Shown here piece by piece: positions 1 to 51,199 of a stretch of 51,199 nucleotides of DNA. This DNA is from Coemansia sp. RSA 487. Taxonomy: Eukaryota; Kickxellomycota; Kickxellomycetes; Kickxellales; Kickxellaceae. A program made the position numbers and the translations under genes. Under the pieces are notes generated by a model. The model had not been told where the DNA came from and made no database searches. It saw only the letters and a list, made by a program, of their open reading frames with translations. The stretch lies in contig JANBRJ010000112.1 of the NCBI GenBank assembly GCA_027577595.1, positions 1 to 51,199 on the forward strand, read 5' to 3'. The stretch's first letter is position 1. Each line of letters starts with the position of its first letter.

Positions 1-804
1 ATTTTTTTTCTTTTGTGCCTTGATTTCACATACAGCATCGGCTGGCTCATGTCTTTGCCAAGCCAGAAGAATGACTGCTGAGCCAAAAAAAATGGCTTTA
101 CTGAGACAAAAAGCACCTTTGCCGAGACTACCAATTAGGTGGCGTGTGCGAGAAAAGCCTAGCATCACATCACCAGTATGACCATTAGAACAATAGACGA
201 TAGGCTCCGGCTCCGCCACTTTCTGCTGGATATCTGGCTCCCTTGTGCATTTGCGCTGCTGGTACTTGCTGCTGTTGGTACTGGCGCACACTAGCAGATC
301 CTCTCGGCTTGCCAAGTCTCCAACCTCGCTCTTGTACTGAAATGCATAAAAAAAATTCATTGTGAAAATGCCCACAGATGCTGGAAGCCACCCTTGTTTG
401 ATTCCCAGTCGCTGTGTAAGACAGCGAAGCACGAATCGGACCATGCCAATTGCTTCCATTCTTACTCTGCAGCTGCCTTTTTCAATATGGAATGTGTGAT
501 ATCTAATTGTCACATCCTCACGCAATACCGCCATACCCCTCAACTGCTCATTCTTATCGCAAATCGCCTGGCGGGTTCTCTGAGTACGCACCAATATCTG
601 TGAAATTCCACAGTTGTGCTGGTTGGAGCAGTGCCTTCAAAGTCTCAACAATAAGCAGATACGGCGCTGCCGCAAGCGACAAAAGATTCAAAAACGCCAT
701 CCGTGCTATCCAACAACACCACGACAATATTCTCTGCTACTCACAAATGCCTGACGTTTAATAGAGGCAGAAAGCCTTTCAATACAGCTATCGACATCAG
801 CCAT
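1..804 (-). CDS. Unidentified multi-exon protein, 5' part (runs off left edge)
   Basis: I do not recognise this protein. Seen: the minus strand is open without a stop from 636 to base 1 (212 codons), which is long for this AT-rich area. A coherent model has exon 1 at 804-745 (ATG then 20 codons, donor GTGAGT), exon 2 at 597-466 (acceptor TTTCACAG, donor GTAAGA) and exon 3 from 336 to beyond base 1 (acceptor with eight T then ATGCATTTCAG). All three junctions are phase 0, which supports the model. The N-terminal 64 residues are hydrophilic and helix-prone, with the order MADVDSCIERL, then RTQRTRQAICDKNEQLRG. The part near the edge is Cys- and Ser-rich, then hydrophobic. Intron 2 is also open in frame, so it may be retained. 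The function is unknown and the C-terminus lies outside the window. Confidence 0.45.
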
Positions 805-997
805 ATCATATCCAAACACACAAGACACAGTCAAGCCGTTCAAAGGAGTGCTCATTGGTGACCTTATCCATGCAGTAACTGCTGTAGAAAGTATCAGCCA
901 ATATGAAAATGCGAGCTTTGGTAAACTTTTAATGAATCTTAGTAATAATAGAATGACAACGACAACAACAAAAGAAATAGGGATATAAACCTAGAAT

Positions 998-1206
998 CTA
1001 CAATGATTCTTTCTGTTCCTTATGCACATTCATAATATTGGCAGCTGCGACAATTAGCTGCTCTACATGATCTACGTTCTGCAAAGGCACATTAGTAGTC
1101 GGGTGTCATTGCAATGGGGCGGCATACTCTAAACTCGCGCTTTTCCAATGATGATTGTTATAAGAATATCAAAGTCAAGCAAAACGGAACTAGAGTTCCT
1201 TCGCAT
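998..1206 (-). CDS. Possible tiny two-exon gene
   Basis: Seen: a strong 3' splice site on the minus strand, with branch-like TACTAAT followed by CCTTTGCAG at about 1098-1079. It is followed by an open terminal exon 1078-998 (26 codons, ending HKEQKESL then TAG). A TATA-like CTATAAAAGG lies near 1235-1226 and an ATG at 1206 opens 24 codons up to 1135. Joining the two needs the weak donor GTTTAG, so exon 1 is doubtful while exon 2 is fairly convincing. The 50-residue product would be small, hydrophobic in the middle and charged at the end. No family is recognised. It could be the last exon of a gene whose other exons I have not found. Confidence 0.25.
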
Positions 1207-1390
1207 TATTCATAACAAAACATGGCCTTTTATAGCCGTAAAAAACTATTTAGATAATTAGATAGCATATATTGTATGCTATCCAACAATATGATCGACT
1301 CAACGCGAGTCAACCATATTGCAATTCGACCCTACCATCTGCGAGCCGAATCGTTATCACACAGGCTTTCTGTATTTTTTTCACATTTCT

Positions 1391-1499
1391 TATAAAAATA
1401 ATAAACTAGCTAAAGAAAAAATAAACCATCAACAGATAGATGTCTAAAAGAATCAATTGCCTTTTATATGCGTGCATTGTTATTGTTTACATGTCATAA
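1391..1499 (+). repeat. Dispersed repeat, copy 1, with a 19-codon frame
   Basis: About 108 bp resembling 26685-26786 (roughly 80% by eye). The shared blocks are ATAAAAATAA, ACTAGCTAAAGAAAAA, CAATTGCC and CGTGCATTGTTATTGTTTAC. The last block lies in an ATG-initiated frame, 1440-1499, reading MSKRINCLLYACIVIVYMS. Copy 2 encodes the paralogous start MPKKTNCHLYTCIVIVYVS. Most base differences change the amino acid, so selection on the peptide is not shown. It could be a leftover of an unidentified mobile element. Confidence 0.5.
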
Positions 1500-1761
1500 T
1501 GACCTTCAGCTCTGATGTAAAATTCTTTGCAAATAGCTAATTTTTATAGCAAGCTAGTATTTATAAAGTATATTCATGATGTAATAGAAAAACTTTCATA
1601 TTCAAAGCTACAAAATTACTCATTAATTATGCAAATGACACGAACGCAGTGTTTGATACTGCAATATTTCTTTCAGAGTAAAATGTGTCAGCATTGTTTA
1701 AGAAATATGTGACTTGTAAATAATTGAACTAAAGATCCTGGCTCTGTTCTAGTAAACTGCT

Positions 1762-1941
1762 TTATTTCTTGCCAGTATCCTTGTCTTTATCACTTTTATT
1801 TGAATTATCGTTACGCTTGAATATTGCATCCCTTCTTTCCCTTTTATAGTCTGTATTATTGGCTCCCTTTTTTGTTGGAGTAAACTTTTTGGCAAGCTTT
1901 TTAAGCTCATCACTACGTTCTTTTTCTTTCTTGGTGCTCAT
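1762..1941 (-). CDS. Small lysine-rich protein, 59 aa
   Basis: A complete frame, ATG to TAA. The composition is strongly biased and coding-like: it starts MSTKKEKERSDELKKLAKKF, continues with TPTKKG and KRERRDAIFKR, and ends in a Lys/Asp/Ser tail (SDKDKDTGKK). It is predicted to be nuclear or ribosome-associated only from its charge, and I cannot name a family. The bases before the ATG (TTTACACTCCAAG) could also be a 3' splice site, so an upstream exon is possible. The nearest recognised gene is eIF3g, divergent on the other strand 741 bp away. Chance frames of this length exist, but few have this composition. Confidence 0.4.
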   Translation of the reverse strand: MSTKKEKERSDELKKLAKKFTPTKKGANNTDYKRERRDAIFKRNDNSNKSDKDKDTGKK

Positions 1942-2682
1942 TCTTGGAGTGTAAATCAGTTGTATATCAATGCTTAATGAAGGAAGTGAAACATAAAAGC
2001 ATGCCCTCCTTCTGGGTGCCTTTTATATGTCTCAGATTCTAACTTTGAATGCTACGGCTATATCTTTCACTATCGTATATTAGTGTAAAAATATGAAAGT
2101 CTCAAATACAAAGATTTGGATTGGTTTATATGATTGCAATGGTAGAAAGAAATACTTTGGAGGCTAAATAATTTGACTAGTAGAATTTGAATTTATGTCA
2201 AAGGGATTCCACAGGCTTCATTTACCTTTCCAACAAAGCCAATACTGAGAACTGTACACTGTTTGGCTAAAACATCTTTGTATGAATTTTGTTTTCATTA
2301 TATAATGCTGCTCTTTGCTGTGTAGTTGTTGGCAATTTTGTCTGTGGTCTTTCTGAATTAACGGCTTCGTATTGAAATCGAAAAAACGAGCACTAAATAC
2401 TTGAAAAAGCAGCATCTTATTTGCAGAAATATAGCAAAAGCAGTGCAAAATACTGGTGGCATTTCATCCAAAAAAAGAGGATCTGAAAATTATGCAATTT
2501 GATTACCCAATATTATTTTCAGCCAATCACACTTTGCGACAAGTTTTTTTTCTTTTCACACACAAGAAAGAGACTTTCAAATTCGCAAGTCTCATTTGGC
2601 CATCGTTTTCTTTAGTTTTGCTTCGTTAATTTAAAATTCTAGAGATTATTGCTCTTCTTCTGGCTTAAAAACACAAAGAAAA
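1942..2682. other. Intergenic, AT-rich; eIF3g upstream region
   Basis: No convincing gene is seen on either strand. The only longer frame (minus, about 2448-2218) lacks an ATG at its start and has no recognisable product. The last 150 bp before 2683 are T-rich pyrimidine tracts (TTTTTTTTCTTTTC near 2546), typical of the promoters and leaders seen elsewhere in this window. Confidence 0.4.
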
Positions 2683-3570
2683 ATGGTAAACACCAGCTGG
2701 GCAGACGATGTGGACGAACCGCAGCAGCAGGTCTCGCTGGAACCGCAAGTAATCAACAACGAAGATGGCACAAAGACGGTGATCGAGTACAGAACCAATG
2801 GGGATGGAAAAAAGGTCAGATTGACCCGACGCATTCGCGAAAAGGTAGTCCAAGAGCATGTGAACCGTGCAGTAGCTGAGCGTAAAAAGTGGGTCAAGTT
2901 TGGAGCTGAGGAAAAGTCGCCACCGGGTCCCAACATTTCGTCGACAACTTTGGCGGAGCAAGTGATGCTCAAGCTGTCGCAGTACGCGGCGCAGCAGAAG
3001 CAAAGCGAGATGGAAGAGGAAGAGCAGCAGCAGAAGCAGCAGGCTTTGAACAAGCCAACACGTATTCTTTGCCGCGTGTGCCGTGGCGACCATTTCACTG
3101 CAAAGTGCCCATACAAGGGGACGCTTGTGTCAGTCGAGGGTATTATCGAGGGCGCAGGTGGTGGAGATGCGGATGGCAGCGGAGCAGGAGCAACAGCCGC
3201 TGCTGCAGGAGCTGAGAAGGCTGGTGGTGAGAGTGGAGCGTCATCATACGTGCCCCCGCACATGCGCGCAGGCGCTTCCAAGGGCCCTGGCATCGACTTC
3301 CGCGAGAGGCGCGACGACCGCCCAACGATTCGCATCACCAACTTGTCCGAGGACGTGCGCGAAGCTGACGTCAAGGAGCTGTGTATGCCATTCGGCCAGA
3401 CCACGCACACGTTTGTGCCTCTGCATCGCGACACAGGCAAGTGCAAGGGCTATGCGTTTGTATCTTTCTATGAGCACAGCTCTGCCGAGAGGGCGATTGC
3501 CAAGCTATCTGGCTTTGGCTACGACAACTTGATTCTCAAGGCAGAGTGGGCCAACAGCAGCAACAAGTAA
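2683..3570 (+). CDS. TIF35: Eukaryotic translation initiation factor 3 subunit G
   Basis: Subunit g of eIF3, which acts on the 40S ribosome in scanning and reinitiation in the cytoplasm. The 295-residue, intronless frame starts with MVNTSWADDVDE, the expected eIF3g N-terminus, in a good context (AAAATGG). Order of parts: an N-terminal region that in the family binds eIF3i (residues 1-110); a Gln/Glu-rich stretch; a zinc knuckle from C130 of the form CX2CX4HX4C (CRVCRGDHFTAKC); a Gly/Ala-rich linker; VPPHMR; and a C-terminal RRM from about residue 215 with RNP2-like IRITNL and RNP1 KGYAFVSF at about 255-262. The length matches the family. An isolated gene with no sign of disruption. Confidence 0.95.
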   Translation: MVNTSWADDVDEPQQQVSLEPQVINNEDGTKTVIEYRTNGDGKKVRLTRRIREKVVQEHVNRAVAERKKWVKFGAEEKSPPGPNISSTTLAEQVMLKLSQYAAQQKQSEMEEEEQQQKQQALNKPTRILCRVCRGDHFTAKCPYKGTLVSVEGIIEGAGGGDADGSGAGATAAAAGAEKAGGESGASSYVPPHMRAGASKGPGIDFRERRDDRPTIRITNLSEDVREADVKELCMPFGQTTHTFVPLHRDTGKCKGYAFVSFYEHSSAERAIAKLSGFGYDNLILKAEWANSSNK

Positions 3571-3701
3571 GCCAGCCCCCCCGCCTCCATTCAATAGCAG
3601 CAGAAAGCGTTTTTTTTCCTGTTGATTTGATGGATTATTAAGACTGTTTGAGAAAGATAAGAAAGTTAATAGTGCTACTGTTGTTATAAAAGAAAGAGGC
3701 T

Positions 3702-5000
3702 TCAGGGCTGCGACGGAGGAGGGGGAGACGTGATAGACAAATCGCCGCTGCCCTGTGCGCGCATTGCAACGCTGCGAATAACCGACGCCTCCTGCTCAAG
3801 CTCACGCTGCATGCGCTCGTTCGCGACGCGCTCGCGCCATCCAGGGTCCTCTTCAAGGACGTCGTCCTCGTCCTCGTCGCTGATTGGCGGTGGCTTGCGC
3901 AGGGCGTCGCGGAAGCTGTCGCCGATCTGACGCGCATCGTCGGTGCTGAGCCCGGCTTCAGGGTTGACGCCGGCCGACCGCGTCGACGACGGCATGTGCA
4001 TCAGCACGCGTGGCGACTCGAGGCTGAGCGGCTGGTATGTCGACCCGTCGTCATGCGAAGTGAAGCTGCTGCTGTTGTTTGGCCGGTTCCCCAGAAGCAG
4101 CGGCGTGTCCAGGTGCTGCCGCTTCTCGTCGCTGGTATGCCGGGCAGCAGCAGGCACCGCCATTGCGGGAGCTCCTCCTTCATGCTCTGACGTTGCGCTC
4201 TCAGTATCAGCGTCCCCTCCTGGGCCGCCACTGGCGCCGCCTCCCGTCTTTGTAAGCAAGCGCTTGCTGCGCCTTCGCCGCAAATACACTGGCAGAAGCA
4301 GTAGGAGCAGCAGCAAAAGAAGGCCTATGACGCTGCCCACGACTATGCCTGCAATAGCTCCATCTGACAGGCCGCTCCTGCCGTCACCATTGCTTTCGCC
4401 GACCGAGCTCGTGTTGGAGTCAGCCTGAGTAGCGCTGCTCAGCAGCTCCATATCCAGGGTCAGCGACGCTTCGCTAGACGCCTGGCTATTGTCTGTTGTT
4501 GTCGTCATCGTCGTCGTCGTGTCTGTAGACTCTGCCGATGCGCCTGAGGATGCTGACGACGAAGACTTTTCTGCGTTCGCAGTGCTTGCGTCCGAATGTA
4601 GAATCTGCTGTATCTCTTGGTACTGCTCCGGAGTAGCCGTCAGCTTCAGCTGAAGCATAGAGCTGACTGCTGGCGGGTCGTTTCCTTGCAAATACACTGC
4701 AAAGTATATCGTCTGGCTTTCACCCACAGAGTCGTCGCTTCCGGTATACCGTGAGAACCACGAAGCGTCAGGCTGCAACGCCGTCTGGCCATTTGAATTG
4801 TCAATGTTTGTCTTATGGTAAATCGGGTTTGCCAAGTCATATGTGCTGTAGACGCTCACCGTGACTTGCGACTGTGAATTGAGTGGCGGCATTTTGTTGT
4901 TCCAGTTCAGTATGTATTGGTTTCCATAGTTTAGCGCCTGGTTTGCTTGCGTACAGTACTGAACCGTCGAGCAATCGCTCACGGTTGGCAAGTCCGACAT
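3702..5000 (-). CDS. Single-pass membrane protein with Ser/Thr-rich ectodomain and disordered tail
   Basis: 432 residues, ATG at 5000. Seen: residues 1-135 look like a compact extracellular beta domain (VTVSVYSTYD, QTIYFAVYLQ). Next come a Ser/Thr-rich stalk (about 140-200), one strong membrane segment near 215-238 ([20 protein letters not shown]) followed by the stop-transfer RRRRSKR, then a 190-residue acidic and Pro/Ser-rich cytoplasmic tail containing DEDEDD. The layout recalls fungal Mid2/Wsc-type sensors and the ascomycete DUF7137 proteins, but I cannot assign it. Oddly, there is no signal peptide at this start. The bases just before the ATG (CGCCATTAAAG) could be a splice acceptor, so a first exon carrying the signal sequence may have been missed. 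Confidence 0.7.
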   Translation of the reverse strand: MSDLPTVSDCSTVQYCTQANQALNYGNQYILNWNNKMPPLNSQSQVTVSVYSTYDLANPIYHKTNIDNSNGQTALQPDASWFSRYTGSDDSVGESQTIYFAVYLQGNDPPAVSSMLQLKLTATPEQYQEIQQILHSDASTANAEKSSSSASSGASAESTDTTTTMTTTTDNSQASSEASLTLDMELLSSATQADSNTSSVGESNGDGRSGLSDGAIAGIVVGSVIGLLLLLLLLLLPVYLRRRRSKRLLTKTGGGASGGPGGDADTESATSEHEGGAPAMAVPAAARHTSDEKRQHLDTPLLLGNRPNNSSSFTSHDDGSTYQPLSLESPRVLMHMPSSTRSAGVNPEAGLSTDDARQIGDSFRDALRKPPPISDEDEDDVLEEDPGWRERVANERMQRELEQEASVIRSVAMRAQGSGDLSITSPPPPSQP

Positions 5001-5413
5001 CTTTAATGGCGGTAATTGAATATTAAATAAAAACTAAATAAGAAAGCGTTCAAAGTAAAAACTCTTTAAAGCGGAAATACACTCTTTTTCCCCGACAAAT
5101 ATGCTACAGACATCATCTTTCTCACAAATCCCATGGCTCGTGTTTTTCCCTTTTTTGGATGAGGCACTAATTTTTTTTTTCCTTTCTTTCTGCACAAAAC
5201 AAACGGATATTCCTATTTTTAGCGCGGGGCCAAGAGTTCGGCTCAGCGCGGCTCGATGGCTCGATTTATGCATTCATGCATTTTGTTGAAAGAAAATAAA
5301 AAAAACAGCAAACAAGTATTCCTCTGCTTCTTATTTGTTAGCTACCAATCGTTTGTTTTTTTTCTATTTCACTTGCTACTATCGTCTAGTTTAATCGAAT
5401 CGAATACTTGAAG
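5001..5413. other. Divergent intergenic region
   Basis: Separates the membrane-protein gene (minus) from the dehydrogenase gene (plus). It contains T-rich tracts near 5169-5192 and 5346-5370 and a short GC-rich island (GGCTCAGCGCGGCTCGATGGC, about 5239-5259), which could hold activator sites for either gene. No credible coding frame. Confidence 0.4.
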
Positions 5414-6346
5414 ATGGGCTTTTCGCCGCTGTTTGACTCGCAAAAACCCGAGTGGATCCCAAGCAATGCGCAAACAGCACGCCGGTTCATAGTTACCGGC
5501 GCCAACCGTGGTATCGGATACGCTACGGCTATTGGACTAGCGGCGCTGGGCGCCCACGTAGTGCTTACGGGACACGAAGGCAGCGAAGCGTTTGGTGAGG
5601 CAATGGACCGTATAGCCATGGAGACTGGTTGTTCACGCGACAACCTTTCGTACATGCCGCTCGATCTGCGCTCACTCGACAACGTTCGCCAGTTTGCGCG
5701 GGCATGGCAACAAAGACCAGAAACTGAGCGCACAATTTTTGGGCTTATCAACAATGCAGGGATTGCAGGGATGCCTGGTGTGTCACCTGATGGGTTCGAA
5801 ATGTGTTTCCAGGTCAACTATCTGTCAATGTTCCTTTTGACACGTCTTCTGTTGCCCTATATGAAGGGCACGGATGACGAGCCTGCCAAGATTGTTTGCG
5901 TTAGTTCGTCAGCCCATTTGTTTACCCTTGGCATTCCCACCGACGAAAAGTACCTTAGGCAGCCTGGTGCAGGCTTCTTTTCGCTTCGATATGGCGAATC
6001 CAAGCTGTGTGTCAACTCGTTTGTCCGCCAGCTCAGTTCACGACTCGACCCTCATGCAGTGCAAGCGTATGCGGTTCATCCGGGAAGCACAGCTTCCGGG
6101 TTTTGGCACAGCTTCCCTGGCTGGGCGCAAAAGTGTATTGCGTCGGTTGCGCAGGACCCAAAGCGCGCCGCACGCACCTCGCTCTTCTGTGCAACGGAGC
6201 GTGGATTGGAATCTGGCGGATATTATGCTGATTGCGCACAAGCCAACGCTAGCTTTTGGCTAGGTAGCTCTGATAAAACTAACCAACTGTGGCTCAAGAG
6301 TTGCGCGTGGACTGGCACTTCGCCCAATTCTCTACTGCCCAAGTAA
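5414..6346 (+). CDS. Short-chain dehydrogenase/reductase, retinol-dehydrogenase-like
   Basis: Classical SDR, 310 residues: an NAD(P)-dependent oxidoreductase of unknown substrate. Seen: a Rossmann glycine motif TGANRGIG near residue 31, D-rich LDLRS for the adenine pocket, NNAG near 115, the catalytic Ser in CVSSSAH, and the catalytic YGESK (Tyr-x-x-x-Lys). The downstream HPGSTASGF matches the family's substrate-loop start. The closest look is to RDH11-14 or WWOX-type enzymes, which often act on lipids or retinoid-like aldehydes. I chose ATG 5414 rather than the upstream TTG in the same frame. There is no transmembrane helix at the N-terminus, so it is probably soluble. Confidence 0.88.
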   Translation: MGFSPLFDSQKPEWIPSNAQTARRFIVTGANRGIGYATAIGLAALGAHVVLTGHEGSEAFGEAMDRIAMETGCSRDNLSYMPLDLRSLDNVRQFARAWQQRPETERTIFGLINNAGIAGMPGVSPDGFEMCFQVNYLSMFLLTRLLLPYMKGTDDEPAKIVCVSSSAHLFTLGIPTDEKYLRQPGAGFFSLRYGESKLCVNSFVRQLSSRLDPHAVQAYAVHPGSTASGFWHSFPGWAQKCIASVAQDPKRAARTSLFCATERGLESGGYYADCAQANASFWLGSSDKTNQLWLKSCAWTGTSPNSLLPK

Positions 6347-6499
6347 ATTAGCTGGTTTGAATTGTTACCATTGCAACAATAGAGAGTGGAATTTTTTCTT
6401 TTTATTTGGCTGCTGGCGTGTGGAGCAAGATCTGTTTTCTGGCCATCTCTATTTTTAACATTGCTATAAAGGCAGAGAGATATATCTACTCTGGTTTCA

Positions 6500-6525
6500 A
6501 TATATATATATATATATATATATAT
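6500..6525. repeat. (AT)n microsatellite
   Basis: Thirteen AT units, about 60 bp upstream of the first SWIB gene and part of its promoter. A shorter (AT)n tract lies at about 21499-21514. Confidence 0.95.
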
Positions 6526-6583
6526 TGGTCAAGTCGGTACTCTTGCTTCTTTTTTTTCTTCTACTTTTTTGTTCTTAGCTAAA

Positions 6584-7138
6584 ATGGATGTTTCAAAATT
6601 TGCACCACGTATCCGCGAGATCCTCCAGACCTCTGACCTGGCCACGATATCAGCCAAAAAGGTGCGGCGACAGCTGGAGCACGAGATGAACGCGTCATTC
6701 GATTCGTACAAAGGCGAGATTGACGAGATAATTAAGCAACAGCTCAAGAAAACCCAAAGCGAAGCGGAGCAGCAAAGTGCAAAGGACAATGTTAACTGTG
6801 GAATATTCAGCCCACAGAAACCAGCTGTCCGGTTGTTGTCACATCCTATGAAGCTGTCGGCCGAGCTGGGTGCCTTCCTCGGCAAAAAGTACTGCACACG
6901 CGCAGATGTTATCGAAAATCTGTGGAAGTACATCATAGAACACAGTTTGCAGGACCCCGAGGACCAGAGGTACATTCTGTGTGATGACAAGCTAAAGAGT
7001 GTTTTCCAAATTGACCACATACTTTTATACGGAATGAACAAGCTTATCAGTAGCCACTTGATTGAGCCCACACCCGAAGAGAGTGTAGAGGCTGCTGCTA
7101 TGCTTGAGTTGCTGAATAATAAGCAATGCATACTGTAG
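6584..7138 (+). CDS. DEK_C/SWIB-domain protein, short tandem paralog
   Basis: 184 residues. A DEK_C domain (about 5-53, RIREILQTSDLATISAKKVRRQL) is followed by a shortened linker and a SWIB/MDM2-fold domain (about 85-165, MKLSAELGAFLGKKYC and ENLWKYI). Yeast relatives are TRI1 and UAF30, nuclear chromatin-associated proteins (UAF30 in RNA polymerase I upstream activation). It lacks the AT-hook, the Met/Gln-rich linker and the acidic Ser/Ala tail of its neighbour at 7665. The first 157 bp of coding sequence differ from that copy at only about four positions, whereas the SWIB halves are clearly more diverged. The upstream TTG in frame is not used. It is probably a functional but reduced duplicate. 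Confidence 0.85.
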   Translation: MDVSKFAPRIREILQTSDLATISAKKVRRQLEHEMNASFDSYKGEIDEIIKQQLKKTQSEAEQQSAKDNVNCGIFSPQKPAVRLLSHPMKLSAELGAFLGKKYCTRADVIENLWKYIIEHSLQDPEDQRYILCDDKLKSVFQIDHILLYGMNKLISSHLIEPTPEESVEAAAMLELLNNKQCIL

Positions 7139-7664
7139 GAGAGATGTATTGTTTAGGCCGCCCAGTGCTGTCTATACACTCAATCTTTTTTAGGTTTAGT
7201 TATAAAATAACAGCCCATTTATTCAATAATTTCCAGTCCTGCCAACATGAGACAATACTAACGAATTTACAGTAGAAAGAATGATATGTAGGCGTCATTA
7301 GCCTATGTTAGTTTACACTAGACCATAAATTATGATGACTCGGCTCGAGTCGAGCCAAGCAGAAATTAAAAGCTTCCCCACCTCAATTATTTTTGGACCA
7401 ATAGAATGCGTCGGGTTGGCATTTTTGTGCACTTTTCGATTTTTTGTCACTCTTAGATATTAAAGGGAAAAAAGCACGTTCCCTCTCCCCCCAAGGCGCG
7501 CGTCCTCTGAAAAAAGTAATAAAAATTCATAAAATGGCACCATCTCTTTCCCAAGAGTAAGAATATTCCTTTCTTTTTCTCTACTCTTTTTTCCTCTTTT
7601 TTCCACCCTTTCCCTTCTCCCCCTCCTCAAACATAAAGGCTTGATATTTTTCTCTGCTGCTAAA
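7139..7664. promoter_or_regulatory. Intergenic between SWIB paralogs with a palindrome at 7342-7356
   Basis: Contains a near-perfect palindrome, GGCTCGA-G-TCGAGCC (7342-7356), in otherwise AT-rich DNA. It is followed by pyrimidine-rich tracts (TTTTCTCTACTCTTTTTTCC, about 7576-7595) typical of leaders in this genome. No coding frame is supported. The palindrome is a plausible binding site for a dimeric factor controlling the second gene. Confidence 0.4.
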
Positions 7665-8684
7665 ATGGATGTTTCAAACTTTACACCGCGTATCCGCGAG
7701 ATCCTCCAGACCTCTGACCTGGCCACGATATCAGCCAAAAAGGTGCGGCGACAGCTGGAGCACGAGATGAACGCGTCACTCGATTCGTACAAAGGCGAGA
7801 TTGACGAGATAATTAAGCAACAGTTCCAGCAAATCCACAACGAAACACAGCAGCGCCAGCAGGTTCAGCAACAGTATGCGCAACAATACGCACAGCAGGG
7901 TCATATGGGTGGCGTGTATCATACAATGTCTGGGTTACAGATGCCTGGTGGCGGATACCCTGCAATGCCTGGCGGTGTGCCTGGCTCGATAGCCGGTTCT
8001 GTTCCTGCCGGAATGCCCGGCTCGGGAGCGCCGCCCGACGGAGCGCCGCGTAAGCGCGGAAGACCACGCAAGCCAGAGAACGATCGCAAGCAGGCGCGCA
8101 AGAAGCGCGTACTGGATCCCAACAGACCCAAGCGCCACACGGGGCTATCAAAACCAATGAAGCTGTCAGCCAAGCTGGGCACTTTCCTTGACCAAAAGTA
8201 CTGTGCACGCACAGATGTCGTCAAGAATCTGTGGAAGTACATCAAGGAGCACAATTTGCAAGACCCGGAGGACAAGAGGTACATTCTGTGCGACGACAAG
8301 CTGAAGGACATTTTCCAGACAGAGCGCCTGTACATGTACACAATGAATAAGCTGCTCAACGACCATTTGATCAAGCCGACGCCAGAGGAAAACGCAGAAG
8401 CCATTGTGTTGCTAGACTTGCCGCCCACACATCCGGCTGCTGCAGACAGTGTTGGCATCGTGGCTCCAGGAAGCGTCGCTGCTGCTGCCAAGGCTAGCAC
8501 TAGTACCTCGGCTGCTGGTGATGGTAGTCCCGCGCCTAGCGAGGACGACGGTACGCCGTCAGCTGCTGCTAGCGAGCATGATGAAGATGAAGCCCCTGCT
8601 ACGCCTTCCACCGTTGCCACTGCGCCGAATTTCGACCCAAGCATCGCCACCACCACCGAGTCACACCCAGCCAATTCTGCTTAG
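7665..8684 (+). CDS. DEK_C/SWIB-domain chromatin protein with AT-hook
   Basis: 339 residues, ATG in the context CTAAAATGGATG, identical to the short paralog. Domains: DEK_C (about 5-53), a Gln- then Gly/Met/Pro-rich linker, an AT-hook KRGRPRKP (about 129-136) that binds the minor groove of AT-rich DNA, a basic stretch, SWIB/MDM2 (about 162-245, MKLSAKLGTFLDQKYC and KNLWKYIKEHNLQDPEDKRYI), and a disordered Ala/Ser/Glu tail. This matches the TRI1/UAF30 group of nuclear proteins. It is the full-length member of the tandem pair and the likely source of the duplicate at 6584. The function is inferred from the family only. Confidence 0.9.
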   Translation: MDVSNFTPRIREILQTSDLATISAKKVRRQLEHEMNASLDSYKGEIDEIIKQQFQQIHNETQQRQQVQQQYAQQYAQQGHMGGVYHTMSGLQMPGGGYPAMPGGVPGSIAGSVPAGMPGSGAPPDGAPRKRGRPRKPENDRKQARKKRVLDPNRPKRHTGLSKPMKLSAKLGTFLDQKYCARTDVVKNLWKYIKEHNLQDPEDKRYILCDDKLKDIFQTERLYMYTMNKLLNDHLIKPTPEENAEAIVLLDLPPTHPAAADSVGIVAPGSVAAAAKASTSTSAAGDGSPAPSEDDGTPSAAASEHDEDEAPATPSTVATAPNFDPSIATTTESHPANSA

Positions 8685-9351
8685 CCTTAATGTTTTGAAC
8701 TGGTAGGGAAACTTTTTTTAAAAAAAACGCTTTTATAATTATTAATCATTTTTCTTTTTGTTTTCCATATCCGATAAAAAAACACTCTTGTCATTTAAAT
8801 TTGTTTTCCTTTTTTCGCATAAAGCCCCAAATGTATTCATCTTTTTTAATTACTTTTTTTTGTCGTAAATCATAAAGATGATGAATATGGTGGTCTTGGG
8901 CCTTGTCTTCCCTTGCAAAGTTTATTTTTAAAAAGGGTTCAAATATGCAGGTGATCGAGGAGCAAACCGGATTCCAGTTCTAATTTTTCACTTATTGTGT
9001 CTAAAAAAAAGGCAAGATGATGGACAAAGGAGCGCATACTTTTTTCTTTATCCATGTGAGGTGCCCTTTCTATTTCTTTTTCTGCATATCCTCCCTCTTT
9101 TACTTTAAATAAAAAAAGACGGGTCTGTCTTTTTATTATACTTTAAAAGACCAAAAAGAAAAACAAATGGGCTGACCCCGAAACGACATGCGTGTCCAAG
9201 TGTGGTTTTATTCTTAGTCCAAGAAGAGAGAGAGGAATATCGATAGATTTTTTTCTTTCTTCTCAGGCTCTCATTCTCATTAAAACCACTCTACACTGTA
9301 TTGCATTTTTCTTTTTCTTTTTTCACTATATAACTATATTATTTTGTAACA
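8685..9351. other. Intergenic; PRM1 upstream region
   Basis: 667 bp of poly-T and poly-A tracts with no credible frame. The 3' half should hold the PRM1 promoter. A pyrimidine run CTTTTTCTTTTTTC (about 9311-9324) lies just before the ATG. No pheromone-response element is recognised. Confidence 0.4.
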
Positions 9352-12300
9352 ATGAGCGGAGAAAAAGAAAAGCTCAAGGCAAAGTACGCTGCCAATAACG
9401 ATGACAAGTTCTATCCGCTGGACCGGAAAGGCCGGTTAAGTGACGACTATAATGACAGATATGACGAACCTAGCACATCTTACAAGCACAACAAGGTCAA
9501 TAATTCATGGGATGATGACGATGACGACTATAATGAAAAGTACAACAACATGCCGAGTGTCAATATCGGTACGCCTATTCCCAACAAGAACAACCACCCT
9601 TATGACGACTATGGCGATGGCGACCCTGATGGTGATTATATCAAGCCCAAAGACGATAAGCCAACCATGTACGAGCGCTATGTGCCCGCAGTCTCGTTAG
9701 CAACGCCTGCGTATACGGAGCGCGATAATAACAACGGCTATACGGACGCTCCTAACAGGTACCATGCCAGACCAGATAGCCACGATAGCTATGACTTTCA
9801 GAACAATTCCAAGTCGCCAGCTCCGTCCGACCTGTACGAGGACACACTTTTGGGCTCACGCAGCGAACTGGAGAAGAGCGGTGCTGGTAACCATGCTATT
9901 GCACCGCATCCCGCGCAAGCCCGCTATCCGCACATGCAAAACGGACCTGGCGGTCCAGGCGGTCCAGGCGGTCCAGGCGGTCCAGGCGGGCCCGGTAGTC
10001 CAGGCGGGTATTATGACAAGATGCCAGCGCCAGTTAGGCGAGTGCGTGATTTCATCAGGCCATATGTCGGCAGGTGGGGAAAGGTATCTCGTTCGTGGGT
10101 CAATGAGTCGCTTATTCTGCTTATATTCATGGCAGTTGATTATATAATGCTTGCAACCACGGCTCGTAATGCGGCCATTGACGCCGCAAGTGTTACAAAC
10201 CAAGGGTGTGGCACGCTCCAGCAAATTTCTTCATCCATTTCCAATGCGCCTCGCTCGGCTGCAATGTCCACAGTCACCATGGTAGAAAAAGCAGCGCAGA
10301 ACGTTGTAAACTCAACCGCGAAACTACTGAATAGTCTCCTCGACATGCTAGAGTCGCTTATAGTTATGGTCCTCAAACTCTATTTGGGTACATATATTTG
10401 TTTTGCCGAGCTGATTATCCAGACTGCGCTATCGGCGATCACTGAGGCTAGTGAGCAGCTAACAAAGGCGTTGAATCAGGCAATCAATGGTGTTGTTAGC
10501 AGTCTTCAGAACACTGCTGCCACCGTTGCGGATAGCCTTCAGAATGCTGCAAACTCTGTTAAAAACTTCTTCACTGGCAACAAGGGAGGAGATACAGTGG
10601 ATTTCCATATTGACGATATCAAGAAACAGCTGAACGTCACTATTCCGACCGACTGGATCAACAGTATCAGCAACTTGAAAACGAAGATCCCGACAGAGGA
10701 CGAGATTTTTGGTAACGTCACAGCGGTCCTAGACATTCCGTTTGGGTTTATCCGTAAAGCGCTGACCGGAGCGTTTGCCTCCATCAATGTCAATTTCACC
10801 GACAAGATCGACTTTGGCCAGCCCAAAAACGAGACCCTTTGCGATAGCGACCCGCTCGGCCAAAAACTGATCAAGGATCTAGGCGAAGCAGCAGCCATGA
10901 TCATGTACATTGCAGGCCTCGCTGTCTTGGGGTTCGCTGCATTCACGCTGATTGCCAGAATCCTTCTTATCATTCGGTCGGATAGAAGATTCCACACTCG
11001 CTTGGTCGAGTTCCGGCAAGAGCTCACCACGTACAACCCTCTGCGATCCAAGAAAGAAGTCATCTCCACGCCCGTATCACGCAAGGAGCTAGACTTTTTC
11101 GTGCTACCAAGCCGTCCATGGCTGCAACGGATAACCAAAATAATCAACAAGAAGGTCGGGCATCCGGAGAAGGCCGCTGCGTGGCGCTGGTATGCCGACT
11201 ATATGATGTTTGCTCCAGCGCTTGCATGTCTATTAGCCGGAATTGTTGGGATGATTTCCATCTTGGTTCAAATCAAGATGATCAACGGGCTGCGGCAGGA
11301 GTATATGCCCAAGGTTGCGTACCAGTTCAATGACTTTGAGTACCGCATTCTAGACGATGTGCTTCTCGGTGGAGTGCGCAACGACTCTGTCGATTTGGCA
11401 AACAGCATCAACCGCGATATCAATTCGACGCAAAACTCACTGAACAAATCGCTCTTTGGTCCAGTCGAGGAAGGTACCCAGTCTCTGAACAACACGCTCA
11501 ATGACTTTGTTGCCAAATACATTGGCGGCGTGCGTAGCGTGTTTGGCGACAACTTCCTCGAACAGGCTATCGAGGGAATACTCAACTGTACGTTGACCAA
11601 GAATATCCAGTCGCTTCAGAAGATCCTGACGTGGTTCAATGAGCTGGCCAGCGGTGTCACGCTGCCCCTCATTGATGACGATGTGTTGCTTAAACCAGTC
11701 GAATCCTTGATAAAACCGCTCAACTCCACCGTTGACAAGCTGCGCGTACTTATTGTTGGCGAGTATGTGGCTAACGCTACAGGCTTGGTTGCATCGGATT
11801 TCCCGACTGCTTTGGATGAGTCGACTTCGTCAGAGTCGGAATCAGAGCTGAATAGCGACGATATCGAGAGCGAAAGTCATAGTAAGTCTGGGGAGTCAGA
11901 GGAATCAGACAGTGGTGTTGGAGAAGAGCAGGGAATTATTAACCCAGTGTCCGGCCATAGCTCCACCACTAACGATGATCTGTCAGCGGCAGGTCTTGAC
12001 CCAGCAGATCTTGTTCCAGGATCCGGGAGTTCTAGTAGCAGCAAAGCCGACACTCCGTCATCCACCTCTTCTGATGGTGCCGAAACGCCTAGTTCTGGTG
12101 ACAGCGCTGCTCCTAATGTTCCTGCTAACAGCGACACGGCTAGCTCTGCCAGTGGTGACGGTGCTCCAGTCATTATTGCCGCGGGCAACAACGGACTTAA
12201 CCGCAAGAAGCGCGATGATCCTCCAGCAGAGCCGTCCAATTCAAGCGATGGGGAGATTCTAACAGAGCCCTCATCCGAATCTAGCCACGAGTCATCCATC

Positions 12301-12669
12301 AAGGCATCGTCCACCAAGACATCATCTGCCAAGCCATCTGAGTCTACCCACCACGAATCATCGACAGAATCTGAGCTTGGAAACCTCGACAGCGAAGGTT
12401 ATATTGACAAGGAAAGAGAAAGCTACTACGATAGCCTTAACGCCGTGCCAACATCCGAGCTCACCAGACAGGAAGTTGAGGATGCGCAAAAGTCGGGTGG
12501 ATACACTGGTGGAATGGTTAGCAAGCTTTGCGACTCGTACATTAGCAGCTTGAAATCCAGAATTCCTCTAATGCTTACGCTTATTGGTGTTTGGTTTGTC
12601 ATTGCCATCTTTGGCTTGGTTCATGTAGCCAGAGATTACTCCAAGATTTCCAAGATGAATCTACGCTAG
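9352..12669 (+). CDS. PRM1: Plasma membrane fusion protein PRM1
   Basis: A multispanning membrane protein of cell-cell contact zones that promotes plasma-membrane merger during mating or hyphal fusion (family knowledge). The 1105-residue, intronless frame has membrane segments near 252-272 (LILLIFMAVDYIMLATTA), 330-358, 513-540 (MIMYIAGLAVLGFAAFTLIA), 617-640 and 1071-1093, with large extracellular loops rich in N-x-S/T. The loop order and the sequence RPYVGRWGKVSRSW before the first span fit PRM1. It is longer than usual (about 650-750) because of a 240-residue acidic, Asp/Asn/Tyr-rich N-terminus with a GPG repeat and a Ser/Glu-rich insert (about 824-1040). That insert contains a Kex2-like KKR (about 950), suggesting proteolytic processing. 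Confidence 0.88.
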   Translation: MSGEKEKLKAKYAANNDDKFYPLDRKGRLSDDYNDRYDEPSTSYKHNKVNNSWDDDDDDYNEKYNNMPSVNIGTPIPNKNNHPYDDYGDGDPDGDYIKPKDDKPTMYERYVPAVSLATPAYTERDNNNGYTDAPNRYHARPDSHDSYDFQNNSKSPAPSDLYEDTLLGSRSELEKSGAGNHAIAPHPAQARYPHMQNGPGGPGGPGGPGGPGGPGSPGGYYDKMPAPVRRVRDFIRPYVGRWGKVSRSWVNESLILLIFMAVDYIMLATTARNAAIDAASVTNQGCGTLQQISSSISNAPRSAAMSTVTMVEKAAQNVVNSTAKLLNSLLDMLESLIVMVLKLYLGTYICFAELIIQTALSAITEASEQLTKALNQAINGVVSSLQNTAATVADSLQNAANSVKNFFTGNKGGDTVDFHIDDIKKQLNVTIPTDWINSISNLKTKIPTEDEIFGNVTAVLDIPFGFIRKALTGAFASINVNFTDKIDFGQPKNETLCDSDPLGQKLIKDLGEAAAMIMYIAGLAVLGFAAFTLIARILLIIRSDRRFHTRLVEFRQELTTYNPLRSKKEVISTPVSRKELDFFVLPSRPWLQRITKIINKKVGHPEKAAAWRWYADYMMFAPALACLLAGIVGMISILVQIKMINGLRQEYMPKVAYQFNDFEYRILDDVLLGGVRNDSVDLANSINRDINSTQNSLNKSLFGPVEEGTQSLNNTLNDFVAKYIGGVRSVFGDNFLEQAIEGILNCTLTKNIQSLQKILTWFNELASGVTLPLIDDDVLLKPVESLIKPLNSTVDKLRVLIVGEYVANATGLVASDFPTALDESTSSESESELNSDDIESESHSKSGESEESDSGVGEEQGIINPVSGHSSTTNDDLSAAGLDPADLVPGSGSSSSSKADTPSSTSSDGAETPSSGDSAAPNVPANSDTASSASGDGAPVIIAAGNNGLNRKKRDDPPAEPSNSSDGEILTEPSSESSHESSIKASSTKTSSAKPSESTHHESSTESELGNLDSEGYIDKERESYYDSLNAVPTSELTRQEVEDAQKSGGYTGGMVSKLCDSYISSLKSRIPLMLTLIGVWFVIAIFGLVHVARDYSKISKMNLR
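9946..10008 (+). repeat. 9-bp coding minisatellite (Gly-Gly-Pro)
   Basis: Tandem GGCGGTCCA-type units encode GPGGPGGPGGPGGPGSPGG in the cytoplasmic N-terminus of PRM1. The units are almost identical, so copy number is likely to vary between isolates. Confidence 0.9.
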
Positions 12670-13010
12670 TTTTTTATACTTTTTATATCCACTCTTTCAT
12701 TGTATCTTTCTACTTCGGTTTCCTATTATAATATCCATTTTCTTTCTATAGAAAAAACCCAACATCTGGACAAATAAGATGGTTATGACTTTTAACATGT
12801 CCGCATCTCCCCAATTCTTTGCACAAAATGTACAGGGAAATGGGGGTGAGAGTTTCTATTCTTTGTAGGCACGGGTATGTGCTTGGCCCCTCCTCGCCAC
12901 AGCACACCCAAGCACCCCTTTCCTTTGCCTTCTTTTACTTTTTTTCTTTATTCAAGTACACCTTTATACTACACCAATTCTGTCGCGCTCGCTTTATTAA
13001 TATAAAACAC
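12670..13010. other. Intergenic between PRM1 and a small two-exon gene
   Basis: T-rich, with no separate gene supported. A TATA-like TTAATATAAAACAC sits directly before the ATG at 13011. The frame is open upstream to an ATG at about 12828, so the true start of the next gene is uncertain. Confidence 0.35.
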
Positions 13011-13640
13011 ATGGTAGTCCTTCCTCGTTCATGGAGCAGTCCAATCAATTATTCGCATCGCCGCCGGTTAAGCAATATTACTAAGCAAATACTTTGGCCA
13101 AGCAATACGTTTGACCAAAAAAGAGTCGATGAATACCCGGAACCAGCAAGTATCATATCAACTGTAAGTACAATAAGCAATATAATCGGTTTCAATCTGC
13201 GTGACAGAATACATTTACCAATACTCTAATAGCCGCCATAAAAGTTCTGCTTTTAATAGGTCGACTATGAAGAGCTACGAGAAACGGTCAAATCCATTTG
13301 GCGCAAACGGCATCCTACTGAGCAAATAAAAATAGTAGGGTTCTTAGTGCCAAAGAACGAGAATATGCCCTCGGAATATCGTATATTGCCAGATTCCAAC
13401 TACCGCCCTTTGTTAAATTCAGTACTGCCGACCGATTGCACAATTGTGTTTTACGAACTAGAAGGCGGTTATTATGCGCCACCAAACACTCCGGTATTCT
13501 CCACTTTTGAGGAAAGTAAGCCAGACACAGCTGTATTTAATGAGTATATCGTGTGCAATGCCACGAATGAAGTACCAGAGACAGATGCAACGCCGGACCC
13601 TGGCTGGCACTTGCAACTAAACTCTATTCTATTTGTATAA
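13011..13640 (+). CDS. Unidentified two-exon protein, 177 aa
   Basis: I do not recognise the family. Seen: exon 1 at 13011-13163, donor GTAAGT; a 96-bp intron ending TTTTAATAG; exon 2 at 13260-13640. The joined frame is phase 0 and uninterrupted. Exon 1 is basic (NYSHRRRLSNITKQI), then reads DEYPEPASIIST. Exon 2 starts VDYEELRETVKSIWRKRHP and continues with a beta-rich segment (QIKIVGFLVP, DCTIVFYELEGGYYAPPNTP) and an acidic C-terminus. No signal peptide or membrane span is seen from this start. An upstream in-frame ATG (about 12828) would add a hydrophobic stretch, but that part reads as T-rich leader. It is next to decayed genes on the opposite strand, so it could itself be a young or degenerating gene. 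Confidence 0.55.
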
Positions 13641-13742
13641 ATTTCTGTTTAATAAATTTCAAATGCGTATTTCTGAGTTAAGCTAAATAAGCTATATGTA
13701 TTGCTGTTATGATGCAAAGTTTGGCCCGCATCGTCTAAAATG

Positions 13743-14935
13743 TCAGTCGATTTTATGAAAAAGATGTTGGATTTCGCCCTTATTTTCGTTATACAAATTG
13801 CTATCAATAGCTTTTTTAATGTCGCTCTCAACTTCCTTTCTATGTTTGAATGGAATAAACGCCGGCACAAAGTTGGTGCACAGAACGGCGAGTGCTAATG
13901 CTTTCGATGCCATATGTAGTACCTTGTAACGGAATCCCAGCGCAACTTCCAAGTGTTTAAGACAATGGCTCAGAGGATAGTTCTGCACATGAAACTTTGA
14001 TATTTTCGCTCAAACGCATGCTATCGGGTTTAAAAATGGCTGTTTCTGGTTGGCATATCAGCCTAGTCATATTTGACAGTAGTTTTATCGGCGCAAGCAG
14101 CTCAGGTAGTTTTACATGGGTATTTACCAAATTGAGGACCTGGATGCCTCCCAAATACGGACCTGTACTGATGATATCGATACTATCCATAGCCAATGGG
14201 TAGCTATTAAATGTGAGAGACTTTTCTGCTGAAGTAATAAGGCTGATAGTGAACTTTATAAAATCGATAGAGCTCAATTGCGTGCTAGAAATGCTTTTAC
14301 CATTTAGAACCGAGATATAGCGCAGCCTCGAATATGTGCCACTGACAAAGTTATCGTATCATTGCAAAAAGACAACGAATAAACTTATTCTCGGCGCAAG
14401 TATAGAAATTCTAGCCATGATACTCTCGTATGGCGTTGAAAAAGGTGAGTGGTCGCTGGTTAAATGAGCCACACTGACTTTGGTATTAAATGTCATTGCT
14501 TTGCTGAAAACCGCTGATAAGAATTCATCCGCCTTTCACTTTTTGTTGCTCCAATTCTTACTTCCGTAGTCACTTATTTTAACTTTCTAAAGCCTTGCTC
14601 AATATAGTTCCGTGTCAAATATTGCTTGTCAAGGTCAGTAAAAATGTGTAGAACGCTATCATAAGAATTAATGGCCAGGAAATGTTCATTCATCTATACT
14701 GCCGCCAAAAGTATGCCCTGGCTTGAATGCATCATCCAACTCCGCTGTTGGTTCATAATATTGATACGAGTTTAGAAAGTACACAACGCGGCCGTGTTTA
14801 GTTTCTGCGTAATCATCAAACTAGTGGCGGTAAAAACTATTTCTAGACACGCCAATATAGTCGTAGACATGTTCAAACACATTCTTGTCAGTTATATCGT
14901 TAAAATAAGGAAAGTACTCGTAGTTGCTAATGAGG
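13743..14935 (-). pseudogene. Decayed member of an unnamed early-fungal protein family
   Basis: On the minus strand a protein-like signal continues across frames from about 14935 (ISNYEYFPYFNDITDKNVF) to a stop at 13743 (ending LFHKID). The longest open pieces are about 14334-13957 (DSIDIISTGPYLGGIQVLNL) and 13988-13743 (LSHCLKHLEVALGFRYKVL). Several in-frame stops and at least two frame changes interrupt it. The pattern resembles a large expanded family of leucine-rich proteins in Kickxellales, known to me only from memory and without an assigned function. The N-terminal part is missing; the DUF4246 relic takes over upstream. I see no transposon ends. Confidence 0.55.
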
Positions 14936-14974
14936 CGGACGATTTAGCTTATCAAACATACAGGCTGTTAGCTC

Positions 14975-15840
14975 TGTGTAGATGATCCCATCTTCCCAGG
15001 CTTTGTAGGCATCGTCCTGATTGACATTTGAATCAGCTTTGCCCCAGGTATCATTGTCTGAATAAGGCACAGTAAACTAAACACACTCTTTGGAAAATAA
15101 TGGCATTCACACAACAGCAGGGTGGACTAGATCCGTAAGTACCTGTTTAACTAATAGGATGGCGCTTGCGAGGATCTTTGAGGGAGTCGCATAAAATGCT
15201 AAGTGTTGAACTGGATGAAAGTTGCTTATATACGACTTTTTATCCATTGATTCATCCGCGCTGATTCGAATATACGTCGGCAGCCAGAAAAAGTCATTAC
15301 TGTGGTCTCAATCCGGGTAGAAATCTTCATCTGTCTTCATGCCCTTGTTTGGGTTAACCACAACATTGGCCCTCTTCCCAAAGGATTCAGGCTTATCACC
15401 GAAAGTACTAACCTTGAGCGTTGCATCTGGCGATTCAATCACGCTTGGTAGCAGATGCGACAGCTCATAGTCAAGCGGGTAGAGTAGCGGGTCAATGAGC
15501 ATCAGCGTTTTGTTGCTTTTCAGTTCCGTTTGCCACGTTGAGAGAGTTTCTAAAACGACTGCGTAGCGTTTAACCTCCTCAGCTAGGCAATCGTCAGCTG
15601 GAATACCCTTTATCCACACCATGTTGGCGCCTCCCAGAAACATCTTGTCTCAGCAATGCTGATGCAGCGTCTTGTAGTGAATTAGTTCGTCAAAAAGAAA
15701 CTCTATGGCCATTAATATCATGCAATATTCCTTAGTTGCCAGACCATATCAACGCTTTCGCTCTTCCTTATTATCAACCAAACCCATCCACTTTGGATCC
15801 TTGCAGATTTCAGCACTCAAGTTGATAATACGCTGTTCGG
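14975..15840 (-). pseudogene. Decayed DUF4246 protein, C-terminal half missing
   Basis: Minus strand. The order of recognisable pieces follows the DUF4246 fungal family: an N-terminal helical part (RIINLSAEICKDPKW), an open piece at 15643-15308 containing LIDPLLYPLDYELSHLLP (the family's L-hP-LYPLVYG block), then FWLPTYIRISADES with SYISNFHPVQH (the family's WLPT and SYINNLHP blocks), and YKAWEDGIIYTEL near the break. Several stops and frame changes are present. The usual C-terminal half (the WHVEGM region) is absent, and sequence of another family follows. DUF4246 proteins are fungal and of unknown function. The spacing of pieces argues for one old gene rather than chance. Confidence 0.7.
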
Positions 15841-16250
15841 CCTAGGTTTTTAATGGTGCCTGGAATGACCTGGACAGCGGACCGGAGTCATATTTTTAAG
15901 AATTAAATCAAGCAGAGATATTGAACGTAGTTACTGAAAAGGTATCAGTAAATAAAAAGGAGAAAACGTTGATGAGAACGTGGAAACAAGGAATGTGGAA
16001 GGGAAGTACTACCAGAAAAGATCATATTCTGTAAATCTTTTTGTCAGAGCTGCGAAAATACAGTAAAGAATGATAGGGTACTGTTTGACCTGATAAAACT
16101 GTCCCAGTAAAAAAATAATCTGGGGAATAGTGCTTATTACTATCAATTCGCAGCGTATATCACAAATACAAAGAAAAAAGGACAAGGGTGTACAGCTAGT
16201 TAGAACCCCAAAACTGGTATGTGCGATTGGGTCGCATTTTCAAAAATAAA
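15841..16250. other. Intergenic, nothing recognised
   Basis: About 400 AT-rich bases between the DUF4246 relic and the tRNA gene. No gene, repeat or structured element is apparent. Confidence 0.4.
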
Positions 16251-16332
16251 GTCAGTATGGCCGAGTGGTTAAGGCGCCGGACTTGAAATCCTGTGGGCGC
16301 TGCCCGCGCAGGTTCAAATCCTGCTGCTGACG
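16251..16332 (+). tRNA. tRNA-Ser (anticodon UGA)
   Basis: 82 bases, intronless, reading UCA codons. The acceptor arms GTCAGTA and TGCTGAC pair, with one G-U, followed by discriminator G. The A box reads TGGCCGAGTGG and the B box GGTTCAAATCC. The anticodon loop is CTTGAAA. A long variable arm (GGGCGCTGCCCG) marks a class II serine tRNA. One C-U mismatch is seen in the anticodon stem (second pair). CCA is not encoded, as usual in eukaryotes. Confidence 0.97.
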
Positions 16333-16333
16333 A

Positions 16334-16341
16334 TTTTTTTT
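16334..16341 (+). terminator. RNA polymerase III terminator
   Basis: A run of eight T one base after the tRNA 3' end, the standard Pol III stop signal. Confidence 0.9.
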
Positions 16342-16390
16342 AATTTTCCTGAAATTACTTATAATTAACAGAATTATTTTTTGAACACTA

Positions 16391-16978
16391 TTACTCCGAA
16401 TCACTGTCGCTGCTATAATCGTCATCAAGTGGACTGATCCGTGGGGGCAGCGCTCCAGCGTCTTCAAGCGCCATTCTTTTTGTTAGAAGCGGTAGAGTAA
16501 TGTAGCACACAAAATTGTCACGCAGTAGCGAATCTGCAAACTCATCCACATATGTCAGTTCAAGCGGTCCGTCGGATGTTCGCATTCTCAGTTTGCGGTA
16601 GTCACGATAAAGTGGCTCCAGTCTACTGTACACATCCTTGGAGGGCTGTGTAAGTCGAAAGTACAGGGCTGCGAGCGCTCGTAGGTACTTAAAGTCAGTC
16701 TGGTCCAGCAACGCATCAAGCATCTGCCGGTCTGGCTGTAGCTGTAGCATCTTCAGCATCAAGCACATAAACTCTGTTGGCTTGCGGTTTGCACCATAGC
16801 AGCCACCGATGCTCTTCAGGTCAGCTGCTTTCTCCATGACACCGGTCACAGTCAGGCCAAAACAATGCTCTTTCCAATAAAGCGAGTCGTAGATACGTTG
16901 GCGGTACGCCTTTTCGATAAGGTACTGTGGATTAGTCCCATGGATAGACTGAGCCGTAGCGACTGTGCGGTTCGCCAT
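16391..16978 (-). CDS. PRP38: Pre-mRNA-splicing factor 38 (PRP38)
   Basis: A component of the U4/U6.U5 tri-snRNP and the B complex, needed for spliceosome activation. 195 residues. The N-terminus reads ANRTVATAQSIHGTNPQYLIEK, the hallmark start of PRP38. It is followed by RIYDSLYWKEHCFGL, IGGCYGANRKPTEFMCLMLK, YLRALAALYFRLTQ, and the core ending DNFVCYITLPLLTKR. It has the compact core without the long Arg/Ser tail of animal PRP38A and ends in an acidic DDDYSSDSDSE. One exon; ATG at 16978 agrees with the family start. It lies 119 bp from SNU66, transcribed in the same direction, and is convergent with the tRNA. Confidence 0.96.
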   Translation of the reverse strand: MANRTVATAQSIHGTNPQYLIEKAYRQRIYDSLYWKEHCFGLTVTGVMEKAADLKSIGGCYGANRKPTEFMCLMLKMLQLQPDRQMLDALLDQTDFKYLRALAALYFRLTQPSKDVYSRLEPLYRDYRKLRMRTSDGPLELTYVDEFADSLLRDNFVCYITLPLLTKRMALEDAGALPPRISPLDDDYSSDSDSE

Positions 16979-17096
16979 TTTTATAAAATAAAGTCAATAC
17001 AAATAGAGTAGCAGAGAGAAATACCAAATGTTCACTGAAAAACCGCCTTACTTAAAAAAAAAAGCGCATACACAATTTTGTGCAATAGGCATCTAG

Positions 17097-18557
17097 CTAG
17101 TACTGCCCGTTTTTATGGTTCAAATCACTTGTGTTCTTCTCAGACATTACAATGCCAGCGGCACCGTGCTTGCGATGTGCGTTCTCCAGCGCCGCGCCGT
17201 GCTCGTGGGTGGTGCTACTTGTAGCCATTTCCATCTGCTTGCGCTCTTGCTCGCGCTTCTGCATCAGCTTGTCGATCTTATTTTTGCCGCTGTAGTGGCC
17301 GTGGAAAGCATGCGAAAGCTGTTTGTAGGCCTCCTTGGTAGTTAGTTTGCGGCCGGTTTCGTCGTGGTATTCAAGCTTGACATCGGGCTTGTAGTCCTTC
17401 ATTTGCTCCTCATATTCGCGCGCCCATTTGCGATCCAATATCTCCTGCTCGCGCGCTTTGAGTTCTTCAATCTCTTGCTGCGACAAGGGATCGGCCTTGC
17501 CGCGGCGCTTAGATCCGTCACGCTTATTGGTAGGTACGTCTGGGGCGTTGCTCAAGTCGCGTCCAAGCCGCTTGATGCGCTGGCGCTCTTGCTGAAGGGT
17601 TTGTTCTTTTTTGCGCTGCTCGGCCAGCCATGCAGTGCGATTACGCTGAAGCTGTTCGCGCTCCTTTTGGTCCTTGCTGAGATTGTCGAGCATGTTGCGC
17701 TGGCGGAGCAAACTGAGAGTGGCAGCCAGCCCTGAGCCAACCGAGGGCTCAGCCTCAAACTCTGCATCTTCCGTATTTATTTGATGATTCGGCTCGGGTT
17801 CACTATCCTTCTTATCATGCTGTTCCGTTTCTTTGCTATTTGCTTTGGCAAGCTCAATGCCAGAGCCTGGATCCGTCTTCGTAGGGCGGTGCTGGCGACT
17901 ATCGGCAGTCAGCGATTTTTTCATTTCATTCACTGATGCTCTTATGTTCTGCACAAACTCTATCGTGCTAGATAGAATCAAGTCATCGCTATCAGCGTCT
18001 TCCTCCTTAATATCCGAATCAGTGTTATTTGGACGCAAAACTTGAGATGCTATATCTTCAGGAAGTATCGGCTTTCTACGCGAAGACGCTTTGCGTACCC
18101 GTGCTATTGCGCGTTGCAAGTCGTCGTCATCGTCCACAAAGTTAGAGTCGTCTATTTGGGTGTGGCGGGTCATCAGGTCGTTGACCCGTTCGCTGTCGAC
18201 CAGATCATTGACATCTGTTTGCTTGCCATGTTTCTTCCGCTTCTTGTCTGTTGCAGATTTTTTGGATTTTTTGGGTTTGCGGAAAAGAGCAGCGGCTTCT
18301 TCTTGGGTGTAGAAATCGCTAATTTGACGTGCCGGACCAGAATCAAGGGTCTCTCCACCGATATTTTCAGTCTCGTCCTCTTCTGTCTCTTTGTTCTTTA
18401 AGGGTAGGAGGTGCTCTGGAAGACTGCTGCTGTTGAGCTCATCGCCTCCTTCTGCTTCAAGCTCCTCGATTGTATGGTCATCTAACGTCAGAACTTGCTC
18501 GACTGAGTCGTCTAGATATGCATGGTCGTTGGTTGGTCGCCGGCGTTTCTGGGACAT
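17097..18557 (-). CDS. SNU66: U4/U6.U5 tri-snRNP protein SNU66/SART1, short form
   Basis: SART-1 family: bridges components of the tri-snRNP and moves into the B complex. The diagnostic C-terminus is present: YKPDVKLEYHDETGRKLTTK, then EAYKQLSHAFHGHYSGKNK. SART1 features are kept further upstream: FYTQEEAAALFRKPKKSKK (the LTPEEM-KK block), SSTIEFVQNI, and GSGLAATLSLLRQRNML (the RGLAAAL block). I chose ATG 18557, MSQKRRRPTND; the same frame extends 17 codons further only to a GTG. At 486 residues it lacks the N-terminal third typical of SART1 (about 800), including the usual Hub1-binding HIND motifs. This may be a real shortening or a missed upstream exon. Confidence 0.9.
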   Translation of the reverse strand: MSQKRRRPTNDHAYLDDSVEQVLTLDDHTIEELEAEGGDELNSSSLPEHLLPLKNKETEEDETENIGGETLDSGPARQISDFYTQEEAAALFRKPKKSKKSATDKKRKKHGKQTDVNDLVDSERVNDLMTRHTQIDDSNFVDDDDDLQRAIARVRKASSRRKPILPEDIASQVLRPNNTDSDIKEEDADSDDLILSSTIEFVQNIRASVNEMKKSLTADSRQHRPTKTDPGSGIELAKANSKETEQHDKKDSEPEPNHQINTEDAEFEAEPSVGSGLAATLSLLRQRNMLDNLSKDQKEREQLQRNRTAWLAEQRKKEQTLQQERQRIKRLGRDLSNAPDVPTNKRDGSKRRGKADPLSQQEIEELKAREQEILDRKWAREYEEQMKDYKPDVKLEYHDETGRKLTTKEAYKQLSHAFHGHYSGKNKIDKLMQKREQERKQMEMATSSTTHEHGAALENAHRKHGAAGIVMSEKNTSDLNHKNGQY

Positions 18558-18782
18558 TTTCCTTTTTAACGTTGAGAATACAAAAGACAGACAAGGACAA
18601 TTGATCACAGCTTTACAAGCGCTTTGCTCGTTTTTTTTTGGAATATATACTTTTGCAACATCTCATACTAAATGAGTGTATATTTTGGGAACAGATCACA
18701 AGATCATCTTTAAAGAACATGACACGTTGCTCAGGCATTTTTCTCCTGATTTTTTAGGAGCGGAAAAGAGCAAGTGACACAT

Positions 18783-18847
18783 GATTCAGATCATGCTTGC
18801 GCCAAGATTCATCAACTCGTTTTTGACAGATCTTGGCGCACTGAATC
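18783..18847. promoter_or_regulatory. Long interrupted inverted repeat in the SNU66/RhoGAP divergent promoter
   Basis: Outer arms GATTCAG (18783-18789) and CTGAATC (18841-18847), inner arms TGCGCCAAGAT (18798-18808) and ATCTTGGCGCA (18830-18840), loop 21 bases, one 8-base bulge on the left side. Eighteen perfect pairs are formed. It lies between two divergent genes, 226 bp from the SNU66 start and 255 bp from the RhoGAP start. It could be a cruciform, a pair of operator half-sites or a relic of a small inverted-repeat element. Confidence 0.6.
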
Positions 18848-19101
18848 AAAATCGAAAGCAAGGCTTTTATTTTTTATTTTTGTTTTTGCGCTGGCGGGCG
18901 GTTGTGACGAAACTCAACCAGAAACTTATTTCATCGCGAGTCTTCGTTTTTGTGGTAATTTCCGCCTTTCTTCTCTTTTCACTATTTATTTTTCATTTGA
19001 AGCAGAATTAAAACAAACTACGTCAAACAAGAAAAAGCGCCTCTCTCTAGTTACTTTATGTACATTTCCAAACATTGATTTTTGCGTGAATTTACAAAAT
19101 C

Positions 19102-21462
19102 ATGGACGAGCAGTTTAGGCAGTGGAGAATGAAGGCAATCGTCGAGCGTGCAGCGTCGTATACTGCCGGCACGTTGGATTCGCGCGCGCTAGCCGCGCTC
19201 GAGGAGCAGCTAACGTACACAGAGTTCAAGGCGTCGGTTATGCAAGGCAATGATGGTGGGCGGCTGCTCGAGTACGTCAACACCAATGTCATATTCCAAG
19301 CGGGCGTTGACTTTGAAAGCAAACCAATGGTGGTTTTCTGCGCATGCAAGCTACCCAGCGCCAAGGATGTCGACTATGACCGGCTGCTTAATTTGATTAT
19401 CTTTCGGCTGGATGAGTTTGTCGAGAACGACTACACGGTGGTTCTGTTTACCAGCGGCGCAACACATAGTCCGGGATGGCAGTGGATGAGCAAGGCGTAC
19501 CGCAGACTCGACCGCAAGTACCGCAAGAACGTCAAGAGCCTGTATGTGGTTCACCCGTCGATGTGGTCCAAGGTTCTGTTCCAGGTTCTGGGCCGTATTG
19601 TCAGGTAAGTTTGATTTTATTTGCAGAATTAAACTGCAAAGCATGAAAAAAGTAAAAGGTCTGGGTTTTCTTTGGTGGTCGTTGGCGGCGTCAGCCACGG
19701 TTTTCATGCACACAAAAAGAAAACCCGAACAACAGCATGATAAGCCTCATATTCCTTACTGTTTTTGGCGAACATCCATGGTTTTTTTGTTCTTGGGAGA
19801 AAGAGAACCGTCTACGTTGCCTTTCTTGTCTTTTACCAAAAGTTACTAATATTCAAAGATCTCTCTCCCTCTCTCTCTTTCCTTTTCTCCGTTGCTTTTT
19901 CCCCACCTCTTCTCTTGCGTATATAATGGCTACGGGCATCGCTTCATTTCTGCACCGTATTGGACGGCGGTCACTGTCATTTGATGAAAGTCCTTCTTCT
20001 TCGTCGGCTTCTCGAACAATGGAATTGGAACAATCGTTTACACTCCGACACTCGTTGGATGACCGCAAACTGCGCACCAAACGGCGACTGAGTAGCCCAA
20101 AGTTCTTTGCCAAAGTGACATGGGTGGATACACTGTCACAGCTGGCAGGGCTAGTACCGCTCAACCAGATCAGCGTCCCAGAACCGGTATATGAGTAAGT
20201 TATTTGCTGATGGAGGTCACATGCAGTATAAAATGCTAAAAGGGGAAAAACGTTTCGATTTCTTTTTATTCAAGGAATGTTGGGCACGTGCTAGTCTCTT
20301 TAGGATATTCTAAAAATGATCCAAGAAAGAAAAGAGCACACACCTCGGCTCAATAAGAGCGCGCCTCTCCCTCCCTTATTTCTTTCCTTCTTGAAATTTA
20401 TCCCGATATTTTATCTTTATTTTCTTTTCTAGCACTCTGTTTCCTCCTTCCTCCCCCCTTTTTTCTGCATTTTGCATTTGATGAAACTACTGTACTAATA
20501 TTTTTATTTTGCTATAATCGCCTCCCCCCTTTTTCCCACACCCAAACCTTTTTATAAAAACGTAAAAAGAAATGCTTTTTTACCATAGGTATAATATGAA
20601 AGTGGATGGTAGTAAACATACCCACTCACACAAACCAACGCAGTCGCAGCATTCACGCACAAGAGAAGCAGATGTAGACGAAGCAGAAGAGGAAGAAGAA
20701 GAGAGCCAAGCGTTTGGCGTGGCACTCGATAAACTAGTAGCAAACGACGACAATACAGTTGCAAGTATGCTGCCAAAGCCTCTGCTCGAATGCATTTCGT
20801 TTATAAGGCGCGAGGGGCTGGACACTGAAGGGCTTTTCCGCCGATCACCACCATCTACATCGCTGCGTGCGGCCAAGGAGAGCTACAACCGCGGGCAGCC
20901 GGTGGATCTGGAGGCGTTGGGCGGCGTGCATGTAGCCGCTGTGCTTCTCAAGCTGTTTTACCGCGAATTGCCGTTCGCTGTGTTTAGCAGTTATGCTATT
21001 GTGCGCGGTCTCCCGCTAGCCAACACAACAAAAACGAACGACGATAGCCAGGCGGTTGCTGAGCAGATGGATACGGTGCGTGCACGGTATGTCAAGGAAG
21101 AGGTGCTGGGGTCGCTAAGCAAAGAGTATCGGCGTATCTTGTGTTTCACCTTTGCGCTCCTGAGCGTGGTTGCGCAGCGGGAGTCGGTTAACAAGATGAC
21201 GGCGTATAATCTGGCGATTGTGTGGGCGCCCAATCTGGCGCGGTCGGCGGATCCGGTCGAGGATGTGGCGATGTGTGCATCGGGACCTGGAGCTGCCACT
21301 GTGGGATCTGTTGTACAGATCATGGTGCAATCGTTTGGCAGTGTGTTTATGGATGAGATTGCGGAGATCACTGCTGCTGCTCCTGACTCGCAGCAGCAGG
21401 ACGATGCGGCTAACCGGGTTCTGGACGCTATCGACCAATCTGGAACAAGCCCAACAGAGTGA
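19102..21462 (+). CDS. BCH (Sec14-like) plus RhoGAP protein, p50RhoGAP/ECM25-like
   Basis: A GTPase-activating protein for Rho/Cdc42. Three exons: 19102-19604, 20096-20194 and 20589-21462, with donors GTAAGT and GTAAGT and acceptors GAGTAG and CCATAG, giving 491 residues. The reading frame crosses both junctions cleanly, and the joined sequence IVSPKFFAKVTWVDTLSQL aligns residue for residue with human ARHGAP1 (LISFKFGQKIFYVNYLSEL). Parts: BCH/CRAL-TRIO-like domain about 60-195 (VVFCACKLPS, LYVVHPSMWSKVLFQV), an acidic His/Glu-rich linker, and RhoGAP about 245-420 with arginine finger in EGLFRRS (about R285), LKLFYRELP, and KMTAYNLAIVWAPNL. It probably acts at sites of polar growth. Both introns are unusually long here (491 and 394 bp). 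Confidence 0.92.
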
Positions 21463-21776
21463 ATTTTAAATGATTTAAAAAATATTGACCAGCTTTTTAT
21501 ATATATATATATATTCTTCATATTTTTGTCTTTTCTCGTTATTATATTGGTTTTTGTTTATGTAGCTTTACCTCCTCTTCTCCGATCTAGGCGACTCTGG
21601 ATCGCGCAATATAAGGGGAGCGAAAATAAAAACAAAATAAAAAATCTAAAGCCTAGTTTGCCGCTGAAAATTAAATGAAACTAAACCATCATCTCTTCCG
21701 TATCCTTTTTCCCTTTGCTACTTTTATTGATTTATTGATTTATTTATTTATATATAGCTAGCTCAGTCTGCAGACA

Positions 21777-22853
21777 ATGTCATTTGGCCAGCTCCGACCC
21801 ATCATCGGCGGTGGCCCAGTCAATGCACACGAATACCCCTACGTGGTGCACCTGAGTATCGAAACGCGACCCAGCTGGCACGCGGTATGCGGCGGGACTT
21901 TAATCTCTGCCAAACACATCGTGACTGCAGCGCACTGTGTGTTCCACACACCTTCGCCGCACGCAATCAAGGTCGGGTATGGACACGCGCACACGCAAAG
22001 ACAGAGAACAGCCAAGGCCCGTGCATTTTACATACACGATGGATTCGATTCGCGCACACTGGCAAACGATATCGCCGTCATCGAGCTGGAGGCGCCAATT
22101 AGAGAAACCAGAGAAGCGCACAGAGTGGCCGTTTACTTTGGCCCCATCGTGGGAGGCCATATGCTTAGGACCATGGGGTGGGGCGTCACCTCAAACGAGC
22201 CAGGCGCGCACACGGTAGCGCTACTGAACCGGGTGGACCTTGCCGTGGCTGCGCCTGCGGAATGCCGCAAGGTGGACCGTGCGTTCGTTTCGAGCAACGG
22301 GCCCTTTGTGTGCACCAGCACCGCGGGCGGGCGCGACGAATGCAGCGGCGACAGCGGGGCGCCGGCGATCATGATCCAGGAGGCGCCGAGATTTAGCCGA
22401 TCACGCGGATTGTTGTGGAACAGGAAGAAGTCTCGGCGGAGCGAATACGGCGTGCGGTTGGTGGCGCTGACGTCATATGGAGATAACACCAGCCACGATG
22501 CGCATCCGCTATGCGGCGACCCTGGCGGCTTCGGGTTTAGCACGCATGTGGCGTACTACCATGAGTTCATTACCAACGTCACTGGGCTGACGCAGGAGCA
22601 GATGCAAGAGCCGGTGCGGCTGGACCGCCTGGTAAGTTGACAATGAAAATAAATGGTTTGCTGGAGCGACTGGCAATTTTTTTTTGCTTGCTAAATCCGG
22701 ATAGTCAATCTTGTATAGGGCTCGTCGGATACTGCTGCGCGGCAAACGTCATCGGCATCAGGTGCGCTGCGCATGGGCCCATTGCGCACGGAACTTTGCG
22801 TGCATTCGGCTCTCCTTCTGATGCTGCTTGTGTTCGTCAGCCGCCACACTTGA
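21777..22853 (+). CDS. Trypsin-like serine protease (S1) with hydrophobic C-tail, two exons
   Basis: Exon 1 is 21777-22631 (donor GTAAGT at 22632) and exon 2 is 22719-22853 (acceptor TTGTATAG), giving 329 residues. S1 peptidase signs: activation-like RPIIGGG, catalytic His53 in TAAHC, Asp98 in ANDIAVIEL, Ser193 in CSGDSGAP, and Asp187 at the specificity position (ECSGDSG preceded by RD), predicting cleavage after Arg/Lys. GDSGA replaces the usual GDSGG. Exon 2 adds a Ser/Ala-rich spacer and a hydrophobic end (ALLLMLLVFV then SRHT), consistent with a GPI signal or tail anchor. No signal peptide follows the chosen ATG. Upstream in the same frame an ATG (21675) opens a hydrophobic stretch but meets a TAG at 21759. 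It is a paralog of the protease at 43461. Confidence 0.88.
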
Positions 22854-23153
22854 ACATCTTGGGGAGGAGCCACGTGGGAGAAAAATGCATTAAGTAACAA
22901 GTCCAGCAAAAATAAAATGAATGCCTGTCACATTTCTTTCTCCGAATGTCAAACATTCTCCTCCTCCCCCCCTTGTGAAACGGCTCCTCATTTATACACC
23001 TTTTTCAGACAAACTTTCGCAAAGAGAACGAACGGAAGGTGGAGGTGTCCCCTTTCCTTTTTTCTTCTTCCTTTTTAGCTTTCTGGTGTCGAATTTCATG
23101 TACTCTTTTTATCTTTTGTTCTCCACTTTTTACCAACACAATATCAGAACGAA
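22854..23153. other. Intergenic; APP1-like upstream region
   Basis: 300 bp with T/C-rich tracts (TTTCCTTTTTTCTTCTTCC, about 23052-23070) and no credible gene. Confidence 0.4.
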
Positions 23154-25451
23154 ATGGCATACCAAAAGGACTTTGACACAGTAAAGACAAAGCTACGAGA
23201 CCTTTGGACGCAGTACAACAGCAGCGGTGCCGGAGGCACACACACACCCGCCAGAGCAGTCGACACAACCGCCACCACCGCCGGCACCAGCGATGTGCTT
23301 GCGCCTGTTGAGGAGATGCTTCTGTTCCCCACATATGCGTACCGTGACGAGCAGCTCAAAGTATGGCGTGTGCAAGTGCGCGGGTGGGCGTTCTGCCGCA
23401 ACCCTACCACAAGGCGCGTGCGGCTGTCTGCTGCGCTTATCCGCAAGTTCATCCGCATCCCTGCAGGCGGCGACCCCGACAAGATGCTGGTCGACCGTGT
23501 CTCGTATTTGTTCGCAGGCAGCCCGGCGTCCACTGAGCTGGTCAAGGTGGCGATGGCTGGCATTGCGGAGCCTGCGCCATTCGAGCTCCATACCGTGCAC
23601 CAGCACCAGCACCACCACCCAACGGGGCCAGAGGCTCCTTCGGGAAGCCGTGCGCCCCCCGTAAGTCTCCTGGATGCCCCGATTGTGCTGACCTCGCGCT
23701 TTGACCCCACTGGGCCCTCTAATGGCAAGCAATCCGACGAGCGGCGCCGGTACTTGAATCCACCCAGCTCTGCCGATCAGGAGCAGCAGCTGAGGCATGC
23801 GCAGTACATTGGTGTTGCGCCAACCATTATCCAAAAGGCTCTGCAGATCGACGCCTTCTCGTGGCAGAACCTTGTGCTAGACGAAGGGCTGTTCCAGGGC
23901 GAAGTCCTCCTGGGCTACAATGAGCTCGAATGGCTCACGCAAAGCTACTCGTCGTCCACCAAAGAAGCAGCCACCGAGAAGAAGCGGCGGGTGATCGAGC
24001 TGCGCGGTAAGCTCTATGGGTGGCCTGACCACCGGGTGATCTCGGGGCTGGCGCACTTGGTGGAGCCACGCGGCATCTCCATAGTCTCCGACATCGACGA
24101 TACGATAAAGGCATCCAACATCACTGCTGAGAAACGCATAGTCCTCGAGACAGCCTTTGCACGGCCATTACAGGCAGTCCCGGGGATGTCTGCGCTTTAC
24201 CGGCTTTGGTACGAAAGGGGCGCAGAGTTCCATTACGTCAGTAACAGCCCATGGCAACTGTACCCGACACTGGATCGCTTCTTCCATCGCCACAAGTTTC
24301 CTCCAGGAAGCGCGCACTTACGCTCGTTTGATCCGAATGATCTTCTCTCTATCAAAAACTACACAGGCACCCCACAGCTGAAGCGCGATACCATCGAGCT
24401 ACTGTTCCGCACCTTTGGGGACAGGAAGTTTGTGCTGGTTGGCGATTGTGGCGAGCACGACTTGGAAACATACACAGAGCTGGCTAGGGCGTATCCAGGC
24501 CGCGTACTGCGTATCTATATCCGCGATGTTTTTGCGCCGATGAGCGTGGCATCGGTGACTACCGACGTCGACGTGGCTGGCAACAGTATCCACGAAGGTG
24601 TGATTCCGTTGGGCGTTGTACGGCCCCTCGATAGCCCCAGTGCTCGGTCCAATGCTGTTGAGGAAGCTGAGCTCATTAGCTTCCACGACGAAGATAATGA
24701 AGAGACCAGCAAGAGCCCACTTCCACCACCAGTGCCCCCCAAGCCCGCACACTTGCGACCCCAGTCGTCCACACCCCAATTCTCTAGACAGAAACCACCG
24801 CCAAAACCTGCACGCACATTCACTAGCACCAGTGCTCCTGCGTCGACCACCCTGCCTCGCCCGCCTAATGAGACGGTACCCCCCATGCTTCCACGGCGAC
24901 AGCCGTCCATGCCAAACACCCAGCCTACTCCCTTGGATGAAGCAACCACAGCCGACCGAATCGAAGCCAAGATCAACGAATTACGCGAGCAGGCGCAAGA
25001 ATGGATGGCATTCTATGCGCAACAGTTCTACGTTGCTCCAACACGCAGTTTCATCCGGTACGCACGGGTCTTCTTGCCCACCGTCCAGCGCAATATGCAC
25101 ATCATCGACTACGATGCTATCCCCGGCGCCGTTCACCAAGCCATGGCCGAAACCACTATGCCTGGACAACTACCCAATAGTACTGCTGACCAACCGGATA
25201 AACAGCCAGAAATGTTCAGCACCGTGCAATCAGCTCTGTCGTTTGGTGCACTCAATATCCCCGAGCCCCCGCCCTCCGAAGCACAGCTTGCACGTAATAC
25301 ACGTCGCCTTCTCTTGTGGAAGCGGTACTTGAGGGCTACCCAGGGGCTGCCTCCAGATATGTGTCGTCTGTTCGTCGATGCTGACGATATTAAACAGGAC
25401 GTGGAATTGTTTGATACTCTGTTCCCAAAGTACTCGTTCCCACAGATATAA
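23154..25451 (+). CDS. APP1: Phosphatidate phosphatase APP1-like (DUF2183)
   Basis: A Mg-dependent phosphatidate phosphatase producing diacylglycerol, at cortical actin patches in yeast. 765 residues, no intron. An N-terminal lipid-binding-like region has LLFPTYAYRD and WRVQVRGWAFC. The catalytic DUF2183 domain starts with ISIVSDIDDTIKASNI, with DxDxT residues D313, D315 and T317. It continues with FHYVSNSPWQLYPTLDRF, DLLSIKNYTG and KFVLVGDCGEHDLETY. The Pro-rich region 520-600 holds SH3-type motifs (PPPVPPKPA, KPPPKPART), matching the SH3-partner recruitment of yeast APP1. The C-terminal 150 residues are charged and helical. Longer than yeast APP1 (587). Confidence 0.92.
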   Translation: MAYQKDFDTVKTKLRDLWTQYNSSGAGGTHTPARAVDTTATTAGTSDVLAPVEEMLLFPTYAYRDEQLKVWRVQVRGWAFCRNPTTRRVRLSAALIRKFIRIPAGGDPDKMLVDRVSYLFAGSPASTELVKVAMAGIAEPAPFELHTVHQHQHHHPTGPEAPSGSRAPPVSLLDAPIVLTSRFDPTGPSNGKQSDERRRYLNPPSSADQEQQLRHAQYIGVAPTIIQKALQIDAFSWQNLVLDEGLFQGEVLLGYNELEWLTQSYSSSTKEAATEKKRRVIELRGKLYGWPDHRVISGLAHLVEPRGISIVSDIDDTIKASNITAEKRIVLETAFARPLQAVPGMSALYRLWYERGAEFHYVSNSPWQLYPTLDRFFHRHKFPPGSAHLRSFDPNDLLSIKNYTGTPQLKRDTIELLFRTFGDRKFVLVGDCGEHDLETYTELARAYPGRVLRIYIRDVFAPMSVASVTTDVDVAGNSIHEGVIPLGVVRPLDSPSARSNAVEEAELISFHDEDNEETSKSPLPPPVPPKPAHLRPQSSTPQFSRQKPPPKPARTFTSTSAPASTTLPRPPNETVPPMLPRRQPSMPNTQPTPLDEATTADRIEAKINELREQAQEWMAFYAQQFYVAPTRSFIRYARVFLPTVQRNMHIIDYDAIPGAVHQAMAETTMPGQLPNSTADQPDKQPEMFSTVQSALSFGALNIPEPPPSEAQLARNTRRLLLWKRYLRATQGLPPDMCRLFVDADDIKQDVELFDTLFPKYSFPQI

Positions 25452-26684
25452 ACCTGCCAGTGATTACTAATAGACTTATTTTTTAATTGCAAATGTTGTA
25501 TAATTTTTTTTTACATAGCTGATTATTTATTACGTAATACATTTGTAGAGAGAAAAAGCTACATTCCATTTCATTTGTTTTTTGTTGCCCTAATTTCTGT
25601 TACAACATCGCCAAAGCAATGAAGTGTTGGGTTTCTTGTGGATATGACTTTGGTTATTTGCTAGGCATTAGCATTAGCACATTATCTGTTTCCAATCAAC
25701 AGAGCCAGCTTGAATGTCTGATTGGGGTTCATTGAAAATAGAGGTTGAAAAGGGTGATTGCCAGCATTTCATTTTTGGGAGATTATCGGTATCCACGTAA
25801 AACTATTGTTTCTAAACGCTCGGAGGCATGTAGTTAGCCATTTTTTGTCGTGGAGCTCTTTGAGAGTGCAAATCCGGGCTATTGCTATAATGCTTACGCT
25901 TTGTTTATTTGCTCAAAGCGAAGCAGGTTGACTTTTTCAAACATCTATGTCCTAGTTAACAATAAGGGCCAAACAAGACACTCAATTCATTCTTAGTGAA
26001 TTTCCCAATCTGAGGTGGTGTTCAAGTGGCAAAACTGATACATAGAATCTGAATTGCTAATATCTGCTTTAGCTCAATACCTTTGCTGCACCTATGGAAT
26101 AGACAATGGACAGTAAGTCCTGGTTATCTAAACAGATACAGCCAATGGCTATGCTTTAGGCTATATTAGTGTCAGATAGAGAGTGTATCTCAAGCTTATT
26201 AGCATTGAATTTATTTGAAAACTTATGCAAAGATGTGAAAAGAGCAAATAGCTAACACAAGTGCAAACTTATCCATGTGCTTGACAGCACGCAGCTCAGA
26301 AACTGAAACTTGAAGCAATTTGGATCCTGAAAACATGCACATTATGCCATGTCTTAGACACGGGATGCATCATTTATGATTTAATTAAGCATGATGTTTC
26401 CACTTCCAATACCACATACATTTATATGTTGAACAAGCGCACTCTTGCTATTGTGTCACTTTTAAAAGATTCCAACACATATAAAAGCTGAGGATTGCCT
26501 TGCACCTGTGTGTATCTTTTATCCTGTATAAACAATCAATAATATATATTTATTCTCTAAAGATGCTACGTAAATATCACAGAAGCTCCAAGTATGGGGA
26601 AGAGTTACTGCATAAACTCAGGATCCAGGATGGCTAAAAAGGAGTATAACGCTTTTTTTAAATATTAGTATATTTTAAAACTAC

Positions 26685-26827
26685 TATAAAAATAAATAAA
26701 ACTAGCTAAAGAAAAAGAAAACAAGCAGATGCCCAAAAAAACCAATTGCCATTTATACACGTGCATTGTTATTGTTTACGTGTCATCAACGAACTGCGCA
26801 ATGTTGACACATTGGAGAGGGCAGTAA
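26685..26827 (+). repeat. Dispersed repeat, copy 2, with a 32-codon frame
   Basis: The homologous block 26685-26786 matches 1391-1498. It includes ACTAGCTAAAGAAAAA, CCAATTGCC and CGTGCATTGTTATTGTTTAC. The ATG-initiated frame 26729-26827 encodes 32 residues beginning MPKKTNCHLYTCIVIVYVS, against MSKRINCLLYACIVIVYMS in copy 1, and continues to a further Cys and His (NCAMLTH). No terminal inverted repeats are visible around either copy. Confidence 0.5.
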
Positions 26828-28023
26828 TCAACCCCTGCAACTGATTAACATTACATTCACGTAAGCAATAACAAATACTAACGTGACATCAAACCTAAAA
26901 GTATTTAATGAAAGCATTGCCTCGATAACATATATGCTACAATGAGGGGCAGAGGCAGACATGCTATGATTGCCCTTTCCTAAGTATGGCGTAGTGCTGC
27001 TTAGCTAAATTATTAGGATAGAATTAGTTGGTTTTGATCATACTAGAAATGGGGGATAAATAGTGCAAGATTGTCAGCATCTACGAATACTGCTGGCTCT
27101 GTTTATTCCCTAAGGAAAGTAAATCATTCATACTATAGTACACACATTGTAAAAGTAGCATATATTTACTGTAAATATGTCGCTATCACTGCGGAAATTC
27201 TGAAAGATCATATATGTGATTACAATTAGTAACCTTCCAGTTTTTTGGCACAGTATATGATCTAGTGATTTGTATATATTATAATCATCTGATTGTCTAG
27301 ATAGACTTGCATCGATCATAGAGAGGGTTTAATAAAGGAAATGGGTCAAGGATAATCGAACGGAGTTTTTATTGGTGTTGAGCTCTATGTGAAAAATAGA
27401 ACAAAGGTAGGCAAAAGCATTCAGCAAATTAGAACCATTGATAATTATTGTGGTTTGTCAGCGAGGCTATTAAAATTCAGACTGTAACAGTTTTGGTACG
27501 CTGCTCTGTTGTCCATGATATTTTGTAGCACAATAAAGTATTCGCATTTCTGTTGTTATTGTATCCTTTTTGATGCCGAAGATATCAGTACCCGATTGCC
27601 ACAATACAATACAATACAATACATGATAATTCGTATTCGTGATTATTTTTCACTAGTATCCTATTTTACTATTCAAGCACATAGTACTCACTTTTGATGA
27701 CAGTGGCTACAGCTAAAATACTACATATCTGATTATTTAATAATAGCACAGTATAGCAGTTCTGTTTCAAAATAATACAATGTAACTTTTAACAAGAAAC
27801 AGCAGCAGCTTTGTTTGTCGTAATTCACAGATCTGTAAGCGTATGATCTGTTTTATACTGTATACTGGTAGTGGTGGGTTCTGCAGACATATGTATAGTG
27901 TGTACCAGACGAATGTGGGCTAACCAGGTTTAGTGTGTTATTTTAAAAAATGGAATTGTGATTGTAGTATAATAAAACAACGAAAAACAGAAACACACTG
28001 CTACCTAATTTAATTACATATTT

Positions 28024-28209
28024 TTATTTGTCGTTGTCATTGAAAGTCGCAGTATTCTTGTTTGCTTCATATAATGACTCGATAGTTCTATCCACACAAA
28101 TATGGACAACAGGTATAAAAATCAAACCCAATGCTCCTTTGTTACTGAACCATTTTTCCGTAAAGCACAAATAGCATTGAACCTCTACAGATGATACATA
28201 ACCTCTCAT
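28024..28209 (-). CDS. Putative CxxC microprotein, 61 aa (divergent partner)
   Basis: A complete ATG-to-TAA frame. It starts MRGYVSSVEVQCYLCFTEKW. A CX2C knuckle (C12, C15) is followed 20 residues later by H36 and C38 (VVHICVD), which together could bind zinc, then a hydrophilic C-terminus (YEANKNTATFNDNDK). It is divergent from the zinc-finger microprotein at 28275 with 65 bp between the two ATGs, and a perfect palindrome lies in that gap. The spacing is not the classical C2H2 one, so this is less certain than the plus-strand members. Confidence 0.35.
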   Translation of the reverse strand: MRGYVSSVEVQCYLCFTEKWFSNKGALGLIFIPVVHICVDRTIESLYEANKNTATFNDNDK

Positions 28210-28250
28210 AAAAAAAGGTCACCGCATTTCCAAGATTTAGCAATAGCAAT

Positions 28251-28269
28251 CAGGATAGTAACTATCCTG
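28251..28269. promoter_or_regulatory. Perfect 19-bp palindrome between divergent micro-ORFs
   Basis: CAGGATAGT-A-ACTATCCTG: nine-base arms around a central A, ending six bases before the ATG at 28275. Its position resembles an operator for a dimeric DNA-binding protein. It could also fold at the 5' end of a transcript. Confidence 0.55.
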
Positions 28270-28274
28270 GGTCA

Positions 28275-28382
28275 ATGAGCTGTCCATATTGCAATGCTGA
28301 AGTTGACGGCCTTTATGGCCTAGGCGAACATTTGTATAATGTACATGATGTTGGAAGTACTGATTCATTTCAAACAACCTAA
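28275..28382 (+). CDS. Single C2H2 zinc-finger microprotein, 35 aa
   Basis: A complete frame from ATG to TAA. C3-x2-C6-x12-H19-x4-H24 is a classical C2H2 zinc finger spacing (CPYCNAEVDGLYGLGEHL then YNVH). The finger makes up most of the protein, followed by an 11-residue Ser/Thr tail. The exact spacing is shared with the micro-ORF at 31404, including EHhxxVH at the end of the helix. It has no known homolog that I can name. A single finger could bind DNA weakly, RNA or a protein partner, or interfere with a larger zinc-finger factor. Its promoter is not clear: it would lie within or near the divergent frame. Confidence 0.4.
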   Translation: MSCPYCNAEVDGLYGLGEHLYNVHDVGSTDSFQTT

Positions 28383-28588
28383 TTGTATATCCAACACAAG
28401 AAAAGCTTTTTCTTATTCAAAAGTTAGCACATTTAGTTCATGAATAAATTCATTGTACGTGTGCACTTTTCCAACTGTGTAACATCAATAAGAGGAGCTT
28501 TACCCATCGATTACACAGCTCCATCATATAATACTACTTATTTTATTGCAGGTATCCACAGTTGTCGTGTGCTTCCGCAAGATGGCTA

Positions 28589-28807
28589 ATGAAAATACTC
28601 ACTATACGTTGGATGTTTTCTGTATGTGTTTTGATAATAGCCATTTTCTACGACTCATATAACACCTTATTTGAAAAATACCAACTCCAAATAATGTTTA
28701 GTACATTAACACACAATGTCGCATCTAGTGAAAAATTTATGTTTAATCTTTTAACAGAAACATCATATATCATGAAATCCAACGCTATAGAAAAACCAAG
28801 CAGATAA
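28589..28807 (+). CDS. Putative small secreted or membrane protein, 72 aa
   Basis: ATG start MKILTIRWMFSVCVLIIAIF followed by a hydrophilic part (YDSYNTLFEKYQLQ) and ending KSNAIEKPSR. The N-terminus looks like a signal peptide or signal anchor. A possible splice acceptor (TTTTATTGCAG) lies 38 bases upstream. A minus-strand frame of 62 codons overlaps it. I prefer the plus strand because its hydrophobic start and charged remainder are organised like a real protein. No family recognised. Confidence 0.25.
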   Translation: MKILTIRWMFSVCVLIIAIFYDSYNTLFEKYQLQIMFSTLTHNVASSEKFMFNLLTETSYIMKSNAIEKPSR

Positions 28808-29295
28808 TTTATATTTTGATAAAGAGCCACCGCCATATAGCGTGTAGTGGCAAGAACATATTTAGATGTACTATATACCTTAAAAGTTTAACTGTTATGT
28901 CTCCTATAACCACTCACGTACAGTACATGGTGATGTATCAGACTAAATATTAGCAGCTATGCAAATAGCGATCAATCATTATGGTAGTGATGATTTGTGT
29001 ATTTACGTGAGTGTATTCACAATTACATATTAATTGGCAACGCAGGAACTATCTCATTTTGTAAACTCCAAAACGTTATAGTAATTACTTGATACAAAGT
29101 CCATGGAAGCACAGTTAAGGAAAATAAAGTCGCTTGGCTATTCAAAGAGATTAGTTGCCTGCTTAAATTTGTCGGTACTCTATGAACATTGACCAGCGAG
29201 TCACATTTATACGCGCTTGTATTCAGCATACCTTACCCTACCTTGCTATTTTAAACAAGCGCTTTAAGCGTAATCTACTTTCACATTAGTACATA

Positions 29296-29421
29296 ATGCT
29301 TATCTTTAACAACAGCCCCGAAATTTTATTTTATAGAAGACAAAGAGTGAGTAGGTGCTTAGTTTATAAATTTACATTTAATTACAAGGAAAGATATAGA
29401 AGACATGCTTTGTTCGCATGA
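29296..29421 (+). CDS. Putative micro-ORF, 41 aa, basic
   Basis: A complete frame, MLIFNNSPEILFYRRQRVSR followed by CLVYKFTFNYKERYRRH. Strongly basic and aromatic, with one Cys and one His, so no complete zinc finger. It lies within the micro-ORF cluster on the same strand as the zinc-finger members. It may be chance. Confidence 0.2.
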   Translation: MLIFNNSPEILFYRRQRVSRCLVYKFTFNYKERYRRHALFA

Positions 29422-29627
29422 TATGTATGTATATTAATACAGATCACCAAAACACATAATTTGCGGTTCAGAACAATTATCGCAACTTTTACAAATTTAT
29501 AATGAACCCGTATTGCACAATTCGTGAAAATGATCTTCGTATTCAACAAACAATGAGCATATTGTACAAAAAGCCATAGATCGGCAACACTGTGACCTCC
29601 TTCAATATAAATGTGAATGGAGCCGGC

Positions 29628-29636
29628 TATTTAAAA
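29628..29636 (+). promoter_or_regulatory. TATA-like box of micro-ORF 29727
   Basis: TATTTAAAA, 99 bp before the ATG, with no other ATG in between. Confidence 0.4.
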
Positions 29637-29726
29637 AGGAGCCGACAGTGCCCCCATTGGTTTCTAAAACAGTAAAGAACAACTGTAATTTGTTATTCAT
29701 TCCAAAAGCCATCATCGCCATCCATT

Positions 29727-29879
29727 ATGAGCGACAACACTGACAAAAAAGAAATCCCGCCAAAAATGTTTGGTCTGGAGTTATGTTTGTGCAAAGTATG
29801 CGGGAAATCGTATTACGGTGATCTAAAGTATGGCGCTTACTGTGATTTTTGCAGATATAACATATTAAAAAAGCGCTAG
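29727..29879 (+). CDS. Zinc-ribbon microprotein, 50 aa
   Basis: A complete frame starting MSDNTDKKEIPPKMFGLEL. It is followed by a Cys4 pattern C22-x2-C25-x13-C39-x2-C42 (CKVCGKSYYG then CDFCRYNILKKR). The CKVCGKS knuckle is typical of zinc fingers and resembles CKRCGKEF in the next micro-ORF 360 bp downstream. The charged N-terminus and basic C-terminus look like a designed small protein rather than random AT-rich sequence. The ATG is the first one downstream of a TATA-like box. A longer overlapping minus-strand frame exists but has no coherent motif. Confidence 0.5.
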   Translation: MSDNTDKKEIPPKMFGLELCLCKVCGKSYYGDLKYGAYCDFCRYNILKKR

Positions 29880-29966
29880 AAGGTTTACACTCGTGCTCCT
29901 TTGCAATGCTCAACAAACACAATAACTGTAGCGGGCTTTTTTTTCTTTTTTTTAGAGAAACAAACA

Positions 29967-29974
29967 TATTTAAA
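29967..29974 (+). promoter_or_regulatory. TATA-like box of micro-ORF 30089
   Basis: TATTTAAA, 122 bp before the ATG, with no intervening ATG. It follows a poly-T tract at 29936-29953. Confidence 0.4.
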
Positions 29975-30088
29975 GTGCAGTCAGGGATATTGTACCCACA
30001 GGGAAGCCTCTTTGTTGATTCGCACTTTTTGTCGAATAACAATACATTTTATTAAACATAACTCATTCACCTTTAACTTCAATCAGCA

Positions 30089-30229
30089 ATGGACAGCATT
30101 ACAAGCGAAGCAAAGTTTTTCGGATTCTTGAAATATTACAAGATTTACCAATGCAAGCGCTGCGGGAAAGAGTTTTCCACAATAGCCAAGTTCTGCAACC
30201 ATAGAATCCATTGTGAGAAGGTTAAATAG
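30089..30229 (+). CDS. C2H2-type zinc-finger microprotein, 46 aa
   Basis: A complete frame. After an aromatic/basic leader (KFFGFLKYYKIYQ) comes C22-x2-C25-x12-H38-x2-H41-C42 (CKRCGKEFSTIAKF then CNHRIHC). The CKxCGKEF start is the textbook C2H2 first half. The second half could use H41 or C42 as the last ligand (C2H2 or C2HC). The ATG context is GCAATGG. It is the first ATG after a TATA-like box, and AATAAA follows at about 30355. Arranged in tandem with the micro-ORF at 29727. Confidence 0.5.
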   Translation: MDSITSEAKFFGFLKYYKIYQCKRCGKEFSTIAKFCNHRIHCEKVK

Positions 30230-31275
30230 GTATTCATGTTCCCTTTTACACGGGCTTTGAAACAAGAATGCAGAAATTAGACAAAGTGAACTATTTCTCT
30301 GACTGACAGAGGTATATGTTGAATCTATATTTGTGAATACATTTGCAATGCATCAATAAAAGTCAAGATAGAAACAAACATGAATTAAAGTATTGATGTG
30401 GATTTGAATGTACCTGCTCTATAAAAAGCTCGAAGTGAGGAAATTTAAATGAATTGTTATTTGACAGCTCGCTAATTGGGATCAGAATCAAGCTAATATC
30501 CTCCGATTATGAATCAGCACGTCTGGTAGCAATTATCGAAACATGGTTTTCTATAAACTAGCATAATATTTTCTATATGAGTACAAATAATAAAAGTATG
30601 CAACTAAAGGATTTCATAATCACTGAATGGAGTATGATAAACACGCATTTTCTATTATGCAATAATGTAGATCAATGGGCAAGGAAACATACTCTGTAAC
30701 CATTTGTCATACAAATGTAAATTTCTACGGGAAAAGTGTATAAATATCAACAGAGAAGTACGTAATGAATAAATGATTGTAAGTATTGCAAAAAAGCTCG
30801 ATCTGTATAAAGAGAGAAAATCAGTGAGCCAAACATAAAGATTCAATCGTTGTAAACCGAACATTTTTTACAACCGATTATTGTATTACAAGTCAACATT
30901 ACCACCAAGCGAACTCAGGAAAGGAAAAACCTAGTTGGAATAATCTGACAATGTGAGTCGACGTGCTGATTTGTAGAGTAAATATAGCGACTTGTGATAC
31001 ACCTCCTTGGCAACAAATCTAGACATGGTTGCATAATTGCAAAATAGTTCAATTGAATAAGTTTAGTGCAGGAAAAAGACATTGAATACCTTAATTGAAA
31101 GATGTGTTGTAAATAGAATGCACTATGTGCGAGAGTGTTGCTATACACAAAACTGATGAGGCGATTGGGAATATTTATATTGTTTGTAGAGTAACTCAGT
31201 GAAATGTGAGAATGCGTATTAGTGAATATCTGATTAAGGTTCTAAAAGGAGCAAGAACTGCGTGTGAGCTCATCC

Positions 31276-31284
31276 TATAAAAAT
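31276..31284 (+). promoter_or_regulatory. TATA box of micro-ORF 31404
   Basis: TATAAAAAT, 128 bp before the coding ATG. One start-stop pair (ATGTAA, 31396-31401) lies just ahead of the main ATG. Confidence 0.45.
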
Positions 31285-31403
31285 CTAGTTATTCCTAGGA
31301 GCTTTTGAATTATCATTCTGTCGCTATATTACAATATTCGGGCAACCTAGATAATAACCTTAGGATACAATACTCGTCATAGGCTATACCAGCATATGTA
31401 AAG

Positions 31404-31523
31404 ATGCCCTGTCAATGCAAAGAATGCGACATCTGGTTTAAACTGTTTGCTGATTATGAAGAGCATATATGGAAAGTGCATAAAGCATGGATAAAAGTTG
31501 TGCTGCCATACGACGTAACATAA
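31404..31523 (+). CDS. Single C2H2 zinc-finger microprotein, 39 aa
   Basis: A complete frame beginning MPCQCKECDIWFKLF. C5-x2-C8-x12-H21-x4-H26 has the same spacing as the protein at 28275, and the helix ends EEHIWKVH against GEHLYNVH there. An extra Cys at position 3 gives CQCKEC. The C-terminal 13 residues are hydrophobic (WIKVVLPYDV). The leader carries a minimal start-stop uORF (ATGTAA) two bases before the ATG, which could repress translation. No homolog recognised. Confidence 0.45.
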   Translation: MPCQCKECDIWFKLFADYEEHIWKVHKAWIKVVLPYDVT

Positions 31524-32002
31524 TTGGGGAAATAAATTAGTAGAGGATATTGATTTTATACACACTATAGCACAGATCCTCCACAATACCACAGTTAGAG
31601 AATAGCGAGAGTGCATAATGTTACTATGCAAGGACAAGTAAAGCCGAACAGAGCAACAGAGGCTGTAAACACTTGCATTGTATATGGGGATTCTAGTAAA
31701 ATTCTAGGAACATATGCGGATAGTACACAACACACATATACCACTTGAGTGAAAACAAATAATCAAGCTGGACAATGGTGTAGAAGGAAGGCGTGGCTGC
31801 TGAGCACTGTGAACACTAATCTCCATTCTATTCACAATAAAACAAGTATTGAAAAAAAGGTTTAGCAAAAGTAATATAACTAGGAAAAACAGACACGGAA
31901 ACAATATTTCGTAAACAAGAAGTGCTGAGCGTAAAAGCCTTGTTACATTCCCTGACCAAATACACATTCAGTGCGTAAAGCAAAAGCGTGTAAATGAGTA
32001 AA

Positions 32003-34477
32003 TTAATTAGCGTTTACATAATGCTGGATGGCTGGCAGAACAGAACATAGCTTTGTTTCAACTTCAGCCCATTCCTCATCTGGATTGGACAGAATGGTCA
32101 GCGCTCCGCCTGCGCCGACGCACAGTTCATCGGGTCCGCTGATCACCGCTGTGCGGATCACCACGCTCCAGTCGGCTTGTCCGTTGGTCGAAAAGTACCC
32201 CAAGCATCCCGAGTACACGTTGCGCTGCACATGGTTCTCCAGTTTCTCTATTAGTCGCACTGTGCGGATTTTGGGTGCGCCAGTCATTGAACCAGGCGGA
32301 AAGCATTGCGCTAGCGCCATAACGTCGCCTACCGTGCCATTCATCTGCGCCTCGACTGTTGTAACCATCTGGTGCACGTGTTGGTAACTCTCGATAGCCA
32401 TCAAGCGGGGCACGCTAGTACATCCGCCCGAGATCGCATTAAGATCGTGACGGATCAAATCGACAATCATCAAGTTCTCTGCACGTTCCTTCACACTTTC
32501 TTGCAGTGCTTTGGCGGATTGTGTATCATGAACTGCCCACTCTTCTTCGCTCAGGTATTGAAGCCGCTCTGGTCGCCTAACTGTCCCCTTGATGGGCTTC
32601 ATCTCCGCTAACCGATTGCCATTGGAATCAACGGTGATGCGAAGGAACCGCTCAGGGCTACACGATGCAATGCCTGCACAAAGATCCGCGTACCAGAGGA
32701 GTGCCCCGTATGGAGCCGGATTGGACGCACGCATCTCTGTGTATAGCTTTGATGCATCGTGTGCGCAGCTGATGCGCGATTGCTCTGGCAGCGCGATCCG
32801 GAACTTGTTTGTCAAGCAGATTTCGTAGGATTCGCCTTGCGCAATGTATTTCTTGGCTTGGTCGATTGCCGCAATGTAGTTGGCACGAGAGAGCGCTGGC
32901 TCCAGGAGCACGGTCATCTCGCCATCTATTAGCTTTTTATTATTATCTTTGCGTTCGGTGGTTATTGCTGATTCGAGCCACTGTTCTATGCTCCGGACAG
33001 TCTGGTCAATCCATTGGTCCGCGCCCGCTTTATTTGCAAACCCTAGCGAATCCATCCACCGCCTACTAATACCGTGCGACTCTGCTCCGCTCGGGCTGCT
33101 ATCTTTGGCGACGATTGCAAGGATGTGGGCTTTTGGCGGGTTGTGCTTATGGTCAATTACCACACATCGATCCACAAACGAGAGCTGTGCATCCGGAAGC
33201 CCCTTTTCACCTTCATTTGATATAGCCGATTGTTTAGTTCCGATAATCTCTGCCTTCATCTCATACGCAAAGTACCCAATCCATCCGCATCGAAATCCAT
33301 GCGTAGGCGCCTCAATCACGCGAGTACAGTCAACCGCCTGCTGCATCCATTCCCAGAACGATATTCCTATAGTTTCCGTGGCCAGGACTGTAGGCTGTGT
33401 GGACAACTCGGAAAACCGTAGAACCGTAACTTTCTTCGTTTGCAAGTTGTAACGAACAGTCGCTCCGTGAGCGCTGGCGGCTGACGCAAGAACCGACTGG
33501 CTACTGTTCGCGTCTCCCGACTTAGCGCTATCGAGCCACAGGGGCATCGGATCATTGCCATAGAGGAATTTTTGCAACCGGCCGCCCAAATTATCTACAG
33601 GAAAACCGGGTAAGTCGACTGTTGCCGTCGCCAGCGAGTAGTGGCTTTTCTTTTCAGACGCAACAGGACGTCCCGTTGGCTTGTTTGCATATACAATTGA
33701 CATTTGTGCGACGCTTTTTTGGATCCCCATCTCTGAAGCTTTCTTCGTTAGGAACTCTCGGGTTATGTTTGTAAAGTTTGCCAGTATTTGTGCCCCGTAC
33801 TCGCTGGCTATGGACTCTGGGTGGAACTGGACGCCAAAGATCGGATACCGTTTATGTCTGAGAGCCATGATTTCATTGGTCTGTACGTCTTCGAGCTGTC
33901 CGGCCAGCCCTAGTGTTGCCACTGTGCCTGTAGCACACGCAAGCACTTGCAGCTCGTCATGGGGAAACCCGGTAGTGCTTACTGCCAGCGAGTGGTACCT
34001 GACCACTGTAAAGCGCTCGGGCACTCCAGCAAAAAGGGATCCTTCTTTGCTTCCGTCCATATGTATAACGTGTGTGGTTTGTCCATGGACAGGCACAGCG
34101 CATTGGTAGATGTGTGCCCCGTAGAGCCGCGCAATGCCTTGGTGTCCGAGACACACGCCAAGTAAAGGGCATCGAGTTTCTGCAGCATATCGGATCAGCT
34201 CATCGCAGATCCCAAAATCACCAGCACGTCCTGGCGTTCCTGGTCCTGGTGATATCACAATATTGTCGATATGGGGGAGTATTTGGTCTCGAACTACTGG
34301 CCATGGGTACTGGTCGTTACGAATCGTAAGCACCCTGCTATCTTGCTTGTATACATGAGTCCCAGTTTGCTGTTGCTGCACAAGTAGCTGAAGTAGATTA
34401 AATGTGTACGAGTCGTAGTTGTCTACCAGGAGTGTCCGTGGCTGCAAGCTGCGCTTGTCTTCGCTTATATACGGCAT
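32003..34477 (-). CDS. ABZ1: Para-aminobenzoate synthase (ADC synthase), fused PabA-PabB
   Basis: Makes 4-amino-4-deoxychorismate from chorismate and glutamine, the first step from chorismate to PABA and folate; cytosolic. 824 residues from ATG 34477. N-terminal glutamine amidotransferase (about 15-245): LLVDNYDSYTFNLLQLL, ISPGPGTP, nucleophile C109 in GVCLGHQ, and the His/Glu pair in GVQFHPESI. C-terminal chorismate-binding domain (about 330-815): EICLTNKFRI, PAPYGALLWY, PIKGTVRR (the Lys in PIKGT marks ADC synthase rather than anthranilate synthase), NLMIVDLIRHDLN, and SMTGAPKIRTVRLIEKLE. Intronless, full length, no sign of damage. Confidence 0.96.
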   Translation of the reverse strand: MPYISEDKRSLQPRTLLVDNYDSYTFNLLQLLVQQQQTGTHVYKQDSRVLTIRNDQYPWPVVRDQILPHIDNIVISPGPGTPGRAGDFGICDELIRYAAETRCPLLGVCLGHQGIARLYGAHIYQCAVPVHGQTTHVIHMDGSKEGSLFAGVPERFTVVRYHSLAVSTTGFPHDELQVLACATGTVATLGLAGQLEDVQTNEIMALRHKRYPIFGVQFHPESIASEYGAQILANFTNITREFLTKKASEMGIQKSVAQMSIVYANKPTGRPVASEKKSHYSLATATVDLPGFPVDNLGGRLQKFLYGNDPMPLWLDSAKSGDANSSQSVLASAASAHGATVRYNLQTKKVTVLRFSELSTQPTVLATETIGISFWEWMQQAVDCTRVIEAPTHGFRCGWIGYFAYEMKAEIIGTKQSAISNEGEKGLPDAQLSFVDRCVVIDHKHNPPKAHILAIVAKDSSPSGAESHGISRRWMDSLGFANKAGADQWIDQTVRSIEQWLESAITTERKDNNKKLIDGEMTVLLEPALSRANYIAAIDQAKKYIAQGESYEICLTNKFRIALPEQSRISCAHDASKLYTEMRASNPAPYGALLWYADLCAGIASCSPERFLRITVDSNGNRLAEMKPIKGTVRRPERLQYLSEEEWAVHDTQSAKALQESVKERAENLMIVDLIRHDLNAISGGCTSVPRLMAIESYQHVHQMVTTVEAQMNGTVGDVMALAQCFPPGSMTGAPKIRTVRLIEKLENHVQRNVYSGCLGYFSTNGQADWSVVIRTAVISGPDELCVGAGGALTILSNPDEEWAEVETKLCSVLPAIQHYVNAN

Positions 34478-35758
34478 CACCTTTTCCTAACACTAAGAAT
34501 AGCTTAAAAGTACAAAATAATGGTAGCGAAAATGATCCATAAAGTTGGAAAAAGAAAGAAGAGATAAGAAAAAAAGTTGCCATGGAACAACAGGTGAAAA
34601 ACAAAAAAAAAACACCGTTCCCCAACACTTGCTCTAAGCACCAATCAAACTTTTGGTGAAGCAGTTACCACTCCTGTGATTATGTGTGATTTCTGCACTC
34701 CCATTTGCCCTTTTTGAATATTCTAAATTCTAATTGGTGGTTGATAATCGCGATTACCAAGCCTCTCTTTATAAAAACACCATTCAAAAATGTACATGTG
34801 CGGTATTGAAAAATAAAAAATAAAATACAACCGGAATTCAGTTCTATAAAGGGATATGCTTCTGAAAAGAGTGGGAAAGAAAAAAGTGTGTTCAGAAAAT
34901 AAATGAAAAAAGTATCACAAAATCCAGTCTCCAAAAAAGCAAACGAAAAAAAACATTGGACAGCGTTGGGATGGTGCTAAACAGTAGTTTTTCTTTCCTA
35001 TTGTTTCAATTACATAAACCACCATGGAATCCGCAAAATGAACTACAAAGAACTGGTAAAGTCGCAATTGCTTATTAAATGATGAGACAGTGGGAAAATG
35101 GAAATATTTGAAGAAGCAGATGTTAGCATATTCGTAAGATCTGACGTATATTAAGTTGAATTCCTGGTGTAAAATAAAAAGAAGAGCAAAGAGGGAGGCT
35201 AGTTTTCAGATATATTTATGCTAAAAACGGAAAGAAACGGAAAGAAACGATAGTGGCCTACTTTAAGCAAGAGACTTTGGCTCATCTACCACATGAACAA
35301 CAAGACATAGCTTTCTCCCCCCTTTCTTCCATTTGCCCCCACTCTTTCTATTTCTTTTTATGTTGAACAAAGGGATAAAAAAAGTTCACTCTTTTACTTT
35401 TTTCTTAACAGCTAAAAAGACGTTTATAGACGTTTTTACATTTTTGCATATTTGCTTTCTTCTTTTATATACCAAGATATCCTTCCCCCACCCTTCCACA
35501 AAAGCTCGCTTTTTTTGCTGCTTCACCTTTGGCTTTAACAATTATACTGTTCTTTCTCGTAGTTATTTTGCTTTCTCGCATTTGAAAAATAACATTTCTA
35601 TACTTTTCCGCCAGGGGTTATTAAAGGATTGCAATACTTGCACAATAAGCTAATACCGAACAAACGGTGTACATGATTGCATTAGCTTTTTTTTTAATTA
35701 AATACGTACAAAAACTACAAGTGCCAAACAATTCTTTATTCTCCCATTAATACTAGAA
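34478..35758. other. Divergent intergenic region, 1.28 kb
   Basis: Separates ABZ1 (minus) from the Gln-rich gene (plus). Very AT-rich, with a short duplication AAACGGAAAG (35224-35244, two adjacent copies) and long T/C tracts at 35315-35480. No frame has convincing composition. It probably holds both promoters and a long leader for the downstream gene. Confidence 0.4.
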
Positions 35759-38158
35759 ATGTCTAAAAGAGCAAGAATTCACGATGAAAGCAATAAGCCA
35801 AGCGGTGACCCACCACCATCTAATCCCATCACCGATACTGATGATATTGATACTACTAGTGAGCGCAACAACTGGACCTCTGACAACGCCGACAACTTCC
35901 ATTGGGTTTTGTCAAAGTATACTTGGTTCGTGAATGGTATCTTGCAACTCGAGCACCGCTATCTTGATATTCGTGATATTCGCGAAGTAGAGAGCTTGGA
36001 AGAGGAATTTGAGCGCAGTGGCAATTCTGTGAGCTCAGCGGAAAGGGACAGCCAGATTATCCGGCACCTCGAGATGACCAATGCGTCGAATCCAAACAAG
36101 GATGTCAAGCGCTGGTTCAAGCTTCTAAGAGAACTGCAAATAGCTGCGGGAAACAAGCACTCGGAAAGGCAAATCAACACCAAGCACATTAATACCAGGT
36201 CCCGCTGGTCTGTCCCCTTCAAGTCGCTAAACGAAGTAGGCTACCTGATCAAGAACCAAGCACTCAGAGGGTCCAAGCGCGCCAGTGCCGAGGAGCTTCG
36301 TGCACGCAAAGAGCCAGTGCGTCGCACAAATATCGAAAAGAAAAACCTTGCTGCCATCAAGGCGCTGCGCAAGTATGTCGTTTGCAGGTACATTTATTGG
36401 GATGATAATCTGAATTGCATTCCATCTGCTGAGCAGCTGGCCCATTTGCCGCCAGTGTCAAGTGAGATGGAAGACAACTCGGAGCCTGAAAGGTGGATGC
36501 GTGCAATGATTCGTCGCCATGGGAAGCAGATGGTTAACTATCTCGATGTATGTGCTGTAAACCTTGCGACCAATTATGTGAATGAGCTTGTCGAGCGAGG
36601 CGAAGTCACAGCCGACAATGCCAGCATGTCTCTTGCAAGCAACAATAGCCTGGTCAAGCTGTATCTCAACAGAATGGTCGGCGAGATTATGAGGCTTTCC
36701 AAGAGCTCATCATTAGGCAGAGGCTCCAGTGTCGCGCCTGGTGACAAAGAGAGCAAGAAGCAAACGATCAAGGCCTCGATACTAAAGCCCACAGTTGAAA
36801 CTATTGCCACGCCTACACATGCATCAACATTTTCAAACGCTAATGATGCAAGCAAGCCTGGAAGCTATGAAAGCCAGGAATATAGATACGAAGATAAGCG
36901 AGGTGCTGAAATGCTGGGAGTTGATGACGCAGTGTCATTCAATGTTAAAAGATCCAAATCACACACGGCATTCAATGCTGGGCTGGATACAGAGCATAAG
37001 AAAGAGTCATGGGAAAGTGCATATAATGATGGAAAGAGAAGCAGTCTTCACTTCCCATCCGCCAATATCTCATCTGCACAAGGCTCAATACTAGACTTTG
37101 CCTCTTATGGAAACATGTCTGCCATCGCAAAGGGCTTGTTCTCTGGAAATGACACAGACAAGGCACATCATTATGACGACGAGTATTTCACGCAATTTAT
37201 TAACTATGATTCACAAATGTTGGATATGGCTGCTACAACCAAGCGTGACCAGCAGCCATTGGCAGAGGCAAAGAGCGTCAGCTGGGAAAAAGAAAGCCCT
37301 GCACCAACTGAGCTTCTTGATGCCATTATAAATCTCTCGATGAATAGCTCCGGAAATAACAGTGTCAATATTCCACAGCTTAATGAAAGAAATGGCCTGT
37401 ACGGCACTGATTTTTCTCTTCCTCAGCCCCACGAGCTGTCATCTATTGGAGTACCGTTTGATCACAGCAGACACCAAATGCACCCAAGCAAAGAAGCACC
37501 ACTGCCAATGATGTCAACGGGTACAAGTAATTCTATTTACATAAAGAACAGCTTTACCCAAGACCAACATGCCCACGAGACCAATGGACAGATCAATTCT
37601 CCTCACAACATATCCAGGTCGTCGTCTGATACAAACACCCAAATGACGGAGTCTGGATCAAAAAGCTCTAGTCCTTACCAGGATGCCACTACTGGCATCC
37701 AAGGGCTGTTCCAGTCGCCACCTGCTCCGTTTACGTTTAAAATACCTACTAATTTTCAACCAGATAGCAGGCTTGGACAACTGCCAACGTATAATGGGGG
37801 AAGCCAGAACAGTAATGTTGGTACCAATATTCAGTCCACGAGCCCTTATAACAGCAACCAAATTCCACAGATGTTGGCCCAGAGCTTTTCATTCTCACAG
37901 CTTCCACCAGCTATTGGTAGTATTCCAAACCATCAGCAGCCGCTACAGAAACCGCAGCAGCAGCAGCAACAGCATGCATATCAGATGCAAGTGCCAGAAG
38001 CAGTAAGTAATACTTCGACAAACACATCAAGGCTTTCCACTACACTTATATATGTCGATGGTGTGCCACAATACATCGAGTTGGTACACGATAATACAGA
38101 TGTCCAGCCAAACCCGATTCGTCTTCCCATTACGCGTTTTGCTAACAAGAAGAAATAA
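35759..38158 (+). CDS. Large Ser/Gln-rich protein of unknown function, possibly a regulator
   Basis: 799 residues, intronless, not recognised. Residues 40-330 are folded and mostly helical: NNWTSDNADNFHWVLSKYTW, RDIREVESLEEEFE, DVKRWFKLLREL, RSRWSVPFKSLNEVGYLIKN, KNLAAIKALRKYVVCRYIYW and RWMRAMIRRHGKQMVNYLDV. Residues 340-780 are disordered, rich in Ser, Asn and Gln, with KPQQQQQQH. The end is compact again (TTLIYVDGVPQYIELVHDN). A basic start (SKRARIHDE) and a polyGln region suggest a nuclear regulator, but no DNA-binding motif is seen. The very long T-rich leader region upstream fits a regulated gene. Confidence 0.7.
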   Translation: MSKRARIHDESNKPSGDPPPSNPITDTDDIDTTSERNNWTSDNADNFHWVLSKYTWFVNGILQLEHRYLDIRDIREVESLEEEFERSGNSVSSAERDSQIIRHLEMTNASNPNKDVKRWFKLLRELQIAAGNKHSERQINTKHINTRSRWSVPFKSLNEVGYLIKNQALRGSKRASAEELRARKEPVRRTNIEKKNLAAIKALRKYVVCRYIYWDDNLNCIPSAEQLAHLPPVSSEMEDNSEPERWMRAMIRRHGKQMVNYLDVCAVNLATNYVNELVERGEVTADNASMSLASNNSLVKLYLNRMVGEIMRLSKSSSLGRGSSVAPGDKESKKQTIKASILKPTVETIATPTHASTFSNANDASKPGSYESQEYRYEDKRGAEMLGVDDAVSFNVKRSKSHTAFNAGLDTEHKKESWESAYNDGKRSSLHFPSANISSAQGSILDFASYGNMSAIAKGLFSGNDTDKAHHYDDEYFTQFINYDSQMLDMAATTKRDQQPLAEAKSVSWEKESPAPTELLDAIINLSMNSSGNNSVNIPQLNERNGLYGTDFSLPQPHELSSIGVPFDHSRHQMHPSKEAPLPMMSTGTSNSIYIKNSFTQDQHAHETNGQINSPHNISRSSSDTNTQMTESGSKSSSPYQDATTGIQGLFQSPPAPFTFKIPTNFQPDSRLGQLPTYNGGSQNSNVGTNIQSTSPYNSNQIPQMLAQSFSFSQLPPAIGSIPNHQQPLQKPQQQQQQHAYQMQVPEAVSNTSTNTSRLSTTLIYVDGVPQYIELVHDNTDVQPNPIRLPITRFANKKK

Positions 38159-39406
38159 ATTTGTTCAACACTCGTTTTCTTACTTTCTGTTTCTTTTTTT
38201 CATATTTAGTAGTCAAGCTGTTATTTTTGTGATTTATCACAAATTCAATAAAAGCGAGTACATTACAATAGAGCCTGCAATTTTGTAAATGTTATAATTA
38301 TTGTTTAAATTTGTTGGCAAATGACAAAACCAAAAAGATACATGTGGCTACTGTCGATTCTGCGGCTATTCTCGCTAATGAATCACAAGCTTAAAGCAGA
38401 CAATGTGCGAACCTTAGCCATTTACTAAGTTACAGAGGGATTATATGTCTACCCATTGTAATAATCATCATCTGGCTTTGGGTTTGGATAGGGGCACGGG
38501 AGCGGTCTCTTTGATGTTCTGATGGGTGGCATTTATTGCTTGCAGGTGCTGGATAATTGTAAACAAACGTCGAATTTATGCTACTTGTTGGAAAATATGG
38601 CATGTGGATAAATAAAGTTAATTCTCCAAAATTTATACCAAAGATCTCTTTATAAAGATTTCATGAAATGAGGATATTGTATAATAAGAGATAACGTGCT
38701 TGACTTTATAATTGTATTATTACTGCCCAGAATAAAATGATGTGACAAAATGTAGAGAAATGCGAGTATACAGGCAATTTTACAAGGAAGATGAGCAACA
38801 GGCATCGCAGTAGGGATTTGATGATGTTTGTAAATGTTATGATGCTTGAAAATACCGCAATTGTATCCCATGGCTCATTTTTTAAGCAGGAAAGGGTAAT
38901 AGCTCATTTATGACAACAAGGATAAATAACAAAATGGAGCAAACAGGACTATGCAGCATCAGTGCCACAAGATATGGTAATGCTGAGCTTGAAAAATAAG
39001 CCATACTGATCCCGCAAAATAATACCCAAGCTTATAAGCATTGATGTGACATTTCCTTATGAGCCAGCAGTTATAAGTCATTTGTCTTTGATGATGGCAT
39101 AATGATTTTAATTGCTTTATTAAATTGTTTAAACTTGCTGATACTCATAAAAAAGTTATTAAAATAGTAAGGCAAGCTCAGTGGCAAATATTTTGTGTAT
39201 GGTAGCTATCTATATATATTTAATAGCGCAAGTTATTCCTTAAAATCAAATGTTACTCAATCACATTCACTTGACACCATGCACATATGGTGAGCTAGTA
39301 ATTCAAAAGCATACATTTTCGGATTACTTGGATGTGTTGGAAATTGAATTTTGCTATTGCTATTTAATTTGCGTTCTCGAGTTATTTAGCTTATCTGCTA
39401 TCTTGG
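38159..39406. other. AT-rich intergenic region, 1.25 kb
   Basis: No recognised gene. Two low-confidence frames: minus 38871-38650 (73 aa, starts MGYNCGIFKHHNIYKHH, with a hydrophobic centre) and plus 39250-39435 (61 aa). At 38346-38381 a zinc-knuckle-like CGYCRFCGYS is encoded, but with no ATG in its frame. Confidence 0.35.
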
Positions 39407-39601
39407 CTATTTTTCACCATTCAACTCTTTTGTGATCTTTGGGGTTTGTTCTTTCTTTTGCCCTGAATTTGCATTTGTGGATTTGTTGGCACCACCCTCT
39501 TTCTCTTCGCTCTTTTCTGGCTTGCTTACGAGATGGCATTTTTGAATAATAGTCGCCAGAGAAACAGTTGAAGACAAGTCGATTGCTGGGAGTTTGATTT
39601 G
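39407..39601 (-). CDS. Probable 3'-terminal exon of an unidentified gene
   Basis: An open minus-strand stretch of 64 codons and a stop, preceded by a good acceptor (TTTGCACTACAG, phase 0). It reads QIKLPAIDLSSTVSLATIIQ, then KCHLVSKPEKSEEKEGG and a Lys/Asn/Gln-rich tail ending KELNGEK. The composition is strongly coding-like, but there is no ATG. A frame starting at ATG 39857 (MASNHYHHKIAIAFFSDIGF) may be the first exon. No consensus donor (GTAAGT-like) links the two; a GTTGCA at the right phase is the best I see. If correct, the gene is divergent from the ATPase gene at 39896, with only about 38 bp between the starts. Identity unknown. Confidence 0.35.
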   Translation of the reverse strand, partial: QIKLPAIDLSSTVSLATIIQKCHLVSKPEKSEEKEGGANKSTNANSGQKKEQTPKITKELNGEK

Positions 39602-39895
39602 CTGTAGTGCAAATTATATCTTGGAATAAGCTACATTATAAGTGTGCTACCATATTTCGCTTGCAATTAGGCCAATACAACTAAAAGCAAAAATAAATGG
39701 AGTAAACGGATGTGGTGCAATGTTTCCGACATTCTAATCAGCAGTCCCATCTGGTTTTTGTAAAGTCCCACAACCTCTTTGCAACATTGGCCAAAGGAAA
39801 GCCAATGTCAGAAAAAAAAGCGATGGCTATTTTATGGTGGTAGTGATTAGAAGCCATTACGCTTGTTTTCTACACACTTGAATTACGAACAAAAT

Positions 39896-40975
39896 ATGGA
39901 TCCAGAGTCACAGCATGCCAGGCTATTGTTTCTCGATATCCTGTCGTTGCCGAGAGCGCAGTCATGCGATGCAATCCTTCTTTCTGGTGGGCTTGACACG
40001 TCGATTGCAGCCGAGGCAATGCTGACGATGACACCTAACAAAGAAACGTCGCAGCTACGCAAAGGAATAACAGTTACTGTTGATCCGTCAGAGAACGAAT
40101 TGGCTAGCAAGAACGGGCTGTTTACGCAAAAGCCCGAAGATGTTGATTACGCAACGGCGATTGCACAAAAGCTAAAGCTAAATCATCACATACTTAGGCC
40201 AACGCTGGACGAGCTTCTTAACGGGAAAATGATGGAGCTGTGTGTCCGTGTTCTGCGCACATTTGAGGGGATGGAGCTGCGCAACGCAGTAGTCATTGCA
40301 ACTGCGCTCAGCTACGCAAAGAGCATTGGGTGCAAGCGCGTGTGCACCGGCGACGGTGCGGATGAGCTGTTTGCAGGATACAGCTTTATGCACGGGATGG
40401 ACGACGCGAGGTTGCGCGAATCTACAGAGAACATGGCGCGCACCATGAAGTTTTGCGCTTTTCCGTTGGCAAAGGAAATCGGGATAGAAGTGTGGTCACC
40501 ATACCTGGAACCAGACGTCATTGCCTATGCAGTGTCCGAGCGCGGAAATACTCGGCAAATGAAGGTTGGCGAGTACGATGGTGAGGTGCATGGAAAGCTT
40601 GTTTTGCGCAAGGCGTTTCCGGAAGTTGTGTCGGCTTCGCGCACGAAGGCAGCGATTGAGTATGGTAGTGGGAGCACAGTGTTGGGTGCGCTGACCGAGC
40701 TCATTTTCTCGGATGCCGAGTTTGAAGCAGGGGCACGGGAGGCATTGGAAAGGCACGACGTTGTGGTGCGCACCAAGGAGCATTTGGCTTACTTTCGGAC
40801 ATTTCGCAAAGTCGTGCTGGAAGACAAGAAAGTGCTGAGCACGGTGCCCCGGTACCAGAAAGGGCCGGAAGCCGATGGCGTCTGTTGCCCTGACTGCAAG
40901 TTCCGGCTGCGAGACAACGGAAGCACAAATTACTGCGACGTTTGTGGTCTATACCCAGTTATCAAAAGCAAGTAG
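39896..40975 (+). CDS. Stand-alone asparagine-synthase-like PP-loop ATPase with zinc ribbon
   Basis: 359 residues. The asparagine synthase C-terminal (synthetase) domain is clear: ATP-binding LSGGLDTS (SGGxDS type, Thr in place of Asp's neighbour), CTGDGADELFAGYSF, and KLVLRKAFPE followed by RTKAAIEYGSGS. The N-terminal glutaminase domain of normal asparagine synthetase is absent, so it would use ammonia or a partner protein, or perform a different ATP-dependent amidation. The C-terminus carries CX2C-x14-CX2C (CPDCKFRLRD then CDVCGLYP), a zinc ribbon not found in ASN1/ASN2. I chose ATG 39896 over an upstream TTG in frame. Similar stand-alone proteins occur in archaea and some fungi; the substrate is unknown. 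Confidence 0.85.
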   Translation: MDPESQHARLLFLDILSLPRAQSCDAILLSGGLDTSIAAEAMLTMTPNKETSQLRKGITVTVDPSENELASKNGLFTQKPEDVDYATAIAQKLKLNHHILRPTLDELLNGKMMELCVRVLRTFEGMELRNAVVIATALSYAKSIGCKRVCTGDGADELFAGYSFMHGMDDARLRESTENMARTMKFCAFPLAKEIGIEVWSPYLEPDVIAYAVSERGNTRQMKVGEYDGEVHGKLVLRKAFPEVVSASRTKAAIEYGSGSTVLGALTELIFSDAEFEAGAREALERHDVVVRTKEHLAYFRTFRKVVLEDKKVLSTVPRYQKGPEADGVCCPDCKFRLRDNGSTNYCDVCGLYPVIKSK

Positions 40976-41266
40976 CTCTATTTATTTATCTGCTTTGAAG
41001 CAAGAGCCGTGGAGTTTGTGAGTGCTGAATGGGGGGCGTATAGAATCAATAGTTGTCACGTGGAGCAGCAAAAAGAGCGAGGCAAAAAGAAAAGGGAGGA
41101 TGGTTTGTCTGGTTTGTCAAAATTGCATTTTTTCTCTCTCATCATCTCTTTTCATCTGGTATTTTTCATCTTGTCTCTTTTCGTTAAATACGCAAGCACA
41201 TAGTTAAAGCTTTTAATTTAGTCAACGCCGCATACAGAACCCATAGTGCAACTTTTCCTGTTACTG

Positions 41267-42295
41267 ATGGCCACTGAAGGAGAAGAAGACGAGTTGGCCC
41301 GTGAGTCAATATCGCTTGACGTGGTATGGAAGGGCAGCGAGCGGTACACGCTGCGGGTATCCCGACACGCAACAGTGCTGTCGGTAAAGGCGCTGGTAGA
41401 AGAGCTGACGACGGTGGACGCTGTGAACCAAAAGCTCCTTGGCTTGGTCAAAGGGAAGCTGCCAAAGGACCACGACACGCTTGCGCAGCTGGGCGTAAGC
41501 AGCGGAGTCAAGGTACGGCTGGTAGGCACTCCTGCCGCAAACCGCTTGCGACCACCACACGAAAAAGATTTTTCAATTGCCGCTGGTGACGTCATCATGG
41601 GTGGATGTGCGATTCAAGATGACGACGACGCTGATCTGAGGAACAGTGGCGTGGTGATTGTGTCTGAAGACTGCGTACAGAAGCTGGACCGGATTCACAA
41701 GACTGCGGATGTCCGCATCATCAACAACCCTAGAACGGACCGCAAGCTTGTGGTCCTTGACCTGGACCACACGATCCTTGACTGCTCAAACACCACCGGA
41801 AACGCAGTAGATATGGCACGGCCCGGGCTGCACGAGTTCCTTTCAGCCGTTTACCCGCACTACGACATAATTGTGTGGAGTCAGACAAAGTGGTTTTATG
41901 TGGAAAGCAAAATGACAATGCTTGGGATGCTGACGCATCCGCGGTACAAGCTAGTGACGGCACTGGACATCTCTTCGATGATATACGTGGATATGCGGTA
42001 CAAGGGCAAAGTGGTTAGGCGCCAGATCAAACCGCTAGAGCTCATTTGGCTCCGGTTTCCCGAACACTATGGCCCGCACAATACTATCCATGTCGATGAC
42101 CTTGAACGGAACTTTGCCCTCAACTGGCAAAACGGTCTCAAAATCAAGCGATTCAGACACGCGGATCGTGCAAGGCACCCGTTTCGGTACGCCGATACAG
42201 AGCTGTACAAGTTGGCCGAGTATTTGGTTAAAATCTCTGGTCTAAGGACTTTGGAAGAGCTCGACCACACGAAGTGGAAAGACTACAAAAAGTGA
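41267..42295 (+). CDS. UBLCP1: Ubiquitin-like domain CTD phosphatase 1 (UBLCP1)
   Basis: A nuclear phosphatase that in animals dephosphorylates proteasome 19S subunits and lowers nuclear proteasome activity. 342 residues. N-terminal ubiquitin-like fold (about 10-80: SLDVVWKGSERYTLRVS, QKLLGLVKGKLPKDHDTL). FCP/SCP phosphatase domain (about 155-320) with catalytic DLDHTIL (D165, D167, T169), FLSAVYPHYDIIVWSQTKW, HVDDLERNFALNWQNGLKI and a conserved end TLEELDHTKWKDYKK. The domain order and length match human UBLCP1 (318). The GTG 21 bases upstream is ignored in favour of ATG 41267. Confidence 0.95.
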   Translation: MATEGEEDELARESISLDVVWKGSERYTLRVSRHATVLSVKALVEELTTVDAVNQKLLGLVKGKLPKDHDTLAQLGVSSGVKVRLVGTPAANRLRPPHEKDFSIAAGDVIMGGCAIQDDDDADLRNSGVVIVSEDCVQKLDRIHKTADVRIINNPRTDRKLVVLDLDHTILDCSNTTGNAVDMARPGLHEFLSAVYPHYDIIVWSQTKWFYVESKMTMLGMLTHPRYKLVTALDISSMIYVDMRYKGKVVRRQIKPLELIWLRFPEHYGPHNTIHVDDLERNFALNWQNGLKIKRFRHADRARHPFRYADTELYKLAEYLVKISGLRTLEELDHTKWKDYKK

Positions 42296-42337
42296 AATGG
42301 ACAGTCTTTTTCTTCTACAAAAGAGACGGCATCCCAT

Positions 42338-42382
42338 CCTAGAACTAGGATTCCTAGAACTAGGATTCCTAGAACCAGGATT
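42338..42382. repeat. 15-bp tandem repeat, three copies
   Basis: CCTAGAACTAGGATT twice and CCTAGAACCAGGATT once. Each unit is itself partly palindromic (CCTAG...CTAGG). On the minus strand it continues the open frame of the neighbouring relic as NPSSR/NPGSR units. It may mark an element end. Confidence 0.9.
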
Positions 42383-42592
42383 TGCCGTGGCTATAACCTT
42401 GGCTGCAGGCCTATTGCGACAAAAGTGCTCTGGAGTCTCGCCGTGATCGCGAATGTCATGGAAAATATGCCTGAAAGTGAGAACGGCGGCGAGATCTCGG
42501 TTGTACATGCGTGAACGAGGAGTCAGAACACCATCCACTTCCACGGGCCATACATAGCTCGCTGGTGCACTAAGGAGACCGCGGCAGAGCAC
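42383..42592 (-). pseudogene. Possible C-terminal relic of a Fanzor/TnpB-like nuclease
   Basis: The minus-strand frame contains VDGVLTPRSRMYNRDLAAVL, then TFRHIFHDIRDHGETPEHFC. The NRDLAAVLxFRHI segment followed by RxxGxxPxxF resembles the end of fungal Fanzor/OrfB proteins, where the NRD aspartate is the third RuvC active-site residue. Zinc-ribbon cysteines expected just before it are not evident, and no N-terminal parts are found nearby, so this is a short decayed piece. It adjoins transposon copy A and a 15-bp repeat. It could also come from another transposase with a similar end. Confidence 0.35.
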
Positions 42593-42719
42593 TTATTTCA
42601 TCTTCTCTCGTTGGTAGGCGGCATTTTCCAAACAAATACTGGTGTGGTGCTGACACTGATGTCGCCAGGCCGTTGAATGCTTCATAAAGATTTCTTGATG
42701 TGTGCCAGCACTGCAGTTT

Positions 42720-43055
42720 GGTTCTTGTTCAAGGTAGCAGTGGTATTTCTTCAGATTGCTGGGTTTCATTAGGACCAGTGTTAACTAACCACTTTAAAGA
42801 CAAACAGAAACCGAAAAGCCAATCCATTTTTAGTGTGAAACGATAGGCGTGTAGCGAACAGCTTTGTCCACAAAGCTCCGTTTGCGCCTCTTGCTTCCAA
42901 GCGCAAATATAACGCCAACTGACACAAGCAGCTTTTTCTTGAAATGCAAAATGCATTATCGCCACCGCAAACCTTTCACCACTTGACGCGTATACATCCT
43001 CTTATTCGACGCAACTAGGTTTGCATAGCACTGTTGGACCCCATCCTGGAACTTT
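42720..43055 (-). mobile_element. DDE_3-type DNA transposon fragment, copy A
   Basis: The reverse complement matches 50190-50525, with long shared runs (GATGTATACGCGT, GTGAAAGGTTTGCGGTGG, GCGCTTGGAAGCAAGAGGCG, ACCTTGAACAAGAAC). A frame of 78 codons remains open here (42965-42729; FAFQEKAACVSWRYICAWKQ), longer than in copy B over the same interval. The homology stops abruptly at 42720, right after ACAAGAAC; the DDE domain is not present. A truncated, older copy, inverted relative to copy B. Confidence 0.75.
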
Positions 43056-43460
43056 ATTAAAAAAAAAAGAGGGACAGGTGATGATCAAACGATGCTCCAA
43101 ATTATTTGTGATCGGCAAAAAAGAAGGGTTCTTTTTGACTTTTTTTCAAAGAGCGATCAGTGTTCCAGATCGTTTAGCAATGGATCTGTGTAGATACAAA
43201 AGTTTATTTCCCTTTTTTTAGCTTATCGATATGTTTACATTGATGAACAACTGCTTCTCATTATGCGACATCTCACCGAAACATTAACGTTATGCTTTTT
43301 TTTAAATTACAAGTCAGTTTTAGGCCCAGGAGCGGCATTAGCATTCCTCAAACGATAGCCGGAAAGGAAGAAAGAAAAAAAGAAGGAACCAACATCCTTT
43401 TGCTTTTGCAAATTAGCTATTTTCCTTGAAGTTAATATTATCCACATAGAAAAATTAACA
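43056..43460. other. Intergenic upstream of protease 43461
   Basis: AT-rich with homopolymer tracts (A10 near 43060, T9 near 43292). One 66-codon plus-strand frame (43021-43221) has no recognisable product. The promoter of the protease gene is expected here. Confidence 0.35.
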
Positions 43461-44579
43461 ATGAATGCTGTCACTGCAATGTACCATTATCTCTGGTACG
43501 TGCTGGCGATGGCAACAGCAACAAGCACGTTTATCCAGAGCACAAAAGGCACAGTACTATACAGACGCCCTGTAAACAAGGAGTCGTGGGCACACGTGGG
43601 ACGTGTAATCGGGGGCACGGATGCCAGCCAAGGCGTGTACCCGTTCATGGCGTTCCTTATGGTTGACGACGGCGACCTCACTGCCTTTTGCGGCGGCACC
43701 ATCATAGCGCGGCAATGGATTCTGACGGCAGCGCACTGCGTTGTCGACACATCGTCTGGCGGTGACAGCCTAACCAATAAAACTCAGCATCATCCCAAGG
43801 GAACCCACATAAAGGCTCGTAAATTCAAGTCGGTCAAAGCGAGCAAGGTAAAAGTGGGCGTGGGGAGTATCTACAACGCGCGCACACACACGTACTCTGT
43901 ATCCAAAGTGCACGTACACCCGGATTTGAACCTCGATTACTTTGACAACGACATTGCGCTGCTGAAGCTCAAGAAAAAGCTTCGTTTTGACGACAACGTG
44001 CAGCCGATTCATATCGACACAGACACAGTGACTGACGGGCTGGTGGTAACTGGCATCGGATGGGGCAAAACAACGCTGGAGAGCCAAACGACCGCTAACA
44101 CGCTGCAGCAAGTCGACTTGCGAATCGGTAACGAGGCGCTGTGCAAGCGCATTCGGCCCCAGTTCACCGGTAACAACGGGGACTACATATGCGTGACGAC
44201 ACCCGATGGCCGCGACACGTGCTCAGGCGACTCTGGAGGACCCCTGTTGCGTCGGTGCACCAGCAATCCGAATCTTAGCGGGTCCGCGGGCTCCGGGCCG
44301 TGGGTGCAGCTGGGAATTACCAGCTACGGCGATAACGCTGAGCGGGATGCAAACGCCGTGTGCGCTTCGTCGAATGGCGCCGGATTCTACACACACATAG
44401 CGCCATATCTGGGCTTTATCTCAAAAACAACAGGGATCAAGCAAAAGGATCTGGCTGCCAGATGCAACGGCCCCAAAGTCGAGTTCGTAGGCACCAGCGA
44501 TGCCACTGGCGTGTCTCCATCGGTGGCTTTCTCGGCCCTGGTCATAGCAATTGTTGTGGAGGTTTTGTTCAGCCTTTAG
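43461..44579 (+). CDS. Trypsin-like serine protease (S1), secreted, probably GPI-anchored
   Basis: 372 residues, one exon. N-terminal signal peptide (MYHYLWYVLAMATATSTF), short propeptide, activation site GRVIGGTDASQG, catalytic His92 (TAAHC), Asp164 (DNDIALLKL) and Ser258 (CSGDSGGP), with Asp252 at the specificity position predicting cleavage after Arg/Lys. Six or more Cys fit disulfides. The end (SVAFSALVIAIVVEVLFSL) is a hydrophobic tail without following charges, as in GPI signals, with small residues upstream. It is likely cell-wall or membrane bound. Related to the protease at 21777 (shared ITSYGDN against LTSYGDN, and FYTHIAPY against FSTHVAYY). Converges with PCCB 41 bp downstream. 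Confidence 0.93.
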   Translation: MNAVTAMYHYLWYVLAMATATSTFIQSTKGTVLYRRPVNKESWAHVGRVIGGTDASQGVYPFMAFLMVDDGDLTAFCGGTIIARQWILTAAHCVVDTSSGGDSLTNKTQHHPKGTHIKARKFKSVKASKVKVGVGSIYNARTHTYSVSKVHVHPDLNLDYFDNDIALLKLKKKLRFDDNVQPIHIDTDTVTDGLVVTGIGWGKTTLESQTTANTLQQVDLRIGNEALCKRIRPQFTGNNGDYICVTTPDGRDTCSGDSGGPLLRRCTSNPNLSGSAGSGPWVQLGITSYGDNAERDANAVCASSNGAGFYTHIAPYLGFISKTTGIKQKDLAARCNGPKVEFVGTSDATGVSPSVAFSALVIAIVVEVLFSL

Positions 44580-44620
44580 TAACATGTAAAGAAAAAAAAA
44601 TATATCTCCTCCAAAGCTTA

Positions 44621-46243
44621 CTAGAGAGGCATGTTGTCGTGTTTCTTGAGCGGGTTCTGCTGCTTCTTGTCCTGTAGGATCTCCAGCTCCTCGATGACAC
44701 GTTGGCGTGTAGTGGACGGGGTAATGATGTCGTCCAAGTATCCGCGCTGCGCAGCCGGCAGGGGATTGGCAAACAGACGGTTGTACTCGTCCTCTGCCTT
44801 TGCGCGGTTCTCAGGGTCCCGCTTCCACAGGATCTCCACAGCACCCTTGGCACCCATGACAGCCAGCTCCGCAGTGGGCCAAGCCAGATTGATATCGCCA
44901 CGCAGCTGCTTCGAGCTCATGACGCATTGGGCGCCGCCATATGCCTTACGTGTGGTAATGGCGATCTTGGGCACCGTGGCCTCTGCGTACGCATAAAGGA
45001 GCTTGGCGCCCTCACGGATGATGCCGTTGTGCTCTTGCTGCGTGCCTGGAAGGAACCCAGGCACGTCCACCAGCGTAATGAGAGGGATATTGAAAGCGTC
45101 GCAGAACCGCACAAAGCGCGCTGCCTTGACCGATGCATCGATATCCAGAACGCCCGAAGACACAAGAGGCTGGTTGCCAACGATGCCGACGCTGCGTCCA
45201 CCCATGCGTGCAAACCCAATAACGATGTTGCGCGCATACTCGGGCATGATCTCAAAGAACCGTGCGTCATCGACGATGCGCGTAACAACATCCTTGATAT
45301 CGTACGCCTTGTGCGAATCCGACGGCACCAGCGTATCAAGCGCCGCGTCGGCACGGTCCACGGGGTCTGTAGAGTAGCGCAGTGCCGACGGAGCACGGTT
45401 GGATTGCGGTAGATACGAAAGCAGCTCGCGGGTGCGCGCCAACGCCACCACATCGTTGTCAAACGCATCGTGTGCCACGCCCGATTTCTTGGTATGCGGA
45501 CCGGCTCCTCCGAGCTCCTCTTGCGTCACAGTTTCGTTTGTCACAGCCTTGACTACGTCGGGCCCCGTGACAAACAGATACGACGTGCCGCGGACCATGA
45601 AGGTGAAGTCGGTCAGCGCCGGCGAATAGACGGCTCCCCCGGCACAAGGACCCATGATCAGCGAGATCTGTGGAACCACGCCGGATGCAAGCACGTTGCG
45701 CTGAAAGATCTCTGCATATCCAGCCAGCGAATCCACGCCCTCTTGGATCCGTGCGCCACCTGAATCGTTCAATCCCACAACAGGCGCCCCCACCTGTACG
45801 GCCTTATCCATGATTTTACACACCTTAGCAGCAAATGTTTTCGAAAGCGAGCCCCCGAACGACGTAAAGTCTTGCGAAAACACATAAGTAGTGCGGCCGT
45901 TAACTTTCCCGACCCCTGTAACGACACCATCGCCTGTTATCTTTTGCGAAGCCATCCCAAAGTCCGTGCACTGGTGCTCGACGAACGCATCGTACTCGCG
46001 GAACGTCCCTGGATCCACCAGTAGCTCGATTCGTTCACGTGCTGTGAGTTTGCCTTTCTGATGCTGCGTATCGATGCGCTTTTGCCCACCGCCCGCATAT
46101 GCTGCTTGTCGCTTGTCCTCGATCCGTGCCTTGATTTCAGTCCCCTTGGTGCTGGCTGTTGCATAGAGCCTGGCCGACAAAGGCATAGCGCCTTTCATGG
46201 CGCTGCTCATGGCGCGCATTCTGCTTATACGACAAAGCATCAT
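44621..46243 (-). CDS. PCCB: Propionyl-CoA carboxylase beta chain, mitochondrial
   Basis: The carboxyltransferase subunit converting propionyl-CoA to (S)-methylmalonyl-CoA with the biotinylated alpha chain, in the mitochondrial matrix. From ATG 46243 it is 540 residues, as in human PCCB (539). The N-terminus [20 protein letters not shown] looks like a presequence. Family blocks: [127 protein letters not shown] and [18 protein letters not shown]. The frame continues upstream to 46450, but that part reads as leader. It implies a methylmalonyl pathway for odd-chain or branched substrates, which many ascomycetes lack. Confidence 0.95.
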
Positions 46244-46527
46244 CTTTTGTTGAAATGGTTGCTCAGCTTGCTTAAGAAGAAAAGAAACAGTAATAAGAGC
46301 TAAAGAAATAATTGAAAGATAAGAAAGGAGAACAGGAGAATGTTTGTACGGGCGGGATTCAGACGCTTTTTTTCCCACGATTTTAGCCATCGTCATCGAC
46401 ACGTGATGCATACAGAACAGACGCTTTTGATCTAGTTCGCTTTGCGTCAAAATCCTTGGAAAGCGTGGGAGATCAAAGAAGCCAATTGTAAGAAAATAGT
46501 GTAAGAAAATAATGATAATAATAAGAG

Positions 46528-46579
46528 CTAATGGAACTGCTGCTGTTGCTGGTACGACGACGACGGCGGCGGCATGCCT

Positions 46580-46615
<36 letters not shown>

Positions 46616-49600
46616 GGAGCTTGGTTAACAGGGGGAGGAGGCTGTGAGTACGGCACTGTCTGCTGAGTATACTGCATCGGCTGCTGCTGTACTGGCTGCT
46701 GCTGCGCTAGCTGCTGCTGCTGACCAAGTGGTGTGTGCGTATTGAAATGAGTAGGACCAGCAGTATCAGAACCCGTGGTCTGCGATGCGCTTCCTTGTAC
46801 CCACGCAGCTGTATGTTCATACGAAGAAGAGTACGTGCCCTCGGTCCGCATTGGCAAGCCTGCCGATCCACTAACAGGGACAGCAGTCGCTTGCTGCTGG
46901 GGAACTGGCGAGTATGGAGGCGGAGCGCTCACTGCAGCGTTATTGCCCTGACTCATGCTGGACGGAAGCTGGTTTGCTTCGTACCCAGGCACATCGTACG
47001 AGTACGGATCGGGGTTACCATCATACGGGTCGCCCTTTGTTTGCATCCCATGGCTTGCGGATGCCATCGGCGTCACAGGAGCGTCGGAGCTACTTGGTGC
47101 CGTGTAGCTGCGGTACGTAACGCTCTGGCGCATCTGGGGCTTTGCTCCCGCCGCTGATGACTGGGGTGGAAGGTTATTGCTGCCGCCAGCCGTCGGTAGC
47201 TGCGGGTAGCGCAACGGCGGGATGTTGATGATGTAAGGCGTAGCCGTGCCTGTGAACGTTTCGTTTTCGACATAGAAGAACGACAAAAGACCCGGTCTCT
47301 GGCGGTCGTTGTCAAAGTCATGCTCAATGATGATTCCATACGAGCGGCGACCCAGCAGCTTCTGGTTATTGTTGGGCGGCGGCAAGTGGTTGACGTCAAA
47401 CGTAAACGTATGGTACAGCTTCTCTTCGGTAAACATATCGAAGGGCGCGGATTTGCCGGCAAAGTGGTACGCACGGAGCGTTAGGTTGTCGGCAGGCTCC
47501 TGCACAATGCCCGAAACCGTCAACTGGATCATCGACCGGAAGTCCGACACGAAGCCCCGCTGCTCCGGGTACTTGCGCGGATCAAACCTGCTGTCCGTGT
47601 ACGTGCGCAAGTGCGACGCCGCCAGACAGTTGACATGGCCCGACGTAAACGTCACACGGCACGAGCGCCTGCGCGAGAACTCCTGCAGAGAGTGCACGAG
47701 GAATGCGCGTTCCGACTTGTGCACCGCCGACGTCCAAAAGTCATTCAGCATGGTGACAGCAAGCGGCTCGCCGAACCGGTCCTGCGTGATCCAGTCGTTG
47801 CGCATCTTCTTCCCATTGTTCACCGCGTACGAGATGATCTGCGTCAGACCCGTGGTGCTGGCGCCGCGCAAAATGGACTCAAAGTTTTTGGTGCGCGGGA
47901 AGATCACCGGGTTTGACGTCACCACGATAAGGTTGGTGGTGGTTGGCGGCACGCGCGCCTCCAGCTCGTTGAATAGCATGTCGTAGCTGTGGCGGTCGAT
48001 GACGCCAGCCAGCTGGCGTTCGGTGCGCGTATCCAGCGTCAGGATCGCCGTGTATGGGCCCACCTTCTTGATGGTGTGGTAGCCCTCCGCAAGGAACCCG
48101 TGCTCGTTGTGTGCCAGCGTCGGCGTTGTGTGCGCCTGGAACAGCGCATAGTATTTGGCGCCTGTATGGCGCAGTCCGTTGAACACTGGCGTAAACTGCA
48201 GCGAGTTTGAGTGCGACCCGAATCCAGGGAAGATCTCTGTGTCAGGCGTAAACGAGTACGGGATGGTCTCGACCGCCTGGCGGAAGCACGACTGGCCCTC
48301 GAGATCCAGAGGATGACTCGTGGCGCCAATGCCGAACCATTGGCGCAGGTACTCCAGAAAATACCACCGGTCGATGGCTGACGCCATATCCGCCGTCCAC
48401 TGCACGTGCGCGCGCCTCGAGTGGTCAGTTCCTGGCAGCAGGAACGGACGCAGCACGTGCTCGCAGTCGTCCCACACGCCCTCGCCGTTGAACTGTCCTC
48501 CGGCGCCAATCCACAGATGGAACGGATTTGCCTTGTGCTTGGCCAAAAGATCGCGCAGCACAGGCCCGGACCCGCGCATCTGCGAGCGTGCCGCGTCGGG
48601 AACGCGCCGCGAGAACTGGTTATTGCTGGTCACACACATACGCCACTGCGACGCCTGTGCCGCCAGCCTGAACGAGTACGTCTGCCGCGCAGAATACGAC
48701 TGCACCGCATGCTCGTCGGCGCCCCAGTACACTTGGTACATGACGTCGACTTCGTTTTCCTGTGGAAGCGGAAGCGTGACGTCGGCACGCCAGAATGTGT
48801 ACTTGTATGTGGGCTCGGTGTAAATCGCCTTGGCCTGGAACGTTTTGGGCTTACCTGTGCCTGGTCCGTGCACCCCGTCGTCCCACACCTCGATCACGGG
48901 GATGTGCATGTTGGGCGATTGCACGGCGGATGCCACGGGTGTCGGACCCGCATGCATAGCTGAGCCCGATGTAGCCGACGAATAAGCGGGTCCCGAAGCG
49001 GTGGGGCCGCCGCTGGTAGTGCCTGCCTGTGCCTGTGAGGACGGCGGAGGTGCTGCGCGCGACCCCTGAGGAAGAAGCGACTCGTTTGTCAGCACCAGAA
49101 CCGAGCCGTGCCACAGCGCGCGCTCAAGCTCAACGTTGACGAACTGCACCATCGGCCCAATTATTGGCGGCAGCATCGGCTGCTGCTGCTGCTGTTGCTG
49201 CTGGTGGTACTGCTGGGCGGCCCCATCCATCGACTGGCGCATCGGCTGCTGCTGCTGCTGCTGCTGTTGTTGTTGTTGCATTTGTGGTGGTGGCTGCTGC
49301 TGCTGGTAGTGCTGGGCCTGGGAAACAGAGTTGAATGCATACGCACTGGAGTTCTGCGGCCCGTACCCAGGAGCAAACGACCCACCATTCCCACCAGCTG
49401 GTGGTGGCTGCTGCTGCTGGTAGTTGCGGTTGGCACTGTTGTCTGGTGCAGACGATGCAGGTGCGTGTGCCATCTGTGACGACCCTGCCACAGGCGACAC
49501 AGACAGAGGGGCAGCAGGGTGCATTTGCGGAGGAGGCGAAGAAGCGGCTGCAGGAGTAGGCACAGGAGTCAGGTGGTCGGCGCCAGTCATGCCACCCGCG

Positions 49601-49872
49601 CCGGCTTGGCTGTATGCTTGGCTATATGCAACACCAGCAGACGACGACGACGCAAGCTGAAGGTTTGCCAGCCTAGCTGCCGCATTCGACATATCGTCCG
49701 GCGCTCCTCCACCAACCTGTTGTTGCGGAATTGAAGCGTACACGCTTGACGAGGCCGGGTATGCCGACCCCGGATGCTGCTGTGCCGGCTGGGAGGTTTC
49801 GTTCATTCCGCTGAATGGATTTGTTGGTGAGAAGCGATCGTTTGCAGGCGGATGTCCTTGCGATGGGTCCAT
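46528..49872 (-). CDS. Large PhoD-like phosphatase-domain protein with polyglutamine tracts
   Basis: 1114 residues, intronless. The N-terminal 230 residues are Gln/Pro/Ser-rich with several polyQ runs, and the C-terminal 200 are similarly disordered. The central 230-830 fits the fungal PhoD-like family (yeast YGR266W type, membrane-associated, function poorly known): [120 protein letters not shown] and [13 protein letters not shown]-type text. The first metal-binding motif, usually GxGDQxYxD in this family, reads GAGGQFNGE, so the catalytic Asp seems lost. It may be a non-enzymatic scaffold. The family call is firm; activity is doubtful. Confidence 0.8.
46578..46618 (-). repeat. CAG/CTG trinucleotide run (polyGln)
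   Basis: Encodes about 14 Gln near the C-terminus of the PhoD-like protein. A second polyQ-rich block is at about 49183-49320 near its N-terminus. Both are almost pure CAG/CAA and likely length-variable. Confidence 0.95.
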
Positions 49873-50189
49873 TGGTTTGTGACTTTTTCTCCAACCCTTT
49901 GTTTTTTCTTACTGCTCTTTACACTAATATTAAGATTGGAATGTACTTTGCAAAATAAATGAATAATAGTAGTAGTAAAAGTAGAGAGGCGAATTAGCGT
50001 AAGCCCGTTATATTAAAGGGTAATTTCAAACTGAACAAGATAGAAAAGATATTGGTAGACTCTTTATACGCAGACGTGGAACTTTTTTTGCAAAAAACGG
50101 AGCAGAAAGAAAAAAAGGCTTTTTGTGCCCACCCGCACTGGCGGAAAGGAGCTTTTCAGGCGCAGCACCAAAATCCCTGATTTCGTTGC
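49873..50189. other. Intergenic; PhoD-like gene upstream region
   Basis: About 320 AT-rich bases with A-rich tracts and no credible gene. The left end of transposon copy B may begin within the last 50 bases, but I cannot see its terminus. Confidence 0.35.
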
Positions 50190-51091
50190 AGGTGGCCCCA
50201 ACTGCTGTGCTGCGCTGTCTTGCAAAATTAGTTGCATCGAATAAAGATGATGTATACGCGTTAAGTTGTGAAAGGTTTGCGGTGGTAGTGTATTTTGCGT
50301 TCCAAGAAAAAGTCGCTTGTGTCGGTTGACATTATATTTGCGCTTGGAAGCAAGAGGCGCAAACTGAGCTTTGTGGAGAAAGCTGTTTGGTACACGTCTA
50401 TTGATTCACACTAAAATAGACTGGCTTCTCGGTCTCTGCCTGTGCTTTCAATGTGGCTGGTTAACACTGATCCCAATAAAACAACAATCCGAGGAAATAC
50501 CACCACTACCTTGAACAAGAACAACAACCAAGCCATGCACTCTTTGCCGGATGTGGATATGTTGGAAGAAGACTGTCACTCAAATAAGGAGTCAGAGAAC
50601 ATATTTGTATGCATGCGCATGTTGATGGATGCTTCATTGAGAAAGCCTCAAGCCATTTCTGCTGCCAAAAAGAGAAAAGCCAATGGCAACGAGATCGGAA
50701 TTAGTGAGCGTGTTGGCACATGGACAGAGAGCACTTTCTGGTCTACATCTCAAATGTAATTGATGTGCTAGATGCAAAGAATATGAAAGACCACTATCCT
50801 GTGATGGACAATGCTCCAACCCACATGCCACTAGCCATTCGAGACCTAATAGAAAACAGACGATACAAGTGTCTATATGTGCCTCCATACTCCCCCTTTC
50901 TAAATCCCATTGAGAAGCTTTGGTCCAAAGTAAAATCGGGTGTTCGCAGAACAGTGCTTACAGCAGACGACAAACTCAGTGATAGAATATGCAAGGCAGC
51001 CAACAAAGTGACAACATCAGACTGCCAAGGCTACATCAGACATTTCATGGCATTCTTCTCTCGCTGCAAAGACGGAGAAACAAATCTTTAA
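50190..51091 (+). mobile_element. Tc1/mariner-like (DDE_3) DNA transposon, copy B, decayed
   Basis: The 3' part is an open transposase piece, 50720-51091. It contains HYPVMDNAPTHMPLAIRDLI (second catalytic Asp in MDN) and CLYVPPYSPFLNPIEKLW (catalytic Glu in NPIE, about 34 residues later), the classic DDE_3 endonuclease end, finishing DCQGYIRHFMAFFSRCKDGE. A second piece, 50442-50759 in another frame, carries KPQAISAAKKRKANGNEIGI and RVGT, normally just before the GTTAEHF-like motif, so a frameshift lies near 50715-50730. 50190-50525 matches copy A. Upstream parts have stops. No terminal inverted repeats or TA duplication could be identified. Non-autonomous as it stands. Confidence 0.85.
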
Positions 51092-51199
51092 ATCTCCTTT
51101 TTTGACAAACAAAGCTTGTACTCAATCCTCTGATTGCTGTGGATAGCTTGAAGGCCCCTTCCTTCAGTTACAATAACCAACGTTTCTGATTTTCTTTTG

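What the first reader, a model, noticed from the sequence alone, without database searches (positions are those of the whole stretch)
28024..31523. Cluster of single-zinc-finger microproteins in a 'gene-free' region
Within 3.3 kb, four complete plus-strand frames of 35, 50, 46 and 39 codons each contain one compact zinc-binding motif: CX2CX12HX4H at 28275 and 31404, CX2CX12HX2H(C) at 30089, and CX2C-X13-CX2C at 29727. Three start at or near the first ATG 99-128 bp after a TATA-like box. They share knuckle wording (CKVCGKS, CKRCGKEF, CKECDIWF) and two share exact finger spacing and helix ends (EHLYNVH, EHIWKVH). Chance frames in AT-rich DNA rarely produce textbook fingers repeatedly on one strand. 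I know of no described family of one-finger 35-50 aa fungal proteins arranged this way; novelty is my inference. They could be competitors or modulators of larger zinc-finger factors, RNA binders, or a young gene family.
Basis: partly seen in the sequence, partly recalled or inferred. Interest (0 to 1): 0.85.

Follow-up and report, generated by a model that had tools for sequence, protein, structure and literature searches.

The report
Cluster of tiny zinc-finger genes
A stretch of apparently fungal DNA with no large genes seems to hold four tiny genes, each encoding a 35-50 residue protein built around one zinc-binding finger; the fingers are far beyond chance, but expression and conservation are still unproven.

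Summary
All four plus-strand frames are present as described, in a 6.5-kb AT-rich gap between two convergent genes. The full C2H2 consensus, hydrophobic core included, occurs at only three places in six frames of the 51-kb window: three of these four frames. None of 36,218 simulated gaps gave more than one on a strand. All 4 frames, but 0 of the other 31 ORFs in the gap, hit Pfam zinc families at E<=0.05, all below the curated cut-offs. Two post hoc features agree: a TATA-like box 99-161 bp upstream of 4/4 (2/31 other ORFs; weaker under other definitions), and the 8-mer AAAGGAGC, whose only four copies in the gap lie within 200 bp upstream of the four frames, one each. I read these as four small, perhaps co-regulated genes for single-zinc-domain microproteins. 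They are not recent tandem duplicates, and their charges differ too much for one shared DNA-binding role. Against: synonymous codon usage is gene-like in only one; no relative was found in the few searches possible, none of which covered fungi; there are no expression data. New variant of a known kind.

The parts
28275..28382 (+). ORF 1, 35 aa, C2H2 finger starting at residue 3; 0 K/R, 5 D/E
   Evidence: Pfam Zn_SUZ12 E=6.1e-5 at 23.1 bits, cut-off 28
29727..29879 (+). ORF 2, 50 aa, C4 motif CX2C-X13-CX2C; 10 K/R, 6 D/E
   Evidence: Pfam C1_1 E=0.012, below cut-off
30089..30229 (+). ORF 3, 46 aa, C2HC/C2H2 finger; 10 K/R, 4 D/E
   Evidence: Pfam zf-C2H2 E=0.0024, below cut-off; AF2 model; highest synonymous-codon score of 35 ORFs
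31404..31523 (+). ORF 4, 39 aa, C2H2 finger; 5 K/R, 6 D/E
   Evidence: Pfam zf-C2H2_4 E=0.044, below cut-off
28114..28121 (+). TATA-like box TATAAAAA, 161 bp before ORF 1
29628..29635 (+). TATA-like box TATTTAAA, 99 bp before ORF 2
29967..29974 (+). TATA-like box TATTTAAA, 122 bp before ORF 3
31276..31283 (+). TATA-like box TATAAAAA, 128 bp before ORF 4
28133..28140 (-). shared 8-mer AAAGGAGC upstream of ORF 1
29635..29642 (+). shared 8-mer AAAGGAGC upstream of ORF 2
29895..29902 (-). shared 8-mer AAAGGAGC upstream of ORF 3 (16 bp after the ORF 2 stop)
31245..31252 (+). shared 8-mer AAAGGAGC upstream of ORF 4
25452..32002 (.). AT-rich gap between convergent genes that holds the cluster

Best explanation
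The gap holds four separate, single-exon, plus-strand genes, each with its own TATA-like promoter and each encoding a protein that is little more than one zinc-binding domain. Shown here: the zinc frames and their excess over chance. Supported but post hoc: the TATA-like boxes and a shared upstream 8-mer, which suggest co-regulation, perhaps conditional, since 0 of 18 large ORFs of the window has such a box at that distance from its first ATG. Inferred: the peptides fold on one zinc ion and act as small binding modules. ORFs 2 and 3 are basic and could contact RNA or DNA. ORFs 1 and 4 are acidic to neutral; ORF 1 has no Lys or Arg, and the classical DNA-contact helix positions of ORF 1 (G, Y, G, E) and ORF 4 (L, A, D, E) look unsuited to DNA (numbering recalled), so these more likely bind a protein partner, as microproteins that sequester or redirect larger complexes do. 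The lack of DNA homology argues for old divergence or separate origins rather than recent tandem duplication.
For: C2H2 consensus with core: the window's three occurrences are all in these frames; at most 1 per strand in 36,218 simulated gaps. Pfam at E<=0.05: 4 of 4 hit zinc families, 0 of 31 other gap ORFs do (1 of 31 hits DUF5463). ORFs 1 and 4 begin M-S-C and M-P-C, so the finger starts at the ATG, odd for internal exons. TATA-like box 90-165 bp upstream: 4/4 against 2/31, Fisher p=0.00029 with a motif set chosen after seeing the sites. AAAGGAGC: its only four gap copies lie within 200 bp upstream of the four frames, one each; some 8-mer shared by four 300-bp pieces arose in 22 of 6000 random placements and in 12, 30 and 30 of 3000 Markov sets. 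The neighbouring genes are convergent, so these elements are not at their 5' ends. Single-sequence AF2 of ORF 3 gives a finger-like model with helix 32-45 (mean pLDDT 73.6), and most of the 50 Foldseek rows shown are C2H2 structures. phmmer of ORF 3 finds multi-finger proteins (best E=1.3e-12 summed over repeated fingers; best single finger i-Evalue about 1). An HMM of the three fingers finds no decayed copies.
Against: Synonymous codon score is background-like in three of four (-0.37, -0.18, -0.22 bits per codon; +0.10 for ORF 3; large ORFs, which trained the score, 0.05 to 0.49), and the full codon score is negative for all four. No Pfam hit reaches its cut-off. phmmer of ORF 1 lists mostly ferritins, best E=0.025, and ORF 4 has best E=0.56. 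These collections are not fungal, so this says little. TATA p-values run from 0.00067 to 0.22 under the 17 other motif/distance settings. The 8-mer emerged from a scan in which none of six k-mer settings stood out; it varies in strand, and lies before the TATA-like box in ORFs 3 and 4 but after it in 1 and 2. AATAAA within 130 bp follows three of four, in a gap with 12 copies on that strand. ORFs 2 and 3 contain donor-like GT sites, so splicing is not excluded. The other four AF2 models of ORF 3 scored 43-66, its best Foldseek E is 0.61, and the ORF 2 fold is unresolved. No expression data.
Confidence: 0.6

Rival explanations
1. The finger frames are exons of one or more larger spliced zinc-finger genes that ORF listing cannot show.
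For: Small frames between stops can be exons; ORFs 2 and 3 contain donor-like GT sites and a pyrimidine tract ending in AG lies after ORF 2.
Against: In ORFs 1 and 4 the ATG directly precedes the finger; these two contain no GT[AG]NG donor; the frames lie 0.2-1.3 kb apart; each has its own TATA-like box and 8-mer. No acceptor or intron model was run.
Confidence: 0.12
2. They are relics of dead zinc-finger genes or fragments scattered in decaying intergenic DNA.
For: AT-rich gap and background-like codon usage in three of four.
Against: Metal ligands and hydrophobic cores are intact in three of three C2H2-type frames, with start and stop codons; no partly decayed finger was found by the HMM (next best E=0.27); no linker or domain remnants hit Pfam zinc families among the other 31 ORFs.
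Confidence: 0.12
3. Chance frames: random AT-rich DNA that happens to encode finger-like peptides.
For: Three of four lack gene-like codon usage. The finding was picked by a scan of unknown size, and TATA and 8-mer tests are post hoc.
Against: 0.005-0.007 consensus frames expected per gap, 3 found; extrapolated Poisson probability near 6e-8 per gap (my inference), so even a scan of very many gaps hardly yields it; separate Pfam control 4/4 against 0/31.
Confidence: 0.08
4. Real genes, but the peptides are ribosome-associated or otherwise structural zinc proteins, not regulators.
For: ORF 2 resembles uS14 weakly (E=0.055); the top row for ORF 4 is a 64-aa C2H2 protein modelled in an archaeal ribosome (E=0.56).
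Against: Neither match is significant; no S14 model among Pfam hits; acidic ORF 1 is an unlikely rRNA binder.
Confidence: 0.08

Closest known systems
[quoted passage not shown] 2019, PMC6562870; abstract and section 3.1 read)
   Same: Proteins of up to 70 aa made of one predicted zinc domain, many in one genome; 12 of 16 deletion mutants differed from wild type in at least one condition, none under optimal or near-optimal growth.
   Different: Archaeal; two C(P)XCG motifs rather than C2H2; the parts read do not describe a TATA-driven cluster. No ORF here has two such motifs.
AFV1p06, 59-aa single-finger protein of an archaeal virus, PDB 2lvh (Guilliere et al. 2013, PMC3541406; abstract and two passages read)
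   Same: A tiny protein of one C2H2-type finger with short extensions; listed for ORF 3 by phmmer (E=0.0039).
   Different: Viral gene of a hyperthermophile; a Glu replaces the fourth ligand; DNA binding shown by gel shift there, untested here. The match is generic finger similarity.
64-65 aa C2H2-type domain-containing proteins in archaeal ribosome structures (PDB 9qf4, 9sra, chain Bk)
   Same: Single-finger protein of similar size; top row for ORF 4; 9qf4/9qf5 also listed for the ORF 3 model.
   Different: E=0.56, not significant; ribosome binding untested for these frames.
MicroProteins such as miP1a/b (PMC4807768, start of abstract in listing; PMC5381583, passages read; that miP1a/b are B-box zinc proteins is recalled)
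   Different: Defined by relation to a larger multidomain protein; none identified here.
Fungal nuclear effectors MoHTR1/2 (PMC7672089, passages read)
   Same: Fungal proteins with a C2H2 finger, compared there with GAGA factor and its single finger.
   Different: Secreted with a signal peptide and basic residues flanking the finger; the frames here show no hydrophobic leader by eye (no predictor run).
uS14 (eS29) zinc ribosomal protein
   Same: ORF 2 residues 11-43 align with plant uS14 of 56 aa (PK..G, C[KR]VCG, KYG), E=0.055.
   Different: Not significant; no S14 model in the Pfam list.

Membership tests
C2H2 zinc finger | C-x2,4-C-x3-hydrophobic-x5-hydrophobic-x2-H-x3,5-[HC] | tested here: met
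   ORFs 1, 3 and 4 match in full; no other place in six frames of the window does. ORF 2 is C4 and does not
C2H2 zinc finger | Pfam model score above curated cut-off | tested here: not met
   Best: Zn_SUZ12 23.1 against 28 (ORF 1), zf-C2H2 18.7 against 25.2 (ORF 3), zf-C2H2_4 14.9 against 27 (ORF 4)
C2H2 zinc finger | beta-hairpin plus helix fold | tested here: inconclusive
   ORF 3 only: helix 32-45 after short strands; most of 50 rows shown are C2H2, none with E<=0.001. ORFs 1 and 4 not modelled
C2H2 zinc finger | zinc binding | not testable with these tools
   needs purified peptide
C4 zinc ribbon or treble clef (ORF 2) | two CX2C knuckles in a recognisable fold | tested here: inconclusive
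   Knuckles present; model mean pLDDT 72.4, best Foldseek E=1.1
Haloarchaeal C(P)XCG u-proteins | two C(P)XCG motifs in at most 70 aa | tested here: not met
   No ORF has two; ORFs 2 (CKVCG) and 3 (CKRCG) have one CXXCG each
MicroProtein | larger protein sharing the interaction domain, as ancestor or target | not tested
   The window's own genome is not held
Recently duplicated gene family | DNA similarity between units or flanks above shuffles | tested here: not met
   18 pairwise local alignments, z from -1.7 to +1.7
uS14 ribosomal protein (ORF 2) | family profile match | tested here: not met
   No S14 model in the Pfam list for ORF 2 at E<=10 (filters drop most matches above about 0.1)

The most novel reading that the evidence does not exclude
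An array of four independently promoted, co-regulated, lineage-specific genes for minimal one-zinc-domain proteins in a fungus: a eukaryotic counterpart of the haloarchaeal zinc u-proteins, with some members binding nucleic acid and others protein, in a gap that ORF-length filters would call empty.
Probability: 0.45. Interest if true: 0.75.

Novelty: new variant of a known kind. Interest (0 to 1): 0.55.

Why it matters
If real, it shows that intergenic gaps of eukaryotes can hold clusters of single-domain zinc proteins that gene finders skip, and gives a marked test case for small-ORF biology: metal ligands make function easy to break and conservation easy to score. It would also bring to a eukaryote a kind of protein studied by systematic deletion in an archaeon (PMC6562870).

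Tried and rejected
Codon usage as proof of coding: supports only ORF 3. Tandem duplication: no DNA homology. Viral origin: no phage match for ORFs 2 and 3 at E<=1, no Rfam match in 25000-32500 at E<=1, no tRNA in the gap. L001 and L002 (IMG/VR) matched ORF 3 over 13 residues only, the knuckle of a 69-aa ORF with other spacing; rejected. L003 (a bacterial MAG) matched ORF 2 over 27 residues, but as a short stretch in a frame broken by stops; taken as chance. Link between ORF 2 and the ribbon at the end of the Asn_synthase ORF: same spacing, weak two-sequence match (E=0.025 for that one comparison), not pursued. Shared k-mers beyond AAAGGAGC: none of six settings exceeded random pieces. Paper searches (10 of 10 used) gave no listing of a fungal cluster of single-finger microproteins; the library holds open-licence papers only, so this is no proof of absence. 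PMC7394265 (fungal small ORFs, passages) has no mention of zinc finger in its main text.
Full report
What is there. They lie in a 6.5-kb gap, about 33-36% G+C over most of its length, between two convergent large ORFs: one with the APP1 catalytic domain and one with GATase and chorismate-binding domains. The window's other large ORFs (eIF3g, PRP38, SART-1, APP1, PhoD_2 domains among them) fit a eukaryote, plausibly a fungus; the genome is not held, and the Kickxellomycotina label is unverified.

Is it more than chance? The textbook C2H2 consensus with both hydrophobic core positions was searched in all six frames of the window. It occurs at three places, and they are three of the four frames. 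Sequences simulated from the gap gave 0.005-0.007 such frames each, and none of 36,218 gave more than one on a strand. The fourth frame has a C4 motif found once in the window, with 0.05 expected per gap. Looser patterns leave a smaller but clear excess: 4 against about 0.2, and 6 against about 1. As a control that does not use my patterns, all 35 ORFs of 30-120 aa of the gap were scanned against Pfam at E<=0.05: 4 of 4 finger ORFs hit zinc models (all below the curated cut-offs), and of the other 31 one hit a DUF.

Are they genes? Two promoter-side features point that way, both defined after looking. A TATA-like box lies 90-165 bp upstream of 4/4 finger ORFs and 2/31 others (p=0.00029), but p ranges from 0.00067 to 0.22 over 17 other motif and distance settings. 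The 8-mer AAAGGAGC occurs eight times in the window and four times in the gap; those four lie 142, 92, 194 and 159 bp before the four starts, one each. An 8-mer common to four 300-bp pieces arose in 22 of 6000 random placements and in 12, 30 and 30 of 3000 simulated sets of order 1, 2 and 3. It varies in strand and in side relative to the box, and the scan that showed it had no outstanding setting. Since the neighbours are convergent, these elements are not at their 5' ends. Codon usage is the main contrary result: only ORF 3 scores gene-like on synonymous codons, and none does on full codon score. That is expected for short young genes in AT-rich DNA, but equally for non-genes.

What do they make? 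ORF 3 looks like a Kruppel-type finger by sequence, and a single-sequence model has the finger's helix, at modest confidence and without a significant fold match. ORF 1 is nearest the SUZ12-type zinc model but below its cut-off, and its phmmer list is mostly ferritins, taken as chance. ORF 4 has only weak matches. ORF 2 weakly resembles uS14 and C1 domains; its fold is unresolved. Charge counts (K+R / D+E) are 0/5, 10/6, 10/4 and 5/6 for ORFs 1-4, so a single common DNA-binding role is unlikely.

Origin. Neither the ORFs nor their flanks are alike at DNA level, and no decayed fingers surround them. They are therefore not recent copies; old duplication and separate origins are both open.

Relatives. 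ORFs 1-3 in viral contigs, ORF 2 in genome contigs and ORFs 2 and 3 in phages gave no credible relative. ORF 4 could not be searched. Fungal genomes, the ones that matter, are not in these collections.

Verdict. Real zinc-finger coding frames (very likely), real small genes (likely), shared regulation (suggestive), molecular role (inferred only). Closest in kind are haloarchaeal zinc u-proteins (PMC6562870) and the viral AFV1p06 (PMC3541406), neither of which they belong to by the tests made.

Noticed in passing
6584-7138 and 7665-8684: Two neighbouring ORFs with near-identical N-termini and similar C-terminal halves by eye; the longer has DEK_C and SWIB domains, the shorter lacks the middle linker.
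   Followed up: no
39896-40975: Asn_synthase-domain ORF ending in a CX2C-X13-CX2C zinc motif, the same spacing as ORF 2.
   Followed up: partly
21777-22640 and 43461-44579: Two trypsin-domain ORFs in one window.
   Followed up: no
30420 and 30806: Further TATAAAA/G sites on the + strand of the gap with no zinc frame at the distance seen for the four ORFs; could mark noncoding or spliced genes.
   Followed up: no
L001 1409-1618 and L002 1721-1930: Viral contigs carry an identical 69-aa ORF containing YRIYQCKRCGKE and a later HHC, like ORF 3's YKIYQCKRCGKE knuckle but with other spacing.
   Followed up: partly
16251-16332: tRNA-Ser (TGA) predicted by ARAGORN.
   Followed up: no
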